This document shows, piece after piece, positions 1-64,000 of a DNA stretch of 64,000 nt (its first letter is position 1; the number at the start of each line of letters is the position of its first letter). The position numbers and the translations under genes were made by a program. Source of the stretch: Nitrosospira lacus (GTDB lineage Bacteria; Pseudomonadota; Gammaproteobacteria; Burkholderiales; Nitrosomonadaceae); contig NZ_CP021106.3 of NCBI RefSeq assembly GCF_000355765.4, forward strand, positions 1,087,137 to 1,151,136, read 5' to 3'. A model generated the notes under the pieces. It made no database searches and had not been told where the DNA came from. It worked only from the letters and a program-made list of their open reading frames with translations.

Positions 1-185
1 TCGATTTCCACCACATGCAGGTGATCGAGCGATTGCAGCAAGGGTCGTGTCAAGGCCCCCAACCCGGGTCCGATTTCCACCAGAAGGTCGCCCTTGCCCG
101 GATGAATGGCGCGAACAATATCTGCTACGATCTGGGTGTCAATCAGAAAATTCTGCCCGAAACGCTTACGAGGAATGTGTTGCAT
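1..185 (-). CDS. rsmA: 16S rRNA dimethyladenosine transferase RsmA (KsgA), N-terminal part
   Basis: Only the first 61 codons lie in the window; the rest runs off the left edge. Reading the minus strand from the ATG at 185 gives [16 protein letters not shown], then a segment ending in [20 protein letters not shown] is the RsmA amino-terminal signature and [10 protein letters not shown] is the SAM-binding motif I of the Rossmann methyltransferase fold. The enzyme dimethylates two adjacent adenosines in helix 45 of 16S rRNA late in 30S assembly. The gene is the last of the lptD-surA-pdxA-rsmA cluster and starts 77 bp after pdxA ends, the usual proteobacterial order. Identity is secure; completeness cannot be judged. 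Confidence 0.93.
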
Positions 186-262
186 AAACCTGAACCCTGT
201 CCGGCAACCTGCGTCGCGAAATCCGGTTTGTTATTTGTGGTACAGCGCCAATTTTTCCTGAA

Positions 263-1249
263 CTATTTCCGATTTCCAGCCAGCATCGCCGCCATGGCAA
301 TTGCCGCCAGTAAACTGCCAGGATCGGCCCGGTTGGTTGCCGCCAAATCCAGGGCGGTGCCATGATCCACCGATGTACGGATGATAGGCAGCCCCAATGT
401 AATGTTCACGCCTGTGCCAAAGCTGGCATGTTTCAGCACTGGCAGCCCCTGATCGTGATACATGGCGAATACGCAATCGTAATTCTTCAGGTGTGAAGGA
501 TTGAATAGCGTATCAGCGGGCAGCGGACCTATTAAATTGATGCCTTCGCCGCGCAATTTTTCCAGGGAGGGTATGATGATATCGATTTCTTCCCTGCCAA
601 GATGGCCTGATTCGCCCGCATGAGGGTTTAATCCCGCCACGGCGATGCGGGGTCTTTCAATGGCGAAGCGGGTGATCAAGTCGTGGTGAATAATCCGCAG
701 CTTTTGCTCCAGAATTTCGCGGGTGACGGCCGCTGCGACATCCTTCAGCGGCAGATGCGTGGTGGCAAGCGTTACCCGCATGCCGCCACCCGCCAGCATC
801 ATGACCACCCGGCTGTTTGTGAGCCGGGCAAGGTATTCCGTGTGACCGGTGAATGCGATTCCAGCGTCATTAATGATGCCTTTGTGTACCGGCGCGGTGA
901 CCATCGCATCGAATTCATGATTCATGCATCCGTCAACGGCATGCTCCAGCGTTTCCAGAACGTAGCGAGCGTTGGCTGGATCAAGCTTTCCGGGAGCAGC
1001 TGGTTCAGCCAGCGGCACGTGCAGTACCTGCAAGCAGCCGATTCTGTGTTCGGTGTTGCTCACCGGGGAGTAGTTCATTATTTCCAGCGGAAGCCGCAAT
1101 AACCGGGCACGTTCCCGCAGCAAATCACGGTCGGCGATGACGATCAGCCCGCATGGAAGATTTCGCTGAGCGAGTTGCACGCACAAATCAGGGCCGATTC
1201 CAGCAGGCTCGCCAGCGGTGAGAGCCAGTTGCGGGAGAGGAGAAGTCAT
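263..1249 (-). CDS. pdxA: 4-hydroxythreonine-4-phosphate dehydrogenase PdxA
   Basis: 328 aa, the normal family length. PdxA oxidises 4-phosphohydroxy-L-threonine with NAD(P) in the DXP-dependent pyridoxal 5'-phosphate pathway and is cytosolic. The N-terminus carries the family motif GEPAGIGPDL (residues 13-22). The three metal-binding histidines are present: His165 in TTHLPL, His210 in NPHAGESGH and His265 in YHDQG. The ATG at 1249 lies 69 bp after the surA stop, in the conserved surA-pdxA-rsmA order. No defect is visible. Confidence 0.97.
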   Translation of the reverse strand: MTSPLPQLALTAGEPAGIGPDLCVQLAQRNLPCGLIVIADRDLLRERARLLRLPLEIMNYSPVSNTEHRIGCLQVLHVPLAEPAAPGKLDPANARYVLETLEHAVDGCMNHEFDAMVTAPVHKGIINDAGIAFTGHTEYLARLTNSRVVMMLAGGGMRVTLATTHLPLKDVAAAVTREILEQKLRIIHHDLITRFAIERPRIAVAGLNPHAGESGHLGREEIDIIIPSLEKLRGEGINLIGPLPADTLFNPSHLKNYDCVFAMYHDQGLPVLKHASFGTGVNITLGLPIIRTSVDHGTALDLAATNRADPGSLLAAIAMAAMLAGNRK

Positions 1250-1318
1250 GGCACCACCGGAAGAAAATCGTTTACTTCACTCACGATATCGAACATATTT
1301 GATCGTGGTGTCTCGATA

Positions 1319-2638
1319 CTAACCTTCCTCCAGCCTGTATTCGACGTAAGCGCGATCACGCAGTCGTTGCAACCAGTCTTGGAAAGTTGTGTCGGCTTTA
1401 CGCGCACGGATCGCCTGGCGTGCAGTTTGCCGCCTCCGTTCCGTGCTCATGTCCTGGGAGCGGCGTTCAATCACCTGAATGAGGTGCCAGCCGAATGGAG
1501 ACTGTACCGGTCCGCTGATTTCTCCGTCCTTAAGTGCGCTCATAGCCTGCTCGAACTCCGGTACGGTATCGCCAGGCGAGACCCAGCCCAAATCGCCTCC
1601 CGATGCAGCACTGGCGTCTTCAGAGTGCAGTTTCGCAAGTTCGTCAAATTTGCCCCCATTGTCCAGGCGCTCTTTCAAGTCGGTTATTCGGCGTCGGGCA
1701 TCGCCTTCGGACGTAAGCTCATTGATTTTGACAAGGATATGGCGAGCATGGGTCTGATCCACCATCGTTACGGTTTCATTTTGGTTGCGCCGGTCAACCA
1801 GTTTTAGGATATGAAAGCCGTTAGGGCTCTGGATTATCGAAGATAATTCGCCGGGTTTCATGGGTGTCACGTACTCGGCGAATCTCTTTGTCAGCTGGTT
1901 GGCGGGGCGCCAGTCCAGCAAACCACCTTGCATGGCGTCGTCTGCATTGGAGAATTCAGCGGCAACCTTGGCAAACTCGGCGCCATCCTTCAATTGAGCC
2001 AGAGCTGCTTCTGCCCGTTGCCGCATGGCCTGGATTTTTGCACCATCTGCTTGCTCCGGTACCTGGATCAGAATATGAGCGATACGGTATTCTATGTTAC
2101 CGTCCGTTGACTGTTCCTGCGTATGCAGGAAATTGTCTACCTCTCCCTCAGTCACGCTTATCCGATTGTTTACCTCGCGTTCTTTCAGCCGTACCAGGAT
2201 AATTTCGTCCCGAATTTCGTCACGAAATTTGTTGAAGCTGATCCCATCCTGTTCGAGCGCGCTGTGAAATTCCGGCAATGACAGCTTGTTCTCCTGGGCG
2301 ATGCGACGGATAGTCTGGTCGAGTTCAGTATCGCTGACGGTCAGGCCGGTTTCTTTCGCAAGTTGCAGCTGTACGCGATTGACAATAATACGTTCCAGTA
2401 TCTGCTTCTCCAGTACCGCCGGCGAGGGCGCCTGCATGCCTTGTTTCTGCAACTGTCTAACGGCGGTTTTAATCATCTCGTCCAGCTCGTGACGTGTGAT
2501 GACATTCTCATTCACGACCGCGACGATGTGATCTATGGTTTGAATACCCCGGGGATGGGCTGGCTGTTGAGCAATAGCGATTCCGGCTGTGAGCATAGCC
2601 AGCAGAATAGGGGGACGTAACAAAAATTTCGTGGCCAT
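1319..2638 (-). CDS. surA: Periplasmic chaperone/peptidyl-prolyl isomerase SurA
   Basis: 439 aa from the ATG at 2638, which opens a clear signal peptide (MATKFLLRPPILLAML, cleavage probably near AIAQQ). An in-frame TTG at 2659 would add seven residues ahead of the signal and is less likely; it lies inside a repeat element. A SurA_N chaperone domain (about residues 30-150) is followed by two parvulin domains, starting near EYRIAHILI (about 184) and ARHILVKI (about 297), and a short C-terminal helix. SurA escorts unfolded outer-membrane proteins to the BAM complex; LptD, encoded just upstream, is a known client. The surA-lptD interval is lengthened by a 119 bp repeat. Confidence 0.95.
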   Translation of the reverse strand: MATKFLLRPPILLAMLTAGIAIAQQPAHPRGIQTIDHIVAVVNENVITRHELDEMIKTAVRQLQKQGMQAPSPAVLEKQILERIIVNRVQLQLAKETGLTVSDTELDQTIRRIAQENKLSLPEFHSALEQDGISFNKFRDEIRDEIILVRLKEREVNNRISVTEGEVDNFLHTQEQSTDGNIEYRIAHILIQVPEQADGAKIQAMRQRAEAALAQLKDGAEFAKVAAEFSNADDAMQGGLLDWRPANQLTKRFAEYVTPMKPGELSSIIQSPNGFHILKLVDRRNQNETVTMVDQTHARHILVKINELTSEGDARRRITDLKERLDNGGKFDELAKLHSEDASAASGGDLGWVSPGDTVPEFEQAMSALKDGEISGPVQSPFGWHLIQVIERRSQDMSTERRRQTARQAIRARKADTTFQDWLQRLRDRAYVEYRLEEG

Positions 2639-2653
2639 GTAAATAAGCGTATC

Positions 2654-2772
2654 AACCAAAATCTGATGGTTGCAGCGTACTCACCATGAAGGTGAAGGTC
2701 AAGCGACGCAAGAAGCCTTTGTAGATCATAGCGCTAAACTGGAGAATGAGCAGTTCAATGCCGGATTCGGTT
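2654..2772 (-). repeat. MITE-like intergenic repeat, copy 1 (lptD-surA interval)
   Basis: 119 bp element with imperfect terminal inverted repeats: AACCAAAATCTGATGGTTG at the left end and CAATGCCGGATTCGGTT at the right. Read on the minus strand its interior aligns with the other copies: a CTCATTCTCCAGTTTAGCG-type segment, then a TTGACCTTCACCTTCATGG segment shared almost exactly with the copy at 15175-15292. It fills most of the 192 bp between lptD and surA, so any readthrough transcript of the operon contains it. Confidence 0.7.
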
Positions 2773-2830
2773 CAAAGATTGCAGGGCAGGGAAATCAAGG
2801 GTCCCGCGAGCTCGCAATTTATGATCCAGG

Positions 2831-5689
2831 CTATGGCCCTTCCACTGTGCCGCTTCCCTGGCTGCCGGTCCTGGTGTATCCGGGGATGCTACGCTGCAAT
2901 ACCTGTAGCGGGTTTGATCCGATTTGCATCAGGCCATTCAATTCAAGTTGCAAAAACGCCGCCGTGGTTGTTTTCTGAGTGGCAAGAGTCAGATGCTGGA
3001 CCACAAACCGCAACGACCAGCAGCAGGCATTATACTCAAGTCCCGCCAGCCCTTCCAGAATCTTCTGATCCTGTAACGAGTAATTCAGCCGTGCCACAGT
3101 CTGCCATCTTTCCGACCACCGCCATTGTGATGATGCATCGACCTGGTGCAGCACATCGCGAGTGAAGCGGTAGCCAAAATTTACCACCCTGCCAGGTTCC
3201 GGGCGGTAGCTCAAGCCAGAACGCACCACATCGGCCAAAAGCCTGGTCTGGTCAAATTGCACGCTTGTATCGGTGCTTATCGTTGGTGTGATAAACCCCG
3301 TAACCGCGGCGATAAAATCGGGTCTTCTGTTGATCGTCGAAGGCGCATCCAGGGTTATGCGACGATCTATGAAGCTCATCTGGTGGCCGACGGCAAGCCG
3401 CAAACGCTCTTTGCCGGTGTCTGCCTCTATCAGACGGGATGTAAGCGCGAAGGTCAGCTGATTTGCGTCGTTGATACGGTCGCTGCCGCTGAAGCGATTT
3501 TCGGTTAAGATCTGGGCAAAACTGAAGTCCGTCTTGGCGGAATCGAAGTTAGGCAGTGAATTCTGGTCACGGAACGGTACATAAACATAAAAGAGTCGTG
3601 GCTCAAGGGTTTGAGTGAACCGTTCTCCGCCCAGTTCCATTTTGCGGTCAAACATAACGCTACTATCCACGCTGAACAACGGCAAGGTGCGGGCCGGATT
3701 CGTATCCTGCGGCACGCCGGAGGATGAGCCAGGGGATTCCAGGCTATACGTCGTGTGGTGTACGCCAACCTTGGGCGTGATATAGCCAAATGCGCTGCGC
3801 ATGGGGTAGCTGACACTGGGAAAGAACGTGACACGTTGGCCGCTTACCAGGGTAGGGTGGGAAAAATTCGTCCAGCTGCTGACAAGATTGAAGTCCAATC
3901 CGAGAACATCGGCTTTATTCGCGGTAAGAGTAACCTGCGGTAGCCGTTTATAAGGAGCCACCACCGGGTTCAAGGGATCCTGGATAGTCTGGAATTGCTG
4001 TACGAGTGAAGTGACATTCAGGGTGCCGTTATCTCCCAGATTGCGATTGTATGCCACGAGCCCCTGCTGCAACAGATTGGTTCGGGACGTCAGGTTCATG
4101 GTATTGCCGAGATCGCGGAAGTAGGTATCATCGGACACCCTGTTATAGTCCAGGCGGCCAAACCAATGTTGGCCCAAAGTCTGATTATGTGCAAATGCCA
4201 CGCGATAGCGGGTTTCCTTGGTGTTGAGGTCGGTCGGCAATACCTCTGCCAACAAATTGCCATTTAAATTGGTCCCTAGATAGCGGAACTCGCTGTTCAA
4301 CGCGACACCACGCCGCGACATCGCGCGCGCAGAGATGGTCGCGTCAACGTTGGGTGCGATGTTCCAGTAAAACGGGGCGGTAAGTTCCACGCCAGTCCGG
4401 ACACTGTAACCATACAAGGGGGCAAGGAGCCCGCTCTTGCGTTTCCCGCTGAATGAGAAATTCATCCAGGGCGTGTACAGTATCGGGGTGTCCTTGAATG
4501 TCAGCTTCACTTTTCGCGCAGTGCCCTCTTTCTTCGTGTTATCGATTTCGACGTCGTCGACTTGGAGATACCAATCGTCATCTCCGGCCGGGCATGTTGT
4601 GTAAGTCGCCTGCCGAAGCCGGTATCGATCCTCGCCTTCAAACAGCAGCATTTTGGCGCTGCCGCGGCTGCTCGCATCTTTTAGACGATAACTGGGTTCA
4701 CTCAATTGCCCGGTTTTGTTTGCCAGATTGAACTTGAGCTGCGAACCCTCCAGTATGTCTCCACGTTGTTCGACACGCACCCCGCCCTGGGCCTCGGCGA
4801 TATCGGTATCCTGATGGTATTTCATCCGATCCGCCGAGATAAACTGGTCGCCATTAAACAATTCGGCCTTCCCGATTGCGTCAATCTCCTGGCCGGTATG
4901 GCCCTCCAGGCGATCTGCCGAGACAAATACAGGTCTGGCTTTTTTCTTTTCCAGCCTGGTGGATGGGGCAACTAATTCGCTTCCATCTTTCATCGCTACC
5001 AACCGGGGCTCATCCTCCGGTGCCACTGCACCGCCGAGACGCAACCGGGTATCACCCTCCTGTGCAAGGTGTCCCCAGATTTGTTCCATCCCAATAGTTA
5101 CGGGTTTGTTTTTACTTGGTTCTATCCCGGTACCGGGTATTGCCATCATATTTCCATTCTTCAGCATGGGGGCAGGAGTCGACGGGATAGGCGCAGGCCC
5201 GGTTTGGCTGCCTTGGGTGCTACCACGCAGCTTAGCTTCACCTTCCCGTTCGAGGTGTCCCGGTAAGCGCTCGATTCCAGCCAATACAGGCGTGCCGTCT
5301 TTCCTTTCGGCGGCGGTAATAGGCAATCCTGAAGCGGGGCCGTCTTTTGCAGAAGGTGATAGTGTATAGTTCTGCTGCGGTTGCAATGGGGCGCTGTCTG
5401 GTGCATGGCCCGGCTGTTTGACAGGTATGGCATTCTGATCGGCCGAGACGACAGGGCTGCGGCGCAACTCGGTTTCGCCCCTGGCATCGATTTCATATTC
5501 ATGATGACCCTGTATGCGCTCCGCATCGATGAATACGGGTTTGTTATCCCCGGCCCCCGCCTTGGGGGCGGGGCCCGCCTGTTCGCTCTTGTTTTTCGAT
5601 GCTGATGACGGCGTGTCGGCTAGTGCATTGAATACAAGGCAGGATAAACAGACAGACCAGCGGATGGAGCGGGAAAGATGCGATTTCAT
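2831..5689 (-). CDS. lptD: LPS-assembly outer-membrane protein LptD with expanded N-terminal region
   Basis: 952 aa from the ATG at 5689, preceded by AGGATG; a start nine codons upstream is less likely because a signal peptide begins at MKSHLSRS. LptD with LptE inserts lipopolysaccharide into the outer leaflet. The C-terminal two thirds (from about residue 280) hold the OstA/LptA-like jelly roll and the 26-strand barrel. The first ~280 residues carry four degenerate copies of a strand motif of type PV-x5-R-x2-GH-x3-E-x4-x-LR, at 59-86, 142-165, 204-226 and 261-286 (numbered from the upstream start), separated by Pro/Ala/Ser-rich linkers. A TTCP cysteine and a C-terminal CC pair are present. 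No cysteine sits near the mature N-terminus, where E. coli has its fourth disulfide residue. E. coli LptD is about 780 aa, so this one is long. Confidence 0.95.
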   Translation of the reverse strand: MKSHLSRSIRWSVCLSCLVFNALADTPSSASKNKSEQAGPAPKAGAGDNKPVFIDAERIQGHHEYEIDARGETELRRSPVVSADQNAIPVKQPGHAPDSAPLQPQQNYTLSPSAKDGPASGLPITAAERKDGTPVLAGIERLPGHLEREGEAKLRGSTQGSQTGPAPIPSTPAPMLKNGNMMAIPGTGIEPSKNKPVTIGMEQIWGHLAQEGDTRLRLGGAVAPEDEPRLVAMKDGSELVAPSTRLEKKKARPVFVSADRLEGHTGQEIDAIGKAELFNGDQFISADRMKYHQDTDIAEAQGGVRVEQRGDILEGSQLKFNLANKTGQLSEPSYRLKDASSRGSAKMLLFEGEDRYRLRQATYTTCPAGDDDWYLQVDDVEIDNTKKEGTARKVKLTFKDTPILYTPWMNFSFSGKRKSGLLAPLYGYSVRTGVELTAPFYWNIAPNVDATISARAMSRRGVALNSEFRYLGTNLNGNLLAEVLPTDLNTKETRYRVAFAHNQTLGQHWFGRLDYNRVSDDTYFRDLGNTMNLTSRTNLLQQGLVAYNRNLGDNGTLNVTSLVQQFQTIQDPLNPVVAPYKRLPQVTLTANKADVLGLDFNLVSSWTNFSHPTLVSGQRVTFFPSVSYPMRSAFGYITPKVGVHHTTYSLESPGSSSGVPQDTNPARTLPLFSVDSSVMFDRKMELGGERFTQTLEPRLFYVYVPFRDQNSLPNFDSAKTDFSFAQILTENRFSGSDRINDANQLTFALTSRLIEADTGKERLRLAVGHQMSFIDRRITLDAPSTINRRPDFIAAVTGFITPTISTDTSVQFDQTRLLADVVRSGLSYRPEPGRVVNFGYRFTRDVLHQVDASSQWRWSERWQTVARLNYSLQDQKILEGLAGLEYNACCWSLRFVVQHLTLATQKTTTAAFLQLELNGLMQIGSNPLQVLQRSIPGYTRTGSQGSGTVEGP

Positions 5690-6169
5690 GGGTGGATATT
5701 CATCCTGAAATGGCATCTTGATACGGATGAGTTACCATTTCCGGATTTATAAGTCTCGCATCATAGGTATGAGGGCGCGACAATACGTAGCCTGGTGGGG
5801 TCGGGTTATGAAAATCGCGGAAGCTTCGTATCAGGCCCCGGCGCTGGGCTGGCCTTGAAGATGAATTAACGAAGAGCAAAACCATAAGTGTAACAAAAAA
5901 TGGAGGACAACCTATCGCATGCTTGCGTATAGATGCCAGCGAACCCTTAAACAGGTCGCTGCATCGCGCGCCCATGGCGGACTCACCCAGCTCCGGATTT
6001 GCCGGTAGGAGGGGATGGAATGCGCGATTGTGCAAGCGGCAGCTTGGTCCAGCCAGTTCCTCCGGTTATGCCAGCGATTTCGGCCCGCTGGCTGTTTCTT
6101 TGTGCAATAGCTGATAAAACGAACGTTGCTTTGTAGGCTGTCATAGTCCATTTATATTCAGGAGTTGCT
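5690..6169. other. 480 bp gene-free divergent interval between lptD and mpl
   Basis: This must hold the promoters for the leftward lptD operon and the rightward mpl gene. Short ORFs on both strands have no recognisable product, no convincing ribosome-binding site, and mutually overlap; I treat them as chance. No clear sigma-70 pair stands out by eye. An AGGAG Shine-Dalgarno for mpl is at 6160-6164. Confidence 0.5.
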
Positions 6170-7525
6170 TTGCATATTCATATTCTCGGCATCTGTGGCA
6201 CGTTCATGGGTGGTATCGCGGCGATCGCGCGCGAAGCGGGCCATGAGGTCAGTGGCTGCGACGCAGGCGTTTATCCACCCATGAGCATCCAATTGGAGTC
6301 CCAGGGAATAGCGCTGATAGAAGGGTTTTCTCCTGAACAAATCGGATTGAATCCTGATTTGTTCGTAATCGGCAATGTGGTAACCCGCGGCAATCCCCTC
6401 ATCGAGGAGATCCTCAATCGCAATCTTCCCTATATTTCCGGTCCGCAATGGCTCTCCGAAAATATATTGCGCGACAAATGGGTTCTGGCGGTCGCCGGGA
6501 CCCACGGCAAGACCACGACCAGTTCGATGCTGGCATGGATACTCGAGTATGCGGGCATGGAGCCAGGATTCCTGATTGGAGGCATACCCCAGAACTTCGG
6601 GTTATCGGCCAGACTTGGCGGTTCGCCTTTCTTTATCATCGAAGCGGATGAATATGACACCGCTTTTTTTGACAAACGTTCTAAGTTTGTACATTTCCGC
6701 CCGAGAACAGCGATTCTCAATAACCTGGAATTCGATCACGCCGATATATTTGCGGATCTTGCAGCAATCGAGCAACAGTTTCACTATTTCGTACGCGTAA
6801 TCCCCGGCAACGGCCTTATCGTCAGCAACGGCAAGGAACAAAGCCTGGAGCGTGTTTTGACCAAAGGATGCTGGACACCGGTGGAACGAGTAGGAGTCGC
6901 TGAAGGCTGGCACAGCGATATCCTGGGCGATGGCGGGATTGCGATTCGTTTCATGGATAAGGCCCAGGGAACATTACATTGGGAGTTGCTGGGAGAACAC
7001 AACCGCATGAATGCGTTGGCTGCGCTGGCCGCTGCTCGTCATGCCGGTGTGCCGGCAAACGTCGCTATCGCCGCGTTGACACAATTCAAAAACGTGAAAC
7101 GGCGCATGGAAATGCGCGGTGAAATCAATGGCATCAAGGTGTACGACGATTTTGCCCATCATCCCACCGCTATCCGGACAACTCTCGAAGGCTTGCGCAG
7201 CACGGTGGGGGGAACACGCATCATCGCTGTGCTGGAGCCTCGTTCCAATACCATGAAAATGGGCATATGGAAAGACAGCCTGGCGGATAGCCTTGCGGCG
7301 GCGGATCTGGTGTTTTGTTATATCGCCAATCTGGGCTGGAACGCGAAAGAAGCATTGAGCCGCATGGGCAGCCGGGCGGTGAGCCATGACAATCTCGAGC
7401 AGTTGATCGCAGCCATCGCGGCTGCGGCTCATCCCGGCGACTGTGTTCTCATCATGAGCAATGGTGGTTTCGGTGGTATCCATGAAAAGTTGCTCAAGGC
7501 GATAGGAGAAACCATTGCCAATTAA
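6170..7525 (+). CDS. mpl: UDP-N-acetylmuramate:L-alanyl-gamma-D-glutamyl-meso-diaminopimelate ligase Mpl
   Basis: 451 aa. The start is TTG at 6170, supported by AGGAG five bases upstream and by the immediate family N-terminus MHIHILGICGTFMGG. Mpl re-uses the murein tripeptide released during cell-wall turnover by joining it to UDP-MurNAc with ATP; it is a cytosolic Mur-ligase paralogue. Domain order is the Rossmann N-terminal domain (1-105), the central ATPase with P-loop GTHGKTTT (110-117) and a C-terminal Mur ligase domain containing the DFAHHPTAI motif. Length is normal. It appears monocistronic: the next gene is convergent. Confidence 0.96.
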   Translation: MHIHILGICGTFMGGIAAIAREAGHEVSGCDAGVYPPMSIQLESQGIALIEGFSPEQIGLNPDLFVIGNVVTRGNPLIEEILNRNLPYISGPQWLSENILRDKWVLAVAGTHGKTTTSSMLAWILEYAGMEPGFLIGGIPQNFGLSARLGGSPFFIIEADEYDTAFFDKRSKFVHFRPRTAILNNLEFDHADIFADLAAIEQQFHYFVRVIPGNGLIVSNGKEQSLERVLTKGCWTPVERVGVAEGWHSDILGDGGIAIRFMDKAQGTLHWELLGEHNRMNALAALAAARHAGVPANVAIAALTQFKNVKRRMEMRGEINGIKVYDDFAHHPTAIRTTLEGLRSTVGGTRIIAVLEPRSNTMKMGIWKDSLADSLAAADLVFCYIANLGWNAKEALSRMGSRAVSHDNLEQLIAAIAAAAHPGDCVLIMSNGGFGGIHEKLLKAIGETIAN

Positions 7526-7567
7526 TGGCTATGAGTTGTGACCGCTCTGAGGAGGACGAAGGAATGG

Positions 7568-8089
7568 TTAGCGTGGCGGCTTCACGGTTTCACAGCTTGC
7601 ACTGATCCATCGGCCGCTGGTATCGGCCTGCTCATTGACGGGACGATCTTGTACAGTGCCCTTGAATATTGTCCATCCCGAAAAACTCTCGGGAGTCATA
7701 AACGTTCCTTCAGCTCTTCCGTTGCCCTTTAATTGGGGATTTGTACAGACGAGATCCATTGTGTAGCTGTTTTCCGTCCGGACTGCGTTTTTAAAACTGC
7801 ATCCGGTTTGATTCTGATGAAAATAGGATGGAATTTTTTCGTCCGCCATTTGCTGGGTGATGCAGATTTTGGATGTTGCCGCTCCATTCTGGATCTGCGG
7901 CATATCCAGTCCGTATTGCTTGGCCAGGTTTGTCAATTGTTGCATTTGATCTGGGGGGATCTGGGGCACCAGGGCCAACAACATTGACGTTGTAGTGACT
8001 TCCCATAATCCGGGGCGTATGTTGTTCTCGGCCGCTCCTGCCACTGAAGCTATGGATAACAGGAATAATGATAAAAGGATTTTTTGCAT
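7568..8089 (-). CDS. DUF3617 family exported protein
   Basis: 173 aa from the ATG at 8089, which follows a strong AGGAGA five bases upstream; an ATG-like start 24 bases earlier lacks this. The N-terminus MQKILLSLFLLSIASVAGAA is a signal peptide cleaved around AGAAEN, so the product is periplasmic or secreted. The mature part begins RPGLWEVTTTSML, the typical opening of DUF3617 proteins, and has a pair of cysteines (ICITQQ and GCSFKN) plus a second pair (LVCTN and SASCE) that may form disulfides. DUF3617 has no established biochemical role. It faces mpl convergently and stands alone. Confidence 0.8.
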   Translation of the reverse strand: MQKILLSLFLLSIASVAGAAENNIRPGLWEVTTTSMLLALVPQIPPDQMQQLTNLAKQYGLDMPQIQNGAATSKICITQQMADEKIPSYFHQNQTGCSFKNAVRTENSYTMDLVCTNPQLKGNGRAEGTFMTPESFSGWTIFKGTVQDRPVNEQADTSGRWISASCETVKPPR

Positions 8090-8425
8090 CGAATCTCCTG
8101 GAACGGACGACATAAACGTTGAATGTGTATTAGATCAGATAAGCCCGAAGTATAGGAGTATTGTGACCTGGAGTTTGATCGATTTGACGCGGGATGGTTC
8201 GCTTTCCAGTAAGCGCTGGATTCAGGATAATTTCCCCACCTCTTCTTTATTGGCCGTGCTCCGAGAATCCGGGATTTTTAGCAAGAGGGTCACAGATAGC
8301 GAGAACGAGGTGCGAAATGGTGCAATGGTTACTGCGGGGGAATGGAAAGAAGCCAGCGCAGTTTGGCATCTTCGTTGCCATCCGGAATTCTGAATCAGGA
8401 ACATATTACCGCAAGGTGAACTGAA
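8090..8425. other. 336 bp gene-free interval between divergent DUF3617 and ankyrin genes
   Basis: Carries the promoters of two divergent genes. A GCTGGATTCAGGATAAT stretch near 8216-8232 resembles one end of the dispersed repeat family, but I could not find a matching left arm. Otherwise nothing recognisable. Confidence 0.4.
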
Positions 8426-9079
8426 ATGATCGGGTTGTGGAAATACCAGCATATTTTGAGCATCCTCCTATTCTGCGCTTCACCGGGCACGTGGGCGAAT
8501 ATGGGCGATAGTGATCTTATCACTGCTGCCGGGAACGGGAATGTTTCCCGGGTCAAGGCGCTGCTCGCGACCAAAGCCAATGTGAATGCCAAGACGGATA
8601 ATGGCACCACCGCATTGATAGCGGCATCACAGAATGGCTACGAAGAGATGGTGAAGGTGCTGATAGAAGCCAAAGCGGACATCAATGCGAAGACAAGCAA
8701 TGGCACCACCGCATTGATGCAGGCGTCGCAGAAAGGCCACAGGGAGGTCGTGCGCGAGCTGCTTGCCGCTAAAGCCGATGTGAATGCCAGGAGGGGCGAC
8801 GGTGCCACGGTATTGATGCAGGCTTCGCAGGAAGGACATTCTCAGATAGTACAAATGCTGCTCGCCGCCGGGGCCGATGTGAATGCCCGGCTGGATAATG
8901 GCGCAACCGCATTGATGCTGGCCTCGCAGATCGGTCACGCGGGCGTCGTACAGACGCTGCTCGCGGGCAAGGCCGATGTGAATGCCAAAGCGGGCAATGG
9001 CGCCACAGCGCTGATGCTGGCATCGAAGTATCGCCACCAGGGGGTGGAAAAACTCCTTAAGGAAGCGGGCGCCAAATAA
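8426..9079 (+). CDS. Exported ankyrin-repeat protein
   Basis: 217 aa. Residues 1-24 form a signal peptide (hydrophobic core ILSILLFCASPGTWA, cleavage near TWAN), so the protein is probably periplasmic. The rest is a run of six ankyrin repeats of about 33 residues, each with the consensus N-G-A/T-T-A-L-x2-A-S-Q-x-G-H and ending A-D-V-N-A. The repeats are unusually alike both in protein and DNA, which suggests recent expansion by unequal recombination. The protein ends within the last repeat and has no other domain. Ankyrin repeats bind proteins; the partner is unknown. The stop codon touches a degenerate copy of the dispersed intergenic repeat. Confidence 0.85.
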   Translation: MIGLWKYQHILSILLFCASPGTWANMGDSDLITAAGNGNVSRVKALLATKANVNAKTDNGTTALIAASQNGYEEMVKVLIEAKADINAKTSNGTTALMQASQKGHREVVRELLAAKADVNARRGDGATVLMQASQEGHSQIVQMLLAAGADVNARLDNGATALMLASQIGHAGVVQTLLAGKADVNAKAGNGATALMLASKYRHQGVEKLLKEAGAK

Positions 9080-9146
9080 TCCTGAATCCAGCGGTTTATC
9101 GTCTACCTTACAAGATCAGCATCTCGATCCACAAAGACCGTCGTGT
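9079..9146 (+). repeat. MITE-like intergenic repeat, copy 2 (degenerate, right end not found)
   Basis: Begins ATCCTGAATCCAGCGGTTTATCG directly at the ankyrin-gene stop and continues with GATCAGCATCTCGATCCACAAAGACC. This aligns with the AGATTAGTACCATGATTCACAAAGAC interior of the 59273 copy. The distal inverted repeat is not recognisable. Confidence 0.5.
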
Positions 9147-9410
9147 TACGTAATCTTCGCTCTCAGGGTTCCCAGATCATCGCATGAAGAATCCCGCGAA
9201 GCGGGATCGGGCAGCGCAGGAATGGCGTGATCGCCTTTCATGGCGTCCGTATGCCGTTGCACGGCGCACCCTTCCGCATCGCTGTATCTGCTTCCCTAAA
9301 AACCGCGCCCGGACTTGGAAGGATAACGCAAACAACGCTCGGGTGGCCCTGAAGAATCTCCCAATTTGCGGACAGCACATTTCATGGAAATGTTTAATCA
9401 GGAAATCCCT
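9080..9410. other. 331 bp interval between convergent ankyrin and P450 genes
   Basis: Contains repeat copy 2 at its left edge and a perfect 7 bp inverted repeat (ATCCCGC, GAA loop, GCGGGAT) at 9191-9207. The hairpin has no U-tract, so it is not a standard terminator. A 76-codon ORF at 9184-9414 starts at the hairpin, has no recognisable domain and runs into the P450 gene on the opposite strand; I do not call it. Confidence 0.45.
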
Positions 9411-10682
9411 TTAGGTCCAGGAAAGGTCATACTGCTCCGGGAAGGGGCCGGACTTGTAGTCAATCGGTGCATTTGCCTTGATATCCTGCCGTCTCAAGAC
9501 CTGGCGTACCATTTCGGGGATCATGACCATTCCAACGTAGCGTCCCAGGCATTCATGGCTGCCGAAACCGAAATGAAAATAATTGTACCAATTCCGTTGC
9601 GGAATAAATTCATCTGGTGATTCAAATGCCCGTTCATCAAACATTGCCGACAGGGTCACCGGCAAAACATAAGTGCCCGCGCGCAGAACGGTGGCATATC
9701 CCGTACCCTTGGCCGCGGTGTAGTCACTCGCGGTCGTGCGAAACAAATAGGGGGTAATCGGGACGAAGCGCAGAGCCTCCCAGACGATGCCATCGAACTC
9801 GGCGGGAGTATCCTTTTGCGCGGCGGCCTTGGCCTTCTCAAGCCATTCCGGATGTAGCATCAGATATTGGATGATCTGGGCAACTGCCTGCGAAGTGGTC
9901 TCGATTGCACCAATCAGAAGGCCGCCGGCATTGAGTCCTAGCCGCTTGATATCGAAATCCAGCTGTTTCGGATAATCTGTCCGCAACATTCTGGTTACGA
10001 TATCATCATCCAGCCGCACCAGGGTTGAAAGCGTTATTTGCTCTGCTTTTACCTGGAGCGTGCGGCGGGCAATAAGTTCGAAGATGAACATGCCAAGTGC
10101 TTTGGAGGTTTCATCATGGCGATCAATGATCTGCTGGGATTTTTCCGGGGGCAGCAGGTCGAAGGGCTGATTATGGAAAGTATCCCATTGGTTCCAGTAA
10201 GACCATTCGATCAAATCACTCCGTTTTGCTCCGGTTAACCCGAAATATTCCCGCACCAGCGTGGCTGGCACCATGCGGCAATAATTGTTGACCAGCTCGA
10301 CGTTGCCATTGGCAGTGTCGAGTATTTCCTTGGAGACGTTCGCCACCATTTCGCGCACAGCAGGCAGATCGTCGCGATTCAACATGCATTGCATCAGTGA
10401 TTTTTCACGCGTATGCAGGGCATCATCGTCATGCATCATCAGGTAATCAGCCATTTTCGGAACATAGGGCTTAACCGTGAATACCTTTGGCATGCTCAGC
10501 ACTTCCCTAACATCGTCGAAGCGCGTGACCAGAGTAAATTTGGGGGTTATCAGAATAGGGCGTTTTTCACGCAATTCCTTAAAAAACGGTAATGGCTCTG
10601 TGTCTATCCAGCGGCGCGCCAACGGAGATTTGTCTGCATCGGCAGCGGCGTCATACTGCTCCAGGTAGTGACTTGCGCTCAT
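9411..10682 (-). CDS. Cytochrome P450
   Basis: 423 aa, soluble bacterial-type P450 without membrane anchor. The I-helix carries GAIETTS (258-264, the acid-threonine pair used in oxygen activation), the K-helix ExxR motif is EALR (302-305), and the heme loop is FGFGSHECLG (371-380) with Cys378 as the axial thiolate. The substrate cannot be predicted. No ferredoxin or ferredoxin reductase is encoded nearby. The upstream gene on the same strand, 66 bp away, encodes an exported diheme c-type cytochrome, so the two are probably co-transcribed. A GGGAGC ribosome-binding site precedes the ATG at 10682. Confidence 0.95.
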   Translation of the reverse strand: MSASHYLEQYDAAADADKSPLARRWIDTEPLPFFKELREKRPILITPKFTLVTRFDDVREVLSMPKVFTVKPYVPKMADYLMMHDDDALHTREKSLMQCMLNRDDLPAVREMVANVSKEILDTANGNVELVNNYCRMVPATLVREYFGLTGAKRSDLIEWSYWNQWDTFHNQPFDLLPPEKSQQIIDRHDETSKALGMFIFELIARRTLQVKAEQITLSTLVRLDDDIVTRMLRTDYPKQLDFDIKRLGLNAGGLLIGAIETTSQAVAQIIQYLMLHPEWLEKAKAAAQKDTPAEFDGIVWEALRFVPITPYLFRTTASDYTAAKGTGYATVLRAGTYVLPVTLSAMFDERAFESPDEFIPQRNWYNYFHFGFGSHECLGRYVGMVMIPEMVRQVLRRQDIKANAPIDYKSGPFPEQYDLSWT

Positions 10683-10748
10683 CGGTAGCTCCCTATGATT
10701 TATGGATGATAGATATCAAAAATGCGATAGCCGGAAATCAAGAGTGGA

Positions 10749-12893
10749 TCATAGCGTTTTCAGGTATTCCAACAGATCGAGGCGTTCTTCTTTGGACATG
10801 GGATATAGGCATTTAATGGATTTATCCATAAGTTCGTCTTTAATGGTTTCATCCGTGCATTGATCCTTGATCTTTTGATCCACAGGGCCGTCAGACTCGT
10901 CTGCGGTACGTCTGACACCGTAGTCGTGTCCGGCGTTGCTATTGCCGCGAATGTCTGTCTTGAATACGAAGCCCCCATATCCCGTACTTTTCAGGCCTAC
11001 CTTGACAGGGTCGAATTCGCGTGAACCGACCTCAAACTCGTCAGGTCGATACTCGCCATCTTGCGGATCTCCCGCACGTCTTTTCGGCAATAGCAAATCA
11101 TAGAGTGTCGGTACGGAGCCATTATGCAGGTAAGGCGCGGTTGCCCAGATGCCATTCAGCGGCCGTGCCTTATAAGATTTCAAGGATGCGACTGGATTGG
11201 CCGTGGTGTCCGGATCGTAATCCCCGTGCTTGATCGATGGTTTGATCTCGTTATGGCGGAACCCTGCCGCCAAATTGGAAAGCCAGTCGATCCAGCGGCG
11301 CAAGAACCATTTGTCCTGATCAGGAGTAGCGACAACCCCGATAGTCGCCCGGGTCAGCAAGGCTGCAACCGGAGCTCGCCGATCCAGCAGGACATCGCCC
11401 ACACTCATGCCAACATACTGATTGCGCAGAATGCCGGAGAAACCTTGGTAACTTACGCTATTTTCGGCCATCTGGGGATCCGTGCCCACATCGCTTGAGC
11501 TTGACATGTGTGCCACGACGCGGCGATCTGGATCGTCGCGCTGGATTCTTGCATGACAGCTCACGCAATGCTTGTTGAACAAGGATCTCCCATTCGCAAG
11601 GCGGCTTTTGTCAATGGGCGGAAAGATATCCTCCGGCCATAACGGAGATTGCAGACTCAACAGACGCGCTTCGATAAGGCGTAGGTTATGGACGTCAACG
11701 GAAGAATAATAACTGATGTGAGGGCCATAGAAGCCCTGCCCGTTGATGAAGGACGACAGCGAAAACCCTTTTCTTTCCGTCCAGTCAAGTGAACCGAATA
11801 CGCCTATTGCCTCTCCTGTATTGCGTGCGATCGCCTTCAGCCCGGCATTTTCCGTGAGGCCGTTCCATTGAACATAATCATGCTGAGGGGTATCCCACAG
11901 AAATGGGTAGCTTACGGGTGCATCAGGCGGATTGAAGAGCTTCTTCCGTAAACGCCCGAGTGCTTCCCAGCCATTGTTTTCGTTCAAGGTCCTCACGATG
12001 TTCTGGACAATATTATCCCGTTCAACCCCGCTGAGAACAGTACCTGCATCGCTTGTTATCGCTTTTATCTGTTCCTCAGTCATCGCGTGTTCTCCCATTA
12101 TTCTGGGATCACGCAACAGTTCCTTAAGCTCTCTTATGTTGATGACATGTTCCAGAACCCTGTTGTAAATGCGTCCGAACGCATCCAGGCGCGCGTAGCC
12201 GTAATGGAGGTTGCTGTAGTTGATCGTAATATAGCTGGCGAGACGCTCGCGATATTTTTTGAGGTCTGCGAGCACCTCGGCCTCCGTCTTGTAATTGCCG
12301 CGAGACAAGACATTTTTCACAAACCGGTTCCGGGCCTCCTCGTTTTCGAGGGTTGCTATCAAGGCGCGGACGATATCCGCCATGAAGGTTTCCATATCGG
12401 CACTTGCCGGGCCGCCATCAATCCGTATTCCCTTGCCCTTATAGTTTATTTGTCCGGTATGGCAGGCGGAGCAAGTCAAGCCGAGATATTCCTTACCCTT
12501 GTAGTCATCCTTGACGAATCCGACAGGCAGCCCATCCGGGTTGCTGGAAGTGATCTTCTGCGGCAGATAGCGGTAGCGATTCATGTTCTCGTTGGAGCGA
12601 AACGGCTCGGATTTGCCGACCTGCTCCAGTGCCAGGAAAAAATCGTAGGGCATCATGTTGGATCCCTGCGTGATGGTGTAAAACCAGAGGCTATCGGCGG
12701 GTGTCCATCCTTGATCAAGATACTTTACCGCCGTAAAGCTGTCGCCAAAAACATCCTGCTTTACGGTGGTTGCACCCCTGTCCGGATCAGCCTCGAGTGC
12801 CGCGCAGGCTGGCAGGAGCGTGATCATGAGAACTAGTACAGGAATAAAAAATGTACGTCGCTTTTTTTTCAGCGCGATTGAGAATTGGTTCAC
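10749..12893 (-). CDS. Diheme c-type cytochrome lipoprotein, RoxA/di-heme peroxidase-like
   Basis: 714 aa. The start is GTG at 12893, preceded by AAGGGGA. Residues 12-30 form a lipoprotein signal ending in the lipobox LPAC, so the protein should be lipid-anchored, facing the periplasm. Two heme c sites are visible: CSACH (141-145) and CVSCH (443-447). The middle has YPFLWDTPQHDYVQWNG (about 329-345). The C-terminal part has NGIWATAPYLHNGSVPTLYDLL-type sequence, shared with the MauG/cytochrome c peroxidase superfamily and RoxA-like oxygenases. In the RoxA rubber oxygenase the two heme motifs are about 200 residues apart; here the gap is about 300, so I do not assign a substrate. It is the probable first gene of an operon with the P450. 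Confidence 0.85.
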   Translation of the reverse strand: MNQFSIALKKKRRTFFIPVLVLMITLLPACAALEADPDRGATTVKQDVFGDSFTAVKYLDQGWTPADSLWFYTITQGSNMMPYDFFLALEQVGKSEPFRSNENMNRYRYLPQKITSSNPDGLPVGFVKDDYKGKEYLGLTCSACHTGQINYKGKGIRIDGGPASADMETFMADIVRALIATLENEEARNRFVKNVLSRGNYKTEAEVLADLKKYRERLASYITINYSNLHYGYARLDAFGRIYNRVLEHVINIRELKELLRDPRIMGEHAMTEEQIKAITSDAGTVLSGVERDNIVQNIVRTLNENNGWEALGRLRKKLFNPPDAPVSYPFLWDTPQHDYVQWNGLTENAGLKAIARNTGEAIGVFGSLDWTERKGFSLSSFINGQGFYGPHISYYSSVDVHNLRLIEARLLSLQSPLWPEDIFPPIDKSRLANGRSLFNKHCVSCHARIQRDDPDRRVVAHMSSSSDVGTDPQMAENSVSYQGFSGILRNQYVGMSVGDVLLDRRAPVAALLTRATIGVVATPDQDKWFLRRWIDWLSNLAAGFRHNEIKPSIKHGDYDPDTTANPVASLKSYKARPLNGIWATAPYLHNGSVPTLYDLLLPKRRAGDPQDGEYRPDEFEVGSREFDPVKVGLKSTGYGGFVFKTDIRGNSNAGHDYGVRRTADESDGPVDQKIKDQCTDETIKDELMDKSIKCLYPMSKEERLDLLEYLKTL

Positions 12894-13217
12894 GGTATCC
12901 CCTTTATGGCGAATGCGGTCTCTTGTAAAAATTATTATAGTCGATTCCTGGAAAATATCTTGTCATGGATGAGCTTATATCGAGATCAGGAACGTTGTCA
13001 TGGAGAAACTCGCGGTCAGTAGCGAAACCCGCGCATAGTGCAGCCTTTTCCGGTAGGCTGGTTAGCGCGGTCAATGCGGGACGGATCCTGTCTGGTTCGC
13101 CTGATCTCGTTGAAAGTGCGTTTCAAGTTATAATTCAATGGTCAATCCTTCCAAGCATCATGTTCCGTTCGCGACGATCATGATTTTTACCGGCGGCGCC
13201 CGCAAAAATACCATTTT
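12894..13217. other. 324 bp gene-free interval between divergent cytochrome and RNB nuclease genes
   Basis: Holds the promoters for two divergent genes. The sequence near 13125-13150 (AAGTTATAATTCAATGG) contains a TATAAT -10-like hexamer on the plus strand suitable for the RNB gene, but I see no good -35 at the right distance. No repeat copy is recognised. Confidence 0.4.
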
Positions 13218-15074
13218 ATGAATGTTTTTTACGAAGAGGAAGGTACCTTCAAAGTAGCCACAGTCCTTGCTGACAATACGACATCGCTGCAAGTGGAGGC
13301 GCCTCACGGCAAGCGCGCAAAGATAAAGGCAGCCTCGGTACTGCTGCGGTTTGAGGCACCCTCGCCGTCCGAATTTATGGATCTCGCGCAGAAAATGGCG
13401 GAGGACCTTGATCCGAATTTTCTCTGGGAGTGCTGCGAGCGTGAGGCCGAGTTCGCCAGCGATGCATTGGCTGCGGATTATTTCGGTCACACAGCAAAGT
13501 CCGAGGAAGCGGCCGCGGTGCTGATCCGGTTGCACAGCGCGCCCATATATTTTTATAAAAAAGGTCGGGGGCGCTATAAAGCCGCGCCATCGAAAGCATT
13601 GGAGGCGGCGCTTGCCGGCCAGGAAAAGAAGCGCCTGCAGGTGGAACAGCAGGCTCGCTATGTGCAATTACTAAGCGCGTTTACCCTGCCGGAAGAATTC
13701 AGGCCGTTGTTGCGCAACCTGCTCTACCGGCCCGACAAGAATACCGTCGAGTGGAAGGCGCTGGACACCGTTTGTGCTGCAACCAAGCTAAGTGTTCCTG
13801 CCTTGCTCGAAAAATGTGGCGCGATACCGTCTACGCATGACTACCATGTCAACCGGTTCCTGCTGGAGCATTTTCCCGAAGGAATCGGCTTCGGCGTGCC
13901 GGACGCGGGCGGCGAATTGCGCGACCCATCAGATTTGCCCCTGGCGGAGGTGGTGGCGTTCAGCATAGATGATGCCACCACGACCGAAATTGACGATGCC
14001 TTTTCGGTCACGCCGCTGACTCTGGGAAGTTTTCGCATCGGTATCCATATTGCCGGGCCCACATTGGGCATCCCGCCGGGTTCCCTCCTGGATATGGAGG
14101 CCGCACAGCGTCTTTCCACCGTATATCTTCCGGGCAGCAAAATCACGATGCTGCCGGAAGCGGTGATACATCACTACACATTGGGTGAAGAACGGCTATG
14201 CCCGGCACTTTCAATGTATATAGACGTGGCGGACGATTTCACTGTTATGGGTACAAACAGCCGCATCGAACGAGTAAGGATTGCCGCCAATCTCAGACAC
14301 GATGCGCTGGAGGAACACTTTAACGAATATACCCTGGCGGCGGGAAGCCTTGATCACCCTTTTGGCAAGGCATTGCTGGCGCTATGGAAGTTTGCCTGCA
14401 AGATGGAAGCGGTTCGCGGCAAGTCCAACGACGGCAATAATGAGAAAATCGATTATAGCTTCCACGTCGAGGATGATCGTGTCACCATCAGCGAGCGCCG
14501 GCGGGGTTCGCCGATCGATAAGGTGGTATCGGAACTGATGATTTACGTGAATACCGAATGGGGCAAGCAACTGGCCGATGGCGGTATCGCCGGCATCTAT
14601 CGCAGCCAGGGTGGCGGTAAGGTCAGGATGAGCACCTCTCCCGCGCCGCACCAGGGGTTGGGTGTTTCTCAATATGCCTGGATCAGTTCGCCGATGCGCC
14701 GCTATGTGGATTTCATCAATCAGCGGCAACTGGTCGCGCTGCTGCGGAAGGAGACGCCGCCTTATACCCGGGACAGTGATAGTCTGCAGATATCCATGCG
14801 CGATTTCGAAGCGGCTTATGAGATCTACGGAGATTTTCAACGGAGAATGGAGCGCTACTGGTGTCTGCGCTGGCTGTTGCAGGAGAATATCAGTATAACG
14901 GGAGCGCAGGTACTTAAGGAAAATCTGGTGAAGCTGGATCGCCTTCCTTTGGTCGCGCGGATAACCTCATTGCCGGAAATGCCACCGGAAACGACCATTG
15001 AAGTGGAGATTTCCCAGATAGATTTGCTGGAGCTCACCTTCCATGCAAGATTCCTGCGTAAACTGGATGCATAG
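13218..15074 (+). CDS. RNase II/R-family (RNB domain) exoribonuclease
   Basis: 618 aa. The RNB catalytic domain starts around residue 240. The metal-binding cluster reads SIDDATTTEIDDAF (249-262): Asp251, Asp259 and Asp260 match the E. coli RNase II acidic residues, while the position of Asp207 is glutamate (Glu257), a conservative change seen in some RNB subfamilies. A SPMRRYVDFINQRQL motif near residue 495 is the conserved RNA-binding and catalytic arginine region. The N-terminal ~230 residues lack an obvious cold-shock repeat, and the C-terminus has only a short S1-like stretch. The family degrades RNA 3' to 5'. It is neither canonical rnb nor rnr in length, so no symbol is given. Confidence 0.88.
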   Translation: MNVFYEEEGTFKVATVLADNTTSLQVEAPHGKRAKIKAASVLLRFEAPSPSEFMDLAQKMAEDLDPNFLWECCEREAEFASDALAADYFGHTAKSEEAAAVLIRLHSAPIYFYKKGRGRYKAAPSKALEAALAGQEKKRLQVEQQARYVQLLSAFTLPEEFRPLLRNLLYRPDKNTVEWKALDTVCAATKLSVPALLEKCGAIPSTHDYHVNRFLLEHFPEGIGFGVPDAGGELRDPSDLPLAEVVAFSIDDATTTEIDDAFSVTPLTLGSFRIGIHIAGPTLGIPPGSLLDMEAAQRLSTVYLPGSKITMLPEAVIHHYTLGEERLCPALSMYIDVADDFTVMGTNSRIERVRIAANLRHDALEEHFNEYTLAAGSLDHPFGKALLALWKFACKMEAVRGKSNDGNNEKIDYSFHVEDDRVTISERRRGSPIDKVVSELMIYVNTEWGKQLADGGIAGIYRSQGGGKVRMSTSPAPHQGLGVSQYAWISSPMRRYVDFINQRQLVALLRKETPPYTRDSDSLQISMRDFEAAYEIYGDFQRRMERYWCLRWLLQENISITGAQVLKENLVKLDRLPLVARITSLPEMPPETTIEVEISQIDLLELTFHARFLRKLDA

Positions 15075-15174
15075 TTTAATTGTTCACCTTGTGACGAGCG
15101 CATCGTAGTTATTTTATAATAAATACCGTTCCTAAAAATCCATCGGCTTAATTTTATACGCGCTTGCGACATCG

Positions 15175-15292
15175 AACCCGAATCCGGCAGTTGCCCATCC
15201 ATTCTTTGTTTAACGTCATGACTCATAATAAATTTCCGCCCCATTTGACCTTCACCTTTTTGGTGAGCTCGTTCAACTACCGGATTTAGGTT
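15175..15292 (+). repeat. MITE-like intergenic repeat, copy 3 (full length)
   Basis: The best-preserved copy, 118 bp. The left end is AACCCGAATCCGGCAGTTG. The right end TCAACTACCGGATTTAGGTT is its inverted complement with three mismatches. The interior has the family's GTCATGACTCATAATAAATT segment (cf. ACCATGATTCACAAAGA elsewhere) and TTGACCTTCACCTTTTTGG, nearly identical to copy 1. The right end overlaps the TTG start codon of the following gene. Confidence 0.75.
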
Positions 15293-16166
15293 GAGCGCTA
15301 CTCCAAATATATCGGATTTTAATTCAGCCTCGGTCCGCGGATGGCTGGCAAGCCCTTCGTCGCGCCTGAACGTGACGATATTGATTTCGGTGATTTTTCA
15401 CGCGATTGTTTTGTTCGGGATCACCCTCAAACTCCCGCATCTGGAAATCGGCAAGGCCGCTGTGCCACTGGAAGTCGTGCTGGTCCACGGTAAATCTGCA
15501 TCGAAATCGCGCAGTGCGGATATGCCGGCCAAAACTAGCCTGGATGGCGGAGGTAACAAGGCCAGTATGCCGCTTCCCTTGTCGCCGGAACACGTGGTTG
15601 CGCAAGCGGAGCAACTTGAACAGGAAACGGAACAACGGATGACTGCGGTGGATAGTGAAGACACTTATCAAATACAGCTTCCTTCTGATAAGTCCGAGCA
15701 AAACCGCGCCGGGATTAACGGTAGCGACCTGGTTCAGCGCAGCCTCGAGATCGCTCGCCTGGAAGCTCAAACCGCACGGGACTCTGCAGCTTATCAGCGC
15801 CCTCCAAAACGCAGATTTATTGGTGCTCGCACGCAGGAATACCGCTTTGCCCGCTATGTCGAAGATTGGCGCCTCAAAGTGGAGCGAATCGGCAACATGA
15901 ATTATCCGGAAGCGGCAAGGCGGGAAAAACTCTATGGAAACCTGCAACTCACCGTTGGTATCAGGTCTGACGGCAGTCTCGAGTCGCTTGAAATAAATCG
16001 CTCGTCGGGAAAGAAAGTTCTGGATGAAGCGGCAGTACGCATTGTCCATTTGGCGGGACAAAACGGATTTGCTCCCTTTCCGCCGGACATCAGTCGGGAT
16101 ACTGATGTCCTGCATATTACCCGCACTTGGGCGTTTACCCCTTCGGACGAGCTGACCAGCCAATAA
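15291..16166 (+). CDS. TonB-family energy-transducing protein
   Basis: 291 aa. One transmembrane helix (about residues 27-46, LNVTILISVIFHAIVLFGI) anchors the protein in the inner membrane. It is followed by a ~150-residue periplasmic spacer and a C-terminal TonB domain (about 200-285) with the typical NYPEAARREKLYGNLQLTV opening. TonB proteins couple the ExbB/ExbD proton motor to outer-membrane transporters; no exbBD lies nearby. The only start in the open frame is TTG at 15291; the upstream frame is closed by a TGA at 15264. That start lies in the inverted repeat of a MITE-like element, with only a weak ribosome-binding site. TonB family membership is clear; whether it serves transporters or acts like a DUF-type TonB paralogue is not. 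Confidence 0.83.
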   Translation: MSATPNISDFNSASVRGWLASPSSRLNVTILISVIFHAIVLFGITLKLPHLEIGKAAVPLEVVLVHGKSASKSRSADMPAKTSLDGGGNKASMPLPLSPEHVVAQAEQLEQETEQRMTAVDSEDTYQIQLPSDKSEQNRAGINGSDLVQRSLEIARLEAQTARDSAAYQRPPKRRFIGARTQEYRFARYVEDWRLKVERIGNMNYPEAARREKLYGNLQLTVGIRSDGSLESLEINRSSGKKVLDEAAVRIVHLAGQNGFAPFPPDISRDTDVLHITRTWAFTPSDELTSQ

Positions 16167-16255
16167 AGTCCGCAACCTCGCACCTTGCCCTGTACTCCAG
16201 GAACTGCACGCTTCATCCTGTCCAAGTGCCGGATTTAGATTAATTACCCTATCTC

Positions 16256-17071
16256 ATGACTGATTTCTATGCCGTCATCGGCAACCCCATTGCCCACAGC
16301 AAATCACCCTGGATTCATGCCGAATTTTCGCGGCAGACGGGCCAGGATATGCAATATGAAGCGATACTTGCGCCGGTGGATGCTTTCGCTGCAACGGTGG
16401 CGGTTTTCCGGGAACGCGGCGGTAAAGGCATGAACGTGACGGTTCCGTTCAAGCTGGAAGCCTGCAAGATTTCCCGGCGTTTGACCAGGCGAGCCGATGT
16501 CGCTCAAGCGGTAAACACGCTCGTATTCAGTGCCGATGGAATTCTCGGGGACAATACCGATGGAGCTGGACTGGTGCGTGACATTATGATCAATCTTGAA
16601 TTCCCTCTCGCGGGCAAGCGGATATTGTTGATGGGCGCGGGCGGAGCGGCCCGGGGTGTGGTGCTGCCGCTGCTGGAACATTCACCAAGTGTTCTGACAA
16701 TCGCCAATCGCACCAAACAAAAAGCGCACTTGCTGCAACAGCAATTTTCCCGCTACGGAAATATCGTTTCCGGCGATTATGCGGATCTCGGTGGAGAGAA
16801 ATTTGATCTCGTCATTAATGCCACGTCCGCCAGTCTGAAGGGCAGGGTGCCACCCTTGCCCGCCGGTATTTTTGCCGATGAATCGATGGCTTATGACATG
16901 ATGTATGGCGATGGACGCACTCCTTTTTTGCAATTCGCAAAGCAACAGGGCGCGTCGCGTCTGACCGACGGCATCGGGATGCTGGTGGAGCAAGCAGCGG
17001 AATCCTTTTTCCTGTGGCGTGGGATAAGACCGGAGACTGATCGGGTGATTAGAGGGTTAAGGAATCTCTGA
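16256..17071 (+). CDS. aroE: Shikimate dehydrogenase AroE
   Basis: 271 aa, normal length. It reduces 3-dehydroshikimate to shikimate with NADPH in aromatic amino acid synthesis and is cytosolic. The N-terminal substrate domain has NPIAHSKSPWIH (8-19) with the shikimate-binding serines. The catalytic lysine lies in VTVPFK, and Asp in DNTDGAGL follows. The Rossmann motif GAGGAARGV is near residue 127 and the NADP-selecting NRT follows. It lies 89 bp after the TonB-family gene and 71 bp before mtgA, all rightward, so co-transcription is possible. Confidence 0.97.
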   Translation: MTDFYAVIGNPIAHSKSPWIHAEFSRQTGQDMQYEAILAPVDAFAATVAVFRERGGKGMNVTVPFKLEACKISRRLTRRADVAQAVNTLVFSADGILGDNTDGAGLVRDIMINLEFPLAGKRILLMGAGGAARGVVLPLLEHSPSVLTIANRTKQKAHLLQQQFSRYGNIVSGDYADLGGEKFDLVINATSASLKGRVPPLPAGIFADESMAYDMMYGDGRTPFLQFAKQQGASRLTDGIGMLVEQAAESFFLWRGIRPETDRVIRGLRNL

Positions 17072-17142
17072 ATACGTTTTCATTCTTTCAACTTTTCCCC
17101 AAGATCATATGCCTGAAAATTTAACCGCGTCATCGCCGTTGC

Positions 17143-17841
17143 ATGCACAACTTCATTAAGCGCTGGTTATGGCGTCTCTTCCTCCTCCTCACCGGCGCGG
17201 TATTTGTCTATCAGCTATGGATTCTGGGCCATGTTGTTTATTGGAATTTCTACAATCCCTCCACCAGTGCGTTCATGCAGGATCGGTTGGATGAATTACG
17301 GGAAAAAAATTCCACAGTGTCATTACGCACCCAATGGACGCCTTATGAGCGGATTTCCCCTCATCTCAAGCGTGCGATCATAGCTGCAGAGGATGGCAAG
17401 TTCCTGGAACATGAGGGGTTCGATTTCGAAGCTATTCAGAAGGCCTACGAAAAAAACCTGAAAAAGGGCAGGCTGGTTGCGGGGGGGTCCACCATCAGCC
17501 AGCAGCTTGCGAAAAACCTGTTTCTTTCCGGCGAAAGAACGCCGTGGCGCAAAATCCAGGAAGCCGTCATCACGTTGATGCTGGAAAAGGTGATGTCCAA
17601 ACGACGCATCCTGGAAATCTACCTGAACGTCATTGAATGGGGAAATGGAGTATTCGGTGCGGAGGCGGCTATCCGTCACTATTATGGCGTTTCCGCTTCT
17701 TCCGTCACCGCGGAACAAGCTGCCCGTCTCGCCGCCATGGTTCCGAGTCCGCGATTCTACGATCGTAATCGCAATACACCGTGGCTATTGAGGAAAACTG
17801 ATATCATCCTTAGCCGCATGGCATCCGCCCAAATTCCCTGA
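17143..17841 (+). CDS. mtgA: Monofunctional biosynthetic peptidoglycan transglycosylase MtgA
   Basis: 232 aa. One N-terminal membrane helix (about 11-34) is followed by a GT51 glycosyltransferase domain. The motif IIAAEDGKFLEHEGFD carries the catalytic Glu83. The following motifs GGSTISQQLAKNLFL and RILEIYLNVIEWG are the standard GT51 motifs. The enzyme polymerises lipid II into glycan strands at the periplasmic face. aroE-mtgA order is common in betaproteobacteria. No transpeptidase domain is present. Confidence 0.97.
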   Translation: MHNFIKRWLWRLFLLLTGAVFVYQLWILGHVVYWNFYNPSTSAFMQDRLDELREKNSTVSLRTQWTPYERISPHLKRAIIAAEDGKFLEHEGFDFEAIQKAYEKNLKKGRLVAGGSTISQQLAKNLFLSGERTPWRKIQEAVITLMLEKVMSKRRILEIYLNVIEWGNGVFGAEAAIRHYYGVSASSVTAEQAARLAAMVPSPRFYDRNRNTPWLLRKTDIILSRMASAQIP

Positions 17842-18263
17842 CGATTTTTCGGCACTTCATCCGGCAACAGGAGCCATACTTTGCGTTCATTCTCCTCCCT
17901 GTCATAATATTCGCCCTGCATTCCAGATCCCTCTGCAAACAGGCAATTCTGCCGCGCCAGTATCGAAGTGCGTCAGAAATACCGGCACATAACCGTTTCG
18001 GATAGGGCGTACAAATGAGGGCCCGACATCCGGCGGGAAGTGAAGGAGCGCATATTATTCATGAGTGACGAATAATTCTGAATCCGCCTGTGGCGACTTT
18101 GCAATACAGTGACACTCAGCGATGAAAGAAATCTTTTTGAATCATGACACTAAAACGAAATATGAGCAGTGAATCGGTGGATTTAGGATAATATGGCATA
18201 GCGGCAATTCAGCCAATTTCAAGTAGCGGCACTCTAGACGCAGTACACCAGGGCGATCGGGCG
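17842..18263. other. 422 bp interval between mtgA and mgtE
   Basis: No gene is recognised. The right half contains a full-length copy of the dispersed repeat (18075-18189). The remaining 70 bp must contain the mgtE promoter and leader. I see no recognisable Mg2+ riboswitch structure by eye, but a covariance search would be needed to exclude one. Confidence 0.45.
18075..18189 (-). repeat. MITE-like intergenic repeat, copy 4 (full length)
   Basis: 115 bp. The left end is ATTCTGAATCCGCCTGTGG and the right end is GGTGGATTTAGGAT, its imperfect inverted complement. On the minus strand it reads ATCCTAAATCCACCGATTCA, then TTAGTGTCATGATTCAAAA and GATTTCTTTCATCG, matching the 59273 copy (TTAGTACCATGATTCACAA). 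Confidence 0.72.
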
Positions 18264-19706
18264 ATGACTAAAGCAAATACCCTCGGGGAGACCGAAGATC
18301 TGCAAGAAAACTTGCGGCGCCTGACGCATCTACTGCATAAACACAAGCTGGTGGAAGGTCTCGTGCATACCCAGCAAATGCCGCGCCAGGAACTGGTCGA
18401 AGCTTTGGTGCACAAGCAGAATCTGGCGGAACTGCAAAATCTGCTCGACAGGCTCCACCCCGCGGACGTTGCGCATATCCTGGAAGCCATGCCTCTCGAA
18501 GATCGCCTCATGATCTGGGAACTGGTCAAGGCAGAGCGCGATGGCGAGATTCTTCTGGAAGTTTCCGACGCGGTTCGCGAAACACTCATCGCCACGATGG
18601 ACAGTGGCGAAATGCTGGCGGCAACGGGTCAGCTCGATGCCGACGAAATTGCCGATCTTGCGCCCGATTTGCCACGCGACGTCATGGAGGATGTGTTCCA
18701 GTCGCTGCCGATGGAGGAGCGCGAGCAGTTACGCGCCGCCATGTCCTATCCGGAAGATGCGGTTGGCGCGCTGATGGATTTCGACGTGGTGACTATCCGG
18801 GAGGATGTGACTCTGGAAGTCGTGCTGCGTTATCTGCGCCGGCTGGATGAGCTGCCTGACCATACCGATCAGTTGTTTGTGGTGGACCGGGATGAGCATC
18901 TGAAAGGAGTGCTGCCGGTGAACCGACTGCTGGTAAGCGATCCCGATGCCACGGTGGGATCAGTGATGGCCAAGGAAATGGTGAAGCTTCATCCCAGCGA
19001 TAATGCTCATCAGGCGGCGCAGGCATTTGAGCGCTATGACCTTGTTTCCGCTTCGGTGGTCAATGCGGAGGATAAACTGATAGGCCGTGTTACCGTCAAC
19101 GCAGTGATGGATTTTATCCGCGAGCAGGCGGAAAGCGAAGCGTTGAACCTGGCGGGTTTGCGGGAAGAAGAGGATTTGTTTGCGCCAGTATGGAAAAGCT
19201 TGAAGAACCGCTGGACCTGGCTGGCCATTAATCTCGTAACCGCATTTATTGCATCGCGCGTGATCGGTGTATTTGAGGATTCCATCGAAAAGCTGGTGGC
19301 GCTGGCGGCGCTCATGCCGATTATTGCGGGTATCGGCGGCAATTCGGGCAATCAGACAATTACGATGATCGTGCGCGCCCTCGCTTTGGGCCAACTCAAT
19401 GCAGGCAATGCGCGCAAACTGTTTGCCAAGGAGATTGGCGTGAGTGCGGTGAACGGTGTGGTATGGGGTAGCGTAGTCGGTTTGTTCGCCTTTTTCATTT
19501 ACGGCAGCGGCTCTCTTGGACTGGTGATGACGCTGGCAATGATGTTGAATTTGTTGCTGGCGGCTTTATTGGGTGTATTGATCCCGTTGACTCTGCATAA
19601 ACTTGGCCGCGACCCGGCGGCGGGTTCCAGCGTGATGATTACCGCCGTTACCGATAGCGGGGGTTTTTTCATTTTCCTGGGGCTCGCAACCCTTTTTCTT
19701 GTTTAG
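18264..19706 (+). CDS. mgtE: Magnesium transporter MgtE
   Basis: 480 aa. It has an N-terminal Mg2+-sensing helical domain (MgtE_N, about 30-135), a tandem CBS pair (about 140-270) and a C-terminal five-helix channel domain (about 310-480). The signature GIGGNSGNQT pore region lies near residue 355 and AVTDSGGFFIFLGLA near the C-terminus. The protein is a gated inner-membrane Mg2+ channel whose cytosolic domains close it at high Mg2+. Length and domain order are standard. It converges with lysA, with 24 bp between the two stops. Confidence 0.96.
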   Translation: MTKANTLGETEDLQENLRRLTHLLHKHKLVEGLVHTQQMPRQELVEALVHKQNLAELQNLLDRLHPADVAHILEAMPLEDRLMIWELVKAERDGEILLEVSDAVRETLIATMDSGEMLAATGQLDADEIADLAPDLPRDVMEDVFQSLPMEEREQLRAAMSYPEDAVGALMDFDVVTIREDVTLEVVLRYLRRLDELPDHTDQLFVVDRDEHLKGVLPVNRLLVSDPDATVGSVMAKEMVKLHPSDNAHQAAQAFERYDLVSASVVNAEDKLIGRVTVNAVMDFIREQAESEALNLAGLREEEDLFAPVWKSLKNRWTWLAINLVTAFIASRVIGVFEDSIEKLVALAALMPIIAGIGGNSGNQTITMIVRALALGQLNAGNARKLFAKEIGVSAVNGVVWGSVVGLFAFFIYGSGSLGLVMTLAMMLNLLLAALLGVLIPLTLHKLGRDPAAGSSVMITAVTDSGGFFIFLGLATLFLV

Positions 19707-19730
19707 GGGGAATTGCTGGGTAAGTTCCGT

Positions 19731-20984
19731 TCAGGGAAGCATTTTCTCGCCGGCAAGCAGTTGCTCCAGGGATTCGCGTTGGCGAATAAGGTGAACGTGG
19801 TCACCATCCACCATGACCTCAGCGGCACGGGGGCGGGTATTGTAGTTTGAGCTCATGCTCATGCCGTAGGCTCCGGCGGACATAATGGCTAGCAAGTCGC
19901 CCTGAGACAATGCCAGCTTCCGGTCATGCCCCAAAAAATCGCCTGTTTCACAAACGGGCCCGACAATCTGATATATTTTCTCATCGCCGCCATTCGCAAT
20001 AACCGGCAGGATTTCATGGTAGGCGTCATAGAGTGCCGGACGCATCAGGTCATTCATGGCGGCATCCACGATGGCGAAATCCCGATGCGGGGTATGTTTG
20101 AGATACTCGACGCGCGTAAGCAATACACCGGCGTTGCCCACCAGCGCGCGGCCAGGTTCGATAAGGATGCGCTGGTTACGTGGGCCGATCGCGGCACACA
20201 ATGCCGTGACGTAGTCTTTCGCCGCGGGCGGATTTTCTCCCAAATAGCGAATGCCGAGACCGCCGCCCAGATCCAGATGATCGATAGTAAATCCCAGCGT
20301 TTCAAGGCGAATCAACAGGCCAAGTATTTTCCCGCAAGCTTCGACAAAGGGGCCCAGTTTGGTCAATTGTGAGCCGATATGGCAATCCAGTCCGCTGATG
20401 CGCAAGTTGGCAAATTCGCGTGCGGAGGCATAAAGCTTCTCCGCCTCTTCGAAGGGCACACCAAATTTGTTTTCCTTGAGACCAGTGGAAATATAAGGGT
20501 GCGTCTTTGCGTCCACATCGGGATTGACCCGCAGGCTCACCGGCGCGATTTTATTCAACTCACCCGCCACCCGGTCCAGCACGGCCAATTCCGCTTCCGA
20601 TTCCACGTTGAAACAGAATATTCCCGCAGCAAGCGCCGCCCGCATCTCATCCGGTTGCTTGCCCACTCCCGAAAACACCACTTTTTGCGGATCACCGCCC
20701 GCTTTCAGCACTCGCTGGAGTTCTCCCCCGGAGACAATATCGAAGCCGCTGCCGAGACGGGCGAGTAAATTGAGAATAGCCAGATTGGAGTTAGCCTTGA
20801 CTGCATAGCACACCAGATGGTCGCGTCCGCCGAATGCGGCGTCGAATTCCCTGTAAGCCGCAACGAGCGCCGCGCGTGAATAAACATAGCAGGGCGTGCC
20901 GAATTCGCGGGCAATGCGATCCAGTTGAACCGATTCACCGTACAGCCTCCCATTGCGATAATCAAATGAAGGAAAACCACTCAC
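19731..20984 (-). CDS. lysA: Diaminopimelate decarboxylase LysA
   Basis: 417 aa. It is a PLP fold-III decarboxylase that converts meso-diaminopimelate to L-lysine. The PLP lysine is Lys63 in CYAVKANSN; the glycine loop LDLGGGLGI and the CETGDFLG active-site cysteine motif are present. The start is GTG at 20984, overlapping the lptM stop in the string GTGA, so translation of the two genes is coupled. The gene converges on mgtE. Confidence 0.96.
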   Translation of the reverse strand: MSGFPSFDYRNGRLYGESVQLDRIAREFGTPCYVYSRAALVAAYREFDAAFGGRDHLVCYAVKANSNLAILNLLARLGSGFDIVSGGELQRVLKAGGDPQKVVFSGVGKQPDEMRAALAAGIFCFNVESEAELAVLDRVAGELNKIAPVSLRVNPDVDAKTHPYISTGLKENKFGVPFEEAEKLYASAREFANLRISGLDCHIGSQLTKLGPFVEACGKILGLLIRLETLGFTIDHLDLGGGLGIRYLGENPPAAKDYVTALCAAIGPRNQRILIEPGRALVGNAGVLLTRVEYLKHTPHRDFAIVDAAMNDLMRPALYDAYHEILPVIANGGDEKIYQIVGPVCETGDFLGHDRKLALSQGDLLAIMSAGAYGMSMSSNYNTRPRAAEVMVDGDHVHLIRQRESLEQLLAGEKMLP

Positions 20985-21115
20985 TTCTTTTTCACTTCGT
21001 CCGGGGATTGCTGCGATGACTGCGCAGGTTGTTCTTGCGGAAGATAGAGAGGCCCCTTCAGGCCGCAGCCATTGAGCAGCAAGAGCAGCAGGGAAGCGGT
21101 GCAGAATTTATGCAT
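20981..21115 (-). CDS. lptM: LptM/YifL-like small lipoprotein
   Basis: A 44-codon gene read from the ATG at 21115. The protein begins MHKFCTASLLLLLLNGCGLK: a short signal with lipobox LNGC followed by the family hallmark GLKGPLYLP. LptM (YifL) binds the LptD-LptE translocon and helps its disulfide maturation, and its gene is typically found directly before lysA. The rest of the mature protein is Gln/Ser-rich and ends KKK. Its TGA overlaps the GTG of lysA. The link to LPS export fits with lptD elsewhere in the window. Assignment rests on motif and position. Confidence 0.85.
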   Translation of the reverse strand: MHKFCTASLLLLLLNGCGLKGPLYLPQEQPAQSSQQSPDEVKKK

Positions 21116-21533
21116 GGAGCGATACCGGAATGATGGATATGAAATGAAATACTAACATAAAGGTCAAGAATCTCTGAATGAGCCTCCCCAGGTCAGCCAG
21201 CAATCAACGGAGAATTTTATTCAGACGATTGGCAGCGTCATTGCGGCTTGCAATTCTTTTATCGATCTTGCACTGATAGGTGTCTTCCTCCATGGCATGC
21301 GCCTAATAGCTCATGCATATAAATCCCGGCGAAGCATTTGCTGTCATTCTCTTCCATTAAGCTTTTGACGTACCGTAAAGCCACACCCGTTGCGAGACGG
21401 GGCCGGAAAATCCAGGATCTGCCAAAACCATCGCTTGCTGAAGAAACCGGTCCGCATGCAGATAGCCGGAGTGCCAGTATGCCATTGTTTTACACCATAA
21501 ATCTTTGAAACCAAATTTTTGGGAGGGTCGCTC
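21116..21533. other. 418 bp interval between divergent lptM-lysA and PEP-CTERM gene
   Basis: No gene is recognised. It contains a candidate sigma-54 promoter at 21230-21244 and a strong GGGAGGG ribosome-binding site at 21521-21527 for the PEP-CTERM gene. If the sigma-54 site is real, the leader is about 280 nt, long enough for post-transcriptional control. Confidence 0.5.
21230..21244 (+). promoter_or_regulatory. Candidate sigma-54 (-24/-12) promoter for PEP-CTERM gene
   Basis: TGGCAGCGTCATTGC has the invariant GG and GC spaced by exactly ten bases and matches the TGGCAC-N5-TTGC consensus at the key positions. PEP-CTERM genes in several proteobacteria are driven by RpoN with the PrsK/PrsR two-component system. 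The match was found by eye in a single place and could be chance. Confidence 0.35.
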
Positions 21534-22211
21534 ATGAGTTATCTAAGACCATTGCCGGGCTTGCTGTTTGCCCTCGCGATATCGGTTTATCAGCCGCTCG
21601 GATACGCGGCGGTATCAACCTCTTATAGTTTTGCAAATATCACGCATAACAACGCGGGAGCCGAGGCGGATGGGGAAGCGAACCTCAAGGTTGAGGTGAT
21701 AGATCTTGGCAGCCATCAGGTGAGATTCAATTTTACCAACACTTCCACTTCTTCCCTGACCGATGTCTACTTTGACGACGGTACGCTTCTCGGGATTGCA
21801 TCCATTACGTCTTCATCGGGAGTGAATTTCTCGCAAGGGGCCAGTCCGCCCAATCTTCCCGGCGGCAATTTAGTCAGCCCCGCTTTTGTGACAACCGCCG
21901 GCTTTCTGGCGGATTCCAATGCACCTGTCTCGGGGAACGGTGTTAGCCAGGGTGAATGGCTCGCCATCGATTTCGACCTGACTGGCGCTCAGACATACAG
22001 CAGCGTTATCAACGCGCTCGCACTCCCGAACAATGGCGGAACCGGCGACTTGCGCATCGGTTTGCATCTGCAACGGTTTGCGAGTGGTGGCGGCAATGAG
22101 AGTTTTATCAACCTATCTTCTCCTATTCCTGAACCTGAAACCTATGCCATGTTCATGGCTGGCTTGAGTCTGATGGGCTTTCTGGCGCGCCGCCGTAAAC
22201 CCCTTGAATAG
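21534..22211 (+). CDS. PEP-CTERM sorting-domain exported protein
   Basis: 225 aa from the ATG at 21534, six bases after GGGAGGG; an in-frame start five codons upstream is inside the ribosome-binding site. A signal peptide (about 1-25) is followed by a Ser/Thr/Asn/Gly-rich beta-type body (about 28-195) and a C-terminal PEP-CTERM tripartite signal: PIPEPETYAMF, a hydrophobic stretch MAGLSLMGFLA, and the basic tail RRRKPLE. Such proteins are cleaved by exosortase and delivered to the outer surface, commonly with exopolysaccharide. No exosortase gene is in the window. The body is not one I recognise. A strong terminator follows at 22225. Confidence 0.9.
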   Translation: MSYLRPLPGLLFALAISVYQPLGYAAVSTSYSFANITHNNAGAEADGEANLKVEVIDLGSHQVRFNFTNTSTSSLTDVYFDDGTLLGIASITSSSGVNFSQGASPPNLPGGNLVSPAFVTTAGFLADSNAPVSGNGVSQGEWLAIDFDLTGAQTYSSVINALALPNNGGTGDLRIGLHLQRFASGGGNESFINLSSPIPEPETYAMFMAGLSLMGFLARRRKPLE

Positions 22212-22224
22212 GGCCGGTCCTGAG

Positions 22225-22254
22225 ACACGGAGGGGGACGCCCCTCTGTGTTTTT
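22225..22254 (+). terminator. Rho-independent terminator of the PEP-CTERM gene
   Basis: An 11 bp stem (ACACGGAGGGG with CCCCTCTGTGT, one G-U pair), a 4-base loop and a run of five T. It starts 14 bp after the PEP-CTERM stop codon. Confidence 0.88.
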
Positions 22255-22403
22255 CAGTGCCTGGAAGTCCGCGTCGCCAAATTCCTTGAGCAGTTAGACC
22301 TAACGAAGCAGTTTCTTAGCCTCGTTGTCCATCGCCCTTTTTTTATCGAAACGGTATCTATGAATCATACCTGTACAGGATGGGCAACTATCGGACGTTG
22401 CTA

Positions 22404-23165
22404 TCATCCAAGCCTCTTCAACTCCTTCCTCGCTGCCACATAATCCGGATAGACGCGTCCCACCGTTTGCCAGAAAGCCGGCGAGTGATTCATCTCGATG
22501 AGGTGCGACAATTCATGCGCCACGACATAGTCCACCAGATGAAGTGGCATTTGAATCAACCGCCAGTTGAGATGGACAATGCCATGTGTGTTGCAACTGC
22601 CCCACTGGGTTCTGGCGCGCGATAGCCGCAACTGCGGCAGCGCAACGCCGAGCTTATCCGCATACAGCGCGATTCGTTCGCTGAAGCATGCGATTGCTTT
22701 GTTGCAATACCAGTCCATTACGATTTTTTCGATTTGCCGTGGGGTTAGGACGGAAAGCAGCGGCAATTGCATCTGCCTGTCTTCAGTTCCTGTCTTCATC
22801 GTTGCCCGAGTCATTTGCGTGACCCCGGCAGCTCTCGCCGCCAACTGCCAGGGTTCGCCCAGCAGCGGGAAAATGGCTCCTTCTTCCCATACCGGTTCGT
22901 ACAATTTTCGAGTTCTCCATTCATCGAGTTTTTCCACCACCCAATCGGCCTTGTTTCGCAATACCGATTCGACCCAGTGCAACGATTCTCTTAATGGAAT
23001 GCGGACGGTCAGGCCCTCGCTGTCAATTTTCATGCCGATCGTTCTGCGTTTGCAGCGCTTGAGCGTATAAGCGACTTCCTTGCCGTTCAAACAGACACGG
23101 CGGATTTCGTCTGCGGGCGCTGTCCGCTTATCCTTCGGCGTTCGGGATAGTTTTGCTGCCGTCAT
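22404..23165 (-). CDS. YgjP-like (DUF45) zinc metallopeptidase
   Basis: 253 aa from the ATG at 23165, which has AGGAGG just upstream; the longer frame from 23192 lacks such a site. The C-terminal half is a YgjP/M48-like metallopeptidase domain with the zinc motif HELSH inside VAHELSHLIEMNHSPAFW and a downstream P-x-Y-x-A segment. The upstream part has the RRTIGMKIDSEGLTVR opening usual for the family. Natural substrates are unknown. The gene overlaps the end of plsC by 38 bp, so it belongs to the leftward gmhB-plsC cluster. The function beyond metal-dependent hydrolase is not established. Confidence 0.85.
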   Translation of the reverse strand: MTAAKLSRTPKDKRTAPADEIRRVCLNGKEVAYTLKRCKRRTIGMKIDSEGLTVRIPLRESLHWVESVLRNKADWVVEKLDEWRTRKLYEPVWEEGAIFPLLGEPWQLAARAAGVTQMTRATMKTGTEDRQMQLPLLSVLTPRQIEKIVMDWYCNKAIACFSERIALYADKLGVALPQLRLSRARTQWGSCNTHGIVHLNWRLIQMPLHLVDYVVAHELSHLIEMNHSPAFWQTVGRVYPDYVAARKELKRLG

Positions 23166-23898
23166 ATGCCTCCTGATTCCGGTCGCCAACATGAATCATT
23201 TCCGTCTCGATCCAGGTTTCCACCATGGCATTGAGAGCGCCGGGCTCCATGCATCCGGGATCTATCGGCGCGCCGACGCTCACGGTAATCGTGCCGGGAT
23301 GTTTGATGAACGCATTCTTGCCCCAGAATTCCCCCGCATTGTGCGCAACCGGAACCACCGGTGCGCCGGTATGCGTGGCGAGCCATGCACCGCCAATGTG
23401 GTATTTACCTTTTTTCCCCGGCGCAATGCGCGTGCCTTCCGGAAAGACCACGATCCAGAAGCCCTGCCTCAACCGGTCTTTTCCTTGCTCGACGATTTGC
23501 TTCAGCGCCGTTTTTCCCGAGCTGCGATCGATCGCAATGGGGCTGTTCATTGCCAATCCCCAGCCAAAAAACGGCACGCGCAGCAGCTCTTTCTTGAGCA
23601 CCCACACCTGGGGTGGAAAGATCTGCTGAAACGCGAGGGTTTCCCACGCCGATTGATGCTTGGACAGTATGATGCTTGGTGCTTGCGGGATGTGTTCCGC
23701 GCCGATAACGCGATACTGTACGCCACAGATGACGCGCAGCAGAAACAGCATCAGATGCGCCCAGCCGGAAGTGATGCGGTAGCGGTTTATGGGCGACAGC
23801 GGAAACGCAGCGAATACAATCAGGAAATAAAACGGGGTGATGACGATCTGCAATAGGCTATATAGCGTCGAACGCAGCACCGGCAGGATCATATTCAT
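23128..23898 (-). CDS. plsC: 1-acyl-sn-glycerol-3-phosphate acyltransferase PlsC
   Basis: 256 aa. An N-terminal membrane helix region (about 8-32) is followed by the acyltransferase domain. The catalytic motif appears as KHQSAWET (H-x4-E in place of the common H-x4-D, as in many betaproteobacterial members), and the glycerophosphate-binding motif is FPEGTR. It makes phosphatidic acid at the inner membrane. The start overlaps the gmhB stop by four bases (ATGA). The gmhB-plsC pairing is typical of beta- and gammaproteobacteria. Confidence 0.92.
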   Translation of the reverse strand: MNMILPVLRSTLYSLLQIVITPFYFLIVFAAFPLSPINRYRITSGWAHLMLFLLRVICGVQYRVIGAEHIPQAPSIILSKHQSAWETLAFQQIFPPQVWVLKKELLRVPFFGWGLAMNSPIAIDRSSGKTALKQIVEQGKDRLRQGFWIVVFPEGTRIAPGKKGKYHIGGAWLATHTGAPVVPVAHNAGEFWGKNAFIKHPGTITVSVGAPIDPGCMEPGALNAMVETWIETEMIHVGDRNQEAYDGSKTIPNAEG

Positions 23899-24428
23899 TC
23901 TGTCAATGCATCAACGGCCGCTGCAAGGTCACGGAATATCCGGGTGTTTTCCGGCAGCCCGCCCTCCGCTTTCGTTCTTTTGCCTTTGCCGGTCAGTACC
24001 AGGACCGGAATCGCGCCCACCGCCGCCGCAGCCTGTAAATCACGCATTGAATCGCCGATTGCGGGTACCCCCCCCAGTTCCAGGCCAAAGCGCTGAGAGA
24101 TTTCCTTGAACATCCCGGTTGCGGGTTTGCGGCAATCGCAATTATCCGCAGTGGTATGCGGACAGAAAAACATTGCATCAATGCGTCCACCCGCCTGGTT
24201 TGCCGCTTTCCACATTTTATCATTGATTGCGTTGAGCGCGGCCATGTCCAGCAGTCCCCGGCCGATGCCGGCCTGGTTGGTGGCGACCACCACCCGATAG
24301 CCCGCCTGCGTGAGGCGGGCTATCGCTTCCAGGCTGCCCGGAATCGGCTTCCATTCATCCGGTGTTTTTATAAATGCGTCGCTGTCATAATTGATGACAC
24401 CATCTCGATCGAGAATGACCAGTTTCAT
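23895..24428 (-). CDS. gmhB: D-glycero-beta-D-manno-heptose-1,7-bisphosphate 7-phosphatase GmhB
   Basis: 177 aa. It is a HAD-family phosphatase with the nucleophile motif DRDGVINYD at the N-terminus and a Cys/His zinc-binding loop containing FFCPHTTADNCDCRKP. It removes the 7-phosphate in ADP-heptose synthesis for the LPS inner core. It lies 14 bp after glyS and overlaps plsC by four bases, forming a leftward operon glyQ-glyS-gmhB-plsC. Confidence 0.95.
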   Translation of the reverse strand: MKLVILDRDGVINYDSDAFIKTPDEWKPIPGSLEAIARLTQAGYRVVVATNQAGIGRGLLDMAALNAINDKMWKAANQAGGRIDAMFFCPHTTADNCDCRKPATGMFKEISQRFGLELGGVPAIGDSMRDLQAAAAVGAIPVLVLTGKGKRTKAEGGLPENTRIFRDLAAAVDALTE

Positions 24429-24442
24429 GATAGGGGTCCAGA

Positions 24443-26566
24443 TTAAGTTGCCAGCTTGGAAATATCAGCCACGCGATTCATTTCCTGCCGCAACTGGGCC
24501 AACAGAGCAAGACGATTGGCACGCAAAACGGCATCCTCCGTATTTACCATCACCTTGTCGAAGAAGGTGTCCACTGGTGTTTTTAATGCCGCAAGTTCCT
24601 TCAGGGCCAGGCTGAATTCCCCGAGTTTAAAAGCGTTATCTGCCTTGGGCATGATCCCGTTGAGCGCGGCATGCAGCGCCTGCTCGGCGGGCTCTCGCAA
24701 CAGCTTGATATTTATCGTGTCGCTGACTTCACCTTCAGCCTTTTTCAGGATATTGCTTACGCGTTTATTTGCGGCCGCAAGGCTTTCGGCTTCCGGCAAA
24801 GCGGAAAAAGCACGGACGGCGGCAAGACGCCGATGAATTTCGTTCAGGAATTGCGGCCGTTTGGCAATGACCGCCTCAATCTGTTGTGGTGAGTAGCCGT
24901 GTTCGCGCAGTTGGCTGGACATCCTTTCATAGATGAAATTAAGCAACTGATGAGACTCGGCATTACCGAAATTAATCCTGCTATTGAATGCTCCACTTGA
25001 AATTCCGATTATTTCTTCCAGTGAGATCTCGAGTTCTTTTTCCGTCAGCATACGCGTCACGCCCAAGGCATTGCGGCGTAACGCAAATGGGTCTTTGTCC
25101 CCGGTCGGAATCTGTCCAATGCCAAACATGCCAACCAGTGTTTCCAGTTTATCCGCCAACGCGACGCAGAGTCCGGTCATGTTACGCGGCAATTCATCGC
25201 CCGCAAATCTTGGTTTGTAATGATCCTCGATGGCAAATGCAATATCATGCGACAGCCCGTCGTGCTGGGCATAATAGCGCCCCATGATGCCTTGCAGTTC
25301 GGGGAACTCGCCTACCATTCCAGTGAGCAAATCTGCTTTGGATAGCATCGCGGCTTCGCCCGCCTGTGCCGCAAGTTCATTACCACCCAATCGCAAACCA
25401 ATCGCCTGCGAGATCGCCCATATCCGTTCCACGCGCTCCGCCTGCGTACCGAGCTTGTTGTGGTAGACAACCCTGTCCAAACCGGCAACACGCGAAGCCA
25501 GCGTTTTCTTTCGATCCTGATCAAAAAAGAACTTCGCATCCGCCAGGCGTGAGCGCAGCACGCGCTCGTTGCCGGTAATTATCTGGCTGGTATCCACCGG
25601 ATGGATGTTGGAGACGATCAGGAATTGATGGGCGAGCTTGCCGTTCGCATCCAGAAGCGGAAAGTATTTTTGATTCGCCTTCATGGTCAGAATCAGGCAT
25701 TCTTGCGGCACCTCCAGGAATGCGCTATCAAACTTTCCGGCCAGAACATTCGGCCGCTCGACCAATGCAGTGACTTCATCCAGCAGTGCTTCGTCTTCCA
25801 CCGGTTGCAGGCCTGCCTCAGTCGAGACGGCCTGAAGCTGCCGGATAATTTCGGCGCGCCGCGCCGTAAAGCTGGCAATGACCGCACCCAGGCTATTCAG
25901 TTGCGATTCATAGCTGTCAGCCTCCTTCAGTATTATCGGATTCGTGCCGGCTTCAAAACGATGTCCTTGTGTCTCGCGTCCCGCAATCAAACCTAAAATG
26001 CTGACAGGTATGACTTCTGCGCCGTGCAGGGCGACCAAGCCGTGCGCAGGACGCACAAAATTCACGCTACTCCATCCGTCGGCCAGTTGGTAAGTCATCG
26101 TCCTGGCAATCGGCAGCTTGATGAGGGCTTCATCAAGCGCTTGCTGCAAACCTTCCACTAGCATTACACCCTTGACTAAACTGTCGAAGAACAGGGCCTC
26201 CACCTTGCCGTCCAGCGCACGCTTAAGCTGGGATACCTGCATATGCGCCGCATCGCCGCAGAGACTGTTTAATTTCTTGAGCAGTGCGGGTGTGGCTTGC
26301 CCGTTGACGTCCAGGCCCACCGATACTGGCATTAATTTTTGTGAAGTGGATTTGTCGGCCGCTTGCGCAGCCACGTTTTCAATATGCACAGCGAGTCGAC
26401 GCGGTGAAGCGAAAGTCGTAATGGCAATATCATTCCCGGCCAAGCCCTGAGCCTTGATGCTTGCAGCCATGGCTTCCCCAAAGCTGTCACCCAGTTTCTT
26501 AAGTGATTTGGGTGGCAGTTCTTCAACGAGCAGCTCAATCAGCAGATTTCTGGTTGCATGACTCAA
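24443..26566 (-). CDS. glyS: Glycyl-tRNA synthetase beta subunit GlyS
   Basis: 707 aa from TTG at 26566. This start overlaps the glyQ stop in TTGA, has GGAG upstream inside glyQ, and gives the family N-terminus ([20 protein letters not shown]). A GTG at 26593 would add nine unlikely residues. The beta subunit binds tRNA and together with GlyQ forms the bacterial alpha2-beta2 glycyl-tRNA synthetase. The body and the C-terminal DALR-like anticodon region are intact. E. coli GlyS is 689 aa. Confidence 0.95.
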
Positions 26567-27465
26567 GCGATTTTCTCCAATTGCTCGATCCACTCGCGCG
26601 GCGCCATAGGGAAGCCCAGCCGTTTGCGGCTTTCGTAGTAGGCTTGCGCCACACTTCGGGCGAGGTCGCGAATTCGCCCGATATAAGCCGCGCGCTCCGT
26701 GACGGAGATCGCGCCGCGTGCATCCAGCAGATTGAAAGTATGCGCGGTTTTCAGCACCTGCTCATAGGCTGGCAGGGCTAGTCCGCATTCCACCAGATGC
26801 CGGGCCTGCGTTTCGTGACTGGCAAAGGCATTCAGCAGAAAATCCATATCGCTGTGCTCGAAATTGTAAGCTGATTGCTCGACTTCATTCTGATGGTATA
26901 CGTCACGGTACGAGAGACCTTGGGTCCAGGTCAGATCGAACACGTTTTCCACGCCCTGGAGATACATTGCCAGCCGCTCCAGTCCGTATGTGATTTCACC
27001 TGTGATCGGCTTGCAGTTCAATCCGCCGACTTGCTGGAAATATGTAAACTGCGTCACCTCCATCCCGTTCAGCCATACTTCCCAGCCCAAGCCCCATGCA
27101 CCCAGCGTCGGGTTTTCCCAATCATCCTCAACGAAACGAATATCGTTTTGCTTCAAATCAAAACCGAGCTCTTCCAGCGAACCAAGGTACAGGTCCAGAA
27201 TATCGGGGGGAGCCGGTTTCAGCACGACCTGGAATTGATAGTAATGTTGTAGGCGATTTGGATTTTCACCATAGCGTCCATCCTTGGGCCGGCGCGCAGG
27301 CTGCACATAAGCGGCTTTCCAGGGTTCCGGCCCGAGGGCGCGAAGAAAGGTGGCGGTGTGTGAAGTGCCGGCGCCGACTTCCATGTCATAGGGCTGGAGC
27401 AGGGCGCAACCCTGTTTGTCCCAATAATGTTGCAGGGTGAGAATAATTTCCTGGAATGTGAGCAT
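26563..27465 (-). CDS. glyQ: Glycyl-tRNA synthetase alpha subunit GlyQ
   Basis: 300 aa. It is a class II synthetase catalytic subunit, near-identical in layout to the E. coli protein: [20 protein letters not shown] at the N-terminus, then the [13 protein letters not shown] and [17 protein letters not shown] motifs. It activates glycine with ATP. It overlaps glyS by four bases and lies 53 bp after lnt. Confidence 0.97.
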
Positions 27466-27518
27466 GAGAACGCCTGAGCGAATTGCGGTGATGGTTAGTA
27501 TCTATCCCCGCGGGGATT

Positions 27519-29033
27519 TTACAGGTTTTTGTGTCCACCGCGAAAAATCGGCAGCGAACCCATAACCAGCAATACGCCGGCAAGCACGAATAACAGACTA
27601 TTGCCCAAACGGACATAAGGCGTTGCCCCGGTGTACCCTTGTGCCATGCCGTGCAGCGCGGTGGTAGTAAATATTTCCGCTTCCTGCAACACGATGCCGC
27701 GTTCGTTAATAATGGCGGTAACGCCGGTATTGGTGGCGCGCAGCATGTAGCGTCCTGTCTCCATTGCGCGCATTTGCGAAATCTGCAGGTGTTGCCGCGG
27801 GCCGATGGAGCGGCCAAACCAGGCGTCATTGCTGACGTTGGCGAGCAGCGTGGCTTGAGGTAATTGCTTGATTATTTCTTCTCCAAATACATCTTCGTAG
27901 CAAATGTTCACCGCAACCCTTTGCCCGGCCAGATTCATCGGTCGCTGATCAAGCCCTCCGCGCGAAAAATCCGATAACGGGATTTTCAATACATCGATGA
28001 CCCAGCCGAATATGGGCTTCAATGGAATGAATTCGCCAAACGGCACCAGATGGTACTTGCGATAGCTCTGAGCGGGAGATGTGCCGAAGCTGAACATGGT
28101 GTTGTAGTACTCGCTACGTCCGCCCGGGGCTTCAACCATACCGAGGAGGATATCGCCATTATTCCGTTTGGCATGGGTAGCCATTTGCGCCAGATAGCTC
28201 GATGGTACCTCGTCACGGTATAGCGGTACCGAAATTTCAGGCGTGATAATGAGGCGGCTGCTGCTTTCCAGCGTGAGTCTGGCATATGTATCCATCGACG
28301 TGACGAGCTGATCCTCCCGCCACTTCAAATCCTGCGAGATATTTCCCTGCAGCAGGCTTACTGTGACCGGTTCGCCTTGTGGTTCAGTCCAACGGATCTG
28401 CTGCAAGCCGAAACCGATGATCCAGATAGCCAGAAGCGGCAGTAGATAACGCCATTCCCGAAATCGCCTTTCAAATAACAGACATATCAGCGCCGCACTT
28501 AGAACGAGCATGAGCGATACGCCATAGACACCCATGACCGGGGCAAAACCTCCCAGGGGGCCGGCCGGCGCTTGCGAATAGCCGAGCGTCAGCCACGGAA
28601 AACCGGTGAACAAGACACTGCGCAGCCAGTCGGACAATCCCCACAATGCACCGGCGGTCAATGACCAGACCGCGGGGGTAACAATATGCAACCTCGTTAA
28701 TATCCAGCCGGTCAATGCGGGGAATAAGGCGAGATAGCCACAAAGAAAGAATAATGCAATCACTGCAGCTGGCATCGGCATAGCGCCGAAATCATGCAGG
28801 CTGACGTAAATCCAGGTGACGCCTGCGCTGAACAGACCCATGCCGAAGGTGAAGCCCAGCAAGGCCGAGCGCATGGGTGTGGCGCTCACACGCCAGAAAT
28901 GGCATAGCAGCGCGAGCGTAAAAACCGGAACTGGAAAAAAATAAAACGGCGCAAAACCGAGAACAGTGATTGCGCCGAGCAGAAAAGAGAGAGTTAATCG
29001 CGAACGGAGTGTTTTTTTGGACAATTCAATCAA
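27519..29033 (-). CDS. lnt: Apolipoprotein N-acyltransferase Lnt
   Basis: 504 aa. Seven or so N-terminal membrane helices (1-215) are followed by a periplasmic nitrilase-like domain with Glu in ITPEISVPL, the catalytic Lys region, and the Cys motif NICYEDVFGE. It adds the third acyl chain to lipoproteins at the inner membrane; the window encodes several clients (LptM, LolB, the cytochrome lipoproteins). The annotated start is TTG at 29033 without a clear ribosome-binding site; a TTG three codons later is equally possible. corC, the usual upstream neighbour, is absent. Confidence 0.92.
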   Translation of the reverse strand: MIELSKKTLRSRLTLSFLLGAITVLGFAPFYFFPVPVFTLALLCHFWRVSATPMRSALLGFTFGMGLFSAGVTWIYVSLHDFGAMPMPAAVIALFFLCGYLALFPALTGWILTRLHIVTPAVWSLTAGALWGLSDWLRSVLFTGFPWLTLGYSQAPAGPLGGFAPVMGVYGVSLMLVLSAALICLLFERRFREWRYLLPLLAIWIIGFGLQQIRWTEPQGEPVTVSLLQGNISQDLKWREDQLVTSMDTYARLTLESSSRLIITPEISVPLYRDEVPSSYLAQMATHAKRNNGDILLGMVEAPGGRSEYYNTMFSFGTSPAQSYRKYHLVPFGEFIPLKPIFGWVIDVLKIPLSDFSRGGLDQRPMNLAGQRVAVNICYEDVFGEEIIKQLPQATLLANVSNDAWFGRSIGPRQHLQISQMRAMETGRYMLRATNTGVTAIINERGIVLQEAEIFTTTALHGMAQGYTGATPYVRLGNSLLFVLAGVLLVMGSLPIFRGGHKNL

Positions 29034-29140
29034 TCATGTTATTGGGTTCGATGCGACGAGGGTGCGCAATTTTAATCAAGGTCAATACAAGCAACCGGTA
29101 GCGCAGGGGGCAGACGAAATGCAAGATACGATGAGTTGAT

Positions 29141-30337
29141 TCACGACTTGACCTGGGTCATATTTTGGTCGTGATCCTTATCTTTTTTTGGCAGCATTAG
29201 TCGAAATGTGGAACCCACACCTGCTTCGGACTCGACTTCCAGTTTGCCGCCTAAAAGCCGGGTCGCTTCCGAGGCAATGGCGAGCCCCAGTCCCACGCCC
29301 GGTTGGCCATATGTATCTCCGCGGCGGAAGGCCTCAAACAAATGACACAGGTTTTCCGGTGCAATACCCGGCCCCTGATCACTAACGCTCAATACCCACT
29401 CGATGTTTTCACTATTCGCGTCATTCCGGGCAAGCACTTTTATTTCGCCTCCGGAACTATATTTCACCGCGTTACCCAGCAGATTCTGCAATACCAACGT
29501 CAGTAATCCTGTGTCGCTAATGGCTTGGGCTCCATCGGGCGCGTCCAAATTCAGCGTTACGCCTTTGGATCTGACTTCAGGCGCAAACTGGCTGGCGATT
29601 TCGGAGAGCAGCAAATTCAAATCCACTGGTTCCGCCGTGTGATGAACAGGCTCTTTCCGCAGTTGCTCAGACTGAAGTAGTCGATCCATTCCGGCGGTCG
29701 TCTGGAGTATTGCACGCTTGACGGATTCCAGGTCCGCGACGCTATCCGCGAACTCAGGTACTTGAGTCAGCCTTCTGGCGAGAAGCTGCACGTGAAGCAT
29801 GGCGTGATGAAGATGGTTACGGAGATCATGCGAAAGAAATGAAAGATACTTGGCCTGAACTTCGGTGGAAGTTCTATTCTGCTGTTGCAGGTGTTCGATA
29901 AACCGGATGACTCCGCTTTGCAGCGCCGTGTCCACGGCCATGTTCAAAGCGATGTTGCTCCGCAGATCCAGCTGTTCCTCCATTGCTTCCGTAACTTGCT
30001 CGATGATGACTCGGCGCAGCAGCCGATATTCGACGACCAGCTCGCGTATATTGTAATTTTCTTGGAAGCGGGACTCGCCATGCATTTTGCTGCCTTCAAC
30101 GAGATCTCGAGTGGTCGATGGTTTATCCGAGGCGAATGCGTCTATGATCTCTTCCAGGATCAATGGTATCGAGTTGCGGAGGTTCTGGAGGGTGAGCGCG
30201 TCGGCAGCAGGAAGTGTCTGTACCACGGCGGCCTCCCATGCTCGGACGATCGCGTCCTTCCGTAACCTCAGGGCCGATGCAAGAAGAGGGAATGCGTGGT
30301 ACGCCAGGAGATCAAGCGTCAAGTCTTCCGTGGACAT
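29141..30337 (-). CDS. Orphan sensor histidine kinase with RsbRD-like N-terminal domain
   Basis: 398 aa, no membrane helix, so cytosolic. Residues ~20-150 are an all-helical region resembling the RsbRD_N (RsbT co-antagonist type) sensory domain. A HisKA segment has the phospho-acceptor His170 in FLSHDLRNHLHHAM, and a HATPase_c domain follows with LLGNAVKYS, DQGPGIA and GVGLGLAIASE. No response regulator gene is adjacent. The signal is unknown. A GGAGAG ribosome-binding site precedes the ATG at 30337. The domain assignment of the N-terminus is tentative. Confidence 0.85.
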   Translation of the reverse strand: MSTEDLTLDLLAYHAFPLLASALRLRKDAIVRAWEAAVVQTLPAADALTLQNLRNSIPLILEEIIDAFASDKPSTTRDLVEGSKMHGESRFQENYNIRELVVEYRLLRRVIIEQVTEAMEEQLDLRSNIALNMAVDTALQSGVIRFIEHLQQQNRTSTEVQAKYLSFLSHDLRNHLHHAMLHVQLLARRLTQVPEFADSVADLESVKRAILQTTAGMDRLLQSEQLRKEPVHHTAEPVDLNLLLSEIASQFAPEVRSKGVTLNLDAPDGAQAISDTGLLTLVLQNLLGNAVKYSSGGEIKVLARNDANSENIEWVLSVSDQGPGIAPENLCHLFEAFRRGDTYGQPGVGLGLAIASEATRLLGGKLEVESEAGVGSTFRLMLPKKDKDHDQNMTQVKS

Positions 30338-30591
30338 GAAATGCTCTCCATTGGCAATATAAAACCCTCAGAAAGGCGGGATTGTATTTCTTGCTGAATT
30401 GGCGTGATAGTTCAAGGAACCCGATTCTGACCTGAAAGGCAAATATTCGCACTATGTTCTCCTCGCTCAGCGCCGCGTTCCGCCGCGCCGCAACCAGGAA
30501 ACTTTTTCTACCCGCAGGTACATATTGACCCTACAGTCGATATGGATGGCAATTTTATGTTAAACTTCACGTTCTCAAAAGTGAGGTAAGC

Positions 30592-31908
30592 ATGCCGGGC
30601 GACAAAATCAGCATTTTAGCGCATAAACCGTTTACGCTGACAAAAAAACGATTACGCTGGCTGATCTTGTTATCCAGCTTTCCATTATTCGGAATGGTGG
30701 CTGCCTTTGGTATTGCGCCGGATACTTCGCTGGAGAATCTTCCCGTCGAGGAGGTTATCCGCGGTCTTGAGCTCCCGGAAATTCTCCCGCCTTCCGATGA
30801 AAATATGACATTCTGGCGTCAGGAACGCATTCAGGCCGGCGACACAATCGCGACCCTGTTGTCCCGGCTTGAGGTGAATAATCAGGATGCCGTCAGTTTC
30901 CTGCGCGACTCAAGGAACATCAAGGCCACGCACCAACTGGTGTCCGGCAAAATCGTTCATGTGCAGACTACCGCAGCGGGTGAATTGCTTCTGCTGCGCT
31001 ACTTCCCCGGTGGCAGCGAACAACTGGTGATGGAAAAGGTTGACGGCATCTTCAAGGTAAGCGAACAACCCGTCAAACTGGAAACCCATATCCAGATGAA
31101 GTCCGGGGTAATAAACAGCTCTCTGTTCGCAGCCGTCGACGGCGCGGGTGTACCCGACAGCGTTGCCACGCAGATTGTCGATATTTTGGCGTCGGATATT
31201 GATTTTCATCGGGATTTACGCAAGGGCGATCGTTTTACAGTGGTTTATGATTCACTTTATGGTAATGGCGAGCCCGCCCGGCCCGGACGGGTGCTGTCGG
31301 TGGAGTTCATTAACCAGGGGACGCCTCATCGAGCAGTCTATTTCCAGGCGGAAAATGGTGAAAGCGGTTATTACACGCCCGACGGCAAAAATCTGCGCAA
31401 GGCATTCTTGCGTTCGCCGCTGGAATTTTCCCGCATCAGCTCGGGCTTTTCCAGCGCACGATTCCATCCCATTCTGAAAACATGGCGCGCTCACAGCGGC
31501 ATTGACTATGCCGCACCAACAGGAACGCGGGTGAAGGCCGCCGCGGATGGGACGGTGATGTTTGCCGGCTGGCAGGGCGGTTACGGTAATGTCGTTATCC
31601 TGCAGCATCATGGGCAATATTCTACCGTTTACGGTCACTTATCAACCTTTGCCAAAGGCCTGCGCTCGGGACAACGTGTCAGCCAGGGTGATGTCATCGG
31701 TCATGTCGGCGCAACCGGGATGGCCACAGGTCCGCATCTACACTATGAGTTTCGTTTCAACGGGGTTCAGCGCGATCCGACGCGAGTCGCCATGCCCACC
31801 GCCAATCCCGTTTCGGCGCGGCATATGCCCGCATTCTATGAGTACACAAAGCCGCTGATGGCCCGGCTGGATATGCTGCGCGGCACCAGTCTGGCCTTCC
31901 TGGACTAG
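30592..31908 (+). CDS. M23-family murein endopeptidase (MepM-like)
   Basis: 438 aa. One N-terminal membrane anchor or signal (about 20-42) is followed by a LysM/OapA-like region (~75-170) and a C-terminal M23 (LytM) peptidase domain. The zinc ligands are visible as His301 and Asp305 in HSGIDYAAP and His384 in PHLHYEF, with His382 in the active site. The enzyme should cleave peptide cross-links in the periplasm so that new murein can be inserted. It sits 79 bp upstream of anmK, an order common in betaproteobacteria (next to tyrS elsewhere). Confidence 0.93.
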   Translation: MPGDKISILAHKPFTLTKKRLRWLILLSSFPLFGMVAAFGIAPDTSLENLPVEEVIRGLELPEILPPSDENMTFWRQERIQAGDTIATLLSRLEVNNQDAVSFLRDSRNIKATHQLVSGKIVHVQTTAAGELLLLRYFPGGSEQLVMEKVDGIFKVSEQPVKLETHIQMKSGVINSSLFAAVDGAGVPDSVATQIVDILASDIDFHRDLRKGDRFTVVYDSLYGNGEPARPGRVLSVEFINQGTPHRAVYFQAENGESGYYTPDGKNLRKAFLRSPLEFSRISSGFSSARFHPILKTWRAHSGIDYAAPTGTRVKAAADGTVMFAGWQGGYGNVVILQHHGQYSTVYGHLSTFAKGLRSGQRVSQGDVIGHVGATGMATGPHLHYEFRFNGVQRDPTRVAMPTANPVSARHMPAFYEYTKPLMARLDMLRGTSLAFLD

Positions 31909-31987
31909 CCAGCACTTTTTACCCTCACCTTCGCTCCCGTTTCCATCCTCACCCATAGAGGCAAAAAATAACAGAGCACGCAGGCGG

Positions 31988-33094
31988 ATGGATTTGAAAA
32001 CCGCTTACTATATCGGCATTATGTCGGGCACCAGCCTTGATGGAATTGATGCGGTGCTGGCTGATTTTAATTCGTCCCCCCCCTCTCTGCTGCACACCTT
32101 TTATCTACCCTACGATGGGGAGTTGCGCAGTCGATTGCTGGATCTGAACCGTTCGGGTAATGACGAGCTGCATCGCGCGGCCATGCTGGGTAATGAGCTT
32201 GCCCGCCGTTATGCGGAGGCCGTGACGGGTTTGCTGCATGGGTACGGCGTGAAACCTCAGGAGGTAATCGCCATCGGCTGCCACGGCCAGACTGTGCGCC
32301 ACTGCCCCGAATCCGGGAGGGGCTATACCATTCAGCTATGCAATCCCGCTTTGCTGGTCGAACTCACGGGCATTACCGTGGTGGCGGACTTCAGGAGTCG
32401 TGACATCGCGGCAGGCGGTCAGGGCGCTCCTCTGGTTCCGGCATTTCATCAAATCTTGTTCAAAGATTCACAAGTTCATCGCGTTATCACCAATATTGGG
32501 GGAATCTCCAATCTCACCAGCCTCATGCCCAATGGGGAGGTTGCCGGGTTCGATTGCGGTCCCGGTAATTTAATCATGGACGCATGGTGTCTGCGTCATA
32601 CCGGCAAGCCATATGATGAGAATGGCGCATGGGCCGATTCTGGCAAAATAATCCCGGAATTGCTTGAAAAGCTTCTGGGACTTCAGTTTTTTTCTCTTTC
32701 TCCCCCGAAAAGTACTGGCAGGGAGGTATTCAACTTGGCCTGGCTGGAGAGCTATCTGTCTGGAGATGAAAAGCCGGCGGATGTGCAAGCAACCTTGCTG
32801 CAATTGACGGTAACGGGAATTGCCCAGGCAGTGCTCACCTATTTTCCGGATGCGGCGGAAATCTACCTGTGCGGAGGCGGTGCGCGTAATGCGGCGCTTG
32901 TTGCGCAATTAAGAATGGCTCTATCCGGCAGGAAAGTGGAATTGACAGACAGGTTCGGGGTCGACGCCGATTGGCTGGAGGCATTTGCCTTTGCCTGGCT
33001 GGCGAGACAGGTCATTCTGGGAGTTCCCAGCAGTCTCCCTGCGGTAACCGGCGCTCGGGGCGCCCGCTTGCTCGGTGCGATCTATCCGGGTTAA
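31988..33094 (+). CDS. anmK: Anhydro-N-acetylmuramic acid kinase AnmK
   Basis: 368 aa. It converts 1,6-anhydroMurNAc plus ATP to MurNAc-6-phosphate in murein recycling. The opening YYIGIMSGTSLDGIDAV is the family signature; the FDCGPGNLIMD and CGGGARN motifs of the ASKHA fold follow. The upstream neighbour is a murein endopeptidase, and mpl elsewhere in the window completes a recycling theme. It converges on erpA with a repeat element between. Confidence 0.96.
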   Translation: MDLKTAYYIGIMSGTSLDGIDAVLADFNSSPPSLLHTFYLPYDGELRSRLLDLNRSGNDELHRAAMLGNELARRYAEAVTGLLHGYGVKPQEVIAIGCHGQTVRHCPESGRGYTIQLCNPALLVELTGITVVADFRSRDIAAGGQGAPLVPAFHQILFKDSQVHRVITNIGGISNLTSLMPNGEVAGFDCGPGNLIMDAWCLRHTGKPYDENGAWADSGKIIPELLEKLLGLQFFSLSPPKSTGREVFNLAWLESYLSGDEKPADVQATLLQLTVTGIAQAVLTYFPDAAEIYLCGGGARNAALVAQLRMALSGRKVELTDRFGVDADWLEAFAFAWLARQVILGVPSSLPAVTGARGARLLGAIYPG

Positions 33095-33211
33095 GCCTGA
33101 ATCCAGGAGCAGACCGCTTGTTTCATTAGGTTCGTACTGCTGTTGTCCATTTGGGTAAATCCGCTACAGGGAAAATTTAATCTCTTCCATCCAATTGGCG
33201 GATTCAGGCCG
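33095..33211 (+). repeat. MITE-like intergenic repeat, copy 5
   Basis: 117 bp between convergent anmK and erpA. The left end is AAGCCTGAATCC and the right end is GGATTCAGGCC, an 11-base near-perfect inverted repeat. The interior (GACCGCTTGTTTCATTAGG, GTCCATTTGGG) is more diverged than in copies 3, 4 and 7, and the orientation is tentative. Its position between two stops would let it act as a hairpin for both genes. Confidence 0.6.
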
Positions 33212-33308
33212 AAATCGGCTTTTCACCCCTGCGGCATATCAGCATTTTTGCCATAAATAAAAAATGGAGCTGCGGCTTCCATCTTTTTAAATACAACTGT
33301 TCCGGAAG

Positions 33309-33677
33309 TTAAACAGAGAATGAAGATCCGCAACCACAGGTGCTGGCAGCGCCCGGGTTCTTGATAACAAATTGGGCACCCTCGGCATTTTCCTGGTAGT
33401 CGATTTCCGCCCCGGCCAGGTACTGAAAGCTCATGGGATCAACCAGCAGTTTTACTCCATTCTTTTCCATTACCGTATCGTCTTCGCCTATGACTTCATC
33501 AAAAGTGAAGCCGTATTTAAAACCGGAGCAGCCTCCACCCGCCACAAACACTCTGAGCTTGAGGTCACTGTTCCCCTCTTCTTCAATCAACTCCCTGACC
33601 TTGCTTGCCGCGTTATCAGTAAAGATCAATGGCATCTGCATTTCTGCGACCAAATTTTCCCCAGTTGCAGCATTCAT
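33309..33677 (-). CDS. erpA: Iron-sulfur cluster insertion protein ErpA
   Basis: 122 aa A-type Fe-S carrier. The three conserved cysteines are in [11 protein letters not shown] and at the C-terminus in CGCGSSF. The YGFTFDEV and [16 protein letters not shown] segments are specific to ErpA rather than IscA. It delivers 4Fe-4S clusters to apoproteins, including enzymes of isoprenoid synthesis such as IspG/IspH. It is followed upstream by the bactofilin gene on the same strand, 60 bp apart. Confidence 0.95.
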
Positions 33678-33737
33678 ATCGAGTTATCCGCATCAAGATT
33701 AATTGGGAAAAAATTACGCTCTGCTATCAAATAAACG

Positions 33738-34154
33738 TCAATCGCCATGGGCGGCGGGTATCAATGCCACCACCTTATTGTCGAGTTGCGCATTGTCCAG
33801 ATGATGGAGCATGCCGTCAACCGATGCGCCAAGCTGAATCTCCATGGATTTATAATGTACATCTCCGGAGATTCTGGCCTTGGGCTGTAATTCCACATAC
33901 TCGCTTCCGTGAATGGCACCAGCTACGGTGCCATTAATAACCGCATGAGAAACCTGAATTTTCCCTTCTACGACTGCTTGATCGCTCAGTACCAGGGTAC
34001 TGGGCTTGTCACCCACTGCGGTAATATTTCCCGTAATATGACCATCCACGCGCAATCCTCCGCTGAAATTGATATTGCCGTCGATATGGGTTCCCGCGCC
34101 AATTAGCGAATCAATCTGATTTTGAGGCGCGGATGTTTTCTTTCCACCAAACAT
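33738..34154 (-). CDS. Bactofilin (polymer-forming cytoskeletal protein)
   Basis: 138 aa. A short disordered N-terminus is followed by a single right-handed beta-helix bactofilin domain (about 18-115), visible as repeating GNI-, GKI-, GAIHG-, GDVHYKS-type turns. Bactofilins self-assemble without nucleotide and guide cell-wall enzymes, often M23 peptidases. An M23 gene lies 2 kb away on the other strand. A GGAG site precedes the ATG at 34154, and the upstream DUF6776 gene ends 10 bp before it, so the pair is co-transcribed. Confidence 0.93.
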   Translation of the reverse strand: MFGGKKTSAPQNQIDSLIGAGTHIDGNINFSGGLRVDGHITGNITAVGDKPSTLVLSDQAVVEGKIQVSHAVINGTVAGAIHGSEYVELQPKARISGDVHYKSMEIQLGASVDGMLHHLDNAQLDNKVVALIPAAHGD

Positions 34155-34164
34155 TTTCTCTCCT

Positions 34165-34905
34165 TCACAAAGACAGATTAACGGTCTGCGTCAGCCTTGC
34201 CTGCGCTACGCCTTTTTCAAATACTTTTACCTGCATGCTTTCCACTTGAGCATCCGGCGGCATCCGGAAGCTTCTCTCTACTCGCTGGTAAAACTTGAAG
34301 TTAACGTCAAACGTATCTGACGGGCTTTCACTGGCGAGAGGTGTGACCATTTTTTCACCATTCTGCCGGAAATTGACAACGAATTCCAGATTACCCTGAA
34401 AATCCTTGGTGCGCTGCCCGCCCTGGACCAGCAGCAGGCTGTAACGATATTCTCCGGGCAACTGGCCACGCGCCAGCTTTAAATGACTAATCGAAACGCG
34501 TTGTTCGGTTTTTCCGGTGACTGATCCAAGATTCTGGAAAAATGCAACATCTTCCTTCAGGCGAATATTTTCATCTTCCAGGGCTTTGACATGCTTGCTA
34601 ATGTCGTCACGTGCGACCATATCCATTTGCAACTGGCGCTCAAGCCCGGCCACTCTCATACGCAGCTCATTGTTTTCCTTTTCCAAACGATTATTCGTTC
34701 GTGATAGCCGGTCCAATTCATGATTTATCTCATTTTTATCAAAACCCGCAAACTGATGCCCGGCGTCGTACATGCCCCATGACAAGGCCAATGCGAGCGC
34801 GGTAAGGAAGCCAATAACAAGCCAGCGCCAGTACTCCGGCCTGTGCGGGCGTATCGCCACCTTCGGTGCAAAGATGCCGGATTTTCTTTTGGGTGATTTG
34901 ATCAT
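34165..34905 (-). CDS. DUF6776-family membrane protein with coiled coil
   Basis: 246 aa. One membrane helix (about 27-47, WRWLVIGFLTALALALSWGM) follows a basic cytosolic tail. A coiled coil comes next (about 58-125, heptad-rich NNRLEKENNELRMRVAGLE), then a periplasmic globular domain (about 135-246). The layout is that of the DUF6776 family of betaproteobacteria, which is regularly encoded beside bactofilin. I infer that it tethers the bactofilin polymer to the membrane or periplasm; this is not shown by the sequence. Confidence 0.75.
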   Translation of the reverse strand: MIKSPKRKSGIFAPKVAIRPHRPEYWRWLVIGFLTALALALSWGMYDAGHQFAGFDKNEINHELDRLSRTNNRLEKENNELRMRVAGLERQLQMDMVARDDISKHVKALEDENIRLKEDVAFFQNLGSVTGKTEQRVSISHLKLARGQLPGEYRYSLLLVQGGQRTKDFQGNLEFVVNFRQNGEKMVTPLASESPSDTFDVNFKFYQRVERSFRMPPDAQVESMQVKVFEKGVAQARLTQTVNLSL

Positions 34906-35115
34906 GGCCGTCAGTTTACGCTGTTATGACAGCGAGACACCGAAGGTATGGAAGAATACCGGTGGCCTGCCAGATTCAGGTTAAAGGCAATCGGCTGCGG
35001 GAGCGCCTGGCGGGTGCATATTTCGCCTTTTTTTTGGCCGATGGATGTATCAGTCTTCAGGATCTGTCTTCGCTGCGTCACTTTTCAGCTTCGATTCTTC
35101 AAGCCCGGCAGGCGG

Positions 35116-36144
35116 CTACGGTAGCAGCGGAGCATGATCGATAGCCAAGGTTTCCGGAAAACCGCACATGAGATTCATGTTCTGCACGGCCTGTCCCGCA
35201 GCCCCCTTGACGAGGTTGTCCGTTACCGACAATATTACCGCTGTGTTACCCTCCTGCGGACGATGCACCGCGATGCGGCAAAGATTCGAACCTCGTACTG
35301 ACCGGGTCTCGGGATGGGCGCCTGCCGGAAGGACATCAACAAATGGTTCATCGGCATAGCGTTTCTCGTATATGGCCTGTAAATCGGCATCCCTGCTAAG
35401 TCTGCCATATAGCGTAGCGTGAATGCCCCGGATCATGGGGGTGAGGTGCGGGACGAATGTCAGTCCTATCGGACCTCCCGCCATACGAGATAATCCCTGC
35501 CTGATTTCAGGCAAGTGCCGGTGTCCGGGCACACCATAGGCCTTGAAATTGTCAGAAGCTTCGGCAAACAACGTATGGACCGCCGCATTGCGGCCCGCGC
35601 CGGAGACGCCGGATTTGGCATCGGCAATGAGATGCTCCAGGTCTACAATACCGGCCTCGATCAAAGGCAGGAACCCCAGTTGCACCGCGGTGGGATAACA
35701 GCCAGGATTCGCTATGAGCCGTGCGCCTTTGATTTCGTTACGATTGATTTCAGGCAAGCCATAAACAGCTTCCTCCACCAGATCAGGGCAGGCATGTGTC
35801 ATCCCATACCATTTTTCCCATACTGCCACGTCCTTGATACGAAAATCAGCGGCGAGATCGATTACCCGAACTCCCGCGTCGAGCAGCGACCTGACCTGTT
35901 GCATGGCGATACCGTTGGGTGTCGCAAAGAACACAATGGCGCATTTGTCGAGTTCCGCTTCGGCCGGATCGCAAAATTTAAGCGGTACCCGTCCGCGCAA
36001 GCTGGGAAATAATTCGGCTACAGCCAGCCCGGTCTCTTTGCGCGAGGTGATGGCATGTATGTGCACTTCGGGATGCTGCGATAAAATACGCAGCAACTCG
36101 ACGCCGGTATAACCGGTTCCGCCTACGATACCAACTTTAAGCAT
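35116..36144 (-). CDS. argC: N-acetyl-gamma-glutamyl-phosphate reductase ArgC
   Basis: 342 aa, normal length for the long form. The Rossmann motif [13 protein letters not shown] is at the N-terminus and the catalytic Cys is in [13 protein letters not shown] (about residue 148). It makes N-acetylglutamate semialdehyde in arginine synthesis. The gene sits downstream of rplM-rpsI, which is the usual betaproteobacterial order, but a strong terminator and 407 bp separate them here. Confidence 0.97.
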
Positions 36145-36551
36145 GGAATCTCCAGGTTTGAATGCGAAGAACAGGGTTTTCCATCAGGATTTTTCATAAA
36201 TTCGTGTTGCATATCAGGATTATCCTGCCCCAGCATTGTCGCTCGTACCCTCGGTTACACATGGCAATAAATGGCTGCCCTGAATCTTCAATTTTTAGAG
36301 ATGTCTTTATTTATTTGGTTCGATTTACCGGATATCTTGCGGGGAAAATGCAACCGGTTGTCGATTATCCTTACCCTAAATTCGCTGCGCAACGAACTCG
36401 CCATGACGGTGAAGCCTCGATGGGGCAAACTCTTTGCGTCCATGGCGCCGACCTGGGAAATAAGCGGCAACCGCCAGATTTGGGATTATAAGCAACAAGT
36501 AAAAAAGCCGCCAGAAACGGGCGGCTTTTCAGCATGGGACACGTAAAAAAC
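36145..36551. other. 407 bp interval between rpsI and argC
   Basis: Includes the rpsI terminator at its right edge and must carry the argC promoter. Short plus-strand ORFs run through the terminator and show no family resemblance; I do not call them. Confidence 0.45.
36501..36529 (-). terminator. Rho-independent terminator of rplM-rpsI
   Basis: On the minus strand: AAGCCGCC, an 8-base loop region CGTTTCTG and GGCGGCTT followed by TTTTTT. It lies 23 bp after the rpsI stop. The plus strand also ends in a T-run, so it could work in both directions. Confidence 0.9.
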
Positions 36552-36944
36552 TTATCGTTTGGAAAATTGTTTACGCCGGCGTGCTTTGCGTAGCCCTACT
36601 TTCTTCCGCTCTACTTCGCGCGCGTCGCGCGTTACCAGTCCGGCATTACTCAATACGGGTTTAAGCGTGGCATCAAAGTCAATCAAGGCGCGGGTAATGC
36701 CGTGGCGTACCGCACCCGCCTGCCCCGATTCGCCGCCCCCGTGGATGTTGACCACGATGTCGAAGCTTGTGAGATTTCCGGTTAACTCAAGCGGCTGACG
36801 AACCACCATGCGGCCGGTTTCACGGGAGAAGAATTCGTCGACGGGACGGTCATTGACTGTAATCAATCCCTTGCCCGGCTTGATGAATACTCGCGCCACC
36901 GCGCTTTTACGACGGCCGGTACCATAGTTATACGTTGTTCCCAT
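36552..36944 (-). CDS. rpsI: 30S ribosomal protein S9
   Basis: 130 aa. The N-terminal [16 protein letters not shown] and the C-terminal basic tail ending [11 protein letters not shown] are the family hallmarks; the terminal KR contacts P-site tRNA. It lies 3 bp after rplM in the invariant L13-S9 operon, followed by a strong terminator. Confidence 0.98.
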
Positions 36945-36947
36945 AAT

Positions 36948-37382
36948 TTAAGCCCTGACTTCGAGTTGTCGCGGTTGTTGCGCCGCGTGCGGATGCGTGG
37001 CACCAGCATAGATTTTAAGTTTCTTTAACATGGCATAGCCGAGCGGACCCTTTGGCAGCATGCCTTTTACCGCCTTTTCCAGAGGGCGTCCGGGAAAGCG
37101 TGCGTGCATTTTGGCGAAACTGGTTTCGTAAATACCACCGGGGTAGCCACTATGGCGGTAATAAGTTTTATCTTCCATCTTATTTCCGGTGACACGCAGC
37201 TTATCGACATTGATAACAATGATAAAATCGCCGGTGTCCACATGAGGCGTGAAGATGGGTTTATGTTTACCCCGCAGCCGATGGGCGATTTCCGCAGCGA
37301 GGCGCCCGAGCACCTTGTCCGCCGCGTCGATCACGAACCAGTCGTGGATTACTTCATGTGGTTTGGCTGAAAAGGTTTTCAC
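36948..37382 (-). CDS. rplM: 50S ribosomal protein L13
   Basis: 144 aa, normal length. The sequence has the motifs [17 protein letters not shown] and [18 protein letters not shown]. It is an early-assembling 23S rRNA-binding protein. The gene is transcribed from a near-consensus promoter 36 bp upstream of the ATG, with rpsI as the second gene. Confidence 0.98.
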
Positions 37383-37758
37383 TACGCCCGCCTTTGCTTA
37401 TTTCAATAAAGCCGCGAATTTTATGCCAGACCCGGCCGAATGTCAAACTGGCCTTTCGCTAATGGATTCCGGGAAAAGAATATGTCACCGCCGCCGGCAC
37501 CTCGTCCGCGCAGCGGTTTTCGCCAGTACCCATCATACCTGCCGCAAGTTGCGGCACATTTTGTCCGGATACCGCGTCATTTTATCCGGGCATTTTTCTG
37601 TGTTACCCGCTTCTATGGCGGCCCGGAGGCATGAATGTTTATCTATTCCCACCAAAATTTTTGGGAAAACAGGTATCATGTTAAAAGAATAATGCCGTAA
37701 AAATCGGCATGAAAAATTCGGTAACATCCTATTATCTTATTGTCCGAGGAGCGTTTGT
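37383..37758. other. 376 bp interval between divergent rplM and phosphoribulokinase genes
   Basis: Contains the rplM promoter on the minus strand. Near the kinase gene there is a small inverted repeat (ATGCCG, 7-base loop, CGGCAT, 37692-37710) 48 bp upstream of the start, which could be an operator or hairpin. A GAGGAG ribosome-binding site precedes the kinase ATG. No clear CbbR box was recognised. Confidence 0.45.
37418..37446 (-). promoter_or_regulatory. Near-consensus sigma-70 promoter of rplM-rpsI
   Basis: Minus strand: -35 TTGACA (37446-37441), 17-base spacer, -10 TAAAAT (37423-37418). It is the best promoter match I found in the window, and its position 36 bp before the rplM start fits ribosomal-protein expression. 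Confidence 0.85.
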
Positions 37759-38631
37759 ATGTCACAAAAACACCCTGTTATCGCCGTTACTGGATCATCA
37801 GGTGCCGGTACATCGACAGTCAAAAATAGTTTCGAGCATATTTTTCGTCGCGAGAAACTGACTGCTGCGGTGGTAGAGGGCGACAGTTTTCATCGTTATG
37901 ATCGTGATGCAATGAAGGCAGCCGTCGCGGAATCGGAAAAGGACGGTGGTCATCCCATCAGTCATTTCGGTCCCGAGGCCAATGAGTTCGAGAAGCTGGA
38001 GGCGCTATTCAAAGAATATGGCGAGAGTGGCAGCGGCAGTACGCGCCTGTATCTGCACAATGATGAAGAAGCCGCGCCTTATCGGCAGAAGGCCGGGACA
38101 TTTACTCCATGGTCATCCATAAAGCCCGGTTCCGATATGCTGTTTTATGAGGGCTTGCATGGCGGCGTAAAAACCGATACCGCCGATGCGGCGAAGTATG
38201 TGGATTTACTGGTGGGAGTCGTACCTATTGTCAATCTGGAATGGATCCAGAAAATCCATCGCGACATGAATGCGCGCGGTTATTCGGCGGAGGCGGTGAC
38301 TCATACCATTCTCCGCCGTATGCACGATTATGTGCATTACATTACTCCGCAATTTTCACGAACCCATATCAATTTTCAGCGGGTCCCGACAGTGGATACA
38401 TCCAATCCTTTTATTGCGCGGGATATCCCGGCCCTGGATGAAAGTTTTGTCGTGATCCGCTTCCGCGATCCCAAGAACGTCGATTTTCCTTACCTTCTTG
38501 CCATGATTCATGATTCGTTCATGTCACGTCCGAATACAATTGTCGTCCCGGGCGGGAAAATGGGATTGGCCATAGAATTGATACTGACACCGCTGATTCT
38601 GGATCTTGTAGCGAAAAGCCGGAGCAAATAA
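37759..38631 (+). CDS. prk: Phosphoribulokinase (Calvin cycle)
   Basis: 290 aa, the length of proteobacterial octameric PRK. The P-loop is GSSGAGTST (12-20), the Asp/Glu-rich substrate site includes VVEGDSFHRYDRD, and the FYEGLHGG region follows. It phosphorylates ribulose 5-phosphate to the RubisCO substrate, so the organism very likely fixes CO2. The gene is solitary: no cbbLS, cbbR or cbbFGAT genes adjoin it. A solitary prk agrees with the scattered Calvin genes of ammonia-oxidising betaproteobacteria, which is an inference from general knowledge. Confidence 0.95.
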   Translation: MSQKHPVIAVTGSSGAGTSTVKNSFEHIFRREKLTAAVVEGDSFHRYDRDAMKAAVAESEKDGGHPISHFGPEANEFEKLEALFKEYGESGSGSTRLYLHNDEEAAPYRQKAGTFTPWSSIKPGSDMLFYEGLHGGVKTDTADAAKYVDLLVGVVPIVNLEWIQKIHRDMNARGYSAEAVTHTILRRMHDYVHYITPQFSRTHINFQRVPTVDTSNPFIARDIPALDESFVVIRFRDPKNVDFPYLLAMIHDSFMSRPNTIVVPGGKMGLAIELILTPLILDLVAKSRSK

Positions 38632-38844
38632 TCCAGCAGCCGTTGCCGATAAGGGTATTTTTTTATTTGAAGAGAGGGGGCGATCCGCATCGCCGATCGC
38701 CTCCTCGGGCTGTTCTACTCCCTCCACTCCACGCCACGTGAACTTCACCCGAAATTCAGTATTTATTTGCCCTTCTTCCTTCTATACGGCTTGATGAAGC
38801 TCAAATAATTGCGGTGATATTTAAGTGGAAATAGTTTCCCTCCA

Positions 38845-41097
38845 ATGTCTGCACTAATTTCAGAATTAAATCCTGAACAGCTTGAAGCCGTTACTTTGCC
38901 GCACCAGTCAGCGCTGGTGCTGGCCGGCGCAGGCAGCGGCAAGACGCGCGTACTCACTACCCGTATTGCGTATTTGATCCAGTCTGGTCAAGTCAGTCCT
39001 CACGGCATACTAGCTGTCACTTTCACGAATAAGGCGGCGAAGGAAATGCTTGTCCGCATTGCTTCCATGCTGCCGATCGATACCCGTGGCATGTGGGTAG
39101 GAACGTTCCACGGCCTGTGCAACCGCATGCTGCGCGCCCACCATCAGGATGCCGGGTTGCCGCAGGCTTTTCAGATTCTGGATTCCGCCGATCAGCTGGC
39201 GGTGATCAAGCGTTTGCTGAAGGCTCTGGGCGCGGACGACGAAAAGTTTCCCCCCCGCCAGGTGCAATGGTTTATCAATAATGCCAAGGAAGAAGGGCTC
39301 AGAGCCTCGCAGGTCGAAACTTACGACGATTTCGCACGCAAGATGGTGGAGTTTTATCGTTTCTACGAGCAGCAGTGCAATAAGGAAGGCGTGGTGGATT
39401 TTGCTGAACTACTGCTTCGAAGTTATGAGCTGCTGACACGCAACGAGCATTTGCGCGAGCACTATCGTGGCCGCTTTGATCATGTTCTCGTGGATGAATT
39501 TCAGGATACCAACCGCTTGCAATACAAGTGGCTGAAGCTGCTCGCCGGCAACCGGGCCGCGGTATTTGCGGTTGGCGATGATGATCAGAGCATTTATGCG
39601 TTCCGTGGCGCGAACACCGGTAATATGAAAGATTTCGAGAAAGATTTCCGTATCTCTAAAATCATCAAGCTGGAGCAGAACTATCGCTCGCATGGCAACA
39701 TTCTGGATGCGGCCAACACGCTGATACGCAACAATAGCGGCCGACTCGGCAAAAATCTCTGGACATCGGAGGGCCATGGCGAACCAATACGCGTGTATAA
39801 CGCTCCGACCGACTTTGACGAGGCTTCCTTCATCGTGGAGGAGGTGAAGTCGCTACGCGCCGAAGGCGTCGTCCTATCGCAGATAGCCTTGCTGTACCGT
39901 TCCAATGCACAGTCGCGCGTGCTGGAGCATGCTTTGTTCAATGCTTCACTGCCGTATCGGGTATATGGCGGCATGCGTTTCTTCGAACGCCAGGAAATCA
40001 AGCATGCCCTAGCATATCTGCGCCTGATAGCAAATCCCGAGGATGATAACGCACTGCTCAGGATTATCAATTTTCCCGTACGCGGGATCGGCATGCGCAG
40101 CGTGGAGCAGCTGCAGGACGAGGCCGGGCGGCAGGGCGGCAGTTTGTGGGCGGCAATGGGGCACAAGTATAGAGGTGATGCGGCCTTCGGCCCGAATTCG
40201 GGAGATAAAGCGCAGGTCAGGCTTGAGAGTAAACCGTGGCTGGACAAGCCAAAGAAAGGAGTTGAGGGTTTTGTTGCGCTGATCGAGTCGATGCGTCAGG
40301 TTTGCGAAAAATTGCCATTACCGGAAGTCGTCGAACATATGCTGGAGCATAGTAGATTGGCGGCATATTATCGCGCTGAGCGCGAGGGAGCGGACCGCCT
40401 GGAGAATCTGAACGAGTTAATCAATGCCGCCACCAGCTTCGTGCATGAAGCCGAGGATGACAGCCTCACGGCATTTCTGAGTCATGCATCGCTGGAAGCG
40501 GGCGAGCATCAGGCTGGTGGCGGTCAGGAAGCGCTGCAGTTGATGACGGTGCACTCCGCCAAGGGACTTGAATTTCACAGTGTATTTCTGAGCGGATTGG
40601 AAGAAGGTTTGTTTCCCCACGATAATAGCCGCAACGAAGTGGGGGGCGTGGAAGAGGAAAGGCGCTTGATGTATGTAGCAGTTACCCGGGCACGACGGCG
40701 CTTGTATCTGAGTTTTGCCCAAAGCCGCATGTTGCATGGGCAGACCCGCTATAACATCCCCTCTCGTTTTCTGCACGAAATTCCGGATAGTTTGCTCAAG
40801 TGGCTGCAACCCGTGCAAAAGGTGGCGATCAGGAATGAAGACTGGGGAACCGGAAGGAAAGGGTCAGGCCGGGTAATCCATGAGCCTGGTCATGGCGTTC
40901 CTGCTCGCCCAGCGGATATTCGAGATTCGGCGGCATCGCAATGGCGCATAGGACAGAATGTGACTCACGCCAGGTTTGGCGCGGGAGTGATAGTCAACTG
41001 CGAAGGTCACGGTGCGGATTCCCGTGTTGAGGTCAGGTTCGGCCGCACCGGCACGAAGTGGTTATTGCTCGAATATGCCAAACTGACACCTGCCTGA
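38845..41097 (+). CDS. uvrD: DNA helicase II (UvrD)
   Basis: 750 aa SF1A helicase. Motifs in order: Walker A AGAGSGKT (residues ~27-34), motif II DEFQDTN (~217), motif III GDDDQSIYAFRGA, motif IV LEQNYRS, motif V TVHSAKGLEF and motif VI VAVTRARRRL. The C-terminal ~50 residues (from about 690) form a Tudor-like domain ending EVRFGRTGTKWLLLEYAKL, which binds RNA polymerase in UvrD/PcrA. Between about 425 and 475 is a long polar stretch in the 2B/1B region. The protein unwinds DNA 3' to 5' in nucleotide-excision and mismatch repair. UvrD rather than Rep, because of the C-terminal domain. Confidence 0.93.
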   Translation: MSALISELNPEQLEAVTLPHQSALVLAGAGSGKTRVLTTRIAYLIQSGQVSPHGILAVTFTNKAAKEMLVRIASMLPIDTRGMWVGTFHGLCNRMLRAHHQDAGLPQAFQILDSADQLAVIKRLLKALGADDEKFPPRQVQWFINNAKEEGLRASQVETYDDFARKMVEFYRFYEQQCNKEGVVDFAELLLRSYELLTRNEHLREHYRGRFDHVLVDEFQDTNRLQYKWLKLLAGNRAAVFAVGDDDQSIYAFRGANTGNMKDFEKDFRISKIIKLEQNYRSHGNILDAANTLIRNNSGRLGKNLWTSEGHGEPIRVYNAPTDFDEASFIVEEVKSLRAEGVVLSQIALLYRSNAQSRVLEHALFNASLPYRVYGGMRFFERQEIKHALAYLRLIANPEDDNALLRIINFPVRGIGMRSVEQLQDEAGRQGGSLWAAMGHKYRGDAAFGPNSGDKAQVRLESKPWLDKPKKGVEGFVALIESMRQVCEKLPLPEVVEHMLEHSRLAAYYRAEREGADRLENLNELINAATSFVHEAEDDSLTAFLSHASLEAGEHQAGGGQEALQLMTVHSAKGLEFHSVFLSGLEEGLFPHDNSRNEVGGVEEERRLMYVAVTRARRRLYLSFAQSRMLHGQTRYNIPSRFLHEIPDSLLKWLQPVQKVAIRNEDWGTGRKGSGRVIHEPGHGVPARPADIRDSAASQWRIGQNVTHARFGAGVIVNCEGHGADSRVEVRFGRTGTKWLLLEYAKLTPA

Positions 41098-41105
41098 TTC
41101 AACGC

Positions 41106-41828
41106 TCAGGCTAATGCGGCCGTATCTGCAAAAATATCCCTGTAGCTTGCGTAGATAGAGGCAAACAGGGTCGGCACCAGTATAAACAATCCCAGACCAT
41201 AGGGCATCGCGGCGAGTATCACCAGCACCACCAGCGTAATGCCATAGACCTGGAACGCTATGATGTTCTTCAGGCAGGCAAGAAAACTTACCCGCATTGC
41301 ATCTATCGCGGCCATGCCCTTGAATACCACCAGCAAAGGTGCGAACCAGGTAGCCATCATCAGCGGAATGGAAAGCGTCAGTCCTACCAGCGAGGCGGAC
41401 AGCATATCGCCGGAGACATTTTTCAGCTCATTTTCGTCAACCCGTTTTCCTTCTATCAGCAGATCCATCAATACATCGCCTCCGACAAGCATGAACACCC
41501 CGAGAATGAGCACCTGTCCTACCAGATAAATTCCTCCTATCGTGATCAGCGGTCCAGGGGTGTTTCTGAAACCTGCAAGCAAATGCGCAATCTCCAGTTT
41601 CTCGCCCTGTTCCAAGGCCCTGCATCCTATCATCAGCCCCGCTAGAAACACGGGTGAAAGAAGGGTGAAAATAAATTGCCCCGCCATTGGAATAAGCGAC
41701 AACGTGGCGGCGATAAGAAGCAAAGTGGCACACAGTAAAATCCACGTCAGCGGGATTTGGCGGAATATGTAAAAGCCGGTCACAATCCATTGCCACCCTT
41801 GTTTTGCATCGACCTGCCTGACTTCCAT
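41106..41828 (-). CDS. BPSS1780-family membrane protein
   Basis: 240 aa with about five to six membrane helices (near 25-45, 48-70, 95-115, 140-165, 190-235) and the opening VDAKQGWQWIVTGFYIFRQ seen in the BPSS1780 family of betaproteobacteria. The function is unknown. It ends 8 bp from the uvrD stop on the opposite strand and lies just downstream of thrB, with a 58 bp gap. The ATG at 41828 has GGAGAT upstream. Confidence 0.82.
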   Translation of the reverse strand: MEVRQVDAKQGWQWIVTGFYIFRQIPLTWILLCATLLLIAATLSLIPMAGQFIFTLLSPVFLAGLMIGCRALEQGEKLEIAHLLAGFRNTPGPLITIGGIYLVGQVLILGVFMLVGGDVLMDLLIEGKRVDENELKNVSGDMLSASLVGLTLSIPLMMATWFAPLLVVFKGMAAIDAMRVSFLACLKNIIAFQVYGITLVVLVILAAMPYGLGLFILVPTLFASIYASYRDIFADTAALA

Positions 41829-41886
41829 TTTCTTTATCTCCGGTAGAGTAGCGCCTGCTGTCCAATCCTGGCGTGCGGTTTACCGC

Positions 41887-42837
41887 TTACACCCAAACTT
41901 GTGCCAGTCTTGCGTGGGATGCCGCGTGGTTCTTCAATATGCGCATAAAGTGAGCGGGGTTCTTGGCATGAGTGAGTTCTCCCATGCGCGGCAAGTGATA
42001 ATCGTGCAGCCGGGATAGCCAGAAGCGCAGAGCCCCGGCTCGCAGCATTATCGGCCAGGCGCCCCTCTCGATAGCGGTAAGCGGGCGGATCCGGTGATAG
42101 GCCTCGAGTAGCGACAGCGCACGTTTTACATCCAACTCGCTATCTTCACGCAGACACCAGTCATTGGCCGTAATGGCAATATCGTACAGCAACACATCAT
42201 TGCAGGCGAAGTAGAAATCGATCACTCCCCCTATCGTATCGCCGGTGAATAGTACATTGTCGCGAAATAGATCCGCATGAATCACGCCGCACGGCAGATC
42301 ATCGAAATGATACAGCGACTGAAAATGCAGTTCCTTTTCCAGAATCGTTATTTCTTCCGCCGTAAGAAACGGGATGACACTGGGGGCAGTGGCTTTGCAC
42401 CATTCGGGACCTCGCGGGTTCTCCATTTTTTCGGGATAGGACAGACCGCACAGATGCATGTTCGCAAGGAGTGCGCCGACTTCGGCACAATGCGCGAGAG
42501 TAGGATGTTCCTGTGATTTGCCGGGCAAGCAGGTAACGATGCTCGCTGGTTTATGATTAAGCTCGCCAAGAAACCCGTGGTCAAGATTGGCTACCGGACA
42601 AGGACAAGGAATGCCGCGTTGCGACAAATATGCCATCAGATTCAGGTAGTACGGCAGATCGGACGAAGTCAGCTTTTCAAACAGGGTAAGAACATACCTC
42701 CCCTGGCTGGTGGTGACAAAGTAATTCGTATTTTCGATGCCGGAGGAGATGCCTTGCAGATTAGTCAGCGTGCCCAGCGGATAGTTTTTCAGCCATGCGG
42801 AAAGCTGCTGTTGGGTGACGGTAGTGAAGACGGACAT
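41887..42837 (-). CDS. thrB: Homoserine kinase (type II, ThrB)
   Basis: 316 aa. It belongs to the aminoglycoside-phosphotransferase-like homoserine kinase type used in beta- and some alphaproteobacteria, not the GHMP type. The catalytic loop is [15 protein letters not shown] and the metal-binding motif is [11 protein letters not shown]. It phosphorylates homoserine for threonine synthesis. thrB-DUF2782-polA is a conserved betaproteobacterial order, interrupted here by the repeat copy and the LOG-family gene. Confidence 0.93.
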
Positions 42838-42908
42838 GAGCGAGAGGAAAAGGGGGGAGAAGAAGTCGTATAAGACTCTGCGATCTTCTTGTTCTTTACC
42901 GCTATTTT

Positions 42909-43027
42909 AACCTAAATCCGGCGGTCGGCCGCTTCATTTTTCAGTTCATTCATCAATTGGCCGTCATGATCCGCATGGATTTTGCGCATCCCTGCGTCCT
43001 GCCCAATCACCGGATTGGATTTAGAAT
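42909..43027 (+). repeat. MITE-like intergenic repeat, copy 6
   Basis: 119 bp. The left end is AACCTAAATCCGGCGGTC. The interior has CTTCATTTTTCAGTTCATT and GTCATGATCCGCATGGATTTT. The right end is CAATCACCGGATTGGATTTAG, the inverted end with a small insertion. It lies between thrB and the DUF2782 gene and overlaps the last codons of the latter (stop at 43021), so the element may have replaced the original gene end. Confidence 0.72.
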
Positions 43028-43383
43028 TGGCGCAGTATCCACATCGGAGGCCGGATATTCTGATCGAGCCCCCCGGAGCCGCCAGCGGAGAATGTCCCGT
43101 CCCCTTGGTTGTCGATCAGGTAATACGGCAGACCAATGCGGGGAGTCACTTTGATCATGTAGAGACGCCCATTGATACGATATTCCTCGATCTTATCCTC
43201 TCCGCGCCTGGTAATAGTAACTTGGGGTTCAAGCGCGGCATCATCCTGGTCGGCGCCCGGCGAAGGCAACGCTATTTCGGGCGGTTCCGGCACTTCAGGT
43301 ATCGGCCGCAAGTCTTTGGGTTTGGATTGCGCCGCCGCCGACAGGGCAGCGCTCAATAACACGACGAGAATTATTAGACGCAT
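43021..43383 (-). CDS. DUF2782 family exported protein
   Basis: 120 aa from the ATG at 43383, with AGGAGC upstream. The N-terminal MRLIILVVLLSAALSAAAQ is a signal peptide. A Pro-rich segment (about 25-45) follows, then the DUF2782 core with VTITRRGEDKIEEYRING and VTPRIGLPYYLID. The role is unknown; the gene is conserved beside polA and thrB in betaproteobacteria. Its last few residues (MWILRQF) are encoded within the right end of a repeat element. Confidence 0.85.
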   Translation of the reverse strand: MRLIILVVLLSAALSAAAQSKPKDLRPIPEVPEPPEIALPSPGADQDDAALEPQVTITRRGEDKIEEYRINGRLYMIKVTPRIGLPYYLIDNQGDGTFSAGGSGGLDQNIRPPMWILRQF

Positions 43384-43436
43384 GGCTGCTCCTGGCAGGG
43401 TCAACGCACCCATTCTATCTGAAAATGATACGGATT

Positions 43437-44165
43437 TTACAGATTGAGCTGAACTTCCCGTTCCGCTGCGGAAGGCTCGAAGCCGCTGGTTTCATAATAC
43501 CGGAATATCGCCTTGACCACTTCGCGGGGTTCATCGATCACCTGTATCAAATCCATATCCTCCGGGGCGATCATGCCTTCGGTTACCAGGGTATGCCGCA
43601 GCCAGTCGATCATCCCGCGCCAGAAGTCCGAGCAAACCAGAATAATCGGCATTTTCCGGGTCTTCCCGGTCTGAACCAGCGTGAGCGCTTCCATGAGTTC
43701 ATCCAGCGTGCCGAATCCACCCGGTAACACCACATAAGCCGTGGCAAACTTTACGAACATGTACTTGCGCGCAAAGAAATGACGGAAAGTCTGGCTGACG
43801 TCCTGGTAAATATTGCGATGTTGTTCGTGCGGGAGCTGGATATTCAGACCGATGCTCGGCGACGTGCCAAAATAAGCACCCTTGTTGGCTGCTTCCATGA
43901 TCCCCGGACCGCCTCCCGAAATAACGGAAAATCCGGCATCCGACAATTGCCGGGCAATCTGCTCGGTTAATATATAGTTGGGATGATCGGGAAGCGTACG
44001 TGCACTCCCGAAAATGCTGACCGCGGGCCGAATCGAATTCAAGCGCTCCGTGGCTTCGACAAATTCTGCCATAATGCCGAACACGCGCCAAGATTCCCTT
44101 GCCGACCAGGTTTTTTCCCGAAAATCATTTGTCATGGTACGGGCTAACTTGTCTTGCGTGCTCAT
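43437..44165 (-). CDS. LOG-family (TIGR00730) Rossmann-fold protein
   Basis: 242 aa. It carries the LOG/YgdH-type motif PGGFGTLDE (about residues 146-154) and the SGGGPGIMEAANKGA loop. Members hydrolyse nucleoside monophosphates at the N-glycosidic bond (cytokinin riboside 5'-monophosphate phosphoribohydrolase); older databases call them lysine decarboxylase. It is cytosolic. The ATG lies 19 bp from the polA start on the opposite strand, so the promoters must sit within one another's coding sequence. Confidence 0.92.
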   Translation of the reverse strand: MSTQDKLARTMTNDFREKTWSARESWRVFGIMAEFVEATERLNSIRPAVSIFGSARTLPDHPNYILTEQIARQLSDAGFSVISGGGPGIMEAANKGAYFGTSPSIGLNIQLPHEQHRNIYQDVSQTFRHFFARKYMFVKFATAYVVLPGGFGTLDELMEALTLVQTGKTRKMPIILVCSDFWRGMIDWLRHTLVTEGMIAPEDMDLIQVIDEPREVVKAIFRYYETSGFEPSAAEREVQLNL

Positions 44166-44184
44166 TGGAAACCTTTGGAGTTAA

Positions 44185-46926
44185 ATGAAAACATTGTTGC
44201 TGGTTGATGGCTCATCTTACCTGTATCGCGCTTTCCATGCGCTGCCGGATTTGCGCAACCGCAATAACGAGCCAACCGGTGCGATTTATGGCGTGCTCAA
44301 CATGCTGCGCCGTTTGCACAAGGATTACCAGGCCCATTATAGCGCGTGCGTATTTGATGCAAAAGGCAAGACTTTTCGCGACGACCTCTATGCGGAATAT
44401 AAATCGCATCGCCCTCCAATGCCCCCCGATCTGGCGGCGCAGATTGCGCCCCTGCACGAGTGCATTATCGCCATGGGCTGGCCAATGCTGATCGTGGAAG
44501 GCGTGGAGGCGGATGATGTGATTGGTACGCTGGCTAAACAAGCCGTGCACGAAAACATGCGCTGCATCATTTCCACCGGCGACAAGGACATTGCGCAACT
44601 GGTGAATCCGCAAGTGACGCTGATCAATACCATGAGCAACGAAACGCTCGACGAAGCGGCAGTGCTTGCCAAATTTGGTGTGACACCAGCACGCATGCTC
44701 GATTATCTGGCATTGGTGGGTGACGCGGTGGATAACATTCCGGGCGTGGAAAAAGTGGGTCCCAAAACTGCGGTGAAATGGCTCACCCAATATGGCACAT
44801 TGGATAATCTCATCGCGCATGCCAATGAAATTGGCGGTGTAGTAGGTGAAAATTTGCGTGCGGCGCTCGCTTGGCTGAGTCGAGCGCGTGAATTACTGGC
44901 CATCAAGTGCGACGTCGCATTACCTGTCGATGTACACGATCTTGGGCTGCAACCGCAGCATACCGCAAAACTGGCCGAGTTGTATGAGCGGCTGGATTTT
45001 AGAACCTGGTTGCGGGAAATGCGGCAGGAGGCGGACTCAGCGAGTCCGCAAGTGATCGGCGATACGCCCTTGGCCGCCGGGTATCAGCCAGTGGATGCGA
45101 ATCGGCGATCTTCGGCTACGTCAGGGGACTATCAGATCATTTTGACCCAGTCCCAACTGGATGAATGGATCGCACGTATCTATGCCGCGCCACTGGTTTC
45201 GCTGGATACGGAAACCACCGGGCTGGATCCGATGCAGTCGCAACTCGTCGGAATCTCGTTTTCCATTGAGCCTCATCAGGCGGCTTATCTGCCGCTGACG
45301 CACCGGTATGCAGGCGCCCCACCGCAACTGCCGGTCGATCTCGTGATCAATAAACTCAAACCATGGCTGGAAGATGCGGGCAAACCCAAAGCGGGACAGA
45401 ATCTCAAGTATGACAAGCACATTTTTGCGAATCATGGCATTACTTTGAACGGAATTGTCCACGATACACTATTGCAGTCCTATGTATTGGAATCCCACCG
45501 TCCGCACGATATGGATAATCTTGCGTTGAGGCATCTTGGAGCCAAAACCATTAGCTATGATGAGGTCACCGGCAAGGGGGCCGGGCGTATAGGTTTTGAT
45601 CAGGTGGATATCGAACGCGCGATGCAATATGCGGCGGAAGATGCCGATATCACGCTGCAACTACATCAGCACATGTACCCCGAAATAATGAAGGACGAAA
45701 AGCTCGATTATATCTATCGCGTACTCGAAATGCCGGTACTGAACATCCTGTTTGAAATGGAGCGTAACGGCGTATTACTGGACTTGAAATTACTGGAAAT
45801 CCAAAGCCGCGAACTGGGTGAGAAAATGCTGTCGCTGGAAAGCCAGGCCCACGCTATTGCCGGGCAGCCATTTAATCTGAATTCACCCCGGCAAATTCAG
45901 GAGATACTGTTCAACCAGCTCAAGCTTCCCGTTATCAAGAAGACGCCAAGCGGGACACCGTCCACCGACGAAGACGTGCTGCAACAGCTCGCGCTGGATT
46001 ATCCCCTGGCAAAAGTCCTGCTCGAATACCGCGGGCTTGCCAAGCTCAAATCCACCTACACGGACAAGCTGCCGCGCATGGTGGATGCCGCCACCGGACG
46101 CGTGCACACCAATTATGCGCAGGCGGTAGCGGTGACCGGGCGGCTCGCGAGCAATGAGCCCAACCTGCAAAACATTCCGGTACGCACCGCCGAGGGACGC
46201 CGTATCCGCGAAGCATTTATCGCTGCACCGGGGCATCGCATTATCTCCGCGGATTATTCGCAGATCGAGCTGCGCATCATGGCGCACATATCGCAGGATG
46301 CGGGATTGCTCAAAGCGTTCGCCGCAGGCGAGGATATACATCGCGCGACCGCCGCGGAAGTGTTTGGTGTCGCGCTGGAAGCGGTGAACAATGAGCAGCG
46401 CCGCTATGCAAAAATCATCAACTTCGGGCTGATTTACGGCATGTCCGAATTCGGCCTCGCCTCGCAGCTCGGGGTTGAACGCTCAGCCGCACGTGCGTAC
46501 ATGGACCGGTACTTTGCCCGTTATCCGGGGGTTGCGAATTACATGCAACATACCAGGGAGACCGCCAGAAAAACCGGTTACGTCGAAACCGTATTCGGAC
46601 GCAGGCTGTGGCTGCCGGAAATCAATAGTTCCAACGGTAATCGCAGACAAGGAGCGGAACGTGCAGCAATCAATGCCCCCATGCAAGGTACTGCGGCCGA
46701 TATCATCAAGCTTGCCATGATCGCGACGCATGGCTGGCTGGCCAAAGCGGGCTTGCGGAGCAAGCTGATCATGCAAGTCCATGACGAGCTGGTACTGGAA
46801 GTGCCGGATGATGAAACCGGAACTGTAAAGGATGAACTGCCGCGGCTAATGGGTGGCGCGGCGAAACTCGACGTGCCGCTGCTGGTGGAAGTGGGGGTAG
46901 GCCCGAATTGGGAGCAGGCGCATTAG
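44185..46926 (+). CDS. polA: DNA polymerase I
   Basis: 913 aa. The 5'-3' exonuclease domain (about 1-290) keeps its acidic residues, including DGSSYLYRAFHAL and GVEADDVIGTLA. The 3'-5' proofreading exonuclease (about 310-500) looks active, with SLDTETTGLDP. The polymerase domain has motif A ADYSQIELRIMAH, motif B KIINFGLIYGMSEFGLA and motif C QVHDELVLE. It fills gaps and removes RNA primers. All three domains appear intact and the length is normal. Confidence 0.98.
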   Translation: MKTLLLVDGSSYLYRAFHALPDLRNRNNEPTGAIYGVLNMLRRLHKDYQAHYSACVFDAKGKTFRDDLYAEYKSHRPPMPPDLAAQIAPLHECIIAMGWPMLIVEGVEADDVIGTLAKQAVHENMRCIISTGDKDIAQLVNPQVTLINTMSNETLDEAAVLAKFGVTPARMLDYLALVGDAVDNIPGVEKVGPKTAVKWLTQYGTLDNLIAHANEIGGVVGENLRAALAWLSRARELLAIKCDVALPVDVHDLGLQPQHTAKLAELYERLDFRTWLREMRQEADSASPQVIGDTPLAAGYQPVDANRRSSATSGDYQIILTQSQLDEWIARIYAAPLVSLDTETTGLDPMQSQLVGISFSIEPHQAAYLPLTHRYAGAPPQLPVDLVINKLKPWLEDAGKPKAGQNLKYDKHIFANHGITLNGIVHDTLLQSYVLESHRPHDMDNLALRHLGAKTISYDEVTGKGAGRIGFDQVDIERAMQYAAEDADITLQLHQHMYPEIMKDEKLDYIYRVLEMPVLNILFEMERNGVLLDLKLLEIQSRELGEKMLSLESQAHAIAGQPFNLNSPRQIQEILFNQLKLPVIKKTPSGTPSTDEDVLQQLALDYPLAKVLLEYRGLAKLKSTYTDKLPRMVDAATGRVHTNYAQAVAVTGRLASNEPNLQNIPVRTAEGRRIREAFIAAPGHRIISADYSQIELRIMAHISQDAGLLKAFAAGEDIHRATAAEVFGVALEAVNNEQRRYAKIINFGLIYGMSEFGLASQLGVERSAARAYMDRYFARYPGVANYMQHTRETARKTGYVETVFGRRLWLPEINSSNGNRRQGAERAAINAPMQGTAADIIKLAMIATHGWLAKAGLRSKLIMQVHDELVLEVPDDETGTVKDELPRLMGGAAKLDVPLLVEVGVGPNWEQAH

Positions 46927-47005
46927 ATTAAGGTGCTCTTCAACAAATCTCCCATGGAGCGTGTTTTCTTCCAATGGGGAGTATGTGATACCGTCGGGCA
47001 ATATT

Positions 47006-47089
47006 ATCCTGAATCCTGCATACCACAAAAAATCTTTGTGAATCATGGTGCTTAACTCGAAAATCAATGATCAACCACCGAATTTGGGA
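47006..47089 (-). repeat. MITE-like intergenic repeat, copy 7 (short form)
   Basis: 84 bp. On the minus strand it reads TCCCAAATTCGGTGGTTGAT, then TTAAGCACCATGATTCACAA, AGATTTTTTGTGG, and ends GCAGGATTCAGGAT. This matches the copy at 59273 base for base over its ACCATGATTCACAAAGA core. About 33 bp of the right arm present in long copies is missing. It ends 8 bp before the -35 element of the rpsP promoter. Confidence 0.72.
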
Positions 47090-47096
47090 GTATAAC

Positions 47097-47126
47097 TTGC
47101 TAATAGGGCAAAAATTACCGTAAAAT
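47097..47126 (+). promoter_or_regulatory. Sigma-70 promoter of the rpsP operon
   Basis: -35 TTGCTA (47097-47102), 18-base spacer, -10 TAAAAT (47121-47126), 38 bp before the rpsP ATG. It resembles the rplM promoter in its -10. Confidence 0.7.
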
Positions 47127-47164
47127 CACACCCTTTTCGGTTCCGGACCCACATAGGCATATAC

Positions 47165-47431
47165 ATGGTCATTATTCGACTGGCGCGAAGCGGTGCCAAG
47201 AAACGCCCGTTTTTCAATATGGTAGTAGCGGATTCCCGAGACGCCCGGGACGGCAAGTTCATTGAGCGCATTGGCTTTTATAACCCTAGGGCGGCTGAAG
47301 GCGAAGAAGCATTGCGTGTTCAATTGGATCGTGTCACCCATTGGCAATCGCAGGGTGCACGGCTATCCGATACCGTTACAAGGTTGGTCAGGCAGTTTGG
47401 TGCAAAACAAAAAGCCGCGGGAATTACCTAA
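47165..47431 (+). CDS. rpsP: 30S ribosomal protein S16
   Basis: 88 aa with the family opening [20 protein letters not shown] and [10 protein letters not shown]. It is required for 30S assembly. First gene of the conserved rpsP-rimM-trmD-rplS operon; rimM starts 22 bp after its stop. Confidence 0.98.
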
Positions 47432-47453
47432 ATCAGGCGAAGCAGTCGAGCCA

Positions 47454-47966
47454 ATGGTGGTGATGGGGCGTATTATCGGCCCCTTCGGTGTGTCAGGCTG
47501 GATCAAGGTTTTTCCCTATACTGAATATGTGGATGGACTGCTTGACTATCCGGTCTGGTGGCTGGGTAAAGGCAATGGGGAATGGCACGAAGTAAAAGTC
47601 ACCGGATGCGAAGTTCACGGGAGTACATTGACGGCCGCACTTGAGTCATATGCCGACCGTACTGCGGCAATGCGGTTGAAGGGTAAGCAGATCGCGGTAC
47701 CTCGCAGCCAGTTGCCGAGTTTGTCCAAAAGCGGTAAGGATGGCTATTACTGGTCGGATCTGATCGGCCTTGAAGTCATTAATCTGCGGGATGAGGAATT
47801 GGGGAAAGTGACCGGACTACTGGAAACCGGCGCCAACGATGTGCTTCAAGTGCAAAGTCCGATGGAAGGTGAAAAGGAGCGATTGATTCCTTTTGTCAGT
47901 CAGGTGATCGTTAAGGTGGATCTAAAGGCTTGCCGGATAACGGTGGACTGGGGCATGGACTACTAG
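47454..47966 (+). CDS. rimM: Ribosome maturation factor RimM
   Basis: 170 aa from the ATG at 47454; longer frames run back into rpsP and are spurious. The N-terminal RimM barrel opens with [18 protein letters not shown] and the PRC-barrel half has [14 protein letters not shown]. RimM binds S19 and aids maturation of the 30S head. trmD begins two bases after the stop. Confidence 0.95.
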
Positions 47967-47968
47967 CC

Positions 47969-48739
47969 GTGGCTTTTGAGTTCGACGTCATTACACTGTT
48001 CCCCGAAATGTTTGATGCCGTCACCCGATACGGTATAACCGGCAGGGCGAAAGAAAACGGGATCTACCGGTTGCATACCTGGAACCCGCGCGACTTCACT
48101 GAAGATAATCACCGTACGGTGGATGATCGTCCTTATGGCGGCGGCCCGGGAATGCTGATGCTGGCACAGCCGCTGGAAAAAGCCGTCACCGCGGCAAGGA
48201 TCAGGCAGGCAGGTAATGGCATTAACGGGACGAAGGTAATCTATCTTTCTCCCCAGGGGCGGCTGTTGAACCATGACCTGGTGATGGAGCTGTGCGAACT
48301 GCCATCATTGGTGCTACTCGCCGGGCGCTATGAAGGCGTGGACGAGCGCTTGATAGCGCGTGAGGTGGATGACGAAATTTCCATCGGCGATTATGTGCTC
48401 TCTGGAGGAGAGCTCGCGGCAATGGTGCTGATAGACAGTATGGTGCGGCAAATGCCCGGTGTGCTGGGAGACGCTGACTCAGCCGTTCAGGACTCATTTG
48501 TGAGTGGACTGCTTGATTTTCCCCAGTACACGCGACCGGAAGTCTATCAGGGAGAATTCGTGCCGGAAGTTCTCATGTCCGGCAATCACGCCGGCATCAG
48601 ACGCTGGCGTTTGCGGCAATCGCTGGGCAGGACATGGCTGAGACGGCCGGATCTGCTGGCGCTGAAAGTTGAACGGGGCTTGACCGGAGAGGAAGCGGAA
48701 TTGCTGGAAGAGTTCAAGCACGCCCATGAATCGAATTGA
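47969..48739 (+). CDS. trmD: tRNA (guanine-N1)-methyltransferase TrmD
   Basis: 256 aa from GTG at 47969, two bases after the rimM stop, giving the family start [15 protein letters not shown]; an ATG at 47930 would overlap rimM and add foreign residues. The knotted SPOUT domain has [23 protein letters not shown] and [13 protein letters not shown]. It makes m1G37 in tRNAs and prevents +1 frameshifting. Confidence 0.96.
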
Positions 48740-48780
48740 AATCAACAGAAACCAAGTGAAATAAAGTAAGGAGTGGCAAA

Positions 48781-49185
48781 ATGAATTTGATCGAACAACT
48801 CGAAAACGAAGAAATCAGCCGTCTTGGCAAGACAATTCCGGATTTTGCTCCCGGAGATACGGTAATCGTTAACGTTAAAGTGGTTGAAGGCGACCGTAAG
48901 CGCGTGCAAGCCTATGAAGGCGTCGTTATCGCTAAACGCAATCGCGGCCTCAATTCGGCTTTTACCGTGCGTAAGGTATCCAGCGGCGAGGGTGTGGAGC
49001 GGACTTTCCAGACCTACTCACCGCTAATTGCCAGCGTGGAAATCAAACGTCGTGGGGATGTCCGCCGCGCCAAGCTATATTACCTGCGGGATCGTTCCGG
49101 TAAGTCTGCCCGCATTCGCGAGAAGCTTCCGGCTCGTGCTGCAGCAAAGAATGCGGTGCCGAAAATAGGGCCGGCCCAAGGTTAG
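48781..49185 (+). CDS. rplS: 50S ribosomal protein L19
   Basis: 134 aa, with the family core [20 protein letters not shown] and [17 protein letters not shown]. The C-terminal extension after KL is Ala-rich and slightly longer than in E. coli (115 aa). AAGGAG precedes the ATG. Last gene of the rpsP operon. Confidence 0.98.
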
Positions 49186-49193
49186 ATTGCAAT

Positions 49194-49213
49194 GCCCCTG
49201 ATCCTGTAGGGGC
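49194..49213 (+). terminator. Possible hairpin after rplS
   Basis: GCCCCT and AGGGGC form a 6 bp stem with an 8-base loop 8 bp after the rplS stop. No T-run follows, so it is at best a weak or Rho-assisted terminator. Confidence 0.35.
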
Positions 49214-49362
49214 GCCGGGGTCGGCATCGGGGGGCTCCATGGCTCATATGCGATGCCCAGTGCCCCGCCCGCGTGCATAGGCGATCCCGGTCGCAACTTC
49301 ATAGGTAGCCAATGCTGGCACCTGCCCAGCCTAACCACCCATCACATTCAATCCTGTTTCGG

Positions 49363-49989
49363 TTACGGTTTATTCTCGATTTCCTTGTGCCAGATATCGT
49401 GGACTTCGTCTGGCCACAGTGATTTGATCCAGACAATCACGTCATCGATTTGCTGATTTGTCAACTTGCCATCCCACGCTGGCATGCCGCCGATATCCGC
49501 CGGACTGCCTACCCGGATCATTCTTTCCAGTGTCTCGGTTGAGTGATGCCAAGCGTGGGCAGTGCCATCCAGTGGCGGTGGCGGGTACCTGCCGTCAGCT
49601 CCCGGATTTCGCCAGCCTGGCGTGCCTTCCCCATTTGGTCCATGACAGTTGGCGCAATTCGTGCGATAAACAACCTCACCGCGCTTTATTTTCTCCGGAT
49701 CCAGCTTACGGGCCGCCAGGTTTTTTGGCTCCACCGGCGCCGCGACAGATGGTGCCGGTTCGGCAGGGGGCGTGGTTGAGCCGGCAGAGGGCACGTCCGG
49801 TGCGGCAGTTGCGGGCGCTGGTGCAGCAGCGGGCGCCGACGCAGCGGCAGGAGGCTTCGATTCACCGCAAGCAGCGATAAAGACAACTGTCATGCCTGCC
49901 AGAAGAAAATAACGGAGGCCCATGCTGGCAAATTTTCTTTGCTGGTTCGCAGGAGTAGCGACAGTGAGAGGAGATTTCATGCTCATCAT
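49363..49989 (-). CDS. Monoheme cytochrome c lipoprotein
   Basis: 208 aa. The lipobox IAAC places the acylated cysteine at residue 41. A Pro/Ala-rich linker (about 45-90) holds a class I cytochrome c domain (about 100-195) away from the membrane. The heme site is CANCH (112-116) and the distal ligand is Met169 in GGMPAW. The start ATG overlaps the DUF411 stop (ATGA). It is the last gene of a three-gene operon of exported metal proteins and probably accepts or passes electrons in the periplasm. Confidence 0.88.
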   Translation of the reverse strand: MMSMKSPLTVATPANQQRKFASMGLRYFLLAGMTVVFIAACGESKPPAAASAPAAAPAPATAAPDVPSAGSTTPPAEPAPSVAAPVEPKNLAARKLDPEKIKRGEVVYRTNCANCHGPNGEGTPGWRNPGADGRYPPPPLDGTAHAWHHSTETLERMIRVGSPADIGGMPAWDGKLTNQQIDDVIVWIKSLWPDEVHDIWHKEIENKP

Positions 49990-50471
49990 TTCAATCTCAT
50001 CAGGGATTCTTTGGGGTCAGATGGAAGATGGCGGCTGTACACAGTAGTATCGCCTTGCTTATTGATTAGAAGCACATCATAAGGATCGCTGCGCGCGCCC
50101 TCCATACCGGGGGAGCCGTGAGGCATGCCCGGAGCGGTCAGGCCAATAGCGCGGGGACGTTCTTTAAGAAACCGCCTGATGTCCTGCGCGGGCACATGAC
50201 CTTCAATCGCATAACCATCAACCAGAGCGGTATGACATGAACCAAGCGTGGTGGAAATACCTGCACGCTCGCGTACCTCCTTGTTGCCCACATCATGGGT
50301 ATTGACGGTAAAGCCATTCGCACGCATATGGTCGACCCATTTTGCGCAGCACTTGCAGGTTGCGCTCTTGTAGACTTCGACTGTTGTTGTCGCACCAGCG
50401 CTGGCAGCAATAGCCGACAAGACACCGATCAGAATAGATCCGGCGATTAATGTGTGAGTTGGTTTCTTCAT
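49986..50471 (-). CDS. DUF411 metal-binding exported protein
   Basis: 161 aa with a signal peptide (about 1-27). The mature protein has the DUF411 cysteine cluster KSATCKCC (Cys39, 41, 42) and LGSCHTA (Cys79, His80), and a His/Met-rich PGMPHGSPGME segment typical of copper binding. DUF411 proteins are found in copper-resistance and cytochrome contexts. Both ends overlap neighbours by four bases (ATGA), so it is translated together with the cupredoxin and the cytochrome c. Confidence 0.88.
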   Translation of the reverse strand: MKKPTHTLIAGSILIGVLSAIAASAGATTTVEVYKSATCKCCAKWVDHMRANGFTVNTHDVGNKEVRERAGISTTLGSCHTALVDGYAIEGHVPAQDIRRFLKERPRAIGLTAPGMPHGSPGMEGARSDPYDVLLINKQGDTTVYSRHLPSDPKESLMRLK

Positions 50472-50944
50472 TTGGCCTCTACTTTGATTGTTCCTTTCAT
50501 ACCCGGAAAATTCATACCCTTGAAGTGACCCGGCAGCGGGCAGGCGAAGTCGACTATGCCGGCTTCAGTGAAATGCCATACCAGTTCCCCGGTCTTGCCC
50601 GGACTGACGGAAATCATATTGGGTTCATCGGGATGCTCCATATCGGGGAATTTTTTCAACATTTTCCCATGCTTATCGATATCCTCGGGAGTACTAATCA
50701 TCATTTCGTGTTTTTTCTTGCCGGTGTTCTTAAGCACGAATTTAATTGTTTCACCCTGTTTCACGTCTATTTCAGATGGTTTAAAGCGGTTATCCACCAT
50801 GGTTATTTCAATGGTGCGCGACACCTTGCCGGGATCGCCGGGGCTGCCGACAATACCTTCGCCCCCCGGACGATTTTCATCAGCAGAGGTTCCGGCCGAG
50901 ATCAAGCTCAAGACTAACGCAGATGCGATCAATAGGTGTTTCAT
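50468..50944 (-). CDS. Cupredoxin-like (plastocyanin/azurin fold) exported protein
   Basis: 158 aa from the ATG at 50944, preceded by the strong AAGGAGGATCAC; an upstream start would be without it. A signal peptide (about 1-22) is followed by a single cupredoxin domain (about 45-158). Candidate type 1 copper ligands are His79 in KKKHEMM, Cys135 and His140 in FACPLPGHF, and Met144 or Met149. It is the first gene of the operon with DUF411 and cytochrome c. A small soluble copper protein beside a cytochrome c suggests an electron-transfer or copper-storage role. Confidence 0.9.
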   Translation of the reverse strand: MKHLLIASALVLSLISAGTSADENRPGGEGIVGSPGDPGKVSRTIEITMVDNRFKPSEIDVKQGETIKFVLKNTGKKKHEMMISTPEDIDKHGKMLKKFPDMEHPDEPNMISVSPGKTGELVWHFTEAGIVDFACPLPGHFKGMNFPGMKGTIKVEAK

Positions 50945-51504
50945 GTGATCCTCCTTTCTGTAGAGATTCCGCGTCACCTTCTTTCTTTTAAGCATCAATC
51001 TTATTATTTATCCCAATATAGCAAAAAAATGCGCAGTCGCCCATTTTAGTCTATCTGATGTGCTTTTCGTCGCGGGGCACGAATGTATTTATTTCCTTGT
51101 GCCGTTATCAATGGTTAAAATGTCTTGATGACAAGGATTGGCAAGATGTAGTGTCACGCCGTGATAGACTGAAAAGCGGTTCTGGAGTTCCTATGCTTTG
51201 ATCATTTCATCGGCTTGGCAGCCCGGGGATTTGAAGAATCGAAGCGAAAAGAAGGGCCGGGCCACGATAGATATTGAGAATTTTCTGAAAGTGAAAGCGG
51301 TAGTTGTTCCATCGGCCAAAAAAAGCGGCGAAATATAGACCAGCCAGCCGCCAAGCGTCTACAGGCTGGAATAAACAAGCTCCACATAACCCCGTTACAA
51401 ATTTGGCGAATGCTATGCTACGAGCCGAACCGGCCGCTCTATATAAGCGCCATGCCTATATTTATTCGATATGACAAAAACTTGTCCGCTGCTTCCCTGC
51501 TGAG
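50945..51504. other. 560 bp gene-free interval between cupredoxin operon and unknown lipoprotein
   Basis: The longest empty stretch in the window. It has to carry two divergent promoters. An AT-rich segment at about 50995-51030 precedes the cupredoxin operon. ORFs under 65 codons on either strand show no family features. A TTTGGCGAATGCTATGCTAC stretch near 51401-51420 resembles part of the repeat copy at 55369 but is too short to call. Confidence 0.45.
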
Positions 51505-52725
51505 ATGAAAACATTGCATATAGGCATCCTTTGCCCCCCATACCGGTTATGCTTGACCTTGTGTCTTGTATCCGCGTTCGCGCTCTCAGGCTGTGTATCG
51601 CCCATTGCGCTCAATCGCGCAGTCGGTGCCTATGATGAGGCCATTACCAGTGCTGCCTCCAGACAGCTATTGACTAATATCGCCCGTGCCCATCACCATC
51701 AACCGATACATTTTACGGGGGTATCGAACGTCGCGGCTACCTTCGATTTCCGCTTCAGCGCAGGTGCCACTCCCGCGCTGGGAGGGCTCGCCGGGCAGGT
51801 ATTGATGCCGATATTTGGCGGCAGCGTCGCGGAAAACCCCACCATCAGCATTGTCCCGATCGAAGGCGAGGAATTTACCAAGCGGCTGCTGACCCCATTT
51901 CAGCAAAGCAAACTCATGCTTCTGCTCCGTCAACGCTTCGATATCGATCTCCTGTTGAGGTTGATGGCGCAGGAAGTGCGCATTGAGGGTTCCACACAAC
52001 AGGGCGCGTATCGAAACAGGCCTTCCGATTCATCGGGCTACGAAGTATTCCGTCGCGTGGTGCTGCATCTTTCGGCCATTCAAGACCAGAACCAGCTCTA
52101 TGCCGAACCGTTGAATCTGGAACGTACTTGGATCATTCCTGCCGGTGCCGTTTCGGCAGAAGGCTTTCAGGCTCTGGAGAGAGAGTATTTTGTGCTCTAT
52201 AACAAACACGACAGTACCTATACGCTTCGTAAACAAGTGCCGGGCCCGATTCTCATCACCAACTATGATCCGGACACGCTGTCCCCGGAGGAACGTGCGC
52301 AGTTAAACAATGAAGCAGGAACCTGGAACATCCACGATGTTGCTTTCGATATTCGTCCTGATCATCCTGGGGGGGGATGGCCAATGAGAGGAACTTTCCG
52401 TCTCAGAAGCTTCCACAAAATTCTCAATTTCCTCGGCCATTCTCTCGGCGACGAGCCGGAGTACCATGTCGAGAAGGATATGCGGACCCCCGCCATTAAA
52501 GGTGACGAAAATCCGATCGCCACCATGGGACTCGTGGTGTCGGATTCGCCACCATCGGAAGCCGATCTTTCGATCCGTTCGCATAATCGGTACTACTCGG
52601 TGGATACCGTTGGTCCGCTCGCTCGTTGGAACCGGGATGCTTTCCAGATGTTGTACTTGCTGTTTCAAATGACCATCACCGATTTGCCGCGCACCGGCGT
52701 ACCCAGTATCACGATTGCCAAGTAA
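51505..52725 (+). CDS. Hypothetical lipoprotein, family not recognised
   Basis: 406 aa. The signal ends in the lipobox LSGC (Cys30), so the protein is a lipoprotein. The mature protein has no motif I recognise. It contains an early predicted strand-rich region (about 60-110, ATFDFRFSAGATP), a helical part rich in Leu and Arg (about 130-160, QSKLMLLLRQRFDIDLLLR) and a C-terminal region with several Tyr/Trp. It is neither a TPR nor a beta-barrel by inspection. Flanking genes are unrelated. Probably a real, long, transcribed gene with unknown role; no operon partners. Confidence 0.75.
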   Translation: MKTLHIGILCPPYRLCLTLCLVSAFALSGCVSPIALNRAVGAYDEAITSAASRQLLTNIARAHHHQPIHFTGVSNVAATFDFRFSAGATPALGGLAGQVLMPIFGGSVAENPTISIVPIEGEEFTKRLLTPFQQSKLMLLLRQRFDIDLLLRLMAQEVRIEGSTQQGAYRNRPSDSSGYEVFRRVVLHLSAIQDQNQLYAEPLNLERTWIIPAGAVSAEGFQALEREYFVLYNKHDSTYTLRKQVPGPILITNYDPDTLSPEERAQLNNEAGTWNIHDVAFDIRPDHPGGGWPMRGTFRLRSFHKILNFLGHSLGDEPEYHVEKDMRTPAIKGDENPIATMGLVVSDSPPSEADLSIRSHNRYYSVDTVGPLARWNRDAFQMLYLLFQMTITDLPRTGVPSITIAK

Positions 52726-52848
52726 TCCGTTCTCTTCGAGAATTGCTGCGAACGATGGGCATCACCGGGAAAGAGCAAGCAGGGGACAACGCATACAGGA
52801 TTTTCGATCTCCCCATAATGTGACTGACAGAGGCGTTCCTTAGGTACT

Positions 52849-53403
52849 CTAAGGCGGCGGCTGCATATTTGAAAAGCGCCATTCACCCGGTGCGAGGCCG
52901 TGCAGGGAATAGGTGCCGATAGCCTGGCGGATCAGCCGCAGCGTCGGAAAAGAGACAGCTGCCGTCATATGGCGCACTTGACGGTTCTTGCCTTCCATGA
53001 GTGTCAATTCAATCCATGAAACGGGAATATTTTTTCGGAAGCGAATGGGCGGTATGCGCGGCCAGAGGCTATCCGGTTCATCCATAGGGCGCACCCGGGC
53101 GGGCATTGCCTTGAAATTTCTCGTCATCACACCCTGGCGCAGCTTATCCAGCGCAACTTCATCGGGCACACCCTCTACCTGCACCCAGTACGTTTTCGGT
53201 AGCTTGTGCTCAGGATGGCTGATTCTATTTTGCAATTTGCCATTATTGGTGAGGAGTACCAGGCCTTCGCTATCGGCATCGAGTCGTCCGGCAGGATAAA
53301 AACCGGGCAGCGGTATGAAATCCTTGAGAGACTTGTATCCGGCTTCGGGCGTGAACTGGCAAATAACTCCGTAAGGTTTATTGAAAAGAATCAAACGAGA
53401 CAT
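52849..53403 (-). CDS. rluE: 23S rRNA pseudouridine synthase, RluE/RluB-like
   Basis: 184 aa, short because it lacks the N-terminal S4 domain, which points to RluE rather than RluB/RsuA. The catalytic aspartate is in [13 protein letters not shown] and the following [15 protein letters not shown] and GKNRQVRHM motifs are those of the RsuA family. RluE makes pseudouridine 2457 in 23S rRNA. Gene symbol is given on domain grounds and is tentative. Confidence 0.85.
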
Positions 53404-53454
53404 GGTTTTTGTCGGCGGGACTGCATCGCATTTGCGGGCAAGGTTGGGCAGGAG

Positions 53455-53784
53455 TTAATCCGTTTCGGAATTGGCTGTCTTAAACAATACATCCGGTTCC
53501 AGCACCGTTTGCCGGATTTCAACCACTTTGCGACGGGATTTGACTCCGTGTTTGAGTGTTACCTGACGTAGCGGCACGCTAAAAATCATAGCGAGGAACT
53601 CCAGCAGTGCGGTGTTGGCCGCACCTTCCACTGGTGGGGCGGCAAGCCTTATCTTTAGCGCGTCGCCATGCAGCCCAACGGCTTCGGTGCGTTTAGCGCC
53701 GGGTTGTATATGAAGAGTAAGGATGAGCCGCCGACCGCTATCCGTGCGGCGGTGCCAGGTATTGTGCAGCAATGCTGGCGACAT
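53455..53784 (-). CDS. DUF167 (YggU) family protein
   Basis: 109 aa from the ATG at 53784, which follows GGGAGC. An alternative ATG at 53829 overlaps the yggT stop (TGATG) and would add 15 residues; I prefer the shorter form, as it fits the family N-terminus. The core LTLHIQPGAKRTEAVGLHG and APPVEGAANTALLEFLA are diagnostic. Function is unknown. The DUF167-yggT-proC order is common in proteobacteria. Confidence 0.88.
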   Translation of the reverse strand: MSPALLHNTWHRRTDSGRRLILTLHIQPGAKRTEAVGLHGDALKIRLAAPPVEGAANTALLEFLAMIFSVPLRQVTLKHGVKSRRKVVEIRQTVLEPDVLFKTANSETD

Positions 53785-53828
53785 GAAGAAGCTCCCGTAA
53801 AGTATCAATGCTTCGACATACTCATACA

Positions 53829-54401
53829 TCAGAACAGGAGAGAGATCTCCTTGCCTGCACCCGCTACGACAAACAGCAGTAATTGGATAATCACCAGCAC
53901 AAACAGGGGGGACAAGTCGACATTGCCGATGGGTGGAATACGCCTGCGGATAACGACGAGGAATGGCCGTGTGAAGCTGTCGAGCGTTGGGGCAAAGGGA
54001 GTGTGAGGGTTGAACCAGGAGAGTACCGCCTGCATGATGATCGCCACCAAAATAATATAGAGCGTCATTTTAATAATTTCTATCAATCCGAGCAGCGCCA
54101 GTCCCATGATCGCAATACCGACAGTCGATCTGAACTCATACCCTTGAAGCATGAGCACGCCGGTTAGCAGAATGCATTGCGCGAGCCATGCCAATAACAG
54201 CGTGGAAAGATCCATTCCGCTATATCCGGGGATTACCCGGCGTGCGGGCCGTACCACAAAATCGGTAAGTGCCACGAGAAATTGGGACAGCGGATTGCGG
54301 TAGGGTGCGCGTAACAGCTGCATGTAAAAACGCAGCAATAGCGCCAGGGAAAATAGACCCAGCAGGGTGTCGAGCAGAAATATCAGTATCTGGTTGAGCA
54401 T
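53829..54401 (-). CDS. YggT family membrane protein
   Basis: 190 aa from the ATG at 54401, with AGGAACG upstream; the 37 codons before it have no family sequence. Two YggT repeats of paired membrane helices are visible, each followed by an amphipathic P-x-R-x-IP segment (RPARRVIPGYSGMDLS and RPFLVVIRRRIPPIGNVDLS). The family is linked to osmotic tolerance and membrane-protein integration. It is the middle gene between proC and DUF167. Confidence 0.9.
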   Translation of the reverse strand: MLNQILIFLLDTLLGLFSLALLLRFYMQLLRAPYRNPLSQFLVALTDFVVRPARRVIPGYSGMDLSTLLLAWLAQCILLTGVLMLQGYEFRSTVGIAIMGLALLGLIEIIKMTLYIILVAIIMQAVLSWFNPHTPFAPTLDSFTRPFLVVIRRRIPPIGNVDLSPLFVLVIIQLLLFVVAGAGKEISLLF

Positions 54402-54438
54402 ATACGTTCCTGGAAAACAATAACCTGTACGGCGGATT

Positions 54439-55251
54439 TTATGTCTCGCCAAACTCGTCGCCCAATTCACGCGAGCGCTGGCTTGCCCCATGTATCGCAT
54501 GCACGATCGCATGCTTGACGCCGGCGTTTTCCAGGGTCTGTATCGCGCGCTCCGTGGTACCCCCCTGGGAAGTTACGCGAGCTCGGAGCGTGGCGACGTC
54601 ATCGCCGCTTTGATTCGCGAGTTCCGCCGCGCCGAGAAAAGTAGCCAAACTCAACCGCCGCGCCTGGCTTGCATCCAGCCCCAGCTCCTGTCCCGCCTTC
54701 TGCATGGCCTCAATGAAATAAAATACATAAGCCGGGCCGCTGCCGGAGACGGCCGTAACCGCATCCAGCAATTCCTCGCGATCGCACCATAGCACGGAAC
54801 CGACCGCGCCGAGTATAGCCTCGGCGTTATGCTTTTCCTCCATACTCACCCCCGGTAGCGCGTAGAGGCCGGTGACAGCCGCGCGAATCAGTGCCGGCGT
54901 ATTGGGCATGGCTCGTACCACGCGGGCGTAACCACTCATCCAGCGGCTTATATCGGTGGCGCGAATGCCGGCGGCAATAGAAATGACCAGCTGATTTCTG
55001 AGCTGTGACGCAAGCTCCCGCGCCACGCCTGAAAGCTGCTGCGGCTTTACCGCCAGCAGGATGACGTCGCTGCCGGATACGCCTTTGGCAAGTTCCGCAA
55101 CGGTTTCCACTTTAAATGCGTGTTTTATTTTCTCACGCCTTTCGGCGCTGATTTCAACCACCCGTATTTGTCCGGGTGAATAACCTTGCTGCAGCAGCCC
55201 GCCGATCAAGGCGGATGACATATTGCCGCCGCCGATAAATGTAATGTTCAT
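54439..55251 (-). CDS. proC: Pyrroline-5-carboxylate reductase ProC
   Basis: 270 aa from the ATG at 55251, giving MNITFIGGGNMSSALIGGL, the usual Rossmann start; the longer frame is spurious. Other motifs are AVKPQQL, RAMPNTPALI and the AVSGSGPAYVF region of the dimerisation domain. It makes proline from pyrroline-5-carboxylate. It begins the leftward proC-yggT-DUF167 set, 37 bp before yggT. Confidence 0.96.
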   Translation of the reverse strand: MNITFIGGGNMSSALIGGLLQQGYSPGQIRVVEISAERREKIKHAFKVETVAELAKGVSGSDVILLAVKPQQLSGVARELASQLRNQLVISIAAGIRATDISRWMSGYARVVRAMPNTPALIRAAVTGLYALPGVSMEEKHNAEAILGAVGSVLWCDREELLDAVTAVSGSGPAYVFYFIEAMQKAGQELGLDASQARRLSLATFLGAAELANQSGDDVATLRARVTSQGGTTERAIQTLENAGVKHAIVHAIHGASQRSRELGDEFGET

Positions 55252-55368
55252 GGGAGTCCTGTGATGTGAAATCAGACATTTCGCCGGATGATCCAGCCGA
55301 GTGCAGGGCGTCACAGCGAAGCGCATTACGCCGTATGAGATTCTCTCATATCAGTGCCTTACCTGATT

Positions 55369-55460
55369 ATCCTAAATCAGGTAGTTGATCGCACATTTCC
55401 CGATTTGGCGCTATGCTACATGAGCACTTTTGCACACTACTTGATCTTCACCTGGCAGGC
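55369..55460 (+). repeat. MITE-like intergenic repeat, copy 8 (right end degenerate)
   Basis: Starts ATCCTAAATCAGGTAGTTGA, aligned to the family left end. It continues with TTTGGCGCTATGCTACATGA, TTTGCAC and CTTGATCTTCACCTGGCAG, the last matching the TTGACCTTCACC segment of copies 1 and 3. No right inverted repeat is found. It lies between proC and mutM. Confidence 0.55.
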
Positions 55461-55511
55461 GCGGCGCAATGCGCTGTGCTTATTACATGCGTTTTCTGCC
55501 CCTTACAGGGG

Positions 55512-56327
55512 CTACCGTTGACAATGCGGACAATAGAAACTTGAACGCTGTCCCTGCCTGGTTTGCTCGATTGCGGTACCGCACTTCCGGCACGGCTGCC
55601 CATTTCGCTGATACACCCAATACTGTTGCTGGAAGTAGCCGGGACTCCCGTCGCTGTTGACGAAATCGCGCAAGCTGCTGCCGCCCGCTTCGATCGAGAG
55701 ATTAAGCGTTTCCTTTATCGCTTGTGCCAGTTTCTCATACCTGCGCATACTGATCCGCCCTGCGGGGGTCAAGGGACTAATGCCCGTGCTGAAGAGCGCT
55801 TCGTTTGCGTAGATATTGCCAATGCCGACGACAATGCGGCTGTTCATCAGCACATCCTTGATGCTGGCCCTGCGGCCTCGGGTCCTTTCGTACAGCAATC
55901 TCCCGTCGAACGCTTCAGTAAGCGGTTCAGGCCCAAGTTGGGCCAGCAAAGCATGGTGCGTGACATCACCGGTTGCCCACAGCACTGCGCCAAAACGGCG
56001 CGGATCCTTGAAACGGAGAATCATGCCGGTATCCAGTATCAGATCGACATGATCGTGTTTCTGGGGTGGCGTGGCAGCGGGAAGCAACCTCAAGCTGCCG
56101 GACATGCCGAGATGCAGGATCAGCGTTCCGTTGCCACAGTCGAACAGGAGGTATTTGCCTCGCCGGGTTACGGCATTGATTTTCAACCCGCGAAGTGTGT
56201 GCCCAAGATCGTGAGGTACCGGCCAGCGTAGGCTTGGATTTCGTAGCGTGGCACCCACGAAATGGTGTCCCTCCAGGTGAGAGACGATGCCACGACGGGT
56301 AACTTCGACTTCAGGTAGTTCAGGCAA
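55512..56327 (-). CDS. mutM: Formamidopyrimidine-DNA glycosylase MutM (Fpg)
   Basis: 271 aa. The catalytic N-terminal PELPEVEV follows the initiator Met, which is removed in the mature enzyme. The H2TH region and a C-terminal zinc finger (CRKCG, then CPHCQ at the last residues) are present. It removes 8-oxoguanine from DNA. The ATG at 56327 is 27 bp after the GldG-like stop, so it could be co-transcribed with the ABC system. Confidence 0.97.
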
Positions 56328-56354
56328 CTGGAATACCTCTGCAAAGTTCGGGGT

Positions 56355-57710
56355 TCATCTTCTTGCGCGCAGCCACCAAATAATTAATCCGCTTGCCAGG
56401 AAAGCCAACGGCAGGAGGATGAGAAATCCGCCAGCGATGATGATAAGCACCGATTCACTTAATACCAGGTTGTTATCGAGGGTGGCTCGGGGTTGAATAA
56501 TAATGAGATTCTCGTCGCCGGCAAGCCAGTTGACCAGATTAATGCCAAAATCCAGATTATTGCCGTTGCCCAGATACGTATTGGCAAGAAAATTCCCGCT
56601 GCCGATGACCGCGATGCGCTGTTCGCGGTCGTGCAGGGTGCGGCTGAGAGTGGCGGCGATGCTTACGGGACCGGGCACATCATACATCTTGTCGAAGACG
56701 ATGGGGGAATCCAGCTTGCCGGTTTCCACCCATCCGCTGGATGCAGTCTCCACCAGCGAAATGCTATGCCATACCTCATTTTCATTGACGATTATCTGAC
56801 GGGCAAAAGGAAACATCGTGATATAGTCAAAATTGCGCATGACCGGATGCTGTCCATAATTGGCGCCTAACGCGACGGTAACAGGCAATTTCAACTGCCG
56901 GGCCTGGGGATCAACCACCACGCCCGGTGAAAGCGTCAATTCCAGTTTCTCGGCGAGCGGCTGCAAGCCGTGCAAGGGACCCTCGTCGATAAGCCACAGC
57001 AGGTTGCCGCCGCGGCTGATATACGCAAGCAATTTGTCCACTTCTTCTTCCCGCAGGTCAATTTGCGGAGAGGCAATCACGAGCACACTCGTGTTAATCG
57101 GTACATCGGGGACAATGGAGAGACGCAGCGTCCCGGTCTTGAATCCTTTCGCCATCAATTGCTTGCCGAATTCTCCCAGGTCATGATTCGCGATACCATC
57201 CAGCTTGCGCTCCCCATGGCCGCTGAGCATCGTCACTCGTTTTTCCCGGGGGCGCGCCAGCCGCATCAGTAGATGGGTAAACGCCTGCTCGTTGAATGTG
57301 CTGAGGTGTTCACGTCTGCCATTAAAGGTGACCACCATTTCCCCGTTGACCTGGACGCCCGCTTCCTGGGTGAGTTTCGGCTGCTCGGTGGGATCGATGA
57401 ATGTGACCGTGAAGTCGGGTTTGACACGCTGATAACGCGAGAGGAATTCACGGATAATTTTACGAATATTTCCTGATTGCGCGTCTTGAGCCGTGACGTA
57501 GACGGTGGCGTTAAGCGGGCCGTTGATTTTTTCCAGTACATCCACGCTTGCCTGGCTCAGGCTGTTGCGCCCATTCTGACTGATATCCCACTGAACACGG
57601 GTTTCACGCGCAAGGTAGCCCAGCAGTCCGGTCAACAATACCAGCAGCACCATGAACACGCCGTTTTGCATTAACCAGTAAGTGCGCCGTTTCTGAGTGA
57701 CCATGGTCAT
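56355..57710 (-). CDS. GldG-like periplasmic subunit of an ABC-2 transport system
   Basis: 451 aa from the ATG at 57710, 7 bp after the permease stop; the 29 codons before it overlap the permease gene. An N-terminal helix (about 17-38), a large periplasmic domain (40-415) of GldG/DUF4350 type with repeated VLVIASPQIDL-type strands, and a C-terminal helix (about 420-446) are visible. It resembles the GldG part of gliding-motility ABC transporters, but here the cargo is unknown. It always occurs with an ABC-2 permease and ATPase, as here. Confidence 0.82.
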   Translation of the reverse strand: MTMVTQKRRTYWLMQNGVFMVLLVLLTGLLGYLARETRVQWDISQNGRNSLSQASVDVLEKINGPLNATVYVTAQDAQSGNIRKIIREFLSRYQRVKPDFTVTFIDPTEQPKLTQEAGVQVNGEMVVTFNGRREHLSTFNEQAFTHLLMRLARPREKRVTMLSGHGERKLDGIANHDLGEFGKQLMAKGFKTGTLRLSIVPDVPINTSVLVIASPQIDLREEEVDKLLAYISRGGNLLWLIDEGPLHGLQPLAEKLELTLSPGVVVDPQARQLKLPVTVALGANYGQHPVMRNFDYITMFPFARQIIVNENEVWHSISLVETASSGWVETGKLDSPIVFDKMYDVPGPVSIAATLSRTLHDREQRIAVIGSGNFLANTYLGNGNNLDFGINLVNWLAGDENLIIIQPRATLDNNLVLSESVLIIIAGGFLILLPLAFLASGLIIWWLRARR

Positions 57711-57717
57711 GCGTGGA

Positions 57718-58464
57718 TTAACCGCGCAGCCGTTTGCTGTCCAGCTGGCGCACAGACAGCACCAGAAAGACAAGAGTGAACAGCGAGAAGTATGCAAGAT
57801 CGAAGGTATCGATCATGCCGCGATTGAAATTTTCGTAATGTGCGAGCAGGGAGAAATCACATGTGACGCTATTCGGGTCGTCCCCCGCCGCGATATCCAG
57901 TACTCCCAGAATCAGCAATGCGCCCAGAGCGCTGGCAGCCGCAATCGCCGGATGGGCACTGAGGCAGGAAAAATAAAGCCCGAGAGAGGCGAAACAAGCG
58001 GTTATCAGGAACAGGCCGGCGGCATTGCTCAGCAACAAGCCGAGATCCAGTGGGCCGCCCGCCAGCAGAGACATTGACAGTGTTACGACCAGCGCAATTA
58101 CCACGGAAAAGAAAATCATCAGGCTGAGAAATTTTCCCAGAACGATGTCGATCATCGAAACAGGTGCCGAAATGAGAAAGGTCATGGTGTGATTGCGGCG
58201 CTCCTCGGCAATGAGGCGCGCGGTTAAAAGAGGGGTGATCATAAGCAGTACTATCGCGGCCATGGCGAATACTGGTGCAATAATCGTTTCCGTCGCACCC
58301 GGCGGATTGGCGATTCTCACAAGCTGCGGCTGTACTTGCAGAAAAGTATCGAGATGTGCCAGAAAAATCCAGGTCAGCACTAATTGCACCAGCGCAAGCA
58401 ATATCCAGGCTAGCGGCGATCCAAACAAGATTTTTAATTCTTTCCGGGCAATAACCAGAATCAT
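57718..58464 (-). CDS. ABC-2 type permease (GldF-like)
   Basis: 248 aa with about six membrane helices spread over the length, opening MILVIARKELKILFGSPLAW, the family start. It is the membrane part of the three-gene ABC system. The start ATG overlaps the ATPase stop by four bases. Confidence 0.88.
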   Translation of the reverse strand: MILVIARKELKILFGSPLAWILLALVQLVLTWIFLAHLDTFLQVQPQLVRIANPPGATETIIAPVFAMAAIVLLMITPLLTARLIAEERRNHTMTFLISAPVSMIDIVLGKFLSLMIFFSVVIALVVTLSMSLLAGGPLDLGLLLSNAAGLFLITACFASLGLYFSCLSAHPAIAAASALGALLILGVLDIAAGDDPNSVTCDFSLLAHYENFNRGMIDTFDLAYFSLFTLVFLVLSVRQLDSKRLRG

Positions 58465-59222
58465 GGCAATGAAGAACTTGTGGAATTTTCCGTATCCATG
58501 GTGAACTGCATGAATATTTGTTCCAGGCTGATTCCTCTCTGTTTTAGTCCATTGACGGAATCACTGAATACCGTGCTGCCCTCATGCATGATCTGCACCC
58601 GGTCGCATACGCTTTCGACTTCCGGCAGGAGGTGGGTCGAGAGAATGACGCTGCGCTCCGTACCCAGTTCACGGATGAGGGTATGAATTTCCCGTATCTG
58701 GTTGGGATCGAGGCCGACTGTTGGTTCATCAAGAATGATCACATCTGGATCATGAATGATAGCTTGGGCAATTCCCACACGCTGCTGATAGCCTTTCGAT
58801 AGCGAACCAATCAGACGTTTGCCCGTATCATTCAGCCCGCAACGTTGTGTCACCCTGTCCAGCGCAAAAGGGATTCTTGCGTTGTCGACCCGGTGCAACC
58901 TGGCCGCGAGTTGCAGGTATTCGTTTACCGTTAACTCCCGATAGAGTGGGGGTATTTCCGGCAGATAACCGATACGCGCCTTGGCATCCCGTGGTTTGTC
59001 CAGCAGATCTATCCCGCAGATTTCAATGCTGCCGGCGCTCGGGGCGAGATTGCCGGTGAGCATGCGCATAATAGTGGTCTTACCCGCGCCGTTGGGGCCC
59101 AGAAATCCCAGGATTTCGCCATGCTTCAGCTCCAGATTGATTTCGCGCACCGCGGCGCGTCTACCGAAATAGCGGGATAAGCCACATGCGGAAATGGTTG
59201 ATAAGGCAATTTGTTCAGTCAT
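58461..59222 (-). CDS. ABC transporter ATP-binding protein (GldA-like)
   Basis: 253 aa. Walker A GPNGAGKTT (residues ~40-48), signature SLSKGYQQRVGIAQA, Walker B VIILDEPTVGLD and the His-loop STHLLPE are all present. It is the ATPase of the ABC-2/GldG system. First gene of the ATPase-permease-GldG-mutM run. Confidence 0.94.
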   Translation of the reverse strand: MTEQIALSTISACGLSRYFGRRAAVREINLELKHGEILGFLGPNGAGKTTIMRMLTGNLAPSAGSIEICGIDLLDKPRDAKARIGYLPEIPPLYRELTVNEYLQLAARLHRVDNARIPFALDRVTQRCGLNDTGKRLIGSLSKGYQQRVGIAQAIIHDPDVIILDEPTVGLDPNQIREIHTLIRELGTERSVILSTHLLPEVESVCDRVQIMHEGSTVFSDSVNGLKQRGISLEQIFMQFTMDTENSTSSSLP

Positions 59223-59619
59223 CTGAATCCAGTGGTTTGACTGGGTAACATGTGCGAAAGAGCATCACTATAAACCTAAATCCGTCGGTTGACCGTTCAT
59301 TTTCCAGATTAGTACCATGATTCACAAAGACTTTTTGCATCAATAATGATCCCAATGCGGGATCAGGAGCCGGATGCCCGATGCCGGTGGTGGTATCCCC
59401 GAGAATTGTCTTCCGCGTTTGTTTCATCCCGTAGGTAAAGCCATTTGGAACTTTGAATTTATAAGGCTGCACCGCAAACGCGTGCCCCCAGCACCCATTG
59501 CTTGGCAACGTCCACTTGTGAGAAGTGTAAAATATACCTAATATGTGGGCTGTGCTGAAGCTCGATTCCGCCCCATATTTCCCTATTAGCCTTATTTTCG
59601 GACCCTGTCTTAATTTTCC
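59223..59619. other. 397 bp interval between divergent ABC and TPR genes
   Basis: Contains one copy of the dispersed repeat (59273-59369) and possibly a second, weaker left end (CTGAATCCAGTGGTTTGAC) immediately before the ABC ATPase gene at 59223-59242. The remaining 250 bp carry the TPR gene promoter. No gene was recognised. Confidence 0.45.
59273..59369 (+). repeat. MITE-like intergenic repeat, copy 9 (short form)
   Basis: 97 bp. The left end is AACCTAAATCCGTCGGTTGA. The interior is CCGTTCATTTTCCAGATTAG, TACCATGATTCACAAAGACT and TTTTGCAT. The probable right end is CAATGCGGGATCAGGA, a diverged inverted end. This copy gives the clearest interior for the family and aligns with copies 4 and 7. 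Confidence 0.7.
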
Positions 59620-61341
59620 ATGAATCTTAAAATTCCCGGCGCATTGCTGCTGCTGTTGTTTTTCGCCGCCTGTGCGCAGATTCCAGGCAAGACCGCTGCC
59701 AATGCGAGTAAGCCGGCCCAGCAAGCTGACGCTGGCCAGCCAAAATTACCCAGCCAGGATTTGACCCCGCCCATCCTGTTCGATTTTTTACTGGGTGAAA
59801 CGGCTCTGCAGCGCGGTGATCAGGAAATCGCCACCCGTACCTACCTCAAGCTGGCGAGAGCCACTCGTGATCCACGCGTCGCCCAGCGAGCCACCGAAAT
59901 CGCGCTTCACTCACGTCAAGCTGCGCCCGCGCTTGAAGCAGCAAAAATCTGGGTGGAGCTCGATCCGAATTCGGTGACTGCCCGCCAGACTATAGCGGCG
60001 CTATTGGTGAATATGGACAGGCTGGATGAGGCCCGCCCTCATCTGGAGAAACTGCTGGCCTCGGAGGGAGGCAGTATCGACGAGGCTTTCATGCAATTGA
60101 ACAGCCTGCTGGTACGCAATTCCAACAAGAATGCGATATTCGAATTGGTACGGCAGCTTGCTCAACCTTATCCCGCACTCCCGGAAGCGCACTTCGCCGT
60201 GTCTCAGGCGGCGTGGTTTGCCAATCACTTTGATATTGCGCTGGCCGAAATGAAGCAGGCTTTGGCGCTCCGTCCGGAGTGGGAAATGGCGGCAATTTAT
60301 CAGGGACGGATATTGGCGCGAACTTCCAATGCCAGCGCAATGGAATTTTACGGAGACTATCTCAAGAGCTACCCCAAAGCCAACGATACACGCATAACTT
60401 ACGCCCGGCTATTACTAGTCGAGAAGAATTATGTCAAGGCACGCGAACAATTCGAAAAATTGCTGGCGGAGAATCCGGGTAACGCCGATGTCGCCCTGGC
60501 GGTGGGTTTGCTGTCCATGGAGCTGCGCGAGTACAGCATTGCCGAATCGAATTTTAAAAAAGCGCTGGAACTGGACTACAGGGACCCCGGGATGGTGCGC
60601 TATTATCTCGGTGGAATATATGAGAAAACTCAGCGTCCCGATGAGGCGATGGAATGGTACCGTTCCGTAACCGGGGGAAGTCAATACATTCCCGCACAGA
60701 TACGGTATGCCGTTCTGCTGACCAAGAAGGGTAAAACGGATGAGGCCCTCAAGTACCTGCAGCAATTGCCGGCTACGAATAATCAGCAACGTGCTCAGTT
60801 GATAATTGCCGAAGCCCAATTGTTGCGCGAGACAGGAGCCTCCCGGAAAGCGTTTCAGCTGCTTAGTGATGGTCTGGAGAAACTGCCGGATCATGTCGAC
60901 CTGCTCTATGATCGTGCGCTGGCAGCGGAAAAAATCGGCAAATCCGATATCATGGAGCAGGATTTGCGCAAACTCATACAGTTGAAGCCCGATCATGCTC
61001 ACGCTTATAACGCGCTGGGATACGGCCTCGCGGAACACAGCAATCGACTTCCGGAAGCCCTGGAACTTATCGAAAAGGCCATCACGCTTTCGCCTAATGA
61101 TCCCTACATCATGGATAGCCTCGGCTGGGTTCACTACCGTATGGGCAACATCAATCAGGGGCTCAGCTATCTCAGGCAGGCCTTCGGGATGAATCCCGAT
61201 CCGGAAATTGCCGCCCATCTGGGGGAGGTTCTCTGGGTGCAGGGAGTAAAGGATGAAGCAAAAGAAATCTGGCAAACCGCACTCAAAAATAATCCCGGCA
61301 ATGAGGTATTGATTAGCACCATGAAGAAATTCATGAAGTAG
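59620..61341 (+). CDS. TPR-repeat lipoprotein
   Basis: 573 aa. The signal ends in the lipobox FAAC (Cys18). The rest is a series of about 12-14 tetratricopeptide repeats (roughly 60-560), for example the pair around ALELIEKAITLSPNDPYIMD. It is encoded directly upstream of lolB and ispE in betaproteobacteria and is predicted to be a scaffold in the outer membrane or periplasm. Neither partner nor function is known. It ends 4 bp before lolB, so the two are co-transcribed. Confidence 0.9.
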   Translation: MNLKIPGALLLLLFFAACAQIPGKTAANASKPAQQADAGQPKLPSQDLTPPILFDFLLGETALQRGDQEIATRTYLKLARATRDPRVAQRATEIALHSRQAAPALEAAKIWVELDPNSVTARQTIAALLVNMDRLDEARPHLEKLLASEGGSIDEAFMQLNSLLVRNSNKNAIFELVRQLAQPYPALPEAHFAVSQAAWFANHFDIALAEMKQALALRPEWEMAAIYQGRILARTSNASAMEFYGDYLKSYPKANDTRITYARLLLVEKNYVKAREQFEKLLAENPGNADVALAVGLLSMELREYSIAESNFKKALELDYRDPGMVRYYLGGIYEKTQRPDEAMEWYRSVTGGSQYIPAQIRYAVLLTKKGKTDEALKYLQQLPATNNQQRAQLIIAEAQLLRETGASRKAFQLLSDGLEKLPDHVDLLYDRALAAEKIGKSDIMEQDLRKLIQLKPDHAHAYNALGYGLAEHSNRLPEALELIEKAITLSPNDPYIMDSLGWVHYRMGNINQGLSYLRQAFGMNPDPEIAAHLGEVLWVQGVKDEAKEIWQTALKNNPGNEVLISTMKKFMK

Positions 61342-61345
61342 TCAG

Positions 61346-62044
61346 ATGATGGTTCATGCTGGTGTAGCGCCGGTACAATCCGGGTCTTGGCCGTTTCCGC
61401 TTTTTATAAAGCGGGGTAATGTTCCGTGGTGGGGTCTGATTTTATGTGTATTGTTTTTCTCCCCTGGTTGCACCACTCCCGTTCATAAACGAACTGCTGT
61501 CAGTACCATCGTCATTGAACCCATGACGGGTACCGCGGAAACAAAGCTGGCGGCTTTCAGGCTGATTGGAAGAGTCTCGGTGACGGGCGACAAGGATAGC
61601 TTCTCCGGCGGCGTACAATGGCATCACGCCGATGCAGGTGATGAAATTCTTCTCCTTTCCCCGCTTGGCCAGGCTGTGGCACAGATACGGCGCGATCGTG
61701 AAGGCGTGTATCTGACGACTTCCGAGCAGGAAACCTTTTACGCTCTCGATGTGGAAACCCTGACGGAACGGGTGCTGGGCTGGCGGCTGCCACTGATGGG
61801 GTTGCAATATTGGGTACAAAGCGTGAATTCGCCCGCGACGGTAGCCGAAATAGATAGGGATATCGATGGGACCATTATGGCTATTCGTCAGGACGGATGG
61901 GAGATCAGTTATTTGAGCCGTTTTCCCATGCCGGGAATAGAAACCGTACAGGCGCAAGGCGCGCGTCCAAGATTGCTGATGCTTAAACGTCCTGGTCTTC
62001 AAATAAAACTCATCATAGACAGCTGGAATCCGGGCAATCAATGA
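61346..62044 (+). CDS. lolB: Outer-membrane lipoprotein receptor LolB
   Basis: 232 aa. The lipobox SPGC puts the acylated Cys at residue 42, after an unusually long 28-residue hydrophilic n-region, so the real start may lie further downstream, though no good one is visible. The LolB core follows: FRLIGRVSVTGDKDSFSGGV, then a beta barrel ending in LMLKRPGLQIKLII. LolB receives lipoproteins from LolA and inserts them in the outer membrane. The TPR-lolB-ispE-tRNA-prs order is typical. Confidence 0.9.
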   Translation: MMVHAGVAPVQSGSWPFPLFIKRGNVPWWGLILCVLFFSPGCTTPVHKRTAVSTIVIEPMTGTAETKLAAFRLIGRVSVTGDKDSFSGGVQWHHADAGDEILLLSPLGQAVAQIRRDREGVYLTTSEQETFYALDVETLTERVLGWRLPLMGLQYWVQSVNSPATVAEIDRDIDGTIMAIRQDGWEISYLSRFPMPGIETVQAQGARPRLLMLKRPGLQIKLIIDSWNPGNQ

Positions 62045-62060
62045 AGCCAACTCTGAACTG

Positions 62061-62909
62061 ATGACCAAGCTCGCTTGCCTCGCCCCAGCCAAACTCAATC
62101 TGTTCCTGCATGTCGTCGGGCGTAGAGAAGATGGCTATCATTTATTGCAAACGGTTTTTCGCTTCGTGGATTTTTCGGACCGGTTAAATTTTACTTTGCG
62201 CGAAGACGGGGCGATCAAACTTCATACGCCCACTGCTGGCGTGCCCGAAGATCAAGATCTTTGTGTACGTGCAGCAAAACTGCTGCAGCGGGAAAGCGGC
62301 ACTTCCCTGGGTGTCGATATTCTGCTGGAAAAGCGCATCCCGATGGGTGGCGGGTTGGGGGGCGGCAGTTCCGATGCGGCGACGACACTGCTGGCACTCA
62401 ACCGTTTATGGGAACTGGGCTGGAAAAGAAACCGGCTATTGGCACTTGGGCTCGAATTGGGCGCGGATGTACCCGTATTCATTTTCGGTGAAAATGCTTT
62501 TGCGGAAGGGGTAGGCGAAAAGCTTTCATCCATCCTGCTGCCGCCTGCGTGGTATCTCATCCTGATGCCACCCGTGCACGTGTCCACCCCGCAGGTTTTT
62601 GCCAGTAAAGAATTGACACGAAACACGATTCCAATCAAAATACCGCCCTTTTCCGTCGAGCATGGGCATAACGATCTGGAGCCGGTGGTATGCCGGACTT
62701 ATCCAGAGGTGGCGCGTCATCTGCAGTGGCTCGGGCGGCTCGATAACACCCGGAAGGTGGCGATGACGGGCTCGGGTGCTTGTGTATTTGCCGAGTTCGC
62801 CACGGAGCCGGCGGCACAAATCGCGCTCGCGCAGGTTCCAGGCGATATGACTGGTTTTATGGTGCAAGGATTGGATCGCCATCCCATGCATGATTTTGCA
62901 GAGCAGTAA
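62061..62909 (+). CDS. ispE: 4-diphosphocytidyl-2-C-methyl-D-erythritol kinase IspE
   Basis: 282 aa GHMP kinase. The N-terminal APAKLNLFLHV and the ATP-binding loop PMGGGLGGGSSDAAT are the family motifs; a third motif MTGSGACVFAEF is near residue 235. It phosphorylates CDP-methylerythritol in the MEP isoprenoid pathway. Its stop is three bases from the tRNA-Gln gene. Confidence 0.97.
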   Translation: MTKLACLAPAKLNLFLHVVGRREDGYHLLQTVFRFVDFSDRLNFTLREDGAIKLHTPTAGVPEDQDLCVRAAKLLQRESGTSLGVDILLEKRIPMGGGLGGGSSDAATTLLALNRLWELGWKRNRLLALGLELGADVPVFIFGENAFAEGVGEKLSSILLPPAWYLILMPPVHVSTPQVFASKELTRNTIPIKIPPFSVEHGHNDLEPVVCRTYPEVARHLQWLGRLDNTRKVAMTGSGACVFAEFATEPAAQIALAQVPGDMTGFMVQGLDRHPMHDFAEQ

Positions 62910-62912
62910 ATT

Positions 62913-62987
62913 TGGGGAGTCGCCAAGTGGTAAGGCACCGGATTTTGATTCCGGCATTCGTAGGTTCGATCCCTACCTCCCCAGCCA
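62913..62987 (+). tRNA. glnX: tRNA-Gln (anticodon TTG)
   Basis: 75 nt including an encoded CCA. Acceptor stem TGGGGAG pairs with CTCCCCA, the D-arm is GCCAAGTGGTAAGGC, the anticodon loop is TTTTGAT with anticodon TTG in the stem CCGGA/TCCGG, and the T-arm is GTAGGTTCGATCCCTAC. It matches the bacterial tRNA-Gln closely. It starts three bases after the ispE stop. Confidence 0.97.
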
Positions 62988-63089
62988 GGTTTTGAAGTGT
63001 CAGGTCAGTTATACAAGATGCGCGAGATGCCGCTTGTATCTCTTTTGTCTTTCAGCGTCGGTTAAGAATCTCAAATAATCACTTGCCCC

Positions 63090-64000
63090 ATGGCCTACGA
63101 TAGCTTGATGGTTTTCACCGGCAATGCCAATCCGAAGCTGGCGCAGGATGTGGTGCGTCATCTCAACATCCACGTGGGACGCGCGACGGTGGGCCGTTTC
63201 AGCGATGGCGAGGTGATGGTGGAGATCCTCGAGAATGTCCGCGGCAAGGACGTATTTGTTTTGCAATCCACCTGTATGCCCACTAACGACACGTTGATGG
63301 AATTACTGGTACTGGTGGATGCGTTGAAGCGGGCATCAGCGGGACGTATTACCGCGGCAATGCCTTATTTCGGCTATGCCCGTCAGGACAGAAGGCCGCG
63401 TTCGGTGCGGGTGCCCATCACCGCCAAAGTGGTGGCGAACATGCTGACCACCGTCGGGATAGACCGGTTGCTGACCATGGATTTGCATTCGGACCAGATT
63501 CAGGGATTTTTCGATATTCCGGTGGATAATATCTACAGCATGCCGATCCTGCTGGGAGACGTATGGAAAAGCGATTATCAGAACCTGGTGGTGGTTTCGC
63601 CCGATGTGGGCGGCGTGGTGCGCGCGCGGCAGATGGCGAAGCGCCTGGAATGCGATCTGGCGATCATCGACAAGCGCCGTCCCAAATTCAACGTTGCCAA
63701 GGTGATGAACATCATTGGCGAGGTGGATGGACGCACCTGCGTCATCATGGATGACATGGTGGATACCGCCAATACTTTGTGTGAAGCGGCCCGCGCCTTA
63801 AAGGAAGAGGGTGCCGAAAGTGTACTGGCCTATTGCACTCACGCAGTATTGTCGGGCAAAGCGGTGGAGCGGATTGAGAATTCCTCGCTCGACAAGCTCG
63901 TCGTCACCGATACCATTCCGCTGCGTGAGGATGCCAAAGCCTGCGTTCGCATTCAACAGTTGAGCGTGGCGAGCCTGCTGGCGGAAACGATGTTAAGGAT
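63090..64000 (+). CDS. prs: Ribose-phosphate pyrophosphokinase, N-terminal part
   Basis: About 303 codons are in the window and the frame is open to the right edge; the full protein is usually ~316 aa, so roughly the last dozen codons are missing. The start ATG at 63090 gives [20 protein letters not shown]. The ATP-binding [20 protein letters not shown], the catalytic [13 protein letters not shown] flexible-loop region and the PRPP-binding [10 protein letters not shown] are present. It makes PRPP for nucleotide, histidine and tryptophan synthesis. Last gene of the lolB-ispE-tRNA-prs run. Confidence 0.96.

Follow-up and report, generated by a model that had tools for sequence, protein, structure and literature searches.

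Dispersed repeats of Nitrosospira lacus as probable IS1380-mobilized miniature elements and a hairpin-less branch of a longer structured element

Introduction

Miniature inverted-repeat transposable elements (MITEs) of bacteria are usually viewed as short-lived scraps of a single insertion sequence (IS). The review PMC10969869 describes bacterial MITEs as shorter than 500 bp, with inverted repeats and target duplications, an intergenic location and a stem-loop on folding, and the element described here shares all of these properties. It is unlike MITEs in general in keeping a near-fixed length at a median identity of 60%, in its spread across a bacterial order, in joining several end types to one body, and in its compensatory structure. 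The Correia elements of Neisseria, which according to the same review have a paired structure in the transcript and lie near genes, resemble it in both respects, but their commonest duplication is given as TA in PMC9330008, whereas that of the present element, compared by description, is a 5-bp WTNAW. A MITE in Polaromonas JS666 is also cited in PMC10969869. A Polaromonas plasmid carries a 234-bp element of the present family, and the JS666 MITE may be a family member, which would lower the novelty of the family. Mattes and colleagues are said to have described this MITE of Polaromonas sp. JS666 in 2008.

Members of the IS1380 family of insertion sequences (NF033539, PF13701), with transposases of about 510–545 aa, resemble the element in their terminal CCT...CAGTT(G/A) and in 5-bp duplications that are mostly WTNAW; they differ in being about 1.6–1.75 kb long, in encoding a transposase, and in lacking the hairpin and core of the element. 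Our literature searches found no paper on miniature inverted-repeat elements in Nitrosospira and no paper containing any of six end sequences searched as words, and passages on IS1380 and miniature inverted repeats do not describe the present element.

The repeats were noticed in a 64,000-nucleotide stretch of the Nitrosospira lacus genome (contig NZ_CP021106.3, positions 1,087,137 to 1,151,136), referred to here as the window; genomes and loci carry our own G and L numbers, G000 being N. lacus itself. We conclude, with a probability of roughly 90% on the evidence of sequence comparison, that the window repeats are non-autonomous MITEs moved in trans by a DDE transposase of the IS1380 family, and that they form a branch of about 116 bp lacking the hairpin of a longer parent.

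Results

Copies in the window

The family is present in the window well beyond chance, the end motif CCTRAATCCGGYRGTTG occurring 15 times at up to three mismatches where 0.93 are expected, a count reached in none of 100 shuffles. The initial annotation had aligned nine copies, and all nine were recovered (E≤0.003) by an nhmmer profile trained on 28 copies from outside the window, with window entries as well as loci L001 and L011 excluded. That list was nonetheless incomplete: the profile also found an overlooked tenth copy of 110 bp at 36375–36484 on the plus strand (E 2.9e-8; 34.9 bits with the model R1). The remaining places in the window scored E 0.06 or poorer, and the only match in the reversed window had an E of 3.9. 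The terminal inverted repeats noted in the annotation are real, but the element runs from CC to GG, and the outer AA/AT and TT/AT that had been included are bases of the target duplication.

The window copies are about 81–116 bp long and without coding capacity, and their 17-bp ends are often worn. The full 114-bp copy at 15177–15290 (minus strand; nhmmer E 1e-20; 83.4 bits with R1, in whose training set it is), the subject of the earlier annotation, is the only one with both ends at one mismatch or fewer, every other copy having at least one worn end; a blastn search with it returned 47 matches at E≤1, itself included, from its own 3.26-Mb genome. Another full copy, 116 bp long and hairpin-less, lies at 2656–2771 (plus strand; nhmmer E 9.5e-19; R1 82.7 bits, also in the training set). 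An exact 5-bp duplication within the window is found only at the 111-bp copy at 18077–18187 (plus strand; ATAAT/ATAAT; nhmmer E 7.4e-10; R1 34.7 bits), and the short 81-bp copy at 47008–47088, after a DNA polymerase I ORF (44185–46926), has a duplication scored by script as 4/5 (ATTAT/AGTAT; plus strand; nhmmer E 1.3e-10; R1 37.7 bits).

The other copies are all on the minus strand. Three have one clear end: 9081–9168 (nhmmer E 3.8e-4; R1 21.6 bits), 55371–55462 (E 3.9e-10; 33.1 bits) and 59275–59344 (E 9.1e-14; 46.2 bits), the last with a second end-like site beside it at 59222–59238. The five bases before the copy at 9081, ATAAT, contain the TAA stop of an ankyrin-repeat ORF (8426–9079; Pfam). 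The 110-bp copy at 42911–43020 has paired ends, one of them worn (E 4e-6; 25.8 bits), and a worn 113-bp copy at 33096–33208, which comes directly after the AnmK ORF 31988–33094, was found by nhmmer (E 0.003) and by the model R2 described below (20.9 bits), with no report from R1 at E≤1. A possible end fragment at 16167–16239 (minus strand), directly past the stop codon closing a TonB_C ORF, appears to comprise a left inverted repeat and some of the long form's left hairpin arm; it was read by eye from an end motif with two mismatches (16223–16239) and a weak R2 match (16058–16221, E 0.49).

Abundance in the genome and the family

Across the N. lacus genome there are 184 end motifs at two or fewer mismatches, against one for the reversed pattern, and hence at least 92 copies. 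The further copies that were predicted to turn up in a genome scan are therefore there, but the extrapolation from one copy per 7 kb in the window to hundreds genome-wide overstated their number, since the window is richer than average, with 10 such ends per 64 kb where the genome mean is about 3.6.

Copy numbers per genome are taken from end motifs only, R1 having scored no more than 29 and R2 no more than five candidates per genome. At one mismatch or fewer, at least one end motif is present in 44 of 125 genomes of the bacterial family. Numbers in the 23 genomes of the same genus vary from 0 (five genomes) to 181 per genome; six of nine genomes of a sister genus have 9–29, and those of a large genus (g3) have 0–2 with a single exception (reversed pattern, 0–1). 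This patchy spread over genomes fits a mobile element. The exception, G032, is the sole g3 genome with several (six) window-type end motifs, a possible case of transfer between genera.

Target duplications and an empty site

Ends were paired at loci fetched from N. lacus and its relative G099, yielding 57 pairs that include some false or nested ones, all of which were kept. Immediately outside CC...GG an exact 5-bp repeat is found in 19 of the 57 pairs, against a shuffled mean of 2.6, and a match of at least four bases out of five in 30, against 13.4; neither count was equalled in 2000 shuffles. The target-site duplication that the initial annotation had named as a check is thus present. The duplicated sequences (ATCAT, TTCAT, ATAAT, ATTAT, TTGAA, TTCAA, ATGAT and others) are mostly of the form WTNAW. 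Exact duplications also flank the hairpin-less copies L002 and L008, so that the hairpin seems dispensable for transposition as such.

One family member of 229 bp, G000:117184–117412, which lies outside the window, was examined for an empty site. Its flanks, whose genes we take from their translations to be nadK and recN, were joined and used as a query, and 20 of 22 congeneric genomes contain a one-piece match with small indels (76–90% identity). In G099, the nearest relative (90% identical), a single TTCAT stands where N. lacus has TTCAT, the element, and TTCAT. The two remaining genomes are G108, where a single flank matches at the beginning of a contig, and G115, with different DNA at this site. 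That DNA comprises about 700 bp (G115:C22:237073–237775) at the same nadK–recN junction that the element occupies in N. lacus.

Compensatory change between the two ends, anticipated in the initial annotation, did not appear: among 41 elements from N. lacus and G099, the ends agree just as often as expected at all but one of 17 positions, and at the exception, position 12, they agree in 28 of 41 elements where 20.2 are expected, in a comparison of raw counts. The lack of covariation within these two genomes fits binding sites for an enzyme and not a paired stem.

IS1380-family partners

A transposase with matching ends had also been sought as a corroborating feature, and none was found in the N. 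lacus genome, either as a PF13701 match above the cut-off or in searches with the L094 and L087 transposase proteins. Five PF13701-like matches below the cut-off (E 1.2e-5) belong to one IS with different ends, CACTGCTGTCCCA, and longer duplications, and were rejected as the partner. This IS, presumably of IS4 type, is present as five identical 1.27-kb copies (L061–L065, at 748389, 1085376, 1811732, 1910918 and 2232906 of G000:C1) with duplications of about 8–9 bp, pointing to a recent expansion in the genome of the window. Also set aside were classic IS1380 elements of the same family (L066–L070), whose ends differ, and transposase fragments in G097 and G108, beside which matching ends are absent.

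In related genera, IS elements whose transposase is 544–545 aa long terminate in CCTATTTTCCTCAGTTG and CCTAAATTCCTCTGTTA and are flanked by duplications of 5 bp, ATGAA and TTTAT among them. All six transposases scanned are nearest to IS1380 (NF033539), L077 at 264 bits and the other five at 106–156 bits against an NCBIfam cut-off of 180, and each of the three run against Pfam matched PF13701 above its cut-off. When GTDB genomes were scanned with alignment A1, built from five such transposases, 410 relatives emerged, of which 80 were kept; ends were sought in 53 of these by a script that chooses the IS boundaries maximizing ends and duplication, and 33 loci have believable ends together with exact 5-bp duplications, mostly WTNAW (exceptions include TTCAC and CTGAA). 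No believable end pair was found at ten of the 53 loci (L164, L187, L188, L196, L203, L204, L214, L217, L231 and L234).

The ends of one of these IS elements, L215 of Ideonella azotifigens DSM 21438, are CCTAAATCCGGCAGTTGCC and CCTAAATCCGGCAGTTACC, the letters of the window end motif, and TTGAA flanks this IS on either side. An IS partner with matching ends in the same genome as the element, not found in N. lacus, was found on a plasmid of Polaromonas sp. P1-6, where a 234-bp element beginning CCTAGAAACGGCAGTTG and flanked by a 4/5 duplication (TTCAT/TTAAT) lies about 360 bp from an IS of the IS1380 group encoding a 510-aa transposase. The right end of this IS, CCTAGAAACGGCAGTTAG, begins CCTAGAAACGGCAGTT, as does the neighbouring element, and the IS is flanked by TTAAA/TTAAA. 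At the level of the order, co-occurrence of transposase and element is not visible: among the 14 genomes that have the transposase (E≤1e-20) four carry the element (E≤1e-4), and among the 385 that lack it 98 do, again as raw counts. A search of 52 transposase loci for the element body gave nothing better than E 0.014, and simple deletion from the IS elements encountered therefore does not account for the element.

Short and gene-less, with inverted repeats of transposase type (CCT...GTTG), exact 5-bp duplications, one empty site and IS elements bearing the same ends, the repeats bear out the MITE reading of the initial annotation, and its REP/ERIC alternative is not needed for those in the window.

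A longer parent element

The window copies, at 116 bp and without the hairpin, branch off from an element that is usually 234–236 bp long. Forms of about 390, 236, 116 and 73 bp exist and resemble an internal-deletion series. The parent of about 234–236 bp consists of a 17-bp end, a hairpin of about 120 bp, a GTAGCG linker, a small TCACC/GGTGA stem, an AT-rich core and a second 17-bp end. Sixteen end pairs of G099 are exactly 236 bp, and one 236-bp copy, L121, folds into a single long hairpin (−120.4 kcal/mol, z −12.5). In G078, from another genus, there are two further types of 235/236 bp with the ends CCTRGATTCCTCAGTTG and CCTAAAAACCGYAGTTG, the same body plan and mostly exact duplications. 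A longer subfamily is seen in N. lacus, where six loci (L012, L014, L020, L027, L032 and L050) of 348–389 bp have an extra GC-rich insert in the hairpin loop, and exact duplications flank four of the six. The GTAG tag ahead of the small stem of the 236-bp element recalls RAYT/REP elements.

A covariance model, R2, was built from 36 long elements (alignment A4) collected through the end motif and through a model that ignores base pairing, with the candidates L110 and L255 and seven near-identical copies, from G078 or elsewhere, left out. Run on 399 genomes of the order, R2 finds the element at E≤1e-4 in 102 genomes and 51 of 158 genera, although some of the genomes with weaker E-values may hold chance hairpins and shorter matches (147–190 bp) also occur; at E<1e-20 there are 51 genomes in 17 family codes, as counted from the table. 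Of 30 R2 loci returned, one from N. lacus, 27 have plausible ends and 18 of those have exact duplications; a wrong position was searched for L287, and L307 and L308 were mis-framed. Two equal-scoring loci, G407:C37:11886–12003 and G407:C62:32134–32251, match the hairpin only (model positions 19–138) and possibly represent a second element with the same hairpin.

Two carriers can be named, both in the Burkholderiales: Caballeronia grimmiae, with the element on its IncP conjugative plasmid p5 (GTAAC/GCAAC), and Polaromonas sp. P1-6. A plasmid search with seven queries matched two records among 72,556, whereas searches of phages and of E. coli with one query each, and of IMG/VR with one exact pattern, gave no match.

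A conserved fold with a strand preference

The fold was studied in an alignment (A5) of 79 elements at 78 loci, drawn from 29 of the 30 R2 order-scan loci (L290 being excluded), 40 hand-picked stretches that are mostly full-length matches from the same scan, and nine reference loci. The median pairwise identity is 60%, and the lengths are 229–247 bp, with 75 of the 79 at 231–238 bp, in copies chosen as full-length. The 60 pairs of the model are 96.3% standard, compared with 33–41% in slid registers, and double changes occur in 50 of them, with 700 doubly changed cells against 185 in shuffles, although these pair counts lean towards structure because A5 was fitted to the model.

In an alignment made from sequence only, the 28 stem positions of the 79 elements contain 1706 Watson-Crick, 320 G-T, 18 A-C and 166 other combinations, where column shuffles give 422 G-T and 135 A-C; the A5 matches had nevertheless been found with a model that favours G-U pairs. 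This does not apply to the 36 elements of A4, in which 211 G-T and 12 A-C are seen against 265 and 59 expected. Tolerance of G-T and avoidance of A-C speak for a fold in one strand, and the strand preference suggests that the fold acts in one strand, perhaps as RNA. When hairpins are folded in both directions, 77 of 79 favour the structured strand, by a mean of 15.5 kcal/mol, but this effect is partly one of base make-up, since composition alone, in shuffled hairpins, leads 73 of 79 to favour the same strand (mean 5.3 kcal/mol). The unpaired GTAGC linker at the hairpin base is kept in 71 of 79 elements, with the small stem directly after it.

Seven loci compared with Rfam 15, with matches admitted up to E 1, produced nothing above the gathering score, the lone match being the plasmodial sRNA RUF6-5 at 32.8 bits against 70. 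A consensus promoter scan of three elements found 2, 0 and 1 sites, about the shuffled level and with nothing consistent among them. A function for the fold is what we infer from these patterns in the sequence.

Ends and body

At positions 7–11 the left and right ends carry the same letters in 58 of 79 elements, against 12.5 in shuffles, which indicates that both ends change together between subfamilies. The element body is common to at least six end types, and the main types are all, by eye, to be found among IS ends: AACCT in L206, AACGG in L192 and in the Polaromonas P1-6 IS, at the right end in both, AACCG in L224 and at the right end of L212, TCCGG in L215, TTCGG in L190 and TTCCT in L156. 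On a tree of bodies the end type changes 19 times (minimum 8; shuffled 33.7), a rough number, as the tree is weakly supported (39 of its 76 inner branches are open, and it has several long branches) and 21 rows with unequal ends were left uncounted. From these changes the body has probably switched partners repeatedly, and the many end types on one body make it seem older than any single IS partner.

Position relative to genes

Gene context was examined for 91 long-form elements with flanks, the longest ORFs being taken as genes in place of annotation. Of the ORFs, 83 point towards the element with their 3′ end, and in 15 of these the stop falls exactly in the middle of the duplication; a further eight end at element base 5 (CCTAG or CCTGA) and six at base 18 (GTTGA). 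As WTNAW includes TAA, TGA and ATG patterns, insertion at a gene border can restore a codon. The ORFs are not biased towards reading the structured strand (36 of those upstream have the same and 54 the opposite orientation; downstream, 40 and 47), which counts against a role in ordinary co-transcribed messages.

Discussion

Our preferred explanation is that a DDE transposase of the IS1380 family moved the window MITEs in trans and that its gene has since gone from the N. lacus genome, which would leave the copies stranded. Their bias towards gene borders could arise if insertions inside genes were lost while those at the borders survived, the duplication being able to keep start and stop codons whole. 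The kinship with IS1380 makes it most improbable that the window copies are instead a REP, ERIC or Correia-type repeat without any relation to that family: such repeats are likewise intergenic, palindromic and multi-copy, but the ends and duplications match those of IS1380-family elements, and the Rfam scan of seven loci yielded only the sub-threshold plasmodial sRNA. We also doubt that the family descends, as a classical deletion derivative, from a single IS1380 element formerly resident in this genome. Ends identical to those of IS elements and a size series of copies are what such an origin would leave, but the body is missing from all 52 transposase loci, and it is joined to at least six end types with 19 changes among them, albeit on a weakly supported tree.

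What the hairpin of the parent does is less sure than how the element moves; it would act in one strand, most likely as RNA. Long inverted repeats are corrected by template switching, and the hairpin could be merely a DNA palindrome, with template switching or gene conversion during replication holding its arms to the same sequence and no selection on a folded strand. The indifference to the orientation of neighbouring ORFs and the exact duplications of L002 and L008 agree with this, but a strand-blind process predicts G-T and A-C in proportion to composition, contrary to the counts in both A5 and A4, and the unpaired linker is conserved as well; we regard a palindrome of this kind as unlikely, though it is the strongest competitor to a one-strand fold acting as RNA. 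The structure might otherwise be single-stranded DNA recognized by a protein and helping the element to multiply, in the manner of REP hairpins tagged GTAG, which are recognized by RAYT (Y1) enzymes. GTAGC at the hairpin base with a small stem next to it, the tolerance of G-T pairs in single-stranded DNA too, and the lack of transcript bias would all suit such recognition, but exact 5-bp duplications and IS1380 ends indicate a DDE enzyme acting on double-stranded DNA, and we think it improbable, if a shade less so than the deletion derivative.

Returning to a one-strand fold that acts as RNA, the 234–236-bp element could be a transposable structured RNA: a long-lived parasite without genes, having a conserved one-strand fold of its own (hairpin, GTAGCG linker, second stem), whose body is kept while its ends are switched between several IS1380 specificities, outliving each transposase. 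In the window copies, one branch of this element, the hairpin would have been lost. We hold this broader proposal tentatively, at slightly less than even odds.

A body of near-fixed length here persists through an order, carried by chromosomes and by a conjugative plasmid, and compensatory changes over most of its stem together with a strand preference are unexpected for a mere palindrome. If the fold is RNA, the element would be a mobile non-coding RNA with changing partners. The family would account for many of the short repeats met at gene borders when these genomes are annotated.
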